Shown here in pieces: positions 1-46,056 of a stretch of DNA of 46,056 bases. Both the position numbers and the translations under genes were made by a program. Origin of the DNA: Bacteroidota bacterium (GTDB taxonomy: Bacteria; Bacteroidota; Bacteroidia; UKL13-3); NCBI GenBank assembly GCA_947459075.1, contig CANHBJ010000003.1, positions 1 to 46,056 on the forward strand, written 5' to 3'. Within the stretch, counting starts at the first letter, position 1. Each line of letters starts with the position of its first letter. The notes beneath the pieces are model-generated. The model was not told the origin of the DNA, searched no databases, and was given only the letters and a program-made list of their open reading frames with translations.

Positions 1-2
1 GT

Positions 3-857
3 TACTTTATCCAAGTGGTATTGTGCGATCCATTAAACAATTGCACACCACCACGTCAGGTACAAATAGATGTACAAGACACGATATCACCGGTAGTAAG
101 TTTATTGGGTCAAAACCCATTGATAGTAGATGTATACAATCAGAACTACACAGATCCGGGCGTAAATGCGAGCGACAACTATTACTCAGAGAACAGTTTG
201 ATACGTATAGTAGACAACAAGGTGGATGTAAATAAATTGGGCACATATACTATAACTTATACGGTAAGAGATGGCTCGAACAACTCAACCAATGTGGTAA
301 GACAAGTAAATGTGGTAGACCGCGTTGCACCAGTGATAGAGATATTGGGTAGTAATCCATTAGATATGTCACGATTCCATGATTATGTAGAACCGGGTTT
401 CCGTATTACAGATAATTATGAGACAGACGAACAATTGCGTCCTTCAGTGATTATAACAAGTGATTTAGGCAAACGTAATGATACATTATGGGCTGATTTA
501 AGCGGATGGAAATACGTACGTTATAAAGTGATAGATCAAGCTGGTAATGTTTCGGCAACAGTAGAGCGTAATGTTCGTGTATTAGTAACATCATTAGATG
601 AAGTTACAAACTCAACTAGTTTAAGTATTTATCCGAACCCAAATACGGGTAAGTTTAATATTAATACCAAAGAAACAATGATGGGCAAGACAGAGGTTAC
701 TTTATACAATGTATTAGGTGCTAAAGTATATAACGAAAGCATCATTATGAATGGTAAAACAGCTGAGATTGATGCACAAGGATTACCATCGGGTATTTAC
801 TTATTGCAATTAATTAACAATGGCAAGCAATACACACAACGTGTTACGGTGAAGTAA
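3..857 (+). CDS. T9SS-exported Ig-like (DUF5011) protein, 5' truncated
   Basis: This is the C-terminal part of a secreted or cell-surface protein. The frame is open to the window edge, so the GTG at base 15 offered by the ORF track is not a real start. Two tandem Ig-like repeats of the DUF5011/HYR kind are visible. Each follows the pattern 'D..SPVVSLLG.NP...D..Y.DPGV.A.DN', with a 'GTYTITYTVRDGSNN' strand pair closing the first. The last ~75 residues are a Por-secretion type A sorting domain: SIYPNPNTGKFNI, then LYNVLGAKVYNE, then LPSGIYLLQL, ending in QRVTVK. In Bacteroidota this tail sends proteins through the type IX secretion system, where it is cleaved and the protein is released or anchored to lipopolysaccharide. 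The passenger function lies outside the window, and adhesion or a large surface scaffold is only a guess. Confidence 0.85.
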   Translation, partial: YFIQVVLCDPLNNCTPPRQVQIDVQDTISPVVSLLGQNPLIVDVYNQNYTDPGVNASDNYYSENSLIRIVDNKVDVNKLGTYTITYTVRDGSNNSTNVVRQVNVVDRVAPVIEILGSNPLDMSRFHDYVEPGFRITDNYETDEQLRPSVIITSDLGKRNDTLWADLSGWKYVRYKVIDQAGNVSATVERNVRVLVTSLDEVTNSTSLSIYPNPNTGKFNINTKETMMGKTEVTLYNVLGAKVYNESIIMNGKTAEIDAQGLPSGIYLLQLINNGKQYTQRVTVK

Positions 858-887
858 GCATTAATTATAATAAAACTTAATAAAATA

Positions 888-918
888 GCCCATTTCAATA
901 TTGAAACGGGCTTTTTTA
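888..918 (+). terminator. Rho-independent terminator after the T9SS protein
   Basis: The stem gcccatttc/gaaacgggc has one A-C mismatch and the loop AATATT, and is followed directly by six T. It lies 30 bases after the stop of the plus-strand gene. Confidence 0.75.
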
Positions 919-948
919 TTATAAACGTGACATTATAATTTCATAAAA

Positions 949-979
949 AACGCCATCAGTAATTTAAACTGATGGCGTT
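949..979 (-). terminator. Rho-independent terminator of gcvH
   Basis: A perfect 12-bp stem (aacgccatcagt/actgatggcgtt) sits 22 bases after the gcvH stop. Read on the minus strand it is followed by a T-run, so it terminates gcvH. With the hairpin just upstream it insulates two convergent genes. Confidence 0.8.
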
Positions 980-1001
980 TAGGTATTATCTATTAAGAAA
1001 A

Positions 1002-1382
1002 TTAAGCTCCAACTAATGTTTTGTAGTCACTAACGTTCATTAATCCTGAAACCTCTTCTTGGTTAAAGCCTGTTATCTTAACCATCCATCCTTCACCATA
1101 AGCATCACTATTTACTAATTCCGGTGCACTTTCTAATGCGTTATTAAACTCTGTAACAGTACCGCTTAAAGGCGAAAATAAATCAGAAACAGTTTTAACT
1201 GCTTCTACCGTTCCAAAAACATCATGTTGGCCAACTGATTTGCCAATAGTGTTGATGTCAACGTAAACAATGTCACCTAACTCATGTTGAGCAAAGTCTG
1301 TGATTCCAATAAAAGCAGTGTCGCCTTCAATGCGTACCCACTCATGGTCTTTTGTGTACAATAAATTATCAGGAAAATTCAT
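1002..1382 (-). CDS. gcvH: Glycine cleavage system H protein
   Basis: H protein is the lipoyl shuttle of the glycine cleavage complex. Its lipoyl-lysine arm carries the aminomethyl group from P protein (GcvP) to T protein (GcvT), and is then reoxidised by L protein. At 126 residues it has the normal family length. The lipoylation site is [12 protein letters not shown] with the modified lysine at residue 63, and the N-terminal [10 protein letters not shown] block is also typical. The gene stands alone: gcvP and gcvT are not in the window, as is usual in Bacteroidota where gcv genes are scattered. It is divergent from rsmI across 139 bases and has its own terminator. An H-like protein serving lipoate relay is conceivable, but the sequence looks like a normal GcvH. 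Confidence 0.95.
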
Positions 1383-1521
1383 AACTAATAGGTTGTTAAT
1401 TTTTGGCTAAATTAAGTGTTGTAGATGAATTAAAAAATAAATGGGTTAAAACTTTTCACAGGTTTTTAGCGCTTTTATGAGCAATGATATAATATTTTGT
1501 GAATGATAGTATATTGCAAGT

Positions 1522-2202
1522 ATGAGCGGTAAACTTTATTTGGTGCCAACGCCAATAGGGAACTTAGAAGATATTACGCTAAGGGCACTTCGTATTTTAA
1601 AGGAGGTAGATGCTATTTTGGCTGAAGACACAAGGCAAAGTATTAAACTATTGAAGCATTATGGAATTGATAAGCAGCTAATACCTTATCACATGCACAA
1701 TGAGCACCGCGAGCTAAGTCGGTTTATTGATATGCTTCAATCTGGTAAAGTTATAGCACTTGTAAGTGACGCAGGTACGCCTGCCATTAGTGATCCTGGT
1801 TTCTTATTGGTACGAGAATGTTTGAGGGAAAAAATATCTGTTGAGTGTTTACCTGGTGCAACAGCTTTTGTACCTGCTTTGGTTAAAAGTGGTTTGCCTT
1901 CCAATAGTTTTTGTTTTGAAGGTTTTTTACCAGACAAGAAAGGTCGTCAAACTAAAATAAGGGAATTAAGTAAAGAAGTACGAACAATTATTTTATATGA
2001 ATCTCCGCACAGATTGGTTAAGTGCTTAAACCAGCTGAAAGAGTTTTTTGGAGGTGATCGACAAGCATCTGTATCAAGAGAACTAACCAAAATGTTTGAA
2101 GAAACACTTAATGGTACAATTGACGAGCTGATAACGTATTACGAAATTAAGCCTCCGAAGGGTGAAATAGTAATGGTAATAAGTGGGTACGAAAAAGAAT
2201 AA
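1522..2202 (+). CDS. rsmI: 16S rRNA (cytidine-2'-O)-methyltransferase RsmI
   Basis: RsmI uses S-adenosylmethionine to methylate the ribose 2'-OH of C1402 in 16S rRNA, in the decoding centre. The tetrapyrrole-methylase fold is clear from the N-terminal LYLVPTPIGNLEDITLRAL block, the AEDTR segment, and the SDAGTPAISDPG loop around residues 80-92. It has 226 residues, which is shorter than the ~280 of the E. coli enzyme; it ends soon after the core domain in 'PPKGEIVMVISG'. The start ATG immediately precedes the conserved block, so it is secure. The gene is convergent with menF with only 3 bases between the stops, and no hairpin is visible there. Confidence 0.95.
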   Translation: MSGKLYLVPTPIGNLEDITLRALRILKEVDAILAEDTRQSIKLLKHYGIDKQLIPYHMHNEHRELSRFIDMLQSGKVIALVSDAGTPAISDPGFLLVRECLREKISVECLPGATAFVPALVKSGLPSNSFCFEGFLPDKKGRQTKIRELSKEVRTIILYESPHRLVKCLNQLKEFFGGDRQASVSRELTKMFEETLNGTIDELITYYEIKPPKGEIVMVISGYEKE

Positions 2203-2205
2203 TTA

Positions 2206-3303
2206 TTATTTAAACAAAGATTTTACTGTGTTTAGCTTTCTTTGAGTTTCTTCCCATTCTTTAATAGGAGAACTTGCCATTGTAATACCTGCTCCTGCAT
2301 ACAATAGTGCATTGTTTCTGAAGAGTTCGGCACATCTTAAATTAACAAATAATTCAAAATTATTACTTGGCCACTGCATACCTATAAAGCCGCTATAAAA
2401 CCTACGTTCCATTTTTTCATTTTCGGCAATAAACAAACTTGCTTCAAACTGAGGCAAACCGCATACTGCAGGAGTTGGATTTAAATCTCCGAGTAATTTA
2501 TGTAGTTTGGTTTTCAATAAATCAGGAGTAATTTTAGCATTGAATACACTGCGTAAGTGGCTTAATTCTCCAGCTGTAATGGTTTCAACATCAGTAAGTG
2601 TATACCTTTTAAAGCCATGTTGTTTTAATATATTACCAATAAAGAATTCAATCATCCCTTGTTCGTCATGTTCTTTATTGGTCCAAGCCGTATTTCCATC
2701 TGCAGGAATTGTTCCAGCTAAAGCAACTGTTTCAATCGTATTGTTTGTAACTGATAATAGTTTTTCTGGGGTAGCTCCAATCCAACAGCCAACATCATTT
2801 ATTTTAAAAAAATAAACTGCAGCATCGGGGTATTTAGTTGCAGCATCAATAAAAAGTTGCGCAGCATCTAATTCTTCTTTAAAATCACTTTGTTCACACC
2901 TAGCGGCAACTACTTTATCAAACTTATCTAATTTTATATTTAAAACAATGTTATCTACATAATCAGTATAGGTAGTTTGATCAGCATAGAAATTTTGATT
3001 CAATTTCTTTTCAAAGAATGAATCAGATGAATTTTGAGTGGCAGGTAATTGGCCGAAAATACAGCTGTTATTCTTGTATACGGCATCACTAATAAAAGTG
3101 TAAGCTTTATCACCTGCACCATATGGCGAGCCAAAAAACAATGGCCTATCTAGAGCTTGTTGATACTCTACTCTTTGCATTTTTGGGGATTCAGAAGCAT
3201 AAAAATAATAAGCGTCATTACTTTTAGGTAATCGCATTGCGGCAAAATTACAGCCTATTTGTTTGGCTTCATTAAACCTTTGGTGGATTAAATCCTCGTT
3301 CAT
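2206..3303 (-). CDS. menF: Isochorismate synthase (MenF/EntC family)
   Basis: It converts chorismate to isochorismate, the committed first step towards menaquinone (or a catecholate siderophore). The chorismate-binding domain fills the C-terminal two thirds. Visible family signatures are FDKVVAAR (with the catalytic-base lysine), GATPEKL, ALAGT, LNPTPAVCGLP, RRFYSGFIG and a final YAGAGI...SSPIKEWEET. The length of 365 fits. Because menD and menB are present elsewhere in the window and no ent genes are seen, MenF is the best reading. Its start overlaps the 3' end of the thioesterase gene by 32 bases, so the two are probably translationally coupled. A chorismate-utilising relative such as PabB is less likely because the isochorismate-synthase C-terminus is intact. 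Confidence 0.9.
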   Translation of the reverse strand: MNEDLIHQRFNEAKQIGCNFAAMRLPKSNDAYYFYASESPKMQRVEYQQALDRPLFFGSPYGAGDKAYTFISDAVYKNNSCIFGQLPATQNSSDSFFEKKLNQNFYADQTTYTDYVDNIVLNIKLDKFDKVVAARCEQSDFKEELDAAQLFIDAATKYPDAAVYFFKINDVGCWIGATPEKLLSVTNNTIETVALAGTIPADGNTAWTNKEHDEQGMIEFFIGNILKQHGFKRYTLTDVETITAGELSHLRSVFNAKITPDLLKTKLHKLLGDLNPTPAVCGLPQFEASLFIAENEKMERRFYSGFIGMQWPSNNFELFVNLRCAELFRNNALLYAGAGITMASSPIKEWEETQRKLNTVKSLFK

Positions 3304-3739
3304 CTTTTTTTATTTCTATGACAGCCATTGTTAGTCGGCTTATGCAATTAAGTTTACCATTTTTATCGGTAATTTTTATTTCCCAAACATGTGTTGTTCT
3401 TCCTAAGTGAATGGGCCTGGCAGTACCAAATACATAACCATTCCCTTCGTGTGCACTTCGAACATGATTTGCATTAATATCTAATCCAACGGCAACAAAT
3501 TTTGTTCTATCTACAGCAAGGTTGGCGGCCAAACTACCTACTGTTTCGGCTAATACGCAATAGGCACCTCCATTTACAATTCTTAATGGCTGAACTGTTC
3601 TATGGTCTATTGGCATGCGGGCAGTTAAATAGTCTTCGCCAAAATCTATAAACTCAATACCAATGTATTCAGACATGGTATTTTCATTTCGTTTATTAAT
3701 CTCATGAAGGGTTACACCTTCCATGTTTACAAAAGCCAT
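3272..3739 (-). CDS. Hotdog-fold acyl-CoA thioesterase, possible DHNA-CoA hydrolase (MenI)
   Basis: This 155-residue hotdog thioesterase belongs to the PaaI/ComA/MenI branch. The central helix RIVNGGAYCVLAETVGSLAA around residues 53-72 corresponds to the family's 'HGG..VLAE..GS' motif, and the catalytic-type Glu is present (E65). The usual His of HGG is Asn here (N56). Strands GLDINANHVRSAHEG and FGTARPIHLGRTTHVWEIKI are standard. It overlaps menF and lies upstream of it. This fits the missing menaquinone step, hydrolysis of 1,4-dihydroxy-2-naphthoyl-CoA, since MenB acts just before that step. The pathway role is inferred from position. Another acyl-CoA substrate is possible. A start at M22 (MSEYIG) is an alternative. 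Confidence 0.75.
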   Translation of the reverse strand: MAFVNMEGVTLHEINKRNENTMSEYIGIEFIDFGEDYLTARMPIDHRTVQPLRIVNGGAYCVLAETVGSLAANLAVDRTKFVAVGLDINANHVRSAHEGNGYVFGTARPIHLGRTTHVWEIKITDKNGKLNCISRLTMAVIEIKKDERGFNPPKV

Positions 3740-4061
3740 TTTATTAATTTTGATACAAATTAAGTCATTAATAAGGTAAGTGCTTAACGATTTTAGTAAA
3801 AAGATAATTATGATCGGATATTTTGGTATAAATCAACCTTCACTACTTTAAAACCATTTAATGGTTCCGTTAAATAGTTCAACTTTAGTGTTTTAATAGG
3901 GGTAGTTATTTTAATGATAACTTCACTTGGGCAATTTTATCTTATGCATAGATAACCAAATGTTTAAGTCGTTCTTTAGTTTATTAGCAATAAATAATTG
4001 TGTTGATATTAGGAATTACTGATGTTAATTTTTGTTTATGTAGTTATGGTTAAAGTATTAT
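3740..4061. other. 322-bp AT-rich intergenic region
   Basis: It lies between the PAS protein's stop and the thioesterase start. It holds a small hairpin (AACCATTTAATGGTT, near 3850) and, close to the thioesterase start on the minus strand, a TTAATTTG box resembling the Bacteroidota -7 element. I looked for the remains of a kinase domain continuing from the PAS gene and saw none. No RNA gene was recognised. Confidence 0.5.
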
Positions 4062-6152
4062 CTACTTCAATTTGATTACCCTAGCTACCACATTTGATCT
4101 AAGGTAAACACCATCTTTAAAAATAAGTTGAACGTTTTGACCCAACCAAATGGTTTTTTTATCCTTTGTTAAAATTGGAAATTCTAGATAAGTAAGTTTT
4201 GTTTTTTCCGTTCTTTGTTTGGAATAGAATGCAATTACTTGTTCTTTATAGTCTTCTCTTATCAATTCTACATATTTTAGCTTGGTAAGTTCTTCCAATG
4301 AGTATCCAGTAAGGTTTAATCCTGCTTGGTTTGAGTATGTGAAATAACCATCAGGATTTGTTTGGTAAAATAAATCTATTGCAGTTTCAATAAAAGTTCT
4401 GAAATTTTCTTCCCTTGCAATAAGTAATTCCTCGTTCATCTTTTTATGGTGGATGTCAATAATTGAGCCTACCATTTTTAATGGTTTTCCTTTTCTGTCT
4501 ATAATTGTTTGACCGCTCGCCAAAAACCATTTATAACTTCCATTTTTTGTCTTTAATCGGTACTCCAACATATATGGCTCATTATCTTCAGAATGTCTTT
4601 TAATGGTATTTTCAAAGCGTTCCATATCGTCTGGATGTAAGTTTTTTAGAAATGCGTCATAAGATGCAACTATTTCCTGATCATCATATCCAAGTAAATC
4701 ATAATACCTCGGGCTCCACCAAACAATACCTTCCTCAGTATTAACCCATTCCCAAACTCCTGCAGCAGTTCTTTTAAATGCAAGGTCGTACCTTATTTCA
4801 CTATCTAATAATTTTATTTCAGCTAGTTTGCGTGCTGTTATATCGGTTACAATTCCTTCAAAAAAAGTAATTTGGCCATCAATATTTTTTTTGATAAATG
4901 TTCGCTCCTCAACCCACACCCAATTATTGTTTTTATTTTTAATTCTGTATTCTGAACTTAATTGATTTGTTTGGTAAGAAGTGGCTATAAAAATTTTATC
5001 TGATACACTACTTTGATCTTCTTCAGAAATTAAGTTGTTGTATGAAAAACCCTCTTTAGTTAACTCAACTGATGTATATCCAAGAATCTGAGAGACATTG
5101 TTTGAAACATAAAGTATACTTCTTTCTTTATTGGGTAACCATTTGAAGAGGACAGAAGGGCTATTGGCAATAATTGTTTCGGCTGTTTGCTGATTTTCTT
5201 CTTGTATTTTCTTTTCAGTGATGTTTTGCGCAACGCCTAAATATCCATTAATTCTTCCGTCTTCATCCTTAATGTTATTAATAGTTAGTAATACGGTTAA
5301 ACGTTGCTTACTTTTAGTAATGTATGTCCATTCTCTTATGTTTGTTAAGCCTATCCTGTTTTTAAAAATAAAGGTTTCAAAACCGGGTTTTAAATTTACG
5401 TTATATTTAATGTTTAATTCTTCAGTTCTTTGTTCAACTTCTTTTTTGTCGTGAAATATTATTGGTGTCGATTTGCCAAGCAAATCTTCAGCTTTATATT
5501 CTAACATTTGTTCGGCACCTTTATTGAATTCAATAATAATCCCTTCCGCATTAACAGCAATTATGGCATAATTTGTACTATCAAGAACTTGACGCTGGAA
5601 AACTCTTGTTTCTAGCAGTTTTGCATTTAGGCTTACTTTTTCCGCAATTTCGGCATGTAATGATTCAGCTGAATTAAGCATAGATTTTACAGAATTATAC
5701 CCATATATACTAAATAAAGTTAATGCGATACCTCTCGAGAAAGTAACGGCCATGGGTTGCTCTTGTATTAAACCAGTTAGCATACCAGTAACTATACTTA
5801 AGCCAATGAGTAATGCTTGATATTTTTTGTTTATTACCAAAAATAAAATTTGAAAAATAATCATCAAATGAAATAACCAATTGGGAGCATCCTGGCCTAT
5901 ACTTTGGGTAAATGCAAGTGATAGTATTATTATTGATAGAATAATTAATATCCCAGATTCTGGGTTTTCAGATTTGATAAATTGGTTGGCTGAAAAGTAA
6001 AATAATGTGCTTACCAAACCACAAAATAGAATAGCCCAATAGTAATTGGTAGCGTATACAATATTTATTACAGAAAATACTAATAAAAAAGAAATTACAA
6101 TATTATTTTGCTTTAGGTATAAAGTAAGCTTTAATCTCTTGTTCTGTGGCAT
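4062..6152 (-). CDS. Membrane protein with four PAS domains and no output domain
   Basis: This 696-residue sensor-like protein starts with about five or six membrane helices (residues ~15-155). A short linker (MLNSAESLHAEIAEKV) leads into four consecutive PAS/PAC units at roughly 185-315, 322-440, 448-570 and 580-696. PAC ends are visible as GYLGVAQNITEKK, FFEGIVTDITARK and MVGSIIDIHHKK; the third unit has the PAS_3 signature WSPRYYDLLGYDDQE. The protein stops within the fourth PAC (NVVARVIKLK), exactly where a histidine kinase, GGDEF or other effector would normally follow. The next 322 bases show no remnant. It is divergent from the histidine phosphatase gene. It may signal through partners, or may be a kinase that lost its output. 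Ligand is unknown. Confidence 0.85.
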   Translation of the reverse strand: MPQNKRLKLTLYLKQNNIVISFLLVFSVINIVYATNYYWAILFCGLVSTLFYFSANQFIKSENPESGILIILSIIILSLAFTQSIGQDAPNWLFHLMIIFQILFLVINKKYQALLIGLSIVTGMLTGLIQEQPMAVTFSRGIALTLFSIYGYNSVKSMLNSAESLHAEIAEKVSLNAKLLETRVFQRQVLDSTNYAIIAVNAEGIIIEFNKGAEQMLEYKAEDLLGKSTPIIFHDKKEVEQRTEELNIKYNVNLKPGFETFIFKNRIGLTNIREWTYITKSKQRLTVLLTINNIKDEDGRINGYLGVAQNITEKKIQEENQQTAETIIANSPSVLFKWLPNKERSILYVSNNVSQILGYTSVELTKEGFSYNNLISEEDQSSVSDKIFIATSYQTNQLSSEYRIKNKNNNWVWVEERTFIKKNIDGQITFFEGIVTDITARKLAEIKLLDSEIRYDLAFKRTAAGVWEWVNTEEGIVWWSPRYYDLLGYDDQEIVASYDAFLKNLHPDDMERFENTIKRHSEDNEPYMLEYRLKTKNGSYKWFLASGQTIIDRKGKPLKMVGSIIDIHHKKMNEELLIAREENFRTFIETAIDLFYQTNPDGYFTYSNQAGLNLTGYSLEELTKLKYVELIREDYKEQVIAFYSKQRTEKTKLTYLEFPILTKDKKTIWLGQNVQLIFKDGVYLRSNVVARVIKLK

Positions 6153-6224
6153 CCTTACGCTTAAATATTTTTTGTGAATTTAAGCATATTTAATTAAATA
6201 AAAATCTGCAACTTTGTTTTACTC

Positions 6225-6836
6225 ATGGTCACAAAACAACTTTTTATTGTACGTCATGGCGAAACAGATTTTAATCGTCAGAATATAGTACAAGGTAGCG
6301 GTGTTGATAAGGAACTTAACGCATTAGGTCGCCTGCAAGCACAAAAATTTTACGAATATTACCATAAAATCCCTTTCCAACACATCTTCACCTCATCTTT
6401 AATACGCACTCATCAAAGTGTTGAGGCTTTTATTAATAATGGCATTAAGCATTCTGTAATCCCAGAATTAAATGAAATTAGTTGGGGCGACTTTGAAGGT
6501 AAGCAACAAACTCCCGAACAAAAAGCAATTTATTGGGAAACCGTACAAATGTGGAATAACGGGTTTTTACAAGCTAAAATAACAAACGGAGAAAGTCCTC
6601 TCGAGATGCAAGAGCGGCAAAAAATTGCATTAAATCAAATAATCAATACTGAAGAAGAGGTATTACTAATTTGTATGCACGGTCGAGCTATGAAAAGTTT
6701 CTTATGTTTGATGTTAGGTGAGTCATTAACTAAAATGGAACAATTTCAGCATACTAATTTATGTTTGTATCATTTGCAATATGATGGTACAAAATTCGAA
6801 TTATTAAAGTCTAACGATATTACTCACCTAAAGTAA
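6225..6836 (+). CDS. Histidine phosphatase family protein (phosphoglycerate-mutase-like)
   Basis: This 203-residue cytoplasmic phosphatase of the RHG superfamily has the phospho-accepting motif LFIVRHGETDFN at its N-terminus. The arginine motif follows (TSSLIRTHQSVEAF), then the Glu segment (NEISWGDFEGK) and the second histidine in LICMHGRAMKSFLC. These residues fit an active 2H phosphatase of the GpmB/CobC/PhoE type. The true substrate cannot be read from sequence, and I see no cobalamin genes next to it to support CobC. It is followed 16 bases later by the prolyl oligopeptidase gene and could share its promoter. Confidence 0.85.
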   Translation: MVTKQLFIVRHGETDFNRQNIVQGSGVDKELNALGRLQAQKFYEYYHKIPFQHIFTSSLIRTHQSVEAFINNGIKHSVIPELNEISWGDFEGKQQTPEQKAIYWETVQMWNNGFLQAKITNGESPLEMQERQKIALNQIINTEEEVLLICMHGRAMKSFLCLMLGESLTKMEQFQHTNLCLYHLQYDGTKFELLKSNDITHLK

Positions 6837-6852
6837 ATTTACAATATCACTT

Positions 6853-8976
6853 ATGAAAAAAATTACCCTAATATTGGCTATTTCCTTTGTTAATATTGGA
6901 AATAAACTTACTGCGCAAAATAAAATGATAAATAATATATACCCTGAAACTAAAAAGGGAAACGTAGTTGATGATTACTTCGGTACTAAAATTAGCGACC
7001 CCTACCAATGGCTTGAAAATGATACTGCTATTGATGTGATTAGTTGGGTTGATGAGCAAAATAAAACAACTCAAAATTACTTATCGCAAATTCCTTTTAA
7101 AGATAAATTAAAATCAAGATTAACAGAAATATGGAATTATCCTAAATATGGTTCTCCATTTAAAGATGGTGATTATTATTATTTCTTTAAAAATGATGGA
7201 CTTCAAAATCAAAGTATACTGTATCGCCAAAAAGGGATAAGTGGTACAACTGAAATTTTTCTTGATCCAAATAAGCTAAGTGCTGATGGAACTGCATCAT
7301 TGGCTAGCTTAACATTTAGTAAAGACCATAATTTTTGTGCTGTAGGTATTGCTCAAAGCGGTAGCGATTGGAACGAGATTTTTGTTATGGATGTATCAAC
7401 TAAACAAAAAACTAGCGATGATATTAAATGGGTTAAATTTAGTGGTGCTACTTGGCACAAAAATGGGTTTTATTATAGCCGTTATGATGAGCCAACAAAG
7501 GGTAAAGAATTTAGTAACGCCAACGAATACATGAAAATTTATTATCATGAGTTAGGGACATCACAACAAGATGATAAACTGATTTATGAAGACAAGGCAC
7601 ATCCTTTACGTTATTTTAATGCCAGTGTAACCGAAGATGAAAGGTATTTATTTATAAATGTAAGTGAAGGAACTAGTGGCTCGGAAATTTTGGTGCGCGA
7701 CTTAACTCAACCAAATTCTAAATTCATTACTTTGTTTAATGGGTTTGATAACAACTATAATGTTGTTGATAATATTGGCGATAGAATTTTAGCTTTAACC
7801 GATTTCAGTGCTCCACGTTATCGTTTGGTTTTGGTTGACCCATTAAATTCTGATGCAAAAAACTGGAAAGATATTATTCCTCAAGGAACTGATTTATTAG
7901 AGGGTGTTTCAACTTGTGGAGGTAAATTATTTGCTACTTATTTAAAAGATGCAAGTACACGTTTGTATAGTTATGATATGAACGGACAAAATAAAAAAGA
8001 AATAATACTTCCGGGTATCGGAACTGCGAGTGGAATAAGCGGTAAAAAAGATGATAAAGAAGCATTTTATACCTTTACTTCATTTACAAATCCTGGAGAA
8101 ATTTATCGTTATGAGTTAAGCACTGGTAAATCTGAATTATTCAGGAAAACAGAAGTAAAGTTTAATGCCAATGATTTTGAAACTAAACAGGTGTTTTACC
8201 CATCAAAAGATGGAACTAAAGTACCTATGTTTATTATGCATAAAAAGGGTTTGAAATTGGATGGAAATAACCCAACATTACTTTATGCATATGGAGGATT
8301 TAATATTTCGTTAACACCATCTTTTAGTGTTTCGCGAATTATGTTTTTAGAAAATGGTGGAGTGTATGCCATAGCTAATTTACGTGGTGGAGGGGAGTAT
8401 GGCGAAGATTGGCACAAAGCAGGTATGTTAGAGAAAAAACAAAATGTATTTGATGATTTTATTGCAGCAGCAGAGTTTTTAATTAAAGAGAAATATACTT
8501 CATCTGATAAACTAGCCATTCATGGTGGTAGTAATGGTGGGTTATTGGTTGGTGCATGTATGACACAAAGACCCGAGTTGTTTAAAGTGGCCTTGCCCGC
8601 TGTTGGTGTATTGGATATGTTAAAATACCATAAGTATACTATTGGTTGGGGTTGGGCAGTGGAATATGGTAGTAGTGATAAAAAAGAACAGTTTGATTAT
8701 TTAATAAAATACTCGCCATTACACAATGTGAAGGCAGCTGTTAATTACCCAGCAACCATGATTATGACTGCAGATCATGACGACCGAGTAGTGCCAGCAC
8801 ATAGTTTTAAATTCGCAGCAGAATTGCAAAGCAAACAGCTACCAACAGGAAATTCTGTATTAATTAGAATTGATAAAAAAGCGGGACACGGTGCAGGTAA
8901 ACCAACCACTAAATTAATTGAAGACGCCACAGACATGTATAGTTTTATATTTTGGAATTTGGGTATAAAGCTATAA
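6853..8976 (+). CDS. Secreted prolyl oligopeptidase (S9A)
   Basis: This serine peptidase cuts after proline in short peptides. A signal peptide is present (MKKITLILAISFVNIGNKLTAQ), so the protein acts in the periplasm or outside, unlike the cytosolic mammalian enzyme. It has 707 residues, the normal length. The N-terminal YPETKKGNVVDDYFG...DPYQWLEN block is the family hallmark, followed by a seven-bladed propeller and the alpha/beta hydrolase domain. Catalytic elements are GGSNGG (Ser560), DHDDRV (the Asp at about 641-644) and GHGAGKP (His679), which nearly match the pig enzyme numbering 554/641/680. The gene ends in a strong terminator shared with the convergent gene. Confidence 0.93.
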   Translation: MKKITLILAISFVNIGNKLTAQNKMINNIYPETKKGNVVDDYFGTKISDPYQWLENDTAIDVISWVDEQNKTTQNYLSQIPFKDKLKSRLTEIWNYPKYGSPFKDGDYYYFFKNDGLQNQSILYRQKGISGTTEIFLDPNKLSADGTASLASLTFSKDHNFCAVGIAQSGSDWNEIFVMDVSTKQKTSDDIKWVKFSGATWHKNGFYYSRYDEPTKGKEFSNANEYMKIYYHELGTSQQDDKLIYEDKAHPLRYFNASVTEDERYLFINVSEGTSGSEILVRDLTQPNSKFITLFNGFDNNYNVVDNIGDRILALTDFSAPRYRLVLVDPLNSDAKNWKDIIPQGTDLLEGVSTCGGKLFATYLKDASTRLYSYDMNGQNKKEIILPGIGTASGISGKKDDKEAFYTFTSFTNPGEIYRYELSTGKSELFRKTEVKFNANDFETKQVFYPSKDGTKVPMFIMHKKGLKLDGNNPTLLYAYGGFNISLTPSFSVSRIMFLENGGVYAIANLRGGGEYGEDWHKAGMLEKKQNVFDDFIAAAEFLIKEKYTSSDKLAIHGGSNGGLLVGACMTQRPELFKVALPAVGVLDMLKYHKYTIGWGWAVEYGSSDKKEQFDYLIKYSPLHNVKAAVNYPATMIMTADHDDRVVPAHSFKFAAELQSKQLPTGNSVLIRIDKKAGHGAGKPTTKLIEDATDMYSFIFWNLGIKL

Positions 8977-9000
8977 ATAGTAGTATGTTTATTTACTAAA

Positions 9001-9033
9001 AATGCCCAATCAGAATTAAACTGATTGGGCATT
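9001..9033. terminator. Bidirectional terminator
   Basis: A perfect 13-bp stem (aatgcccaatcag/ctgattgggcatt) with loop AATTAAA lies between the convergent prolyl oligopeptidase and the minus-strand secreted protein gene. A T-run follows on the minus strand (atttttagt) and a weaker one on the plus strand (ctcgttttga). Confidence 0.8.
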
Positions 9034-9056
9034 CTCGTTTTGATATTTACGTAGGT

Positions 9057-9563
9057 TTATTCCTTTATGGATTTGGCCATGGTATCAAAATCTGAAAAAA
9101 GAGATTCTTTATTCTTTAATGACGTCCAACAAAGTGTTTTATAAAAATGACCATTAGTTTCTGTAACAGTAATTAACATGAAATATTCTCCATCTTTGTC
9201 CTTCCATGTTAACTCAGTTTGTGCATGTTTGTTTCCATTTTTCTCTGACGAATTAACTGATCCTAATTTTCTTCCTTTAGCGTCTTTCATGTAATCTTCC
9301 GTGAAGGAGTTTAAAAACTCAGTAGGATTATTATACTTCATACCAACTGCTTCTAGGTGGTCTTTGGCATCTTCTATTACTACTACATATGCGTCCTTAA
9401 TAGCACTTTGATATTGTAATAAAGCAACATCATTTAAATCGTATGCTTTAACCATGTAATCGGGTATGCTCATGGTAAAACAATGGCCACCATTTTTGAT
9501 ACTGAATTGTGCATTAGCGGTAAATCCTAGTACCACAAAAATGCTAAAGAGTATTTTTTTCAT
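9057..9563 (-). CDS. Secreted protein of unknown function
   Basis: I do not recognise a named family. The 168-residue product begins with a clear signal peptide (MKKILFSIFVVLGFTANAQ), so the mature part of ~149 residues is periplasmic or exported. The mature sequence has a mixed alpha/beta layout that starts 'HCFTMSIPDYMVKAYDLNDVA' and continues with a VVVIEDAKD strand and a Thr/Lys-rich 'TELTWKDKDGEYFMLITVTE' hairpin. This is reminiscent of the PsbP/Mog1-like fold, but that is only an impression. It is the last gene of a minus-strand set with hutI and the pentapeptide-repeat gene, 20 bases after the latter. Confidence 0.7.
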   Translation of the reverse strand: MKKILFSIFVVLGFTANAQFSIKNGGHCFTMSIPDYMVKAYDLNDVALLQYQSAIKDAYVVVIEDAKDHLEAVGMKYNNPTEFLNSFTEDYMKDAKGRKLGSVNSSEKNGNKHAQTELTWKDKDGEYFMLITVTETNGHFYKTLCWTSLKNKESLFSDFDTMAKSIKE

Positions 9564-9583
9564 CGGATGTAAATATAAATTTA

Positions 9584-10135
9584 TTATTCAATTATAATGG
9601 GATATCGATATAGCAAACCACTTAAGTTGTGTCGAGAAAATTTTGTTCTTTTTACATTGTTAACTTTAGGATCTATCAAAAAATTAATGTTGGTGGTAAA
9701 GTCTACTGATTCTATATTGGTTTGTTCGAACACAGCCTCACTAAAATCACAATTTATTATTTTGGATGATGAAAGGTCTGTTTGGGTGAAGTTTACACCT
9801 TTCATTAAACAATCATTGAAACTACTTTTATTCATTTTTTTTCTTTCAAAAGATGCATAGCTCAGGTTACAATTTTTAGCTGTTATGCAAAATCCAAAAT
9901 CTTTAATGCGGTTAAAGTTTAGTCCTATAAGTTTACAATCTGTAAAATGGCATTCGTTAAGTATACACAAATCAATGTTTGCGTTACTAAAATTACAATT
10001 TAAAAACTCACAATCATTAAAGGTAATACCTTTTATGCTGTTAAAAACACAGTTATTAAACGTACAATTTTCGTATTCGTTGTCTGATAATTTTTGTTCA
10101 GAAAAATCAATATTATTAAATTCGTGTTTGTACAT
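9584..10135 (-). CDS. Pentapeptide-repeat protein
   Basis: It is a 183-residue protein built almost wholly of A(D/N)LXX-type pentapeptides, seen as runs such as CTFNNCVFNS, CEFLNCNFSN, CHFTDCKLIG and SSKIINCDFSEAVFEQTNIESVDF. These stack into a right-handed quadrilateral beta-helix. There is no signal peptide, so it is cytoplasmic. Family members include the DNA mimics Qnr/MfpA, which protect gyrase, but many have no known role. The two-block layout with a short non-repeat insert near residue 85 resembles Qnr-like proteins; that similarity is weak evidence. Its start lies 2 bases after the hutI stop, so it is surely co-transcribed with hutI. Confidence 0.85.
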   Translation of the reverse strand: MYKHEFNNIDFSEQKLSDNEYENCTFNNCVFNSIKGITFNDCEFLNCNFSNANIDLCILNECHFTDCKLIGLNFNRIKDFGFCITAKNCNLSYASFERKKMNKSSFNDCLMKGVNFTQTDLSSSKIINCDFSEAVFEQTNIESVDFTTNINFLIDPKVNNVKRTKFSRHNLSGLLYRYPIIIE

Positions 10136-10137
10136 GG

Positions 10138-11379
10138 CTAGTTTATTTCAACTCCAGCAATAATAACTTTGTCAATCATATCAACACCAAAACTATAAGG
10201 TATAAACGCCAGTGATGGTATTGGTTTTGTGATGATAATATTGCCCAATTTACCTTTTGTAATACTTCCGTGTGTATGGCTTAATTCTAGCGCATATGCT
10301 CCGTTAATTGTAGTTGCATTAATAGCTTCTTCGGGTGTTAGTTTCATTTGTGTGCAAGCTAAAGAAACCACAAAACTCATGCGTCCATTTGGCGATGATC
10401 CTGGATTGTAATCGCTAGCCAAACAAAACGGTAAACCTGCATCAATTATTTGCCTACCTGGTGCATAAGGTATGCCTAAAAAGAACGAACAATTGGGCAA
10501 CCCAACTGGCATGGTATTTCCGTTTTTTAAGCTGGTAATTTCTGCTTCTCCAGTATACTCTAAATGATCAACGCTTATTGCTTGGTGTTTAACTGCAATT
10601 TGCACACCACCAGTATATCCAAGTTCGTTGCCATGTATTTTTGCTTTTAAACCATATTGTTTCGCTGCAATAAGAATTCGTTCAGTTTCATCCACAGTAA
10701 AAAATCCTTGATCACAAAATACATCACAATATTCAGCTAAATTTTCGGCAGAAATTTTCGGCAACATCTCATTTATAACCAAATTAATATATGCTTCTCG
10801 GTTTTGTTTGAACTCTGTCGGTATAGCATGAGCGCCTAAAAAAGTAGCTTTAATGGTAATAGGAGATATAGCTTTTAAACGTTTAATAACCCGCAACATT
10901 TTTAGTTCATCTTCAACAGTTAGCCCATAACCACTTTTTATTTCAATGGCACCTGTTCCGTTACTAATTACTTCAAATAATCTAGCTTTTGCACTTTCAA
11001 ACAATTCATCTTCACTCATGGCTTGCAGTTTTCGCGCAGAGTTTAAAATGCCACCACCAGCTGCTGCAATTTCTTCATAACTTTTACCTTTTATGCGCAT
11101 CACAAATTCTTCTTCTCTGCTTTTTGCAAAAACGATATGCGTGTGTGAGTCGATAAAACTTGGTAATACGTAACCGTTATTGGCATCTATGCTTGGCAAT
11201 GATATTTCAGGCAAACTATTCATGCTACCAAAATCAGTAATAATACCATCTTTAATAATTAAGTATGCATTTTCAATGGAATCAAGATGGGACATTTCTG
11301 TTCCTGATTTTTTTTGTATAGATGCATCATTAATAATGCCGTAAAGCGCTTTTATATTTTTTATAAGTACTGATTTCAT
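10138..11379 (-). CDS. hutI: Imidazolonepropionase
   Basis: HutI hydrolyses 4-imidazolone-5-propanoate to N-formimino-L-glutamate, the third step of histidine degradation. The amidohydrolase metal site appears as IDSHTHIVFAKSREEE. Further family motifs are the AAGGGILNSARK loop, EIKSGYGL, KATFLGAHAIP, CDVFCDQGFF, HGNELGYTGG, VDHLEYTG and LASDYNPGSSPN. I place the start at the ATG giving MKSVLIKNIKALYG (413 residues). The ORF track's 40-residue extension (MGVCKICCRF...) is not conserved in the family and overlaps the promoter region of the divergent gene. No hutH, hutU or formiminoglutamase gene is nearby, so the rest of the pathway must be elsewhere. Confidence 0.93.
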   Translation of the reverse strand: MKSVLIKNIKALYGIINDASIQKKSGTEMSHLDSIENAYLIIKDGIITDFGSMNSLPEISLPSIDANNGYVLPSFIDSHTHIVFAKSREEEFVMRIKGKSYEEIAAAGGGILNSARKLQAMSEDELFESAKARLFEVISNGTGAIEIKSGYGLTVEDELKMLRVIKRLKAISPITIKATFLGAHAIPTEFKQNREAYINLVINEMLPKISAENLAEYCDVFCDQGFFTVDETERILIAAKQYGLKAKIHGNELGYTGGVQIAVKHQAISVDHLEYTGEAEITSLKNGNTMPVGLPNCSFFLGIPYAPGRQIIDAGLPFCLASDYNPGSSPNGRMSFVVSLACTQMKLTPEEAINATTINGAYALELSHTHGSITKGKLGNIIITKPIPSLAFIPYSFGVDMIDKVIIAGVEIN

Positions 11380-11429
11380 AACTCTAGCAAATAACGAACA
11401 TGTTGAATAATTTAAAAAATAAATGATAC

Positions 11430-11457
11430 TTGGTTTAGTGTTCAAGTATTTACTTTG
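11430..11457 (+). promoter_or_regulatory. Candidate promoter of the gamma-CA gene
   Basis: TTG at 11430 and TTACTTTG at 11450-11457, 17 bases apart, resemble the Bacteroidota TTG / TAnnTTTG promoter with one mismatch in the -7 box. The box ends 7 bases before the chosen ATG, which would give a very short leader. Confidence 0.4.
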
Positions 11458-11464
11458 TGTAATA

Positions 11465-11983
11465 ATGAAAAACCTACAACAAATTTTGCAAACACCCATA
11501 AAAAAGGGTCATGATGTTTGGATTGCGGATACTGCACGTGTTTTTGGATTAGTAACTTTAGGTGATGAGTGTTCGGTATGGTTTGGGGCCGTATTGCGTG
11601 GTGATGGTGATTTGATTACCGTTGGAAACCGAAGCAATATTCAAGATAATGCTGTTATTCATGTTGATCCGGGTTTCCCAACCCAAATTGGCCATGATTG
11701 TATTGTTGGTCATGGTGCGATAGTTCATGGAGCAAAGCTAGGAAATCATGTGTTGGTAGGTATGCATGCAACGGTTTTAAACGGAGCAACGGTTGGTGAT
11801 TTTTGTATAATTGGTGCTCATGCACTGGTAACAGAGGAAATGGTTATTCCAGATTACAGCATTGTTATGGGTGCTCCTGGCAAAGTAGTCAAGCAATTAT
11901 CTCCCGAGCACATCGAAAAAGTGAAACGAAATGCCCAATCTTACGTTGATTTAAGTAAGGAATATTTGAAGCATTGGAAATAA
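11465..11983 (+). CDS. Gamma-carbonic-anhydrase family hexapeptide-repeat protein
   Basis: This is a left-handed beta-helix protein of the CamH/YrdA/PaaY group, 172 residues, trimeric in its relatives. Histidines positioned as the zinc ligands are H66 (NAVIHVDPG), H83 and H88 (GHGAIVHG), with conserved NIQDNAVIH and GMHATVLNGATVGD turns. It therefore could interconvert CO2 and bicarbonate, but many relatives show little activity. The ORF track start adds 14 hydrophobic residues; the second ATG (MKNLQQIL) is preferred because the longer version would run into the candidate promoter. Its position, about 1.9 kb before the end of the inorganic-carbon operon on the other strand, makes a link to that system possible but not shown. 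Confidence 0.85.
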   Translation: MKNLQQILQTPIKKGHDVWIADTARVFGLVTLGDECSVWFGAVLRGDGDLITVGNRSNIQDNAVIHVDPGFPTQIGHDCIVGHGAIVHGAKLGNHVLVGMHATVLNGATVGDFCIIGAHALVTEEMVIPDYSIVMGAPGKVVKQLSPEHIEKVKRNAQSYVDLSKEYLKHWK

Positions 11984-12062
11984 AATCACGTTTTACTTGT
12001 TAACCTGAATAATAAAAATATTGTGTTTATTATGATGTAAACTTGTACCCTCAATTTTATCA

Positions 12063-13808
12063 ATGAAAATACTTGTTACTTACCTTAAGCGATACAAAAA
12101 ACTAGTTGGCTTATCCATGTTATTTGCCACCATTAACCAGGTTTTCTCTTTACTCGATCCACTAATTTATGGAAAAATAATTGACCAATACGCCCAACAT
12201 GCTTCATCGTTTACCCAAAGTCAATTTATAAAAGGTGCAGGGTTACTAATTTTAGCAGCTATTGGCGTTGCAATGGTAAGTCGTATTGCAAAGGCTTTTC
12301 AGGATTACACCGTTAACTTGGTTATACAAAAATTAGGTGCAGACATATACACTGATGGCTTAAAACATACATTACAAATACCGTTTAGCGATTTCGAAGA
12401 CCAACGTAGTGGCGAAACTTTAAACATTTTACAAAAAGTAAGGATTGATACGGAAAAGTTTATCATGAGTTTTGTGAATATTCTTTTTGCCTCGCTTGTG
12501 GGTATCGTATTTGTAATGGTATATGCCATAAATGTACATGGTGGATTAATTGTAATTTACATAGTTGCTGCAACATCATTAAGTATTATTACCAATTATT
12601 TATCAAAGCGCGTAAAAAAAGTACAGACTAATATTGTACGTGAAACACGCATGCTTGCTGGGAGTACAACCGAAAGTTTGCGTAACATTGAGTTGGTGAA
12701 AAGTTTGGGTTTAACCAACCAAGAAACAAACCGATTAAATACCGCAACTAAAAAAATATTACAATTAGAGTTAAAGAAAGTACGCAACATACGCAGTATC
12801 TCTTTTGTACAGGGTACTTTGGTTAACTTCCTTCGTCAGTCTATATTATTTATGCTTTTGTATTTGATTTTCGAAGGACAATTGAGTGTAGGCGAAATCA
12901 TTACGTTACAATTTTATTCTTTCTTTATTTTTGGTCCGCTGCAAGAGGTAGGTAACGTAATCATCAGTTACCGTGAGGCAGAAGCTTCGTTGGCCAATTT
13001 TGAGCAAATCATGAATACACCTCTAGAGCACAAGCCATCATCACCAAAGCATCTTGGAACCATACAAAACATGTGTTTTAATGAAGTGGTATTTAGGCAT
13101 AAATCTGCCGGATATGATGCAGTGAGTAAAATTAGCTTTGATGTAAATAAAGGTGAAACCATTGCTTTCGTTGGCCCAAGTGGAAGTGGAAAAAGTACGT
13201 TAGTTAAATTGTTGGTTGGATTGTATTCGCCAAATTCGGGTAGTATTTCATACAACAACATCCTTTCAACTGATATTGATAAAGATGAACTGCAACAGCA
13301 ACTTGGCTTTGTAACACAAGATACCCAATTATTTTCGGGTACTATAAAAGAGAATTTATTGTTTGTTAAACCTAATGCAACAGATACAGAGTTGGAAGAA
13401 GTCTTAGAAAAATCAGCTTGCAGCAATATTATAAAACGTAGCGAAAATGGCTTAGATACGATGATAGGAGAGGGAGGAATGAAATTAAGTGGTGGCGAAA
13501 AGCAACGTTTGTCAATTGCACGTGCCTTGTTACGTAATCCGCGTATTATGGTTTTTGATGAGGCAACCTCTGCACTTGATTCCATCACAGAGGCGTCTAT
13601 TTCTGATACGATAAAAAATATTTCAGATAAAAAGGATAGTATAACAGTTTTAATAGCACACCGATTATCAACCATTATGCATGCCGATAGGATTTTTGTG
13701 CTAGAAAAAGGTGTTGTAATTGAAACGGGTAAACACCAAGATTTATTAAATGAAAAAGGTTTGTACTATGCCATGTGGCGCCAGCAGATTGGTGAGCGTA
13801 GGGAATAA
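12063..13808 (+). CDS. ABC transporter, fused permease and ATPase (exporter type)
   Basis: It is a 581-residue type IV half-transporter that would act as a homodimer, or heterodimer with a partner elsewhere. Six membrane helices fill residues ~1-310. The nucleotide-binding domain follows with Walker A GPSGSGKST, Q-loop FVTQDTQLFSG, signature LSGGEKQR, Walker B IMVFDEATSALD and switch AHRLST. All catalytic residues are present. The substrate is unknown; such proteins are usually annotated as lipid A, peptide or multidrug exporters, and none of these can be chosen here. The gene stands alone between the gamma-CA gene and a strong bidirectional terminator. Confidence 0.9.
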   Translation: MKILVTYLKRYKKLVGLSMLFATINQVFSLLDPLIYGKIIDQYAQHASSFTQSQFIKGAGLLILAAIGVAMVSRIAKAFQDYTVNLVIQKLGADIYTDGLKHTLQIPFSDFEDQRSGETLNILQKVRIDTEKFIMSFVNILFASLVGIVFVMVYAINVHGGLIVIYIVAATSLSIITNYLSKRVKKVQTNIVRETRMLAGSTTESLRNIELVKSLGLTNQETNRLNTATKKILQLELKKVRNIRSISFVQGTLVNFLRQSILFMLLYLIFEGQLSVGEIITLQFYSFFIFGPLQEVGNVIISYREAEASLANFEQIMNTPLEHKPSSPKHLGTIQNMCFNEVVFRHKSAGYDAVSKISFDVNKGETIAFVGPSGSGKSTLVKLLVGLYSPNSGSISYNNILSTDIDKDELQQQLGFVTQDTQLFSGTIKENLLFVKPNATDTELEEVLEKSACSNIIKRSENGLDTMIGEGGMKLSGGEKQRLSIARALLRNPRIMVFDEATSALDSITEASISDTIKNISDKKDSITVLIAHRLSTIMHADRIFVLEKGVVIETGKHQDLLNEKGLYYAMWRQQIGERRE

Positions 13809-13818
13809 AAATATTTTA

Positions 13819-13844
13819 AAAGGGTCGAATTTAATCGACCCTTT
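13819..13844. terminator. Bidirectional terminator between ABC exporter and porin
   Basis: A perfect 10-bp stem (aaagggtcga/tcgacccttt) with loop ATTTAA is followed by GGTTTTT on the plus strand and by an AT-rich T-run on the minus strand. It ends both the ABC gene and the dab-sulP-porin operon. Confidence 0.8.
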
Positions 13845-13849
13845 GGTTT

Positions 13850-15145
13850 TTAAATTGCAATTTGGAATTGTACAACCATCATACCCTTATTAGATGTTTG
13901 TTTTAAACTTGTTGTGTTTATAATTGGTCTACTTTGGTAGTTTAAACTAATTTTTGAGCGTTGTCCATCAATGAGCCAATTAAAGCCAATATCCCACATA
14001 GCAGTGGTGCTTTTTAATCTATCATACTTGGCCAAAGTAATATCGGCATAAGGTTGAATTCTGTTTACATCTATGTTGTTTTTTTTAGGTAAAAGATAAC
14101 CTATTTGGGCAAACAATGTATTACCGGTTCCGTACATAGCAAAACTATTTCCACCCCCACTTAATGTATTTCCTGTATTAATATTAGCAGGGTTTAACAC
14201 GCCATTATTTCTGATATAATTTTTTCCATAATCGGTATTTGATGCAGCCGCATATAAGGTTAATACACTGCCGTTGTTTTTTATGGGATGTTCAAAAAAC
14301 ACATCAAATCCTATATTAAATAATTTTTGATGAATGATGTTTTTACTCAAAGTATCTGCGTAATGCCACATGGCATCTGGTTGATATTGAAAGCCTGCTC
14401 CAAATGTCAGTATTTTTTTCTTACCTAAATATGTTCCCGACATATATGGGGTAACATTACTTTCTTCATCCCAAAACTGATACATCAAGTAACCACTGGT
14501 TTGAAGCTTAGGTGCATTGTAAGAAAAGTCTGAGTTTACATTTATAGCTTTAACTGAATACGTACTTGCATCAATCATCAAGGGTTTTGACAGCGCCAAT
14601 CGATAATCAAATTTTCTTATTTTACCCTTTACATATATACTTAGTTTACGCAAAAATTGGTCGTTTACATCATTGGTAGATTGTTGGTATAAAGGTGCAT
14701 CATAGCCCAATATGTTTCCAGCCGATGGTGCTGCATAACGCGAAAAACCAGACCAACCAGTTAAGCCTGTTCCTAAATGAAACAATTTATTAGTAAGATG
14801 ATATTCTGTAGCTACATCATGAAAAAACAGACCGGGTTTGCGTGCGGAATTGTATCCATAATTATTAATACCCAATTGGGTATATATAAAAACTTTATCA
14901 GAAATTTTCCCCATCAACTGAAAACGAACCCTACGCAAGCCAACATCAAATGTTTCTTTTTCAGAAATACCATTAATGGTTGTACCAGGATTATTATATG
15001 TATATCTGGTCCAAACTTGCGCTGTAAAATTGGCTTTTAAATAATGAGTTCCTGTCTCATTTAAGCTTAATTTAAGCTCCTTGTTTTGTGCGTAAAGATA
15101 CAAGCCCAATGTGCTTAATGCTGCTGTTAAAAAAAAGGGTTTCAT
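13850..15145 (-). CDS. Outer-membrane porin, last gene of the inorganic-carbon operon
   Basis: It is a 431-residue outer-membrane beta-barrel with a signal peptide (MKPFFLTAALSTLGLYLYAQ). The ORF track's longer start is rejected because its extra residues overlap sulP and would bury the signal peptide. After the leader come alternating-hydrophobicity strands such as FTAQVWTRYTYN, VGLRRVRFQLMGKISDKVFIYTQLGINN and WDIGFNWLIDGQRSKISLNYQSRP, and the chain ends in the amphipathic strand MVVQFQIAI. The layout resembles the phosphate-selective porin O/P group, which carries anions. Its start lies 7 bases after the sulP stop. This implies co-expression with sulP, dabB and dabA and suggests a job letting bicarbonate (or another anion) through the outer membrane. 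The substrate is inferred from context only. Confidence 0.75.
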   Translation of the reverse strand: MKPFFLTAALSTLGLYLYAQNKELKLSLNETGTHYLKANFTAQVWTRYTYNNPGTTINGISEKETFDVGLRRVRFQLMGKISDKVFIYTQLGINNYGYNSARKPGLFFHDVATEYHLTNKLFHLGTGLTGWSGFSRYAAPSAGNILGYDAPLYQQSTNDVNDQFLRKLSIYVKGKIRKFDYRLALSKPLMIDASTYSVKAINVNSDFSYNAPKLQTSGYLMYQFWDEESNVTPYMSGTYLGKKKILTFGAGFQYQPDAMWHYADTLSKNIIHQKLFNIGFDVFFEHPIKNNGSVLTLYAAASNTDYGKNYIRNNGVLNPANINTGNTLSGGGNSFAMYGTGNTLFAQIGYLLPKKNNIDVNRIQPYADITLAKYDRLKSTTAMWDIGFNWLIDGQRSKISLNYQSRPIINTTSLKQTSNKGMMVVQFQIAI

Positions 15146-15152
15146 AATCTGG

Positions 15153-16811
15153 TTAGTTTTTATTTGAAAACTTGCGTGAGGCGAATGGGTGTTTTGATAA
15201 AGGGGTATGATTTTCAAGGCCTAAGATTTCAAATATTCCCCCATCTTCTTCATATCTTTTAGCCAACTCATGCATGTGCTCCATAACGGTATGATCTACT
15301 AGCTTTGCACCAGTAAAATCAACTAAAACTTTTTTGCCATGTGGTAATTTATCTAATTGTTTTTTTAGCCCGATATAATTACTAAAAATGGCAGAGTGCT
15401 CTACATCAATAGTATATAAATTTTTATCTTCACTTACATTTATGGTTAAAAAAGGTTTAAATAAACTTTTTAAGGGCACTCCATTACTAAGGTGAATAAT
15501 CATTTTAACTATTATGCCCACTGCTATTCCAATTAGTAAATCTGTTGCCAATGTTGCTACGATGGTTGATACAAAGATTAAGAGTTGTTCCTTCCCAATT
15601 TTTAGTGTTTTAATAAACTCTTTTGGAGATGCCAAGCGAAAACCTGTAATCATTAGCATGGCTGCTAATGCAGCCAATGGGATTTGGTGAATTACTTGGC
15701 TTAAAAATAATATAAATACCAATAAAAATCCTCCGTGAAAAAAATTAGCCCAACGCGTTTTTGCTCCATTATTTACATTAGCCGAGCTACGCACAACTTC
15801 AGCAATAATTGGTAAGCCTCCTAACAAAGATGATAAAATATTTCCCGATCCCTTAGCAAATAATTCTCGGTTAAAATTTGATTGTCGTTTAAATGGATCT
15901 AGTTTGTCTATAGCGGCTGCAGTTAACAGTGATTCTAAACTTGCCACTAGAGCATACGTAATCATCATTTGAAATCCAAAAGAAGTAAATAAATAATCAA
16001 ATCTCGGCATTATTATTCCGTCCAAAATATTTGATGGAAGTGTAACTAAAAACTTTGGTCCTAATAAATATTCATGGCCATTTAAAAACAGGTATTTATG
16101 TTCATGTTCTAAATCAAAATAATGACCTAGTGGTATAGCAATTAATATTACTAATAAAGGGGCTGGGATCATTTTTACATATTTATTTTTAATTAGTGGT
16201 AATCCAATTAATATAATAAAACTTAATGCAGCAATAATGGCAACATCAGGATTCATGTTAATTATACTATGAGGAATTTCTGTGATTACTTCCAGCATTT
16301 CCTTTCCTTCAGGTTTAACGCCTAATGCGGTGTGGAATTGTTTGGCAAAAATCATAATACCAATAGCAGCAAGCATACCGTGTACAACCGAAGAAGGGAA
16401 AAAATTACTAAGAACGCCTGCTTTAATCAATCCAAATAAAATTTGAATTACACCACATCCAACGCCAACAGCTAGGGTACATTGGTATGCAAACATTTCA
16501 ATTTGATCTGGAGTTAAACCTTCTGGTGCTATTTTTTTAAAGCCTTCAATACTCATTAAAACAATAACGGCTAACCCTGCAGCTGGACCGTTAATAGTTA
16601 AGTGTGATCCGCTAGTTAAAGACAATAATAAACCGCCAACTACACCTGCAATTATGCCGGCCATAGGAGGTACACCACTTGCCATGGCAATACCTAAACA
16701 CAATGGTAATGCGATAAGAGAAATAATAAATCCTGATAGTAGATCAGTTTTCCAATTTTGTTTTAGTCCTGCAAATCCATCAGCAGGTATATTTTTTTTA
16801 AATAAATTCAT
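15153..16811 (-). CDS. SulP-family anion transporter with STAS domain (likely bicarbonate)
   Basis: It is an inner-membrane transporter of the SLC26/SulP family, 552 residues. The N-terminal block WKTDLLSGFIISLIALPLCLGIA and the GSHLTINGPAAGLAVIV motif mark the substrate-binding core of the 7+7 repeat. The C-terminal STAS domain (about residues 440-540) has the typical KVLVDFTGAKLVDHTVMEHM strand-helix. Relatives carry sulfate, bicarbonate (BicA) or dicarboxylates. Placement 14 bases after dabB argues for bicarbonate, probably coupled to sodium or protons. No sulfate-assimilation genes are nearby. The substrate remains an inference from neighbours. Confidence 0.88.
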   Translation of the reverse strand: MNLFKKNIPADGFAGLKQNWKTDLLSGFIISLIALPLCLGIAMASGVPPMAGIIAGVVGGLLLSLTSGSHLTINGPAAGLAVIVLMSIEGFKKIAPEGLTPDQIEMFAYQCTLAVGVGCGVIQILFGLIKAGVLSNFFPSSVVHGMLAAIGIMIFAKQFHTALGVKPEGKEMLEVITEIPHSIINMNPDVAIIAALSFIILIGLPLIKNKYVKMIPAPLLVILIAIPLGHYFDLEHEHKYLFLNGHEYLLGPKFLVTLPSNILDGIIMPRFDYLFTSFGFQMMITYALVASLESLLTAAAIDKLDPFKRQSNFNRELFAKGSGNILSSLLGGLPIIAEVVRSSANVNNGAKTRWANFFHGGFLLVFILFLSQVIHQIPLAALAAMLMITGFRLASPKEFIKTLKIGKEQLLIFVSTIVATLATDLLIGIAVGIIVKMIIHLSNGVPLKSLFKPFLTINVSEDKNLYTIDVEHSAIFSNYIGLKKQLDKLPHGKKVLVDFTGAKLVDHTVMEHMHELAKRYEEDGGIFEILGLENHTPLSKHPFASRKFSNKN

Positions 16812-16825
16812 TTTAGTGTTTTTAA

Positions 16826-18694
16826 TTATGATGAACGATATGGCCTGTTTAAAGGTTCTTTAATAAAGGGGCCTAAGAAAATTCGCGAATACATTCTTAC
16901 AAGTGTAATTCCATCTAAAATTATACTAATCGAAACCAACGATGCCAATAAAAGTTGATTTTGATGGATATGACTAAACAATAGATCTTCACCGATAAAT
17001 GTTGCTGTAATAGGGAATCCTGACAACCCCAAACAGGCCATTAAAAATATAAAGGCTGTTTTAGGATATGGTATGGCATACCCATAAAAATTATTCAGAT
17101 CTATGTTTTTTTCTTTTCTTTTTAAAGTGTGAAGACAAGCATACCCAACTGCTCCCGAAACGATAACACCACTCATGTAAATAATAGCATCTTGCGCGTT
17201 AAATTGTTCGTTATATGAAACTGATAATACTAAGAAAGCATGATTCATTATAATCATAAACCACGCGATGTATACATTATTACGCTCTATGAATGATTTT
17301 AATATCAGTTTTAAGCCTACCGCAGCAAGTATTATCGACATATTGTTTTTTATCGAAGCTGGTATTAATTGTTGATGATATAACACATAAATAGCCGTAA
17401 CAAAAAGTACTGTATATACAATAATGATTTGGTTTATTTTAAGGAAGTCTACTTTTTTACCTAATGTTTTAAGTGTTCCCCATACATATCTATACATATA
17501 CCAATCGAGGTTAAACTCTTTTATACTTAAAACGTAGATAGTATCCTTTATTCTTTTTTGCCAATTAGGAATTGATTTGTGAACTGGTTTTTCAAAATGA
17601 TAAAACTGCTCTTTAATTAAATAACTAACCAACGAAGGAGATACCAAGAGCTGATAGGTACGTAAAAAGGCATTGCCTGCAAAATGCATTAATGCTATTA
17701 TATGCAAACCACATGCAACCTCAATAAAAATAATACCTATTTGTGCTGCTGATGAATATGCAATTTGACTTTTAACAGATGATTGAACCCTTGCTGTTAA
17801 GGTAGTAATTATAGCAGTACTTAATCCCAATAAAGCTATAATAATTCGAACTGAATATTGGTGTTCCCAAAAGGTGTATGTTCTGAAAAGCAAGAAAACT
17901 CCAATATGAACAGATAACGACCCATAGAAGATTGCACTTGATGGTGTAGGTCCTTCCATAGCGCGAGGAAGCCACGATGAGAAAGGAAGTTGAGCTGATT
18001 TAGCTACTGCTGCAATTAAAATAGTTAGCGAAATAAATACACCCACAGCACTATGGCTCTGTAGTTGCTCATGCACCAAGTCATAGTTATTTAATTTAAT
18101 AAATGTAATGTTTTCATGCCATAAATGATGGCTCATCCACATGGCTAATAAAATCCCAATATCGCCAATACGATATATGCTAAATACTTTTATTCCATTT
18201 TTAACTGGCAAATATCTGTGACGATAAAATGCAATTAATAAGAACGAAGAAATACCTAAAATTTCCCATCCTAAAAATAATGTTTCGAAATTACCTGATA
18301 ATACGGTTATACTATATCCTGTAAAGAAAAATAAGATGGTGTTGAAATACCTTTTATATCCGATTTCTCTGTGTAAGTAGTACCTACTGTATATAGTTAC
18401 CATTAATGTTAGTATTGAGCCAACAAGCAAGTATACTAAACTGATTAAATCAAAGTAGAAATCAATAGCAAACACATAATGTTTTGATTGATAAATTACC
18501 AATTCACTAATGTTTAATGCTTGATGCTGGTTTAATAGCCAAAATATACTGAATGCGATAAGTAACAGGGTATTTAACGCAATACCTATGAATGCCGTAT
18601 ACGATATAATTACTTCCTTTTTTTTGGGAATAAATAGGCTAATTATAAATGCAGTAAAAGGAATTAAAATAAATAATTGAATAAATTGTTCCAT
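16826..18694 (-). CDS. dabB: DabB: NuoL/MrpA-like membrane subunit of DAB inorganic-carbon transporter
   Basis: This 622-residue polytopic protein is homologous to the proton-pumping antiporter subunits of complex I. Visible family motifs are LFLGWEILGISSFLLIAFYR (with the conserved Glu), AVAKSAQLPFSSWLPRAMEGPTP (with the channel Lys) and SVKSQIAYSSAAQIG. Full complex I genes are absent. It is paired with dabA, whose stop lies 2 bases before this start, which identifies it as DabB. In the DAB system (also called MpsAB) it is thought to let cations flow in and energise CO2 hydration by DabA, so that bicarbonate accumulates in the cytoplasm. The C-terminal ~70 residues contain two more likely helices and the tail RPYRSS. 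Confidence 0.9.
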   Translation of the reverse strand: MEQFIQLFILIPFTAFIISLFIPKKKEVIISYTAFIGIALNTLLLIAFSIFWLLNQHQALNISELVIYQSKHYVFAIDFYFDLISLVYLLVGSILTLMVTIYSRYYLHREIGYKRYFNTILFFFTGYSITVLSGNFETLFLGWEILGISSFLLIAFYRHRYLPVKNGIKVFSIYRIGDIGILLAMWMSHHLWHENITFIKLNNYDLVHEQLQSHSAVGVFISLTILIAAVAKSAQLPFSSWLPRAMEGPTPSSAIFYGSLSVHIGVFLLFRTYTFWEHQYSVRIIIALLGLSTAIITTLTARVQSSVKSQIAYSSAAQIGIIFIEVACGLHIIALMHFAGNAFLRTYQLLVSPSLVSYLIKEQFYHFEKPVHKSIPNWQKRIKDTIYVLSIKEFNLDWYMYRYVWGTLKTLGKKVDFLKINQIIIVYTVLFVTAIYVLYHQQLIPASIKNNMSIILAAVGLKLILKSFIERNNVYIAWFMIIMNHAFLVLSVSYNEQFNAQDAIIYMSGVIVSGAVGYACLHTLKRKEKNIDLNNFYGYAIPYPKTAFIFLMACLGLSGFPITATFIGEDLLFSHIHQNQLLLASLVSISIILDGITLVRMYSRIFLGPFIKEPLNRPYRSS

Positions 18695-18696
18695 TG

Positions 18697-21204
18697 TTAT
18701 GCTCCTATTAAATGTACTGGAATATTTTGGCCTGATGACAAGATCAACTCGTACATGTTATCTGCTTTGGGTATCTTAATTTCAAATGGCTCGTAGGTAT
18801 CAAATCTTCCTTTATTGTATCTAAAAAATTCGCCATTTTCTGGGTTAACTACAACCAGATTAATCCATTCATTTTCAAACCATGCTGAAGTTTCTGCTGA
18901 TTGATCAAGTGTTTGTTTAACCACATCGGGTAAATGTTCAATTACCATTAATAACCTAATTGGATCGTGCACTTCTATCATTTGCGATGGTAATCCTGGA
19001 CGTATATCTCCATCTATGCCGTTTGCAACACCAACCAAACCCATTACATTATGAGGTAGTTTACTGCCTGCACCTAACTTCTGGTTATCAACTCTAGAAA
19101 AATAATACTCTAAATTAATGCCACCGCATACAGGTGCTGCCGCCTTTAGTATGTTTAACAGCCATTTACCTTCAGGGTCAATTTTGTAATCATAAGAGTT
19201 CATAAAAGCGCGTCTGTCTAAAAATATGCCATGCGTAATCTCCCTTCTACCTATTATGCATAAGCTATTGGTTGCATGGTTAAGTTCTGGTCGTGGTTCA
19301 AATAGAGAAACAGATCGTGTTTTAATTTTTTCATGTACATATTTTGCAGGTTTTTTTGTATTTACAACTTCAAACCTGCGTGATCGTTCTCTCGCGTTCT
19401 CATCTAGTGCGTTGTTAAATGTGTGTTTGTTTTCTCGGTGAAGATAAATGTGTTTTTCACGTAGGTTTTCTTCATCATAAAAAACCATTTCATCTCTTGT
19501 GGTATCATGTAAAGCGGCTATAAACACTGTATTAACTGGAATGTTTATTCCTGCTATTTTAAGTATTTCTCTAACCTCTGTGTTATTTGCCATTTGGCAA
19601 AAAACACGTGCATTAACTGAACCAGGTCTTCCACTGCAAGCACCGCAATCATATGCAGCATAATGAGGGTTATTTACACTGCTAGAACCATGACCAATAA
19701 CATATACAATTGGTGCAAAATCATGAATTAAACCAATGCTTTTTAATACGGCCTCCAATCTATTTGCCATTTCTAATTGTGAAAAACCAACTTGTAAATT
19801 ATGCAGATTGGGTTGATTAGGATGGTATTCAACGGTAAGTTTAGATAGTTTTTCCATATGCCTTAATGAGGTTGCTGTGGCCGGACTCATGGAAGGTTTA
19901 AACAAGTTGACGCACAATCTTAATGCCGACCAAAACCCTAATGTTTGAGAAATAAGCCAACCTGTAACTAAATTATGTGAGTGCTTACCTAAGTGTACAT
20001 CTTTATCTATCGTTCTGCTGCTATCATATTCCTTTATTAAAAATTTAGGAGTAATTGGTACTGGACATGATTTGGTTAAGAATTTACCATGCTCAGGTTG
20101 ATAATAGAATTCAACACCAAAGTGGCCGGGAGTCCCAAAAGTTTCGCATTTATTGTTTAACTGTTCAACATGTCTTCTTATAGAGCATTCCCTATCATCT
20201 ATACAAAATAATGCTTGAAAGCTTTTATCTTTAATTGATATAGATTTTGTTGATGGAATACTATTTTGTTTTACAGCGCAAAGAATGCTATCGTAATATG
20301 TCCACTCGTAGGCTTCTTGCCACATATTAACTAATTCTTGATATTCGCTTTTGTCAATTGCAGCAAAAAGGCTAGTTGGAGGCATTTCAACTTTTTCAGA
20401 TATCGGCTTCCAATTGTTTCCTAAATAAAAGGTGAGTGAGTCAATTTCTAAAAGTAATTCAAATGCTATAAAATCATGAAGTGTTATGTTGCGCTTATCA
20501 AGTAAAGTTTCTGGTTGATCTTCTATTGTAGCCACTAAACCAGACCAACCTGGATGACTAAATTGCTGATCAAAAAGATAATTCTCGAACCAAATTTCAT
20601 CGCCAACCACTATGTGCAGCAATGCAGGTAACTTACATTGCGAGTGTAGTAATAAATGTCTAGCGCGTTCAGTTTTAAAGAAACTAACATGGCTATTACG
20701 CTCAAGCTCACGTAGAGATGAAAGAAATCCTTTGTGCTCAATTGGAAAATTATCTATAGCAATCCCTTGGTCAAGATAGCTGCATAATATCCTAAATAAT
20801 AAAGGCTGAATCTGATTATCTAAATCAATTCTAAAGGAGTCTTTCCAATACGCGCGTAGCTTGCCAATTTTTATTTTGCATGTTGGTTGAATTGATTTGT
20901 TTAACATTTTCTCTTTCCATTCAACTAAACAATTTTCTCCTTTATATTTAATAATAACATTGTTTAGTATCTTATCATTAATTTCATTTTTCCCATATAA
21001 GTCATTGTACTCGATTAAAGTTAGAAAAGTATTAAATCCGAATATTTCAGTTGCCTGATTTAACCCATCAATAAAGTTTAAGTGTTGAAATGCATGTAAA
21101 GTATTATGATGTACAAAGTCTTTTAATGGTGCCTGACTAGGCAAATAATGCTTGAGATTGTGCAGCACATGCTCTTCTGCAAATGCCGATTTTTTTATAT
21201 CCAT
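18697..21204 (-). CDS. dabA: DabA: zinc-dependent subunit of DAB inorganic-carbon transporter (DUF2309)
   Basis: This 835-residue peripheral membrane protein was earlier known as DUF2309/UPF0753. It has a beta-carbonic-anhydrase-like zinc site. The four expected ligands are visible: Cys334 and Asp336 in LFCIDDRECSIRRH, His505 in YVIGHGSSS and Cys520 in YDCGACSGRPG. Their spacing (C-x-D, H to C 15 residues) matches the C351/D353/H524/C539 set of the Halothiobacillus protein. In that system DabA converts CO2 to bicarbonate in a one-way reaction energised through DabB. It is first in a four-gene operon. Upstream lie a direct repeat pair and a short ORF. All ligands intact argues for an active protein. 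Confidence 0.94.
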   Translation of the reverse strand: MDIKKSAFAEEHVLHNLKHYLPSQAPLKDFVHHNTLHAFQHLNFIDGLNQATEIFGFNTFLTLIEYNDLYGKNEINDKILNNVIIKYKGENCLVEWKEKMLNKSIQPTCKIKIGKLRAYWKDSFRIDLDNQIQPLLFRILCSYLDQGIAIDNFPIEHKGFLSSLRELERNSHVSFFKTERARHLLLHSQCKLPALLHIVVGDEIWFENYLFDQQFSHPGWSGLVATIEDQPETLLDKRNITLHDFIAFELLLEIDSLTFYLGNNWKPISEKVEMPPTSLFAAIDKSEYQELVNMWQEAYEWTYYDSILCAVKQNSIPSTKSISIKDKSFQALFCIDDRECSIRRHVEQLNNKCETFGTPGHFGVEFYYQPEHGKFLTKSCPVPITPKFLIKEYDSSRTIDKDVHLGKHSHNLVTGWLISQTLGFWSALRLCVNLFKPSMSPATATSLRHMEKLSKLTVEYHPNQPNLHNLQVGFSQLEMANRLEAVLKSIGLIHDFAPIVYVIGHGSSSVNNPHYAAYDCGACSGRPGSVNARVFCQMANNTEVREILKIAGINIPVNTVFIAALHDTTRDEMVFYDEENLREKHIYLHRENKHTFNNALDENARERSRRFEVVNTKKPAKYVHEKIKTRSVSLFEPRPELNHATNSLCIIGRREITHGIFLDRRAFMNSYDYKIDPEGKWLLNILKAAAPVCGGINLEYYFSRVDNQKLGAGSKLPHNVMGLVGVANGIDGDIRPGLPSQMIEVHDPIRLLMVIEHLPDVVKQTLDQSAETSAWFENEWINLVVVNPENGEFFRYNKGRFDTYEPFEIKIPKADNMYELILSSGQNIPVHLIGA

Positions 21205-21246
21205 GAAAATAGAATAAAATAATAAATAGGAATTGAGACGATGGCT

Positions 21247-21276
21247 GTGGTTCGCTATCGTTTTAGCGTGGTTCGC
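21247..21276. repeat. Direct repeat GTGGTTCGC x2 upstream of dabA
   Basis: Two identical 9-mers, GTGGTTCGC, at 21247-21255 and 21268-21276, are exactly 21 bases apart (two helical turns). They lie 43-72 bases upstream of the dabA start on its 5' side. Between them CGCTA...TAGCG can form a small hairpin. The local GC content is higher than in the flanks. They could be binding sites for a regulator of the carbon operon. Confidence 0.55.
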
Positions 21277-21293
21277 GCCAAAGCATAAAAATC

Positions 21294-21629
21294 CTAAATA
21301 GTTAGCCGACTAACTAGCAAATATTTCGGGAATATACTCGCTTTATTCAGTTGGAAAATGAGAGCCCTAAGACGCGTATTTACTGACGCACAACTCAATG
21401 AGTTAAACCCAAAAAGCAAAATGAATATTAAACCTAAAGAAGATATTTCTATTTTAATATTACCATCTTCTATCTCTATATCTTCAGATAACAAGAGGGG
21501 TATGCTATGATGTGTATTTTTTACAGAATGGTGGTATACTTTGGCAAAAGGAGTTACAACCTTTGATAACAAAGGAATGACTAAAATCAATAGAGAAAAA
21601 GCTAGAATTAAACTTTTGCTAAAATTCAC
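21294..21629 (-). CDS. Short membrane protein upstream of dabA, unknown
   Basis: The product would be 111 residues with a GTG start and no internal methionine. The N-terminus is signal- or anchor-like (SLILAFSLLILVIPLLSKVV). A His-containing stretch (VYHHSVKNTHHS), an acidic patch (EDIEIEDGN) and a second hydrophobic segment (LGLIFILLFGFNSLS) follow, and the tail is basic. I recognise no family. Small exported proteins of this style are common in Bacteroidota. It is on the same strand as dabA, 89 bases upstream, with a 7-bp hairpin at its 3' end. A TACATTTG box lies 4 bases before the GTG. It may be a real leaderless gene or a chance ORF. Confidence 0.45.
   Translation of the reverse strand: MNFSKSLILAFSLLILVIPLLSKVVTPFAKVYHHSVKNTHHSIPLLLSEDIEIEDGNIKIEISSLGLIFILLFGFNSLSCASVNTRLRALIFQLNKASIFPKYLLVSRLTI
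21299..21316. repeat. Perfect hairpin at the 3' end of the short ORF
   Basis: TAGTTAG-CCGA-CTAACTA forms a 7-bp stem with a 4-base loop. On the minus strand it is followed by TTTAGGATTTTTATG, so it could be a weak terminator or attenuator ahead of dabA, or an operator. Confidence 0.5.
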
Positions 21630-21633
21630 TTTT

Positions 21634-21641
21634 CAAATGTA
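21634..21641 (-). promoter_or_regulatory. TACATTTG -7 box, 4 bases before a GTG start
   Basis: Read on the minus strand, TACATTTG matches the Bacteroidota -7 consensus TAnnTTTG exactly. Transcription would begin at or inside the GTG start of the short ORF. A clear TTG -33 box was not seen. Confidence 0.4.
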
Positions 21642-21753
21642 ACCTATTTTAGATAAACATTTCATAATATGCTTAAATTAATCATGTAATTTTTAGCTAA
21701 GATTCAATAGCCACCAACAAATATCTTATCTTCACGGCCTAGTATAAAAATAG

Positions 21754-23127
21754 ATGTACAAAACATATAAACCCTATTTTACTCAAATTTTAAGACTTAG
21801 TTATCCTATTATTATTGGACAAATTGGTATTGTTTTAATGGGTGTTGCTGATGTAGTAATGATTGGTAATATTAATGCTACTAATTTGGCGGCAGCAGGT
21901 TTAGCCAACTCTGTTTATTTTTTAGTTTCAATTATTGGTATAGGAACTTTATCTGCAGTATCATCAATTGTTGCTAAAGCTAAAGGGGCTGGACATGCCA
22001 ACGAAACAGCCTTGTTACTCAGGCAAAGTATTTGGGCATCGCTAACATTAAGTTTTTTTATTATAACTGTTTTATACATACTAACAATAAATTTGGAGTG
22101 GTTTGGGCAAAGTGAAGAGGTTACGGTTTTAACAAAATCATACCTGCATATATTAAATGGTGGGACAATTTTTATGTTATTATTTACTGCTGTAAAACAG
22201 TTTAGTGATGGGTTGTCAATAACTAAACCTTCGGCTATTATTACATTATTGGGCTTAGCGCTTAATGTATTTTTAAATTGGGTTTTAATATACGGTAAGT
22301 TTGGCCTACCTGCTTTACAACTTGATGGTGCAGGTTATGCTACTTCTTTTACCCGATTGCTAATGGCATTGGCTATGTTAGTTTTTGTTTTAAAAGGTAA
22401 TATATATAAACCGTGGATTAAAATTAAAGAGCAAATCGGGGGCTTAAGTTTATTTAAAAACATCTTCCGTATCGGGTTGCCATCGGGTATGCAATATTTT
22501 TTCGAGGTGGGCGCATTTGCTTCAGCAGCAATTATGATAGGCTGGTTTAGTAAAGAGCAACTTGCGGCTCATCATATCGCTATTAATCTTGCATCGGTTA
22601 CCTATATGGTTGCAACAGGAATATCAGCAGGAGGCGGAATTGCCGTTGGAGATGCTTGGGGGCGCAAGAATAAAACAGACCTTATTATGTCGGGTAAGGC
22701 AGCATTGATTATGAGTGTGTTATTTATGGGAAGTACCGCATTGTTATTTGCTGTATTTAATACTTTTTTTGTTGGTTTATATATTGATGATGTATTGGTT
22801 GGTGGTATGGCCGCAAATCTGCTTTTAATTGCTGCATTGTTTCAACTTAGCGATGGTGTACAATGTGTAAGTCTTGGTATTTTACGTGGAATCAATGATA
22901 CAAAAATGCCAACAGTTTATACTGTGATAGCTTATTGGGTAATTGGTATTCCATTCGGTTGGTTATTGGCAAAATATTTCGATTTGGGATTATATGGAAT
23001 TTGGTTTGGTTTAAGTTTAGGTTTAACCTACTCGGCAATTATTTTAAGCCGTAGGTTTTTAAAAGAATCGCAGGAGTTTGATTTTGTGAAAGCAGAACAA
23101 CAACACTATAACGAACTTATCAATTAA
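21754..23127 (+). CDS. MATE family efflux transporter
   Basis: It is a 457-residue inner-membrane antiporter with twelve predicted helices in two homologous halves. The first helix carries the family block LSYPIIIGQIGIVLMGVADVVMIGNINATNLAAAGLANSVYFL. The second half begins near residue 240 with FRIGLPSGMQYFFEVGAFASAAIMIGWFSKEQLAAHHIAIN, which is the NorM-type repeat. MATE proteins export cationic drugs or metabolites using sodium or protons. The substrate is unknown. It is followed 2 bases after its stop by the EamA gene, so the two are in one operon that ends at the hairpin at 24047. Confidence 0.92.
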   Translation: MYKTYKPYFTQILRLSYPIIIGQIGIVLMGVADVVMIGNINATNLAAAGLANSVYFLVSIIGIGTLSAVSSIVAKAKGAGHANETALLLRQSIWASLTLSFFIITVLYILTINLEWFGQSEEVTVLTKSYLHILNGGTIFMLLFTAVKQFSDGLSITKPSAIITLLGLALNVFLNWVLIYGKFGLPALQLDGAGYATSFTRLLMALAMLVFVLKGNIYKPWIKIKEQIGGLSLFKNIFRIGLPSGMQYFFEVGAFASAAIMIGWFSKEQLAAHHIAINLASVTYMVATGISAGGGIAVGDAWGRKNKTDLIMSGKAALIMSVLFMGSTALLFAVFNTFFVGLYIDDVLVGGMAANLLLIAALFQLSDGVQCVSLGILRGINDTKMPTVYTVIAYWVIGIPFGWLLAKYFDLGLYGIWFGLSLGLTYSAIILSRRFLKESQEFDFVKAEQQHYNELIN

Positions 23128-23129
23128 TC

Positions 23130-24062
23130 ATGAATTCAAACATTAAAGTGCACTTAGCGCTGTTTACCGTATCGTTGATTTATGGTGCTACATTTACAAT
23201 TGCCAAACAAGTGATGCCAACATATATTCAGCCTTTTGCTTTTATATTGATGCGCGTTTCAGTTGCGGCTATTTTTATCTTCATTTTCCATTCTATTTTC
23301 ATCAAAACAAAAATTACTGATTGGCGCGATATGAAGCAACTTTTTGTGAGTGCGTTATTTGGCGTTGCTTTTAATATGCTGCTTTTTTTCAAAGGACTTT
23401 CAATCACAACACCAATTAATGGCGCAGTACTAATGATGAATACCCCAATATTTGTTGTGGTATTTGCTGCCTTATATTTAAAAGAAAAAATCACCTATCA
23501 AAAAGTTATAGGTATTTTAATTGCTGCATTTGGTGCAGTTTTATTAATGGGTGGGGCAAGTTTTAACTTTAGCGGGCAAACAATTTGGGGAGATGTTATG
23601 GTTACAGCCAATGCCATTATTTATGCATTTTATCTTGTATATGCTAAGTCGCTTATGCAAAAGTATCACCCACTAACAGTTACTATGTGGAGTTTTTTAT
23701 TCGGTTGGTTAGTGGTTTTGCCTTTTGGTGCAGGAGAGTTTATGGAAATTAACTTCAATAATTTTACTCCCAAAATATGGCTATTTGTGGCTTTTGTAAC
23801 AATTGGCTCTACATTTTTAACCTATGTATTAAATGCTTATGCCCTTCGTAAGGCTAGTTCGTCTTTGGTTGGAAGTTATATTTACCTACAACCTGTATTG
23901 GCTACTTTAATTGCTATTTTATCGGGAAAGGATTTGCTTACGCTTGAAAAACTTATTTATGTTATGGTTATTTTTTTGGGAGTATTCCTGGTGAGTTGGA
24001 AAAAGAATTTATTAGAGGCATCACCACAAAATACATACAGTAAAAAAAATGCCTCGAAGTAA
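23130..24062 (+). CDS. EamA/DMT-family transporter
   Basis: This 310-residue protein has ten predicted helices arranged as two EamA repeats. The first is marked by LFTVSLIYGATFTIAKQVM and the 'INGAVLMMNTPIFVVVFAALYLKEKITYQKVIGILIAAFGAVLLMGG' region; the second by WGDVMVTANAIIYAFYLVYAKSLMQKYHPLTVT and YLQPVLATLIAILSGKDLLTLEKLIYVMVIFLGVFLVSWKK. Members export amino acids, nucleosides or other metabolites. The start follows the MATE stop by 2 bases. The last codons (KNASK) and the TAA lie inside the rho-independent terminator, so the stem is partly coding. Confidence 0.9.
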   Translation: MNSNIKVHLALFTVSLIYGATFTIAKQVMPTYIQPFAFILMRVSVAAIFIFIFHSIFIKTKITDWRDMKQLFVSALFGVAFNMLLFFKGLSITTPINGAVLMMNTPIFVVVFAALYLKEKITYQKVIGILIAAFGAVLLMGGASFNFSGQTIWGDVMVTANAIIYAFYLVYAKSLMQKYHPLTVTMWSFLFGWLVVLPFGAGEFMEINFNNFTPKIWLFVAFVTIGSTFLTYVLNAYALRKASSSLVGSYIYLQPVLATLIAILSGKDLLTLEKLIYVMVIFLGVFLVSWKKNLLEASPQNTYSKKNASK

Positions 24063-24083
24063 TTACTTCGAGGCATTTTTATA
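24047..24083. terminator. Terminator overlapping the end of the EamA gene
   Basis: A perfect 14-bp stem (aaatgcctcgaagt/acttcgaggcattt) with loop AATT is followed by a T-run. The TAA stop at 24060-24062 spans the stem-loop boundary. On the minus strand an AT-rich T-run also follows, so it serves the convergent DUF4468 gene. Confidence 0.85.
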
Positions 24084-24098
24084 TTTTATAATTTTCTA

Positions 24099-24794
24099 TT
24101 ACCAATCTTCTTCATCTACAATAATAGGATCTTTCATGTGTTTGGTGAAATCTTCCATTAGTCTTTTAATATCGGTGTCTGCATCACGCAATACTTTATC
24201 ATAGGTTTTTACAGATTTTGGTGATGTATAATAGAATTCAAAATAATTACGAATAGCATTACCGTTATTAGGTTTAATACCTTCATGAACCAAATTACTT
24301 ATTTGGTATTTATAACGTCCTTCTTTTATCCATACTGTAACTTTAAATTGATGCTTACCAATTGGTCGTTTAGTGTACTTACTACTGTAGTTGTAAGCCG
24401 AAATTACTCCGTTAATCACTAACTTTTGATTTTTCTTATCAATTTCAAATAACGTTTTCTCGTTTTTACTAAATCTTAATTGAGCCCATCGTTTAGCCCT
24501 AACATATAAAGAATCTGATCCAGTTTCTTCTTGTTCAACCACACCTAAGTAGGTAATTAGATTAGTTACTGAATCTATGTTTAATACAATACGTTCAAAT
24601 GGTTTTGCTAAAACCCCAGCATCTTGAGCGGGTTCTATCGGATTGCCATTTTCGTCATATTGCTGCTCTTCCTGTTTGGTGCTATCAGGGGTTTCGCTTG
24701 TTTGTGGATCACTTGTTTCTTCCGGGTTCTGTATTTGACCAAAGCCCACTAAACTTATCACACTAAATACAAATAATAGGATTACTTTTTTCAT
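24099..24794 (-). CDS. Secreted DUF4468-like protein
   Basis: It is a 231-residue exported protein with a signal peptide (MKKVILLFVFSVISLVGFGQ). A low-complexity acidic linker (EETSDPQTSETPDSTKQEEQQ) is followed by the globular part from about residue 65. That part has the look of the Bacteroidota DUF4468/TBP-like domain: a repeat of 'ERIVLNIDSVTNLITYLGVVE', a 'DSLYVRAKRWAQLRF' helix, a VINGVISAYNY strand, and a KFKVTVWIKEGRYKYQISNLVHEG type ending. Function is unknown. It probably acts in the periplasm or on the cell surface. It stands alone and ends at a terminator shared with the EamA gene. Confidence 0.75.
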   Translation of the reverse strand: MKKVILLFVFSVISLVGFGQIQNPEETSDPQTSETPDSTKQEEQQYDENGNPIEPAQDAGVLAKPFERIVLNIDSVTNLITYLGVVEQEETGSDSLYVRAKRWAQLRFSKNEKTLFEIDKKNQKLVINGVISAYNYSSKYTKRPIGKHQFKVTVWIKEGRYKYQISNLVHEGIKPNNGNAIRNYFEFYYTSPKSVKTYDKVLRDADTDIKRLMEDFTKHMKDPIIVDEEDW

Positions 24795-24957
24795 TCTCTG
24801 TCTTTTGCTAATTAACTCAATTATGTTGATGTTATCGGTTTTTCAAAAATAGAAAATCATTTTGTTTTTCAAACCCCAATGTAAACGATATTTTTGGTGT
24901 GCTGTTTACAAAACTAAACGTATGCACTTTTAGTTTAATATTTGCAGCCTTAAAATT

Positions 24958-26670
24958 ATGCAGCAACACGTACACTCTATAGCCATAACTTGTGGTTTAC
25001 TTGGCATTAAACATGTGGTAATCAGTCCTGGATCTCGTTCTGCGCCATTGGTTTTGGCTTTTGCCCAGCACCATAATTTTAATATTCATGTTGCTATTGA
25101 TGAGAGGAGTGCTGCCTATATGGCCTTGGGTATGGCCCAACAAAAACAAATACCAGTTGTGCTAATTTGTACCTCTGGAACAGCTGTAGCTAATTATTAC
25201 CCTGCTGTAGCTGAGGCTTTTTATCAAAAAATACCGCTTTTATTACTTACAGCTGATCGCCCTTATGATTTACTTGACCAACAAGATGGGCAAATGATTA
25301 ATCAGAAAAACCTATTTGCGCACCACGTTAGGGCCTTTTATCAACTTAGTTGTTACCCTCATGGGGCTGAAAATCATCGTGAAACAACAGTTTTAGTTGC
25401 CGAAGCAATTGGGTTGACAACTTTCCCTGCAAAAGGGCCAGTACATATTAATGTACCTTTAAAAGAACCCCTTTATCCAAAAGCTATTCTGCCTAATCAC
25501 ATTCAAAAGCTTGAAAAAAGTATTCTCAAGTGGTTAACTAGTCACGTTTATAAGCCATTAGACGGCATTTCTAACAATGATTTTATTGAACTAGAACAAG
25601 CATGGATTAGTGCACCGAAAAAGATAATTTTAATAGGGCAAGGAGCTATGCACGATAAATGGATTACACCATTAATGGCATTAAAGGATCAAGCAGATGT
25701 GGTAATTATTGCAGATGTTGTGAGTAATAAACATGCTATGGCCAATGTGCACCATGTAGATAAATTACTTGGTTCGGTTGATGATAAAATACTAAAAGAA
25801 CTATCACCTGATTTATTGATAAGCTTTGGTGGTCCTGTATTATCAAAAAGTTTAAAAAACTGGCTAAAGCAACAAAAACCTACTTGGCATTTTCGTATTC
25901 AACAAGAACCTGAGCAAATTAACACATATAACAACGTTACCAAATTCTTAAGGGTTGATGTTTTTGAAACATTACAGCAGATAGCTTCGATTAAGTGGAA
26001 TAATAATCACAAGCCTGATTCCATCTTTATTAACAAATGGAAGAAAGTGTCTTTGGATATTGAAAAAAAAATTACCGCATTTGTACAAAAACCTATTTGG
26101 AGTGAATTACACGTAACGCATTATTTATTAAATCATATTCCTGATTGTTCTAATTTACAATTGGCTAATAGTAGCGTGGTGCGTTATGTTAGTTGGCTTG
26201 ATATGTTAAACAAAAGCTGGATTGTAAATAGTAATAGAGGAACAAGTGGTATAGATGGTTGTACAAGCACTGCTTTAGGTGCTGCAAAAGTAAATTTAAG
26301 ACCAACTATTTTACTAACTGGAGATATTGCCTTTTTATATGATAAAAATGCGTTTTGGTTGAATGATATTCCTCAAAATTTACGTGTGGTTGTTTTTAAT
26401 AATGGTGGTGGTGGAATATTTACTTTAATTGACGGACCAACTCATCATAAACAGTTTACACACTTGTTTACTACACCGCACCAACACAATGTAAAATCTG
26501 TTGCTGTTGATAATGGTTTAGATTATTACTTTTGCGAATCTTACAGCAACTTAAATAAAGTACTCAATCAGTTTTTTGAACCAACAAATGGTGCTGCAGT
26601 ATTAGAATTAAAGTTTGATATGAAGAAAAACGCTAAAATATTCGAAGCATTTAAAAAGATAAAACTATAA
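24958..26670 (+). CDS. menD: SEPHCHC synthase (MenD)
   Basis: MenD condenses 2-oxoglutarate with isochorismate, using thiamine diphosphate and magnesium, in the second step of menaquinone synthesis. At 570 residues the length is normal. The N-terminal pyrimidine-binding part has VISPGSRSAPLVLAF, then DERSAAYMALGMA (with the ThDP-activating Glu region), LICTSGTAVANYYPAV and LTADRPYDLL. The C-terminal pyrophosphate-binding part has NRGTSGIDGCTSTALGAA, the LLTGDIAFLYDKN metal motif and VVFNNGGGGIF. The start ATG begins directly upstream of the conserved region. menB follows 15 bases later, so menD-menB form a pair, while menF lies 22 kb away. Confidence 0.95.
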   Translation: MQQHVHSIAITCGLLGIKHVVISPGSRSAPLVLAFAQHHNFNIHVAIDERSAAYMALGMAQQKQIPVVLICTSGTAVANYYPAVAEAFYQKIPLLLLTADRPYDLLDQQDGQMINQKNLFAHHVRAFYQLSCYPHGAENHRETTVLVAEAIGLTTFPAKGPVHINVPLKEPLYPKAILPNHIQKLEKSILKWLTSHVYKPLDGISNNDFIELEQAWISAPKKIILIGQGAMHDKWITPLMALKDQADVVIIADVVSNKHAMANVHHVDKLLGSVDDKILKELSPDLLISFGGPVLSKSLKNWLKQQKPTWHFRIQQEPEQINTYNNVTKFLRVDVFETLQQIASIKWNNNHKPDSIFINKWKKVSLDIEKKITAFVQKPIWSELHVTHYLLNHIPDCSNLQLANSSVVRYVSWLDMLNKSWIVNSNRGTSGIDGCTSTALGAAKVNLRPTILLTGDIAFLYDKNAFWLNDIPQNLRVVVFNNGGGGIFTLIDGPTHHKQFTHLFTTPHQHNVKSVAVDNGLDYYFCESYSNLNKVLNQFFEPTNGAAVLELKFDMKKNAKIFEAFKKIKL

Positions 26671-26685
26671 AATAAAGATAATAAC

Positions 26686-27510
26686 ATGGAAAGTAAATAT
26701 GCTTGGCAAACCATTAAAGAATATCAAGAAATTAAATATTCTTTTTTTGAAGGTGTAGCTAAAATTAGTATCAACCGTCCGGAAAAGCATAACGCCTTTA
26801 CCCCATTAACCGTAAAGGAAATGAGTGAAGCTATGGAATTAGCCCGCCAAGATGAGAATGTGTACTGTGTAATCTTAACAGGTGAAGGTGGAAAAGCATT
26901 TTGTAGTGGTGGCGATCAAAGCGTTCGTGGGCACGGTGGTTATGTTGGTAATGATGGCATTCCTCGTTTAAATGTGCTGGATTTACAAATGCAAATTCGC
27001 AGGATACCCAAACCTGTAATTGCCATGGTTGCAGGATATGCAATTGGAGGCGGACATGTGTTGCACGTGATTTGCGATTTAACTATTGCTGCAGAAAACG
27101 CTAAATTTGGTCAAACAGGTCCTAAAGTTGGTAGTTTTGACGGTGGTTTTGGTGCGGGTTATTTGGCGCGTTTAGTTGGGCAAAAGAAGGCACGTGAAAT
27201 TTGGTTTTTGTGTGATCAATACAACGCACAAGAAGCATTAGATATGGGTTTGGTAAATAAAGTTGTTCCGCTAGAAATGCTTGAGGATGCTACTTTAGAT
27301 TGGTGCCGTAAGATTATGGAGAAAAGTCCTATTGCATTGCGAATGCTTAAAAGTGCATTTAATGCTGAATTGGACGGACAAGCGGGTATACAAGAGTTGG
27401 CTGGTAACAGTACGTTGTTGTATTATATGAGTGATGAAGCCAAAGAAGGCAAAAACTCTTTCTTAGAAAAACGCAAACCAGATTTTAAAAAGTTTCCTAA
27501 GTTCCCTTAG
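26686..27510 (+). CDS. menB: 1,4-dihydroxy-2-naphthoyl-CoA synthase (MenB)
   Basis: MenB is a crotonase-fold enzyme that closes the naphthoquinone ring of o-succinylbenzoyl-CoA. It has 274 residues. MenB-specific blocks are [21 protein letters not shown], the oxyanion-hole [23 protein letters not shown], and [30 protein letters not shown]. It also has the C-terminal KKFPKFP, typical of MenB. The GGDQ motif sets it apart from the general enoyl-CoA hydratase encoded 0.9 kb further on. It follows menD directly and ends at a strong hairpin. Confidence 0.95.
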
Positions 27511-27535
27511 TACTTAAGGCATAATACTTAAATTT

Positions 27536-27571
27536 AAAAGCCCCAGTTGATATAATCATCTGGGGCTTTTT
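27536..27571. terminator. Bidirectional terminator between menB and DUF3050 gene
   Basis: The stem aaaagccccag/ctggggctttt has an imperfect inner part ttgatataatcat and is followed by TTTTT on the plus strand. The minus-strand side is also T-rich, so it serves both convergent genes. Confidence 0.8.
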
Positions 27572-27588
27572 GTAATTTTAAAATTTTT

Positions 27589-28368
27589 TTATCCTTTAGA
27601 TTGTTCGGGTAAAGAATTCAATATTCCATCCCAAAGTTCAAGTCTTGCTTGTAAACTTTTCTTCACCCAAAATTCAGCTTCAGCAATTTTTATTTCGTCA
27701 TTTCCGCATAGCTCTTCAGTCATGGCTAATGCAAGATGGCTGTGATGATCCCCATCAACTTCAATATGTCTTTCTAAATAGTATTTAAATGTACTGAATT
27801 GACCATTGCTTTTTTGATTGAGGTCGTTAACCAATCCAATAAACATTGCCGGAATTAGATCTTCTCTACCAAAGGTAAAAACTGCTGCCATTACATGTGG
27901 CTTATTCGTAGCAATTACATCAAAGGTGGTTTTTACAAATTGCCTTACAGATGGAACTTTAATTTCGTTTAACGCATCTTCAATCAACTTCCCATTTCGC
28001 AGCATATTTACAAAACTTTCAATCGTTTTTGTATCCGCCTTGGCCTGTGTCATACTATTAAGGTATAACTCAAAATGACTGGTTCTATTGCCGTGCTCAT
28101 CCACATCACTTTCTTCACCTACAACAATTTCATTTATCAAATACCTGGTTGATGCATTGCCAACAGGAAACCAAGGAATATTTACATTGGTTAAATGAAT
28201 TTGCAAACTTTTTAGTAAACTCATAAAGTCCCAAACGGCAAATACATGTTGTTCCATAAACAACCTCACATCATCGGGATGATGCATGCGTTTATATAAC
28301 GGGTGATCAATAAGCTTTTCTTTTTGAGCTAAAGTGTTGTCTTGGATAATCGTTGTTCCTTTATTCAT
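27589..28368 (-). CDS. DUF3050 protein with heme-oxygenase-like fold
   Basis: It is a roughly 260-residue cytoplasmic helical protein of the DUF3050 family. The ATG giving MNKGTTIIQDN is preferred over the TTG used by the ORF track. The region DHPLYKRMHHPDDVRLFMEQHVFAVWDF, the EIVVGEESD segment and the DGDHHSHLAL motif provide acidic and His residues placed as in heme-oxygenase-like diiron proteins. The DxxxH spacing of the last motif is the classic third-helix ligand pair. A metal-dependent oxidase or oxygenase is therefore possible, but no function is established for this family as far as I know. Its start lies 25 bases after the crotonase stop, so it is probably the last gene of the gltX-led run. 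No signal peptide. Confidence 0.75.
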   Translation of the reverse strand: MNKGTTIIQDNTLAQKEKLIDHPLYKRMHHPDDVRLFMEQHVFAVWDFMSLLKSLQIHLTNVNIPWFPVGNASTRYLINEIVVGEESDVDEHGNRTSHFELYLNSMTQAKADTKTIESFVNMLRNGKLIEDALNEIKVPSVRQFVKTTFDVIATNKPHVMAAVFTFGREDLIPAMFIGLVNDLNQKSNGQFSTFKYYLERHIEVDGDHHSHLALAMTEELCGNDEIKIAEAEFWVKKSLQARLELWDGILNSLPEQSKG

Positions 28369-28393
28369 ATTTCGGTTGATCAACTTGGGTTGA

Positions 28394-29182
28394 TTATCCT
28401 TTAAAATTTGCAGTCCGTTTTTCTAAAAATGCTTGTGTTCCTTCCTTAAAATCTTCGGTACCAAAGAAGTTACCAAACTCGTTTATCTCAACATTATTGC
28501 CATCCATTTTTTTATCGTAATGTGCATTAACACAACGAATAACAGATGCAATAGCCAAGGGGGCTTTAGTTTTCACTTTATTTAAAATTTCTTCGCATTT
28601 AGCCATCAATTGGTCTTGCGGAACTACATGGTTTACCAATCCAATTCTATATGCTTCTGTTGCATTTATAACATCTCCAGTAACCAATAATTCTATAGCA
28701 CGGCCACGTCCAATCAATTGAGCCAAACGTTGGGTACCTGCATAACCCGGTACTAAACCTAAGTTAACTTCCGGCTGACCAAATTTGGAGTTTTCGGCTG
28801 CTACTCTTAAATGGCAAGCCATAGCTAATTCGCAACCACCTCCTAATGCAAAACCATTAACAGCTGCAACCACAGGCTTTGGGCATTTTTCAATAGCGTT
28901 TAAAACACCATGCCCGTCTGCACTCATGCGTGTGCCTTCTTCTACATTAAAGTTGGCAAATTCTGCAATATCCGCACCTGCAGCAAACGCTTTTGCACCT
29001 GCGCCTGTAAGTATCACACCTTGTACTTCTTTGTTCTCGTAAATAGCTAAAACCGCTTCTTTAATATCTTTTAGTGTTTGAATATTTAACGCGTTTAGTT
29101 TGGTTTCGCGGTTAATGGTTATGTATAAAATTCCGTTTTCTATACGAGTTGTTATGTTCTCACTCATTGCTATTGTTGTCAT
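28394..29182 (-). CDS. Enoyl-CoA hydratase/crotonase
   Basis: This crotonase-family enzyme (262 residues, cytoplasmic) hydrates 2-enoyl-CoA in fatty- or branched-acid breakdown. The oxyanion-hole motif is GAKAFAAGADIAEF. Both catalytic glutamates are visible, in the GGGCELAMAC and FGQPEVNLGLVPGYAGTQRL segments. The C-terminal end FLEKRTANFKG is standard. The first ATG gives MTTIAMSEN; the second (MSENITT) is equally possible. The gene is next to a B12-binding mutase subunit, which hints at branched-chain or propionate-related CoA metabolism. Exact chain-length preference cannot be told. Confidence 0.92.
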   Translation of the reverse strand: MTTIAMSENITTRIENGILYITINRETKLNALNIQTLKDIKEAVLAIYENKEVQGVILTGAGAKAFAAGADIAEFANFNVEEGTRMSADGHGVLNAIEKCPKPVVAAVNGFALGGGCELAMACHLRVAAENSKFGQPEVNLGLVPGYAGTQRLAQLIGRGRAIELLVTGDVINATEAYRIGLVNHVVPQDQLMAKCEEILNKVKTKAPLAIASVIRCVNAHYDKKMDGNNVEINEFGNFFGTEDFKEGTQAFLEKRTANFKG

Positions 29183-29201
29183 TAGTTATAAGTAACAAAT
29201 A

Positions 29202-29609
29202 TTAAAACTGTCTGTTTTGGGTAACCCAAGTTTTTATGTAATCAGAAATTTCATTGGTATGGGCACCCGGTGCAAATAATTTACCAACTCCAAGTTTCGA
29301 TAATTCAATCATGTCTTCATCGGGTATGATGCCACCACCAGTTACCAACACATCATTTAAACCTTCTTTTTTTAATAATTCCATAATGCGCGGAAAAACG
29401 GTGTTGTGCGCTCCAGATAAAATACTTACCCCTATCACATCAACATCTTCTTGCAATGCGGCTTGTACTACCATTTCAGGTGTTTGGCGAAGACCAGTGT
29501 AAATAACTTCCATGCCAGCATCGCGCAAAGCTGTGGCAATTACTTTGGCTCCTCTGTCGTGTCCATCAAGACCAACTTTGGCAACTAAAACGCGTATGGG
29601 TCTGTTCAT
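29202..29609 (-). CDS. Stand-alone cobalamin-binding subunit of methylmalonyl-CoA-type mutase
   Basis: It is a 135-residue B12-binding domain with the DGHDRG motif (DxHxxG), whose histidine ligates cobalt, followed by SILSGAHN and [11 protein letters not shown] nucleotide-loop segments. It is equivalent to the C-terminal domain of MutB/MCM and to the small subunit of isobutyryl- or 2-hydroxyisobutyryl-CoA mutases. The large catalytic subunit (TIM barrel) is not in the window, so it must be encoded elsewhere or be supplied by a full-length mutase. The gene begins exactly where the lipoprotein gene ends and precedes a crotonase, suggesting an operon. Confidence 0.9.
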
Positions 29610-30173
29610 TTAATTAATATTATTAGATGTTAATTTTTTAAGCCTTATGGTATGGTTACCTTTTAATTCTTTGTTTACGTATTGCACAAATTTTACATCG
29701 TACATCTCGTAAACAAAAACCGAATCGTTGTTATTATTTAAGCGCAAAAATTTGCGTTTAAATAACTTTTTTAAATTGGTATTCTTTTGTTCGTCAATAA
29801 CAGGGTATATGTTTATTCCTTTTTTATCGGCTACATACACCATACAGTTCCAATAGTCTGGGTCTTCAGTATCTTTAGTTGATAATACATAGTAGTTGTT
29901 TTGAACCAACGAAAGCACCTGATTGCTATCCAAAGGTTTTATTTCGATTTTGCTGCTGTCTTTTATCACCACATCTGTTTTGTTGATGATATAAAAAACA
30001 GTATCTATTCCAATAGTTTTTTTGCCGGTTATGTTTGATGGCAAAACCAAATAATATACTCCTGTCATGTGGCTTGGAAACTCAAGTTGTGCCTGCCCCG
30101 GGTACCTATCAAACTTACCCATGGTGCAAGCCGATAAGGTTAAAGTACACAGAATAGCAAACGCGTTTTTCAA
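29610..30173 (-). CDS. Lipoprotein of unknown function
   Basis: It is a 187-residue exported lipoprotein. The lipobox LTLSAC at residues 11-16 makes Cys16 the acylated residue. The start must be a TTG codon (MKNAFAILCTLTLSAC), because no ATG precedes the lipobox. The mature part is rich in beta strands, with blocks GVYYLVLPSNITG, DTVFYIINKTDVVIKDSSKIEIKPLDSNQ and YWNCMVYVADKKGINIYPV. I recognise no family. The gene sits 11 bases after gltX and abuts the B12-binding gene, so its expression is tied to them. Confidence 0.7.
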   Translation of the reverse strand: MKNAFAILCTLTLSACTMGKFDRYPGQAQLEFPSHMTGVYYLVLPSNITGKKTIGIDTVFYIINKTDVVIKDSSKIEIKPLDSNQVLSLVQNNYYVLSTKDTEDPDYWNCMVYVADKKGINIYPVIDEQKNTNLKKLFKRKFLRLNNNNDSVFVYEMYDVKFVQYVNKELKGNHTIRLKKLTSNNIN

Positions 30174-30184
30174 AGCTTAGTGAA

Positions 30185-31714
30185 TTATTTTTTGATGTTG
30201 CTCAATGCATCTTGTAAGCGCTCAAGTGTTACCTCTTTGCCAAACAATTGTGCCATTTCAAAAATTGGTGGTCCGCCTGCTATACCGCTTAAGCAAACAC
30301 GTAACAACTGTAAAAATTCTTTATTGCTTACACCATTTTTAGATAATGCTTCGTTGTAATTCACTTCAAACGATGCTGCATCAAAAGCTTCGTTACCTCT
30401 AACCAGTTGAATTAAATCTTGCAACACCAATGGACTTTTATCATTCCAACGTTTGCTTATAACTGATTCATCATAATGTGTTGGTGCAACAAAAAAGTAA
30501 TTTCCAATTTCCCACAATTCTTTAATGAAGCTGATTTTTTCTTTAATCAACCCACAAACTTTTGTTATGTATTCGTCACTGTAATTTAAGTTGTGTGCCA
30601 ATACATCCTTTTTTAATGATTCGGCTAAAACCTTATCTGGTGTGTGACGAACATATTGTTGGTTAAACCACTTGGCTTTGTTTTGATCAAACTTAGCACC
30701 CGATTTACTTACACGGTCTAGTGTAAATGCTTCAACCAATTCTTCACGACTAAAAATTTCTTGAGTTGTACCAGGATTCCATCCTAAAAAGGCCAATAAG
30801 TTCATCACAGCTTCAGGTAAATACCCACTTTCGCGGTAACCGCTGCTTAATTCGCCTGTTGCTGGATCTTTCCACTCTAAAGGAAACACCGGGAAACCTA
30901 ATCTATCGCCATCACGTTTGCTTAATTTACCATTACCTTCTGGTTTTAATAACAATGGTAAGTGGGCAAATTTTGGCATCACATCTTCCCAACCTAAATA
31001 ACGGTATAACAACACGTGAAGTGGGGCAGAAGGCAACCACTCTTCACCACGAATAACGTGAGAGATGTTCATCAAATAATCATCAACCACATTAGCCAAA
31101 TGGTAAGTGGGCATACCGTCACTTTTAAATAAAACTTTATCATCCATTTGAGCCGTGTTGATGTTTACCCAACCTCTAATCTCATCATGAAACTTTACAT
31201 CTTCTTTTTTTGGTAATTTAATACGCACTACATAAGGGTTGCCTGCATCTAATCTGCGCTTCACTTCATCCTCAGGTAATGTAAGCGAGTTTTTCATTGC
31301 CATACGCGTAATGGCATCGTACTTACTATCTACGTTACTTGCTTTTAAACGCTCACGCATGGCGTCTAATTCTTCGGCAGTATCAAATGCGTAATAAGCA
31401 TAACCTGCATCAATAAGTTGCATAACGTATTGGCGGTACATGGGTTTACGCTCGCTTTGGCGGTATGGTGCATGTGGGCCATCACCAAAACCAACCCCTT
31501 CATCGGCAATAATACCAACCCATTTTAGGGCTTCAATTATATAATCTTCAGCACCCGGTACATAACGCGTTTGATCGGTGTCTTCAATACGAATTAAAAA
31601 ATCGCCACCATGTTTTTTGGCAAACAAATAATTATACAAGGCAGTGCGAACACCACCAATATGTAACGCACCAGTTGGGCTGGGCGCAAAACGAACTCTA
31701 ACTCTTCTATCCAT
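30185..31714 (-). CDS. gltX: Glutamyl-tRNA synthetase
   Basis: It charges tRNA-Glu with glutamate in the cytoplasm. The class I catalytic domain shows the HIGH-type motif in RFAPSPTGALHIGGVRTALYN and the KMSKS-type motif in NGKLSKRDGDRLG. The length is 509 residues, normal for GltX. The ORF track begins five residues upstream (MLPSI), but the ATG giving MDRRVRVRFAPSPTG is the expected start. A TATCTTTG box is 12 bases upstream. The gene heads a run with the lipoprotein, B12-binding, crotonase and DUF3050 genes, so its promoter could also drive them. Whether it is discriminating cannot be determined here. Confidence 0.96.
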   Translation of the reverse strand: MDRRVRVRFAPSPTGALHIGGVRTALYNYLFAKKHGGDFLIRIEDTDQTRYVPGAEDYIIEALKWVGIIADEGVGFGDGPHAPYRQSERKPMYRQYVMQLIDAGYAYYAFDTAEELDAMRERLKASNVDSKYDAITRMAMKNSLTLPEDEVKRRLDAGNPYVVRIKLPKKEDVKFHDEIRGWVNINTAQMDDKVLFKSDGMPTYHLANVVDDYLMNISHVIRGEEWLPSAPLHVLLYRYLGWEDVMPKFAHLPLLLKPEGNGKLSKRDGDRLGFPVFPLEWKDPATGELSSGYRESGYLPEAVMNLLAFLGWNPGTTQEIFSREELVEAFTLDRVSKSGAKFDQNKAKWFNQQYVRHTPDKVLAESLKKDVLAHNLNYSDEYITKVCGLIKEKISFIKELWEIGNYFFVAPTHYDESVISKRWNDKSPLVLQDLIQLVRGNEAFDAASFEVNYNEALSKNGVSNKEFLQLLRVCLSGIAGGPPIFEMAQLFGKEVTLERLQDALSNIKK

Positions 31715-31726
31715 AATTGACGGTAG

Positions 31727-31734
31727 CAAAGATA
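31727..31734 (-). promoter_or_regulatory. Candidate -7 box of gltX
   Basis: Read on the minus strand, TATCTTTG is an exact TAnnTTTG match, 12 bases upstream of the gltX ATG. The -33 element is unclear. Confidence 0.45.
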
Positions 31735-31879
31735 GAAATAATATGCAATTGAGGTAATGATTGTGATACTGATAATCAATGGTCCAAAATTAAATCAACG
31801 TTCTTGAGTTATTGCATGACAAAGTTTTCATAATATTCAGAAAATCAAGGTTTAAGATTGGTTTTGTCGCGTGTCAATA

Positions 31880-32584
31880 TTAAATAGATGAATTATCGGC
31901 AAAGCTATAATAATTGTTATCGGCAATAATGATGTGATCCATTACATGCACATCAATTAATTTCCCTGAATCTACTAGTCTTTTAGTTAATCGTTTATCT
32001 TCTTCGCTTGGGTTTAAACTTCCCGAAGGATGATTATGGCAAAGCAAAATATTTGATGCAAGCAAATCAACTGCGTGTTTAAAAATAACTTTAGGATCCG
32101 CTACCGTTCCCGAAATACCACCTTCACTGATGCGTTTTACTTCTATTAATCGGTTACTTCTATTGAGGTAGGCTACCCAAAACTCTTCAATGGGAGTATC
32201 AGCTAAAATGGGGTGAAAATAGGCGAATGCCTGTGCACTCGATTTGATAAAAATGTGGTCTGATTTGGCTTCGGCAAGGTTTCTTCTTCGGCCTAACTCC
32301 ATAGCGGTAGCAATGGTTATGGCTTTTGCCACACCAATACCTTTTACTTTTTGCAGGTCTTTAAATTTAAGTTTACCCAACTCAACCAAGTTGTTATTGG
32401 TAAGTGCTAAAATACGTTTGGCTAAATCAACAGCACTTTCATCTCGTGTTCCGGTTGAAATGAGTATGGCCAGTAACTCAGCGTCTGATAAGGCATTGAA
32501 TCCTTTGGTCATCACTTTCTCACGCGGCCTGTCATCTTCGGCCCATTGCTTAATGGTAGTAAATCGTGTTGTTTCCTCGCTCAT
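31880..32584 (-). CDS. radC: RadC-family JAMM/MPN protein
   Basis: It is a 234-residue protein. Two helix-hairpin-helix motifs fill the N-terminal part (LSDAELLAILISTGTRDESAVDLAKRI, FKDLQKVKGIGVAKAITIATAMELGRR). The C-terminal MPN/JAMM domain has LLASNILLCHNHPSGSLNPSEEDKRLT, whose His, His and Asp should bind zinc. RadC was once called a DNA repair protein, but that role was withdrawn and the molecular function is unsettled. It lies downstream of metG on the same strand, but a hairpin between them suggests separate transcription. Confidence 0.92.
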   Translation of the reverse strand: MSEETTRFTTIKQWAEDDRPREKVMTKGFNALSDAELLAILISTGTRDESAVDLAKRILALTNNNLVELGKLKFKDLQKVKGIGVAKAITIATAMELGRRRNLAEAKSDHIFIKSSAQAFAYFHPILADTPIEEFWVAYLNRSNRLIEVKRISEGGISGTVADPKVIFKHAVDLLASNILLCHNHPSGSLNPSEEDKRLTKRLVDSGKLIDVHVMDHIIIADNNYYSFADNSSI

Positions 32585-32615
32585 GGTAAATGGTTTTTGG
32601 TTGCACCAAAATATA

Positions 32616-32647
32616 AAACCTCATCGACTTTTACATCAATGAGGTTT
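32616..32647 (-). terminator. Probable terminator of metG
   Basis: The stem aaacctcat/atgaggttt, 9 bp with a loop of 14, is followed on the minus strand by TTATATTTT. It lies 24 bases after the metG stop and before radC. Confidence 0.55.
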
Positions 32648-32670
32648 CATTTTTTATTTGGATTGAAATA

Positions 32671-34785
32671 TTATTTAACTGCGCTTCCCGGTTCAATATC
32701 TTTTTCTGGGCCTACGCTGTATAGTTTACCAAAATCGTTTCCGGCCATCAATAACATACCTTGGCTTTCAATTCCACGTATTTTACGTGGAGCTAAATTA
32801 GCTACAACCGTTACCAATTTGCCTACTAATTCTTCAGGTTGATAATACTCTGCAATACCACTTAAAATGGTGCGTTGCTCAAACCCTAAATCAACGGTAA
32901 GTTTTAATAATTTATCGGCTTTAGGCACACGTTCGGCTGTTAAAACTTTACCTACACGTAAATCAATTTTATCAAAATCATCATAAACAATATCGGCCTT
33001 TACCGGCTGTAGTTGGTTGGTTTCGCTGTTTTCTGATGTTAATGCCGCTTGTTTTTGCGAGTTTTCATTTTCTGTTTTAATACGTTGCAAACGGTCTAAT
33101 TGAATTTGAATTTCTGCATCTTCAACCTGCTTATATAAAATTTCAGGTTTGCCCAATTGATGTCCGCTTTCTAATAAGAACTCGTTAAACAAATTGCTCC
33201 AATGTAATTGTGGTGCGTTTAACATGGCCTTTAGTGTAGTAGTTGTATGTGGCAAAAATGGTTCTGCAGCAATAGCCAACTTCGCACAAATTTGTAAAGC
33301 ATCAAACATAATAGCCTTTACACTTTCTTCATCTGTTTTTATTAATTTCCAAGGCTCGGTATCTGCTAAGTATTTATTGCCTGCACGTGCTGTATTTATA
33401 AATTCTGCTTGTGCATCACGTAGTTTTACAGCATCTAAATTTTCGCGCATTTGGTGTAAGCTTTGTGCAATAACATCAAAACAAAGTGTGCGTGCTGCTA
33501 TTAATTTTTCATCTGTTAATGGTTGATTAACGCTTGGTATTATACCTTGGTAATATTTATCACTTAATACCAATACACGGTTTACAAAGTTTCCGAAAAT
33601 GCTTACCAACTCGCTGTTTACACGTGTTTGATAATCTTTCCAAGTAAACTCACTGTCTTTTGTCTCTGGAGCAATACTGGTTAATACATAACGCAATTCA
33701 TCTTGTCTGTTCGGGAAATCAACTAAATACTCATGCAACCAAACAGCCCAATTGCGTGAAGTAGAAATTTTATCGCCTTCTAAATTTAAAAACTCGTTTG
33801 CCGGAACATTGGTTGGTAAAATATAATTACCATGTGTCATCAACATCATCGGGAAAATAATGGCGTGAAATACAATATTATCTTTTCCAATAAAATGAAT
33901 TAATGCAGTGTCTTCGTTCTGCCACCAATCTTCGAATTTCGAATTTTCAATTTCGTTTTTAGCTAAGTATTCTTTAGTAGCACTGATGTAACCTATTGGT
34001 GCATCAAACCAAACATACAATACTTTACCATCGGCACCATCAATAGGAACAGGCACACCCCAATCTAAATCGCGGGTCATGGCGCGTGGTTGTAAACCTT
34101 CATTTAGCCAACTTTGGCATTGACCTTTAATGTTGCTTTTCCAACCATCAAAACGTTTAATGTAATTTTGAAACTGTTCGCTTTGTTGGATATCACCCAT
34201 GGGTAAAAACCAATTTTTTGTTTCTTTTAAAATAGGTGTTGCACCACTTAATGCTGATTTTGGATTGATTAAATCAGTCGGGTTCAATGATGTTCCGCAC
34301 TTCTCGCATTGGTCGCCATACGCACTTGGATTTCCGCAGCGCGGACATGTTCCGGTAATGTATCTGTCGGCTAAAAATTGATTAGCATCTTCATCATAAT
34401 ATTGTTGTGTGGTTTCTTCTTTAAAAATGCCTTTATCGTATAGGGTTTTAAAAAATGCCTGTGCTGTTTCGTGGTGAGTTTTTGATGAAGTACGACCGTA
34501 GTAACTAAAATCAATACCAAAATCTTTGAAAGCATTTTTCATGATGCCATCATATTTATCAACTACCTCTTGTGGTGTTATACCTTCTTTTTTGGCTTTA
34601 ATGGTAATAGGTACTCCATGCTCGTCACTGCCGCAAATAAATACCACATCTTTACCTTGTGCTTTAAGATAACGAACAAAAATATCTGCAGGTAAATAAC
34701 AGCCCGCTAAGTGGCCAATATGAACAGGTCCGTTTGCATATGGCAATGCGGCTGTAACTAAATAACGTTTGGGTTCTTTAATCAT
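32671..34785 (-). CDS. metG: Methionyl-tRNA synthetase
   Basis: It charges tRNA-Met, including initiator tRNA, in the cytoplasm. It has 704 residues. The HIGH motif is in [17 protein letters not shown] four-cysteine zinc knuckle is seen in [17 protein letters not shown], and the KMSKS motif is the variant KISTSRNW, which is common in this enzyme. The C-terminal ~110 residues form the tRNA-binding EMAP-II-like domain ([30 protein letters not shown]). This domain lets the enzyme dimerise in bacteria. Between anticodon domain and EMAP domain there is a Gln/Glu-rich linker. A terminator follows. Confidence 0.97.
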
Positions 34786-34943
34786 AAAATCGGATGCAAA
34801 TTACATCAATTTGCCCGAAGTATGAAATGTAGTATTTGACTGCAAATATGCTTGGCCAATTGTTTAAGTATTTTTTCTAATAGTATTTTATGTTGGAGTG
34901 AGTTGTTTTAAATCTAATTTGGGCTACACCAACTTTAGATTTA

Positions 34944-36161
34944 TTATTTACCAGCACAGGTTCCTGCAATAAATCCCGTGGTCCATGCTGCTTGAAAATT
35001 AAAACCACCTGTAATTCCATCTATATCTAATACTTCGCCTGCAAAATGTAATCCTTTTACTTTTTTACTTTCCATGTTTTTGAGTAGTACATCATCTAAT
35101 GAAATACCACCGCAAGTAACAAACTCATCTTTAAAGGTTGTTTTTCCTTTAACTTCATACTTGTCGTATAGAAGAACTTCAACCAAATTATTCACATCTG
35201 CTTTTGATATATCTGCCCAGTTTTTATCTGCATTAATTCCAGTTTTAGCAAACATGTAATCTTGCAAACGTTTAGTAAGTTGGTGATAGGGAAATAAGTT
35301 TCGCAAATGTTTTGTTGGGTTTGCTGCCTTTAGATTCATTAACTCATTTCTAACAGCATCTTCCTTTTTATCATTTAACCAACTTATGCTAACCGTGAAG
35401 TCGTATTGAAGTTCGGCTAAATCGCGTGCAGCATATGATGATAGTTTTAATATTGCCGGGCCACTAAAACCCCAATGAGTAATTAAAATGGGTCCACTAA
35501 ACTCATGTTTAGTTTCAATAATTTTTATTTTAGCTTGGTCTATACTGGTGCCCATTAATTCTGTAATTGAATTGTTGGGTACATTAAAAGTGAATAGGGA
35601 AGGTACGGGGTTTTCTATATTATGACCTAATGTTTTTAACCAATTAAACCCTTCCATTTTGGCTTGCCCACCCGTTGTAACTATAATTTTATCGGCATTT
35701 ACAATAGCATTGTTGGTATTTAATAAAAAGCCACCATCCATTTTGGTTTGAATAGACTTTATTTCTGTATTTAAGACAATGTTAATTTTTAACTTTTCTA
35801 CTTCATTTAGCAAGCAGTTGGCAATTGTTTCGCTATTATCCGTTGTCGGAAACATACGTCCATCAGATTCTGTTTTTAATTTAACACCGCGTTGGTTAAA
35901 CCATGCTACAGTATCTTTGGTGCTAAATTTAGTAAACGCACTTTTAAGTGGCCTTTCGCCTCTAGGATAATTAGTTGTGAGTCTGTTATTTTCGAAACAG
36001 GCATGCGTTACATTACATCTTCCCCCGCCCGAAACAAGCACTTTTGTAAGCAACTTTCCGGTTTTCTCGTAAATAGTAACTTCGTTTGTTTTATTTGCTG
36101 TAGCCGCATGTATGGCTGCAAAAAAGCCTGCTGCTCCTCCTCCTATTACTGCTATTTTCAC
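34944..36161 (-). CDS. FAD-dependent oxidoreductase, HI0933/BaiN-like
   Basis: It is a 405-residue flavoprotein with an N-terminal Rossmann motif (AVIGGGAAGFFAAIHAA) for FAD. The HI0933-family blocks KVLVSGGGRCNVTHACFE and, at the end, GEVLDIDGITGGFNFQAAWTTGFIAGTCAG are clear. Relatives include BaiN, which reduces bile-acid intermediates, but most members have no proven substrate. The start must be GTG (MKIAVIGGG), because the conserved motif lies directly behind it. A TACATTTG box is 5 bases upstream, so the mRNA is probably leaderless. The gene stands alone. Confidence 0.9.
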   Translation of the reverse strand: MKIAVIGGGAAGFFAAIHAATANKTNEVTIYEKTGKLLTKVLVSGGGRCNVTHACFENNRLTTNYPRGERPLKSAFTKFSTKDTVAWFNQRGVKLKTESDGRMFPTTDNSETIANCLLNEVEKLKINIVLNTEIKSIQTKMDGGFLLNTNNAIVNADKIIVTTGGQAKMEGFNWLKTLGHNIENPVPSLFTFNVPNNSITELMGTSIDQAKIKIIETKHEFSGPILITHWGFSGPAILKLSSYAARDLAELQYDFTVSISWLNDKKEDAVRNELMNLKAANPTKHLRNLFPYHQLTKRLQDYMFAKTGINADKNWADISKADVNNLVEVLLYDKYEVKGKTTFKDEFVTCGGISLDDVLLKNMESKKVKGLHFAGEVLDIDGITGGFNFQAAWTTGFIAGTCAGK

Positions 36162-36166
36162 GATTG

Positions 36167-36174
36167 CAAATGTA
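36167..36174 (-). promoter_or_regulatory. TACATTTG -7 box 5 bases before the GTG of the flavoprotein gene
   Basis: Read on the minus strand, TACATTTG matches TAnnTTTG exactly. Its distance to the GTG start leaves no room for a Shine-Dalgarno leader. The same box and GTG arrangement occurs before the short ORF at 21629. Confidence 0.45.
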
Positions 36175-36375
36175 TAGTTTTATTTAAAACCTTAAAAGCT
36201 AAAGTTTTAATCTAACTATTTCTTATATCCTCATGATATATTAATATAGTAATTACTGAGGTAAATCAATAGTTGTTAATAGATTTGTAAGTGTCCTTGG
36301 GGTAATGCTATTGCAGGACCTAACTCAAATTTATCAATAAATTTTATAGGGCTTTATCATTCAAAAAATTAAAAG

Positions 36376-36409
36376 AAAAGCCGCATTTGATTTGTTAAAT
36401 GCGGCTTTT
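36376..36409 (-). terminator. Terminator of rsfS
   Basis: A perfect 13-bp stem (aaaagccgcattt/aaatgcggctttt) with an 8-base loop sits 20 bases after the rsfS stop. It is followed on the minus strand by TTTCTTTTAATTTTT. Confidence 0.85.
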
Positions 36410-36428
36410 GATTGCTGTAAGATTTATG

Positions 36429-37016
36429 TTATTTTCCTTTAAACTTCACTTCTTTGGCATCACCCCAAAGTTCTTCAATGGCATAAAAATCTCTTTTATC
36501 GCGCTGAAATACATGGGCTACTACATCAATATAATCCAATAATACCCATTCTAAATTTTCAAATCCTTCGCGATGCCATGGTTTTTCGTTAAGTACCTTA
36601 ACCGTTTCTTCTTCTGCGCTATTAGCAATTGCCTCTACTTGTTTGTCACTTTCAGCATGGCTAACAACAAAAAAATCAGAACTGGCTCCACGCACTTCAC
36701 GCATATCTAGGATACGAATGTGCTCTGCTTTTTTCTCATACATACCTTGTGCTACACACATAGCTAAAACCAATGCTTGGTCTGCTGTTGTGGCTTTGCT
36801 GCTTCGCTCCGGCCGTATCCCTTTTGGTTTAGTAGTAATTCCTTTTTTAACAGCAGGTTTTTTCTCTTTGCTTAGTTTTTTAATTTCTTTATCAAGCTCC
36901 TGCGCTTCTTTTGCTGCTTTACTTAATTTTTTAGGTGTTGCTTTTTTAGCTCCTTTTGCAGCGGTTTTACCAGCGGTTTTTTTCGCTGCAGTTTTTTTTG
37001 CTGGTGTTTTTGCCAT
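36429..37016 (-). CDS. rsfS: Ribosomal silencing factor RsfS with a Lys/Ala-rich N-terminal tail
   Basis: RsfS binds ribosomal protein uL14 and blocks joining of subunits in starvation. The family core of ~115 residues is at the C-terminus: ILDMREVRGASSDFFVVSHAESDKQVEAIA and EWVLLDYIDVVAHVFQRDKRDFYAIEELWGDA. The core is preceded by about 76 residues that are almost all Lys, Ala, Thr and Pro (MAKTPAKKTAAKKTAGKTAAKG...), like the tail of histone H1 or bacterial HU-like proteins. The ORF has no other Met before the core (the next is M86, inside it), so the tail is probably translated. The tail should be positively charged and disordered. It is divergent from birA with 36 bases between starts. 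Confidence 0.88.
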   Translation of the reverse strand: MAKTPAKKTAAKKTAGKTAAKGAKKATPKKLSKAAKEAQELDKEIKKLSKEKKPAVKKGITTKPKGIRPERSSKATTADQALVLAMCVAQGMYEKKAEHIRILDMREVRGASSDFFVVSHAESDKQVEAIANSAEEETVKVLNEKPWHREGFENLEWVLLDYIDVVAHVFQRDKRDFYAIEELWGDAKEVKFKGK

Positions 37017-37025
37017 TACTCTTAA

Positions 37026-37033
37026 TAACTTTG
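37026..37033 (+). promoter_or_regulatory. Candidate -7 box of birA
   Basis: TAACTTTG matches TAnnTTTG exactly and ends 19 bases before the birA ATG. It lies in the 36-base gap between the divergent rsfS and birA genes. The -33 TTG is not obvious at the usual distance. Confidence 0.45.
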
Positions 37034-37052
37034 ATGCAAAAGTAATCTTTTA

Positions 37053-37802
37053 ATGGATATAAACTCATTAACCCAATCACTACAATTTAAAATCGTATAT
37101 TTAGATGTTGTAACATCTACCAATTCGCTTGCTCGCGAAAGTTTAAATGCTTCCAAAGCAGTGGAAGGTTCGGTTATTTTTGCAAGCGAGCAAACCCAAG
37201 GACGAGGTCAATTAAATTCTGTTTGGGAGAGCAATTATGGTAAAAATGTGTTATGTTCAATAATTTTAACCCCTGTTTTTTTAACCCCTATTCAACAAAC
37301 TTATTTAAGCATGGCTGTTTGTTTGGCTATGTTAGATACAATTACAATGTTTATTCCAGGTGCAAGTGTTAAGTGGCCCAATGATATTTACATAAATAAA
37401 AAAAAGGTGGCTGGATTGCTTTTAGAAAATGCCATACAAGGGAATCACATTAAGCACAGTATAGTGGGGGTTGGCATAAATGTTAACCAAATAGACTTTA
37501 ACGTCAAATTTGCTACATCTTTGTGCATCGAGACTAAACAAGTAATGGTGGTTGATGATGTTTTACAGCTACTTCTCAAACACATCAACCAGAGATATGG
37601 TATGCTTAAGCTTAATCAGTGGGATATGATTAATAAAGAATATCATAAACACTTGTTGGGGTTGAACGAAGAATGTAAATTTATAACCGAAACGGAAGAG
37701 TTTGTTGGTGTGATAATGGGGGTTGATGTGCACGGCCAACTTATGGTTAAAAAAGGTGATTCAATAAAAAACTATCGTGTTAAAGAAATAAGTATGTTAT
37801 GA
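37053..37802 (+). CDS. birA: Biotin--[acetyl-CoA-carboxylase] ligase
   Basis: It activates biotin with ATP and attaches it to the biotin-carrier lysine of carboxylases. It has 249 residues, with the catalytic domain only. No N-terminal winged-helix repressor domain is present, so it is a group I ligase. Visible motifs are the ATP-loop SEQTQGRGQLNSVWES, the NVLCSIIL strand, VKWPNDIYINKKKVAGLLLEN, and VGVGINVNQ. The C-terminal SH3-like part ends 'QLMVKKGDSIKNYRVKEISML'. Its stop overlaps the coaX start by 4 bases (ATGA), giving translational coupling. It is the first gene of a plus-strand run that ends at secG. Confidence 0.93.
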   Translation: MDINSLTQSLQFKIVYLDVVTSTNSLARESLNASKAVEGSVIFASEQTQGRGQLNSVWESNYGKNVLCSIILTPVFLTPIQQTYLSMAVCLAMLDTITMFIPGASVKWPNDIYINKKKVAGLLLENAIQGNHIKHSIVGVGINVNQIDFNVKFATSLCIETKQVMVVDDVLQLLLKHINQRYGMLKLNQWDMINKEYHKHLLGLNEECKFITETEEFVGVIMGVDVHGQLMVKKGDSIKNYRVKEISML

Positions 37803-38527
37803 TAACACTTGCAATAGATATTGGTAATACAAGAACCAAAGCCGCAGTTTTTAATCAAAATGAGTTGATGGTGGAAGAATACATTTATCATCCCGATGAC
37901 TTACACCTGTTCATACAAACTCAACAACCCAAGCATGCCGTGATGTGTGCTGTTGGCGATGGTGCAGATTTGCTGGCACAGGTCATATTAAATCATCAAA
38001 TTCCATTACTTAGGGTAACATACAAAACTGAATTTCCGTTTGTGGTTCAATATAAAACACCTCAAACTTTAGGCATGGATCGCATTTCAGGTATTGCAGC
38101 CGCACAATTTTTATTTCCCCATAAAAATTGTTTGGTAATTGATGCAGGTACTTGTATTACCTACGATTTCTTGTCAAAAGATCATCTATATTCTGGTGGA
38201 TCCATTTCGCCAGGCTTGCAAATGCGTTTAAGGGCCATGCATGAATTTACTATTAAGTTGCCGTATCCCGAATTAATTTGGCCTGATAATTTTGAAGGAC
38301 AATCAACAAATGATGCACTATTAAGTGGAGTTTGTTTTGGAGTGGCTGATGAAATAAATGGGAAAATAGAACGTTATACCCAACGATATGGCACTTTGCA
38401 GGTATTATTATGTGGTGGTAATACTGCAATGTTGGCTAAACACATAAAAAACAACATATTTGCAGTTCCCTCTTTAGTTTTAGTGGGGTTAAATCAAATC
38501 TTATTATTCCATGTTAACAAAGGCTAA
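37799..38527 (+). CDS. coaX: Type III pantothenate kinase
   Basis: CoaX phosphorylates pantothenate in the first step of coenzyme A synthesis, and is insensitive to CoA feedback. It has 242 residues. The actin-like fold motifs are LAIDIGNTRTKAAVF (phosphate-1), TLGMDRISGIAAAQF, and LVIDAGTCITYDF (phosphate-2). SPGLQMRLRAMHEFTIKLP and LLCGGNTAML follow. It overlaps birA by 4 bases and the following outer-membrane gene by 17 bases. The birA-coaX pairing occurs in many bacteria. Confidence 0.93.
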   Translation: MITLAIDIGNTRTKAAVFNQNELMVEEYIYHPDDLHLFIQTQQPKHAVMCAVGDGADLLAQVILNHQIPLLRVTYKTEFPFVVQYKTPQTLGMDRISGIAAAQFLFPHKNCLVIDAGTCITYDFLSKDHLYSGGSISPGLQMRLRAMHEFTIKLPYPELIWPDNFEGQSTNDALLSGVCFGVADEINGKIERYTQRYGTLQVLLCGGNTAMLAKHIKNNIFAVPSLVLVGLNQILLFHVNKG

Positions 38528-39797
38528 AAGCCTATTCAGTATAACGATGATACTGTTAGGGTATCATCTTTCGGCACAAAATTTATCCAAATCGCCATAC
38601 TCGGCACTTGGTGTTGGTGATATGCAATTTGGCGGCAGCGCATGGATGCATGGTATGGGACAAATTAATCAAGGGGTTAGTTTATCAAATGGCATTAACA
38701 ATCAAAACCCTGCTTCTTACAGTACTTTTCAATTCAGTACTTGGGATGCCGCTGCCACAGGTTCAATGGCAAATATCAGCACCAAAACTGCCAATGGAAG
38801 TTTTAACACGGCATCAATGGCATACATGGCATTAGGCATGCCACTTTCGCAAAAATTAAATTGGGGGTTAAGTTTTGGGTTGAAGCCTTATTCTGGTGTT
38901 GGCTATAATGTAACCCGTCAAATACAAACGTCAACATTTAATGGTACAGAAAGCATTGAAGGCCAAGGAGGGTTGTCAAAGTTTTATATTGGTTCAGGAA
39001 TACGAATTTATAAAGGACTTGCTTTTGGATTTAATGCATCTTATGCATACGGACAAATACGTAATACCACGCTGTTAAGTATTCCTCGCGATTCTTTAAT
39101 GTATAATTTGATTGAAAATAGAGACAGATATATTGGCGATTTTATGTTTGAATTAGGACTGCAGTATCAGGATACTTTTATTTACAAAGAGCGTAAATAT
39201 AGTTTTGGCCTTGGTGCAACATTTGGTCCTCAAACTAGCCTAAACTCCAATGATAATTACAATATAAGAACATTGGGAGTAGGCGTAACTGCTCCAACAA
39301 ACATAGGTAAAGATACAGTAGCAAATTCAGAGTCGGTAACTGGTGTAGTTGTTTTACCAATGTATTTAAAGGGTGGTGTGTTTTTTCAGCAAGTAAATAA
39401 ATGGGGTGTTGGTATTGATTTAGGGTATAATAATTGGGCTAGTTATTTAGGTATGGGTGTACGCGATTCACTTAAAAACATGACCAGTATAAATATAGGC
39501 GGATACTTCACTCCTGATGCTTTTGCAATAAAGAACTATTTAAAAAGAATTGAGTACCGTGCAGGTATGCGATATGATAATGGGATGCTAAGTGCAAACG
39601 GAACTAATGTTTCAACTATCGCCTTTTCTGTTGGAGCAGGTTTGCCTTTAGGTAAGTCACGTTCTAAAGTTAATCTTGCTGCCGAGTATTTGATGCGCGG
39701 AACCACTGAACAAAAATTAGTCAAGGAGGAATACATAAGGTTTGTTATTGGGGTTTCTATTTCTGATAAATGGTTTCAACGTTACAGATATGATTAA
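38511..39797 (+). CDS. Outer-membrane beta-barrel protein
   Basis: It is a 428-residue exported protein. The signal peptide is LFSITMILLGYHLSAQ. The mature protein begins NLSKSPYSALGVGDMQFGGSAWMHGMGQ and includes INNQNPASYSTFQFSTWDAAATGS; this arrangement resembles FadL/PorV-type barrels of Bacteroidota, which start with a plug-like N-terminus and then have ~14 strands. Repeats of alternating residues (FGLGATFGPQTS, FSVGAGLPLGKSRSKVNLAAEYLMRG) support a barrel, and the chain ends in an amphipathic strand (FVIGVSISDKWFQRYRYD). Function is unknown; lptC follows after 3 bases. The start overlaps coaX by 17 bases. Confidence 0.8.
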   Translation: MLTKAKSLFSITMILLGYHLSAQNLSKSPYSALGVGDMQFGGSAWMHGMGQINQGVSLSNGINNQNPASYSTFQFSTWDAAATGSMANISTKTANGSFNTASMAYMALGMPLSQKLNWGLSFGLKPYSGVGYNVTRQIQTSTFNGTESIEGQGGLSKFYIGSGIRIYKGLAFGFNASYAYGQIRNTTLLSIPRDSLMYNLIENRDRYIGDFMFELGLQYQDTFIYKERKYSFGLGATFGPQTSLNSNDNYNIRTLGVGVTAPTNIGKDTVANSESVTGVVVLPMYLKGGVFFQQVNKWGVGIDLGYNNWASYLGMGVRDSLKNMTSINIGGYFTPDAFAIKNYLKRIEYRAGMRYDNGMLSANGTNVSTIAFSVGAGLPLGKSRSKVNLAAEYLMRGTTEQKLVKEEYIRFVIGVSISDKWFQRYRYD

Positions 39798-39800
39798 TTA

Positions 39801-40340
39801 ATGCGTCTTATCTCTCCGTATTTATTACTATTAAATCTTATTTTGGTTGGTTGCAGTGAAAGCAATACAGACAAGGTTAAGCGCGTTTCACCAGAGCGTA
39901 TTTTGCCAATTGAAACTGGAAAAGATGTGCTTATTAACTATACCGACAGCGGATTAACGAAAGCAAGAGTTAAAGCACCTTTATTGGAACGATATGCCAC
40001 TGAGGATAAAAACTACACAGAAATGCGATATGGAATTAGCGTTGATTTCTTGAATAAAAACGGCACAGTCGAAAGTTTTTTAAAAGCCAAATACGCCATT
40101 CGTTATGATCGTGAAAAACGTATGATAGCTAGAAATGATGTAGTAGTTTTGAATATTGCAGGAGATACATTGCGCACCGAAGAGTTGATTTGGGAAGAAG
40201 CCACACAGCGCGTTTATTCCGATAAATTTGTTCGTATCACAACCAAATCTGAAATTATTATGGGCGATGGTTTTGAGTCTGATATTACATTTAAAAATCC
40301 CAAAATACATAAAATACGAGGAATCGTAAATTTGAAGTAA
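39801..40340 (+). CDS. lptC: LPS export protein LptC (lipoprotein form)
   Basis: LptC is the bitopic or lipid-anchored component that takes lipopolysaccharide from LptBFG and passes it to LptA. This protein has 179 residues and a lipobox (LILVGC), so it is a lipoprotein instead of having a membrane helix, as is common in Bacteroidota. The mature part carries the LptC pattern: 'ETGKDVLINYTDSGLTKARVKAPLLERY', then FLNKNGTVESFLKAKYAIRY and 'KRMIARNDVVVLNIAGDTLRTEELIWEEATQRVYSDKFVRITTKSEIIMGDGFESDITFKNPKI'. The last stretch is the family hallmark (beta-jellyroll). It follows the outer-membrane gene by 3 bases. Confidence 0.9.
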   Translation: MRLISPYLLLLNLILVGCSESNTDKVKRVSPERILPIETGKDVLINYTDSGLTKARVKAPLLERYATEDKNYTEMRYGISVDFLNKNGTVESFLKAKYAIRYDREKRMIARNDVVVLNIAGDTLRTEELIWEEATQRVYSDKFVRITTKSEIIMGDGFESDITFKNPKIHKIRGIVNLK

Positions 40341-40432
40341 ATTGCTATTTCATTCATGTGGCAATATATATTAGTAGGTTTATACACTAATTTTTTAAGA
40401 CTTATTACTTTCATTTTTTATACATTGCAAAT

Positions 40433-40780
40433 ATGTTTAAGCATCAGCGCTTATTAGAAAATATGCACATACCCTTGTGGCTCATTAAGGATGCTTGTTG
40501 GATGCTGCAATTTAAATTTTTTAGTACTATTGTAGCTTTACCAACCATAAGCGTGGCAATTTATTTAGTTATTATTACACGTAATTCCCCAAAACGGTTT
40601 TGGCCTAATTTAGCGGTTTTGTTTTGGATAGGTGCCAATACTACTTGGATGCTAGGGGAGTTTTATCAGTTTGACTTTACTGTTTCTGCGGTAACATTAT
40701 TTTTTTCGGGCATTGCAGCTATTATCGTATATATTTTCATTATTTTCACAAATCCAAAACCTCAACAAACCAAGAGTTAA
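40433..40780 (+). CDS. Small multi-pass membrane protein, unknown
   Basis: It is a 115-residue protein with three predicted membrane helices: FFSTIVALPTISVAIYLVII, FWPNLAVLFWIGANTTWMLGEF and VTLFFSGIAAIIVYIFIIFT. It starts with MFKHQRLLENMHIPLWLIKDACWML, and WLIKDACWM followed by NTTWMLGEFY looks conserved enough to be a real family, which I cannot name. It lies between lptC (92 bases upstream) and the citrate synthase gene (117 bases downstream), so it may have its own promoter. Confidence 0.7.
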   Translation: MFKHQRLLENMHIPLWLIKDACWMLQFKFFSTIVALPTISVAIYLVIITRNSPKRFWPNLAVLFWIGANTTWMLGEFYQFDFTVSAVTLFFSGIAAIIVYIFIIFTNPKPQQTKS

Positions 40781-40897
40781 AAAATTATGACAATAAATTT
40801 CGTATAGAATTTCCTTAAATTAAAAAACAAATACTAATTTTACGCGGTTAAATGCAATAAATAGTCACTTCGCTTTATAGGTTTTTAATATAACAAA

Positions 40898-42220
40898 ATG
40901 GATAAAATTAAAGAAAGGTTTGAAGAAATAGGTTTACCTAAAGCTACAGAAATTAAAGAATTTTTAAAGGCAAATGCAGATGCCCCAATGGGAACATATA
41001 CTTTAGATTCGGTATCATCTGGCATGAAGGGAATGATAGGCCTTATCACTGAGACGTCATTGTTAGATGCTGAAGAAGGAATTCGTTTTAGAGGATATAG
41101 TATCCCTGAATTAAGAGAAAAGCTTCCACGTTTAGAAGGAACTACAGAGCCACTTCCAGAAGGTTTATTTTATTTAATGTTAATTGGTAAAATACCTACC
41201 TATGATGAAATGTATGAAGTAGGAAGTAATTGGACAAAACGTGCCATTGTTCCCAAACACGTTTTTGAAGTAATTGATGCTTTACCAATTTCAACCCATC
41301 CAATGACTCAGTTTTCTATAGCAATTATGGCTATGCAAACAGAGAGTGAATTTGCTGCGGCCTATCGTAACGGTGTAAACAAAAAAGATTACTGGGTTCA
41401 TACATTTGAAGATTCGATGAATTTAATTGCTAGGTTACCTCGCGTAGCAGCATATATTTATCGCAGAACTTATAAAAACAATGTTCATATCGAACCTAAT
41501 CCAAAATTAGATTGGGCTGCAAACTTCGCTCACATGTTGGGTTATGGAGATAATGATGGTTTTAAGGAATTAATGCGTTTATATATGGTTATCCATGCGG
41601 ATCACGAAGGAGGAAACGTATCTGCTCACACCACGCATCTTGTTGGTTCGGCATTAAGTGATCCTTACTTGGCGTTTTCTGCAGCCATGAATGGTTTAGC
41701 AGGTCCGTTACACGGTTTAGCCAACCAAGAAGTAATACGTTGGGTATTGGAGTTACAAGAAGCATTGGGTGGTGGTAAACCTAGTAAACAACAAATTGAA
41801 GATTATATTAACAAGACCATTAACGAAGGTAAAGTTGTACCAGGATATGGTCATGCAGTTCTTCGTAAAACTGATCCTCGCTTTACCGCTCAAATGGAAT
41901 TCGCAAAAACGCACATGCCAAATGATGAGTTAGTAAATATTGTTTGGGATGTATATGATGTAGCTCCTAATATCTTGGGTAATTTCAAAAAAATTAAAAA
42001 TCCTTGGCCAAATGTTGATGCCCACAGTGGTGCATTATTGTTACATTACGGGTTAAAAGAATATGATTTCTTTACCGTATTATTTGGTGTATCTCGTGCA
42101 TTGGGTGTGTTGTCTTCTTTAATATGGGACAGGGCATTAGGAATGGCACTCGAACGTCCAAAATCAGTTACATCTGATTGGATTAAAAATAAAATTGCTT
42201 CTCAATCACAATCAAAATAA
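40898..42220 (+). CDS. Citrate synthase, eukaryotic/mitochondrial-like type
   Basis: It condenses acetyl-CoA with oxaloacetate, the entry step of the TCA cycle. It has 440 residues, about the length of mitochondrial enzymes. The active-site residues are visible as His272 in GPLHGLANQE, His319 in VPGYGHAVLRKTDPRF and Asp374 in NVDAHSG, very close to pig numbers 274, 320 and 375. The HADHEGGNVSAHTTHLVGSALSDPYL block is also of the mitochondrial type; the protein lacks the zinc-binding N-terminus of the NADH-inhibited GltA type. It begins 117 bases after a small membrane gene and its stop is directly followed by lptE (0 bases), so the two are co-transcribed. It should be dimeric. Confidence 0.95.
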   Translation: MDKIKERFEEIGLPKATEIKEFLKANADAPMGTYTLDSVSSGMKGMIGLITETSLLDAEEGIRFRGYSIPELREKLPRLEGTTEPLPEGLFYLMLIGKIPTYDEMYEVGSNWTKRAIVPKHVFEVIDALPISTHPMTQFSIAIMAMQTESEFAAAYRNGVNKKDYWVHTFEDSMNLIARLPRVAAYIYRRTYKNNVHIEPNPKLDWAANFAHMLGYGDNDGFKELMRLYMVIHADHEGGNVSAHTTHLVGSALSDPYLAFSAAMNGLAGPLHGLANQEVIRWVLELQEALGGGKPSKQQIEDYINKTINEGKVVPGYGHAVLRKTDPRFTAQMEFAKTHMPNDELVNIVWDVYDVAPNILGNFKKIKNPWPNVDAHSGALLLHYGLKEYDFFTVLFGVSRALGVLSSLIWDRALGMALERPKSVTSDWIKNKIASQSQSK

Positions 42221-42730
42221 ATGTTAATCAAACGCTTTATTTTAATATACATCACAGCCGGTTTGTTTATACTAACCGGCTGTGGTTTTTATTCCCATAC
42301 AGGAGCTTCTGTTCCTCCTAATGCCAAAACTTTTTCAGTAGAATACATTAACAATGTGGCAAGTATTGTTATGCCATCACTTAGTCAGGTTTTAACAGAA
42401 AAACTTAAATTAAGGTTCATTAACGAAACCACATTAAAGCTTACTCAACAAGACGGAGACGTTAGATTTAGTGGTAAAATATTAAATTATGCTACATCTC
42501 CTGTGGCGGTTCAAGGTAATCAACAAAATGCAGTTAATAGATTAACGGTAACCATAGAAATTACATATCAAAATACCAAAGACGATACTAAAAATTTCAC
42601 ACAGCAGTTTAGTAACTTTGTAGATTATCCAGCTTCAGAAAACTTTTCGGCCGTAGAGATTGATTTGGTAAATAAAGTCACTGACATATTGGTGCAAGAC
42701 GTTTTTAATAAGGCATTTATTAATTGGTAA
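42221..42730 (+). CDS. lptE: LptE family outer-membrane lipoprotein
   Basis: LptE is the lipoprotein plug of the LptD barrel that inserts lipopolysaccharide in the outer leaflet. It has 169 residues, with a signal and lipobox (LFILTGC) followed by GFYSHTGASVPPNAKTFSVEYINN, the Bacteroidota LptE start. The NNVASIVMPSLSQVLTEKLKLRFINETTLKLTQQDGDVRFSGKILNYATSPVAV block matches the LptE fold (helix plus four strands). The start ATG comes straight after the citrate synthase stop. It is the second lpt gene in this run after lptC. Confidence 0.9.
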   Translation: MLIKRFILIYITAGLFILTGCGFYSHTGASVPPNAKTFSVEYINNVASIVMPSLSQVLTEKLKLRFINETTLKLTQQDGDVRFSGKILNYATSPVAVQGNQQNAVNRLTVTIEITYQNTKDDTKNFTQQFSNFVDYPASENFSAVEIDLVNKVTDILVQDVFNKAFINW

Positions 42731-42808
42731 ACGTTTGATTGGAGGCTTATCGTCACTTTCTACTTTTCATCAATTCAAAAAAAAACCGTTTATTCGCATA
42801 ATCACCAC

Positions 42809-43888
42809 ATGAACAAAACGGAATTCATACAACTTATTCAAAATCATGATTTGCCATCCGCAAAACATGTTGCAGCACTTAAACAAGTTGTGGCTGATTT
42901 CCCTTATTTTTCCCAAGCCAGGGTTTTGTTGGCAAAAGCCTTACACAACGAAAAGCACTATGAGTACGAAAAGTTTTTAAAACAAACTGCTTTGATCGTT
43001 CCGGATAGGGATGTGTTATACCATTACCTGCATAACCTAACCCCTCATTGGCAAATTCCTCAGTTATCAATTTCATTAGAACAACCAAATGTTATTGAAC
43101 AAAACGAAATAGATTCCGATCTAGGTCAAGCCATTGAACAGGTTGAAGAAGAAGTTAACTTTACAATACACGGTGTACCCGAAACTTTAATATCAAACGA
43201 AGAAATTGAAGTAGTTCAAAGCAAAGAAGAGTTGGATGTAGACTTAGCAATCACAATATTATTGGAAGGAAGTAACATAGCTCCTCCTCAAAAAAAGATT
43301 GTTTTACCACCAACCACACCAATTGAAAAAGTTATTGATACAGATATTGAAGCGGTGACTGTAGCATTACCAGATATTATAGCACAAGAACCAGAGAAAT
43401 TTACTAAGGATAGTGAAGAAGAAAAGTTAAGTTTTGTGGAGTGGCTAAATCGTAAAAGTAATCCAGAAAAGATTGCTGAATCAATTCAACCATTACAAAC
43501 TGATAAACCAATCTATGATGAAAAGGCAGACATTAAAGATACGGAATTAAGAACAAATGTTTTGCCAGAGGTAACAAAAGCTGAAATAGAAGAGGCTGTT
43601 GCTAAGAGTAATGTGAACGATTTTCAGAGTATTTTAGACAAATTTGTTAAAGAAAATCCAAGTATTAGTCGCCCCAAAGCGGAGTTTTTTAATCCAGTAA
43701 ACATGGCAAGGCAAAGCGTAGAAGAGGACGAGGAGCTTGTTACAGAGACACTTGCGAATTTGTTTTATAAACAGGGTAATTACAAAAAGGCAATCAAGGC
43801 TTACGAAAAATTATGTTTGTTATATCCGAGCAAAATGACTTATTTTGCAAGCCTTATACAAAAAATTAAAACAGAACTAAAAGACTAA
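42809..43888 (+). CDS. TPR-containing protein of unknown function
   Basis: It is a 359-residue cytoplasmic protein; no signal peptide. The N-terminal ~75 residues are helical (IQNHDLPSAKHVAALKQVVADFPYFSQARVLLAKALHNEKHYEYEKFLKQTAL). A long acidic, low-complexity middle follows (EEVNFTIHGVPETLISNEEIEVVQSKEE). Then comes SFVEWLNRKSN, and a C-terminal TPR unit 'LANLFYKQGNYKKAIKAYEKLCLLYPSKMTYFASLIQKIKTEL'. The TPR domains suggest a partner-binding role. In Bacteroidota a gene of this kind often sits between lptE and secG, as it does here, but its role is not known to me. Confidence 0.8.
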   Translation: MNKTEFIQLIQNHDLPSAKHVAALKQVVADFPYFSQARVLLAKALHNEKHYEYEKFLKQTALIVPDRDVLYHYLHNLTPHWQIPQLSISLEQPNVIEQNEIDSDLGQAIEQVEEEVNFTIHGVPETLISNEEIEVVQSKEELDVDLAITILLEGSNIAPPQKKIVLPPTTPIEKVIDTDIEAVTVALPDIIAQEPEKFTKDSEEEKLSFVEWLNRKSNPEKIAESIQPLQTDKPIYDEKADIKDTELRTNVLPEVTKAEIEEAVAKSNVNDFQSILDKFVKENPSISRPKAEFFNPVNMARQSVEEDEELVTETLANLFYKQGNYKKAIKAYEKLCLLYPSKMTYFASLIQKIKTELKD

Positions 43889-43893
43889 TCACC

Positions 43894-44256
43894 ATGTATA
43901 CAGTATTTTCAATCATCATCATTTTAGTGTGCATTTTGCTAACACTTGTAGTATTAATTCAAAATCCAAAAGGTGGGGGAATTGCAGCTAATTTTGCATC
44001 GCCAAATCAAATTATGGGAGCTAAGCGTAGCAGTGATGTTATCGAAAAAGCCACATGGATTTTAGCAGTAGTACTTATTGTGTTTTCATTAGCAAGTAAC
44101 TTCGTTCGTCCTTCAGTTAGTGTTGAAACGGATGCTCCTGAAAGTCGCATAAAAGATCAAATTGAGAACACAACTGCTCCAGCTCCACTTGCTGCTCCAG
44201 CTCCAGCCCAAACAGCTCCAGCAAACGGTGAAGTTACACCAGCACCTGCCAATTAA
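43894..44256 (+). CDS. secG: Preprotein translocase subunit SecG
   Basis: SecG is a small subunit of the SecYEG channel. This protein has 120 residues and two membrane helices (YTVFSIIIILVCILLTLVVLIQ, then ATWILAVVLIVFSLASNFV). They are joined by the conserved cytoplasmic loop NPKGGGIAANFASPNQIMGAKRSSDVIEKA. The C-terminal tail is long and rich in Ala and Pro (APAPLAAPAPAQTAPANGEVTPAPAN), which is frequent in Bacteroidota. The gene starts 5 bases after the TPR gene's stop and ends the run with a terminator. Confidence 0.92.
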   Translation: MYTVFSIIIILVCILLTLVVLIQNPKGGGIAANFASPNQIMGAKRSSDVIEKATWILAVVLIVFSLASNFVRPSVSVETDAPESRIKDQIENTTAPAPLAAPAPAQTAPANGEVTPAPAN

Positions 44257-44281
44257 TAAACACTAATTGAAATATATTTAG

Positions 44282-44308
44282 AAAAGGTCTCGTATGAGAC
44301 TTTTTTTA
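44282..44308 (+). terminator. Rho-independent terminator after secG
   Basis: The stem aaaaggtctc/gagacttttt has one G-T pair and loop GTAT, and is followed by a T-run. It lies 26 bases after the secG stop and ends the plus-strand run. Confidence 0.8.
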
Positions 44309-44488
44309 TGCCATTTTGGTTTTAACAATGTAATCGTTACAAATGCTTGTTAAATGGATGTTCAAAATCAAAATACGTATTAAAACCCTCAGGTTTGTAA
44401 CTAGGGTTGTACTTTATAATAAAATTACAAAAGTAAATTTTATTAATAGTGCAGAAGTTTGATTGCTTCAAGCTAGTTTTTAAATATG

Positions 44489-45397
44489 TTAGAAATGTTT
44501 ACGCAATCCAATACTCATTCCCAACATATAAGGATGTTGCTTAACTGAATAATTATTACTGGTCATGCTGTTTAAACTGTATCGTAAATAAGGTGCAGCA
44601 GTAAGCGTAATGGCTTGATTAATTTGGTACGCTAATCCTAAGTGTAGATGAGCAAAAATGCTGTTTTTTATAAAGGGGAACGATTCTTTATTCTTTACTA
44701 CCAATACGCCTACATTATTTTGGCCTACTAAAGCAGCATCAATTGTACTTATAAATGCATAACTCAATCCAATTTTAGTTTCAATTCCAAATCGTTTGTG
44801 CGGTGTAAACCTATAAGTAATTAATAAAGGAATTTCGTTCCAACTGTATTTAATACGTGTATTGTTTATTCCATTGGCTGTAACCGAATCGTTTGTTGCT
44901 AATTGGCTATTTGCATCATATTTCGGAGGTTGTGTTGCCTGTGTTGTTCCATATGTCATACCCATACTAAAATGAGTAAATTGCACACCACTAGATATCA
45001 ATAGCTTGTTCCATTTATAATCTAATAAAAATGCACCACTCCAATCTATTTTAGCAGATTCTATTTGATTACGAAGTGCTACGTGTTCTGTTAGGTCAGA
45101 TTTATTTGTATTCAATTGCATTTGACTGAAATGAGCACCAATCATTACACTTAAAGATAGTCTTGAAGGAAGATTAGCACCATCTTTAATCGATGGTTTT
45201 ATTTGGCTTGTTACACTATCATGTATCGCTGGAATAATGTTTCGTGCTATTATAGAAGTATCAGAAGGTTCTTCAGTTTTATTGGGTTGATGGTAGGTGC
45301 TAATTTCTTGTTTGTTTGTTTGCTCTTTATTATCGATTAAGTTTGGCTGTATTTTGTTCGTATTTATTCCTTGTTCAACTGGGCCTAGCACAATCAA
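44489..45397 (-). CDS. Outer-membrane beta-barrel protein, 5' cut at the junction
   Basis: The visible part has ~300 residues. There is a hydrophilic linker (DNKEQTNKQEISTYHQPNKTEEPSDTS) and then a barrel of strands such as RLSLSVMIGAHFSQMQLN, WSGAFLLDYKWNKLLISSGVQFTHFSMGMTYG, RFGIETKIGLSYAFIS, FAHLHLGLAYQINQAITLTAAPYLRYSLN, ending in LGMSIGLRKHF. The usual PorT-like layout has a signal peptide or an anti-sigma-like N-terminus plus a transmembrane helix before such a linker. None is seen here, because the gene runs into the phage segment. The ORF track's start is a TTG at 45397, an artefact of the join. The true 5' end is missing. Confidence 0.6.
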   Translation of the reverse strand: MIVLGPVEQGINTNKIQPNLIDNKEQTNKQEISTYHQPNKTEEPSDTSIIARNIIPAIHDSVTSQIKPSIKDGANLPSRLSLSVMIGAHFSQMQLNTNKSDLTEHVALRNQIESAKIDWSGAFLLDYKWNKLLISSGVQFTHFSMGMTYGTTQATQPPKYDANSQLATNDSVTANGINNTRIKYSWNEIPLLITYRFTPHKRFGIETKIGLSYAFISTIDAALVGQNNVGVLVVKNKESFPFIKNSIFAHLHLGLAYQINQAITLTAAPYLRYSLNSMTSNNYSVKQHPYMLGMSIGLRKHF

Positions 45398-46056
45398 AGC
45401 ATTGTTAGCAAGTAATTATTTAGACCCAGATGCTCCTGATCCAGCATTATATCCACAAGGTATGCGCCTATGGAACCTACGCCGTAGCGGATTTAACGTC
45501 AAGAAGTATGTAGTTGATCATATTAACATCTATGCTAATGACGGTAAAAATGCTCGTTATAACGACGAAGTAATGGTTACTATCGGCGATGAATATGTTG
45601 CAGATCGTTGGATCACAGTAAGCCCTAACCAAGAAACTGGTGCAGGTAGCTTTGGTCGTCACGCACAACGTAGATTTGTTGTATCGGCATTTAAGGCAGT
45701 TATTGACACAAATCAAGCAATTCGCGATACTGATACACTAGTATTCAACTTAATTGCTACACCTGGATACCCTGAAGCTATTCAGAACATGATTGCATTT
45801 AATGCAGATCGTGGACAAACTGCTTTTGTATTAGGTGATACACCGTTCCGTTTAGCACCTACTGGCACTGAATTATCAAACTGGGGCAATAACAATGCAC
45901 TAGCATTTGATAACGGTGATGATGGTGCAGTAAGTAGCGATGAATATATGGCAATGTTCTACCCAAGTGGTTTTACAAACGACAACACTGGAAATAGTAT
46001 TGTTGTTCCGGCAAGTCACATGATGATGCGCACAATTGCCAACAGTGATGCTAAGA
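45387..46056 (+). CDS. T4-like phage tail sheath protein, fragment (both ends cut)
   Basis: The open frame continues to the window's end and gives about 223 residues with no start or stop. The sequence STIKALLASNYLDPDAPDPALYPQGMRLWNLRRSGFNVKKY, the block GAGSFGRHAQRRFVVSAFKAVIDTNQAIRDTD, the FNLIATPGYPEAIQNMIAFNADRGQTAFVLGDTPFRL stretch and the last VVPASHMMMRTIANSDAK are typical of the contractile tail sheath (gp18 family) of T4-like myoviruses of aquatic bacteria. In these phages the sheath is made as long repeated subunits that shorten to drive DNA injection. No other phage gene is in the window. The piece is joined to an outer-membrane gene of the host on the opposite strand. Confidence 0.75.

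Follow-up and report, generated by a model that had tools for sequence, protein, structure and literature searches.

A very probable chimera of a Dma-like host gene and a slice of a large-phage tail-sheath gene at a contig end in a draft Bacteroidota genome

At the end of contig C3 of a draft Bacteroidota genome, an outer-membrane beta-barrel gene on the minus strand meets, on the plus strand, a piece of a gene for a phage tail sheath; the question is whether this join exists in the bacterium or arose during sequencing and assembly. The window, that is the whole stretch of DNA analysed, is the entire contig of 46,056 nucleotides (CANHBJ010000003.1, assembly GCA_947459075.1). The genome comprises 2.55 Mb in 230 contigs and is estimated to be 87% complete and 0.76% contaminated, a level at which the phage slice of C3 goes unflagged by ordinary contamination checks. 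By inference from named relatives in the genus, which are Bacteroidota genomes obtained from metagenomes, the genome is likely of freshwater origin. An earlier note, made from the sequence alone, had proposed a chimeric assembly of host and phage reads. The following features were recognized at the contig end:

44489-45382, minus strand: 3' part, encoding the ~297 C-terminal residues, of a host gene for a sigma-regulator/outer-membrane beta-barrel protein, Dma-like by architecture, with 92% identity to residues 236-532 of the 532-residue protein of the relative G004
44880-45382, no strand: 503-bp stretch with which contig C14 of this genome also opens, at 97.4% identity
45376-45382, no strand: junction CAACTG(G), with six shared bases, or seven if the phage of the sample had G at 45382, from position-by-position comparison and alignment
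45376-46056, plus strand: internal piece (about codons 712-938 of 1,117) of a contractile-tail sheath gene from a large phage, running off the contig end, from the phrog_10581 match and the identity to viral contig L002

The phage side was identified by direct sequence matches. Positions 45384-46055 on the plus strand matched the tail-sheath family phrog_10581 with E=2.9e-52 over profile positions 543-738 of 915. The best 80 contigs of IMG/VR were 69-98% identical to the sheath fragment. The nearest of these by protein was L002, an environmental viral contig with 98% amino-acid identity, and at the DNA level window positions 45376-46056 were 97.2% identical to positions 4993-5673 of L002 over 681 bp. 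The plus-strand tail-sheath segment reported in the earlier note from about 45,375 onward was thereby borne out, with identity beginning exactly at 45376. In L002 the sheath gene is intact (2859-6212, 1,117 codons; phrog_10581 over its full length, E=3.3e-208) and is accompanied by genes for tail-tube, head-tail connector, head-closure and virion proteins. The window holds only ~224 of the ~1,117 residues of this large-myovirus sheath, and both ends of the protein are absent. Comparison with phage sheath proteins, as suggested earlier, gave the large myoviruses PA5oct, Atu_ph07, Phosso and CBB-type phages as named relatives at about 35-42% identity, and these nearest named relatives are large phages that we take to be lytic. 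No close database phage was found for the sheath fragment at the DNA level.

That the phage gene naturally ends at the breakpoint was ruled out, because its frame extends further upstream in related viral contigs. Among 66 related viral loci whose frame is not cut by a contig end, L003 has 286 open codons ahead of the fragment and the other 65 have 582 or more. The codon differences between the fragment and L002 were 11 silent and four replacement changes. As the differences are mostly silent, with no stop codon and no frameshift, the fragment reads as current phage sequence and not as a decaying insert.

The description of the sheath as T4-like was only partly upheld. The fragment does belong to a myovirus sheath, distantly related to that of T4, but the resemblance to gp18 of the T4 group lies in the C-terminal part of the protein, almost wholly outside the window. 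The full-length L002 protein matched T4-group gp18 structures at residues 918-1105, whereas the window fragment alone gave no sequence match in the PDB at E values up to 0.1. T4 gp18 was consequently ruled out as the direct source, since its match begins at residue 918, essentially beyond the fragment.

On the host side, the open reading frame 44489-45397 on the minus strand is about 235 residues short at the N-terminus compared with its homologue of 532 residues. This agrees with the earlier observation that the beta-barrel gene loses its 5' end, and the missing N-terminus, which the note had proposed to seek in relatives, was located in G004, a relative of the same genus with the whole gene. 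The ~235 lost codons encode the cytosolic domain, the transmembrane helix and much of the linker, which leaves C3 with the barrel and a portion of the linker. The lack of a signal peptide or anchor had been listed as a further peculiarity of the host fragment. An anchor is indeed absent, but this is no extra anomaly: the full-length gene carries a transmembrane anchor and not a signal peptide, and the anchor lies within the lost part.

The nature of the complete gene was examined in ten full-length homologues. All show, as judged by sequence, a short N-terminal part followed by a single transmembrane helix near residue 80 (start at residues 76-85), a polar linker of 164-244 residues and a C-terminal beta-barrel, with Pfam OMP_b-brl_2 matched in six of the ten (best E=8e-8). 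The gene directly follows an ECF sigma gene, whose end overlaps the start of the regulator. Dual membrane-spanning anti-sigma factors (Dma) of Bacteroidota have been published in Bacteroides thetaiotaomicron and consist of an N-terminal domain, a transmembrane helix, a long disordered tether and a C-terminal beta-barrel, encoded next to an ECF21 sigma factor, which they bind and inhibit (PMC13088901). The homologues share with Dma the short N-terminal part, the single transmembrane helix, the long linker, the C-terminal barrel and the ECF sigma gene directly upstream. An ECF-type sigma gene was found in this position in the relatives whose upstream region was examined, and the sigma/regulator pair is conserved across the family of the window genome (other loci: L102 1-1749 and L103 4319-6455). 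By its architecture, the full-length host gene is a Dma-like sigma-regulator/beta-barrel protein gene with putative sigma binding. The window copy differs from Dma in that the first two domains are missing. An AlphaFold model of the host protein, built from three input sequences, had a pLDDT of 27; it was uninformative and was not used.

The remainder of the host gene was found elsewhere in the same assembly. Contig C14 starts within the beta-barrel gene and overlaps the host end of C3 by 503 bp, with 13 of the 503 positions differing. Past the overlap come the remainder of the gene (403 residues open), then the ECF sigma gene, groEL and others. C3 is collinear with contig C4 of G004 up to position 35,211 of the latter, which corresponds to window position 45,382, and C14 is collinear with positions 34,709-61,174 (26 kb) of the same contig. 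Since C14 overlaps the host end of C3 and then runs collinear with G004, it is the true continuation of C3, or that of a sister strain.

The change of source could be placed to within a few bases. Identity to C14 and G004 ends exactly at 45382 and identity to the phage contigs L002 and L003 begins exactly at 45376, and past the switch the identities to C14 and L002 each drop to 23% over 100 bases. The G at 45,382 agrees with the host and disagrees with L002 and L003; a phage variant with G at this position, which would give the seven-base overlap, was not found in IMG/VR. For random host-phage joins, a shared stretch of at least six bases was calculated to occur with p about 0.002 and one of at least seven with p about 0.0006. 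The overlap of 6-7 bp thus speaks for a physical template switch (an amplification chimera) or for genuine illegitimate recombination rather than for blunt ligation.

Searches were made for the join and for more of the phage. The earlier statement that no other phage genes accompany the fragment was confirmed: the sheath fragment is the only match in the genome to ~10.7 kb of phage locus around the sheath gene, and no other piece of that locus was detected there. All of the other 63 genomes searched in the order lacked the sheath, and the other eight genomes of the genus lacked the join. The exact join sequence did not occur in the GTDB-220 contig collection or in IMG/VR, although the window's own records may be missing from these. 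The same join in an independent genome, named at the outset as an observation that would speak against a chimera, was therefore looked for in genus genomes, GTDB-220 contigs and IMG/VR and was not seen.

The contig end has two sources, an exact breakpoint and a host continuation on C14. It is very probably a chimera, in which the host gene was joined at 45,376-45,382 to a slice of the sheath gene of a co-occurring large phage. The chimeric assembly first proposed is supported by the continuation on C14, the collinearity with G004, the isolated internal slice of the sheath gene and a join found nowhere else. As to how the join arose, we infer that a chimeric molecule produced by template switching during PCR or amplification, or chimeric reads, would have formed first, this being the most likely route, and that the assembler may then have followed the chimera where strain variants broke the host path. 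Two ordinary paths are unlikely to have been joined by a word common to both, since assemblers usually work with words much longer than 7 bp. The case resembles chimeric contigs at assembly breaks in metagenome-assembled genomes in the abrupt switch of source in the middle of a gene on both sides, in a true continuation that sits on a different contig of the bin and in relatives without the join, and nothing was found to be different in kind.

The alternative that best survives is a real recombinant, in which a phage fragment was inserted by microhomology-mediated illegitimate recombination and truncated the beta-barrel gene in some strain of the population. Illegitimate recombination leaves shared stretches such as the one at the junction, which is longer than random joins give. 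C14, differing from C3 in the overlap, is perhaps from a sister strain, so that it does not prove the gene intact in the strain of C3, and no exact phage variant carrying G at the last junction base was found. However, the sigma and barrel genes form a pair conserved across the family, none of the relatives in the genus has the join, the phage piece shows no decay and nothing else from this phage region is present in the genome. Furthermore, the contig ends 674 bases past the join with no return to host sequence seen. A real recombinant was accordingly judged improbable. A genuine and recent microhomology-mediated capture of large-phage DNA in the Dma-like gene of one strain, recording a contact between phage and host, is very improbable; if true, it would mean that the capture broke a sigma-regulator gene in one Bacteroidota strain.

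Integration of a prophage or phage-plasmid, with the contig ending inside the element, would likewise give a switch from host to phage DNA across a few shared bases, in the manner of an attachment site. Here, however, the join lies in the middle of a sheath gene that is uninterrupted at this point in related viral contigs, and integration would destroy the phage's own tail. The window has no tRNA gene, the genome lacks the remainder of the ~10.7 kb phage locus, and the nearest named relatives are presumably lytic. Lysogenic insertion was ruled out by the lack of a tRNA gene, the absence of further phage locus and the mid-gene join, and an integrated element was considered hardly credible. Equally hard to credit is DNA of mixed origin that was packaged in phage particles and sequenced along with the sample, whether through a transduction-like process or through recombination of degraded host DNA with phage DNA during its replication. 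Such molecules could form where a lytic phage and its host occur together, but nothing specific points to them, no evidence here links host and phage, and a rare molecule would hardly end a 45-kb host contig unless an assembly error had also occurred.

As a very probable assembly or library chimera, ordinary in kind, the contig end should not be treated as a real feature of the genome. It follows from it neither that the bacterium is the host of the phage nor that the bacterium carries a lone sheath gene. In the annotation, cutting C3 before 45,376 and placing C14 as its neighbour would re-establish the gene order around the join and reunite the sigma gene with its regulator.

Contig ends also fall in the beta-barrel gene in two other assemblies of the genus, namely the start of C107 and the end of C1 in G005 and the end of C60 in G001. 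An assembly-break hotspot in the gene was considered and is not claimed: the three breaks compare with ~1 expected, by a rough hand estimate from the contig counts of the genomes, and the excess over chance is small. Strain variation has perhaps broken the assemblies at this gene.

Elsewhere in the window, two stretches are absent from the otherwise collinear contig of G004. The first, at 3812-6190, contains a gene for a multi-PAS-domain protein (4062-6152, minus strand). The second, at 13817-21709, encodes the inorganic-carbon transporter DabA together with a subunit resembling those of proton antiporters, a SulP permease and an unknown protein of 455 aa, and looks like a carbon-uptake island that was gained or lost.
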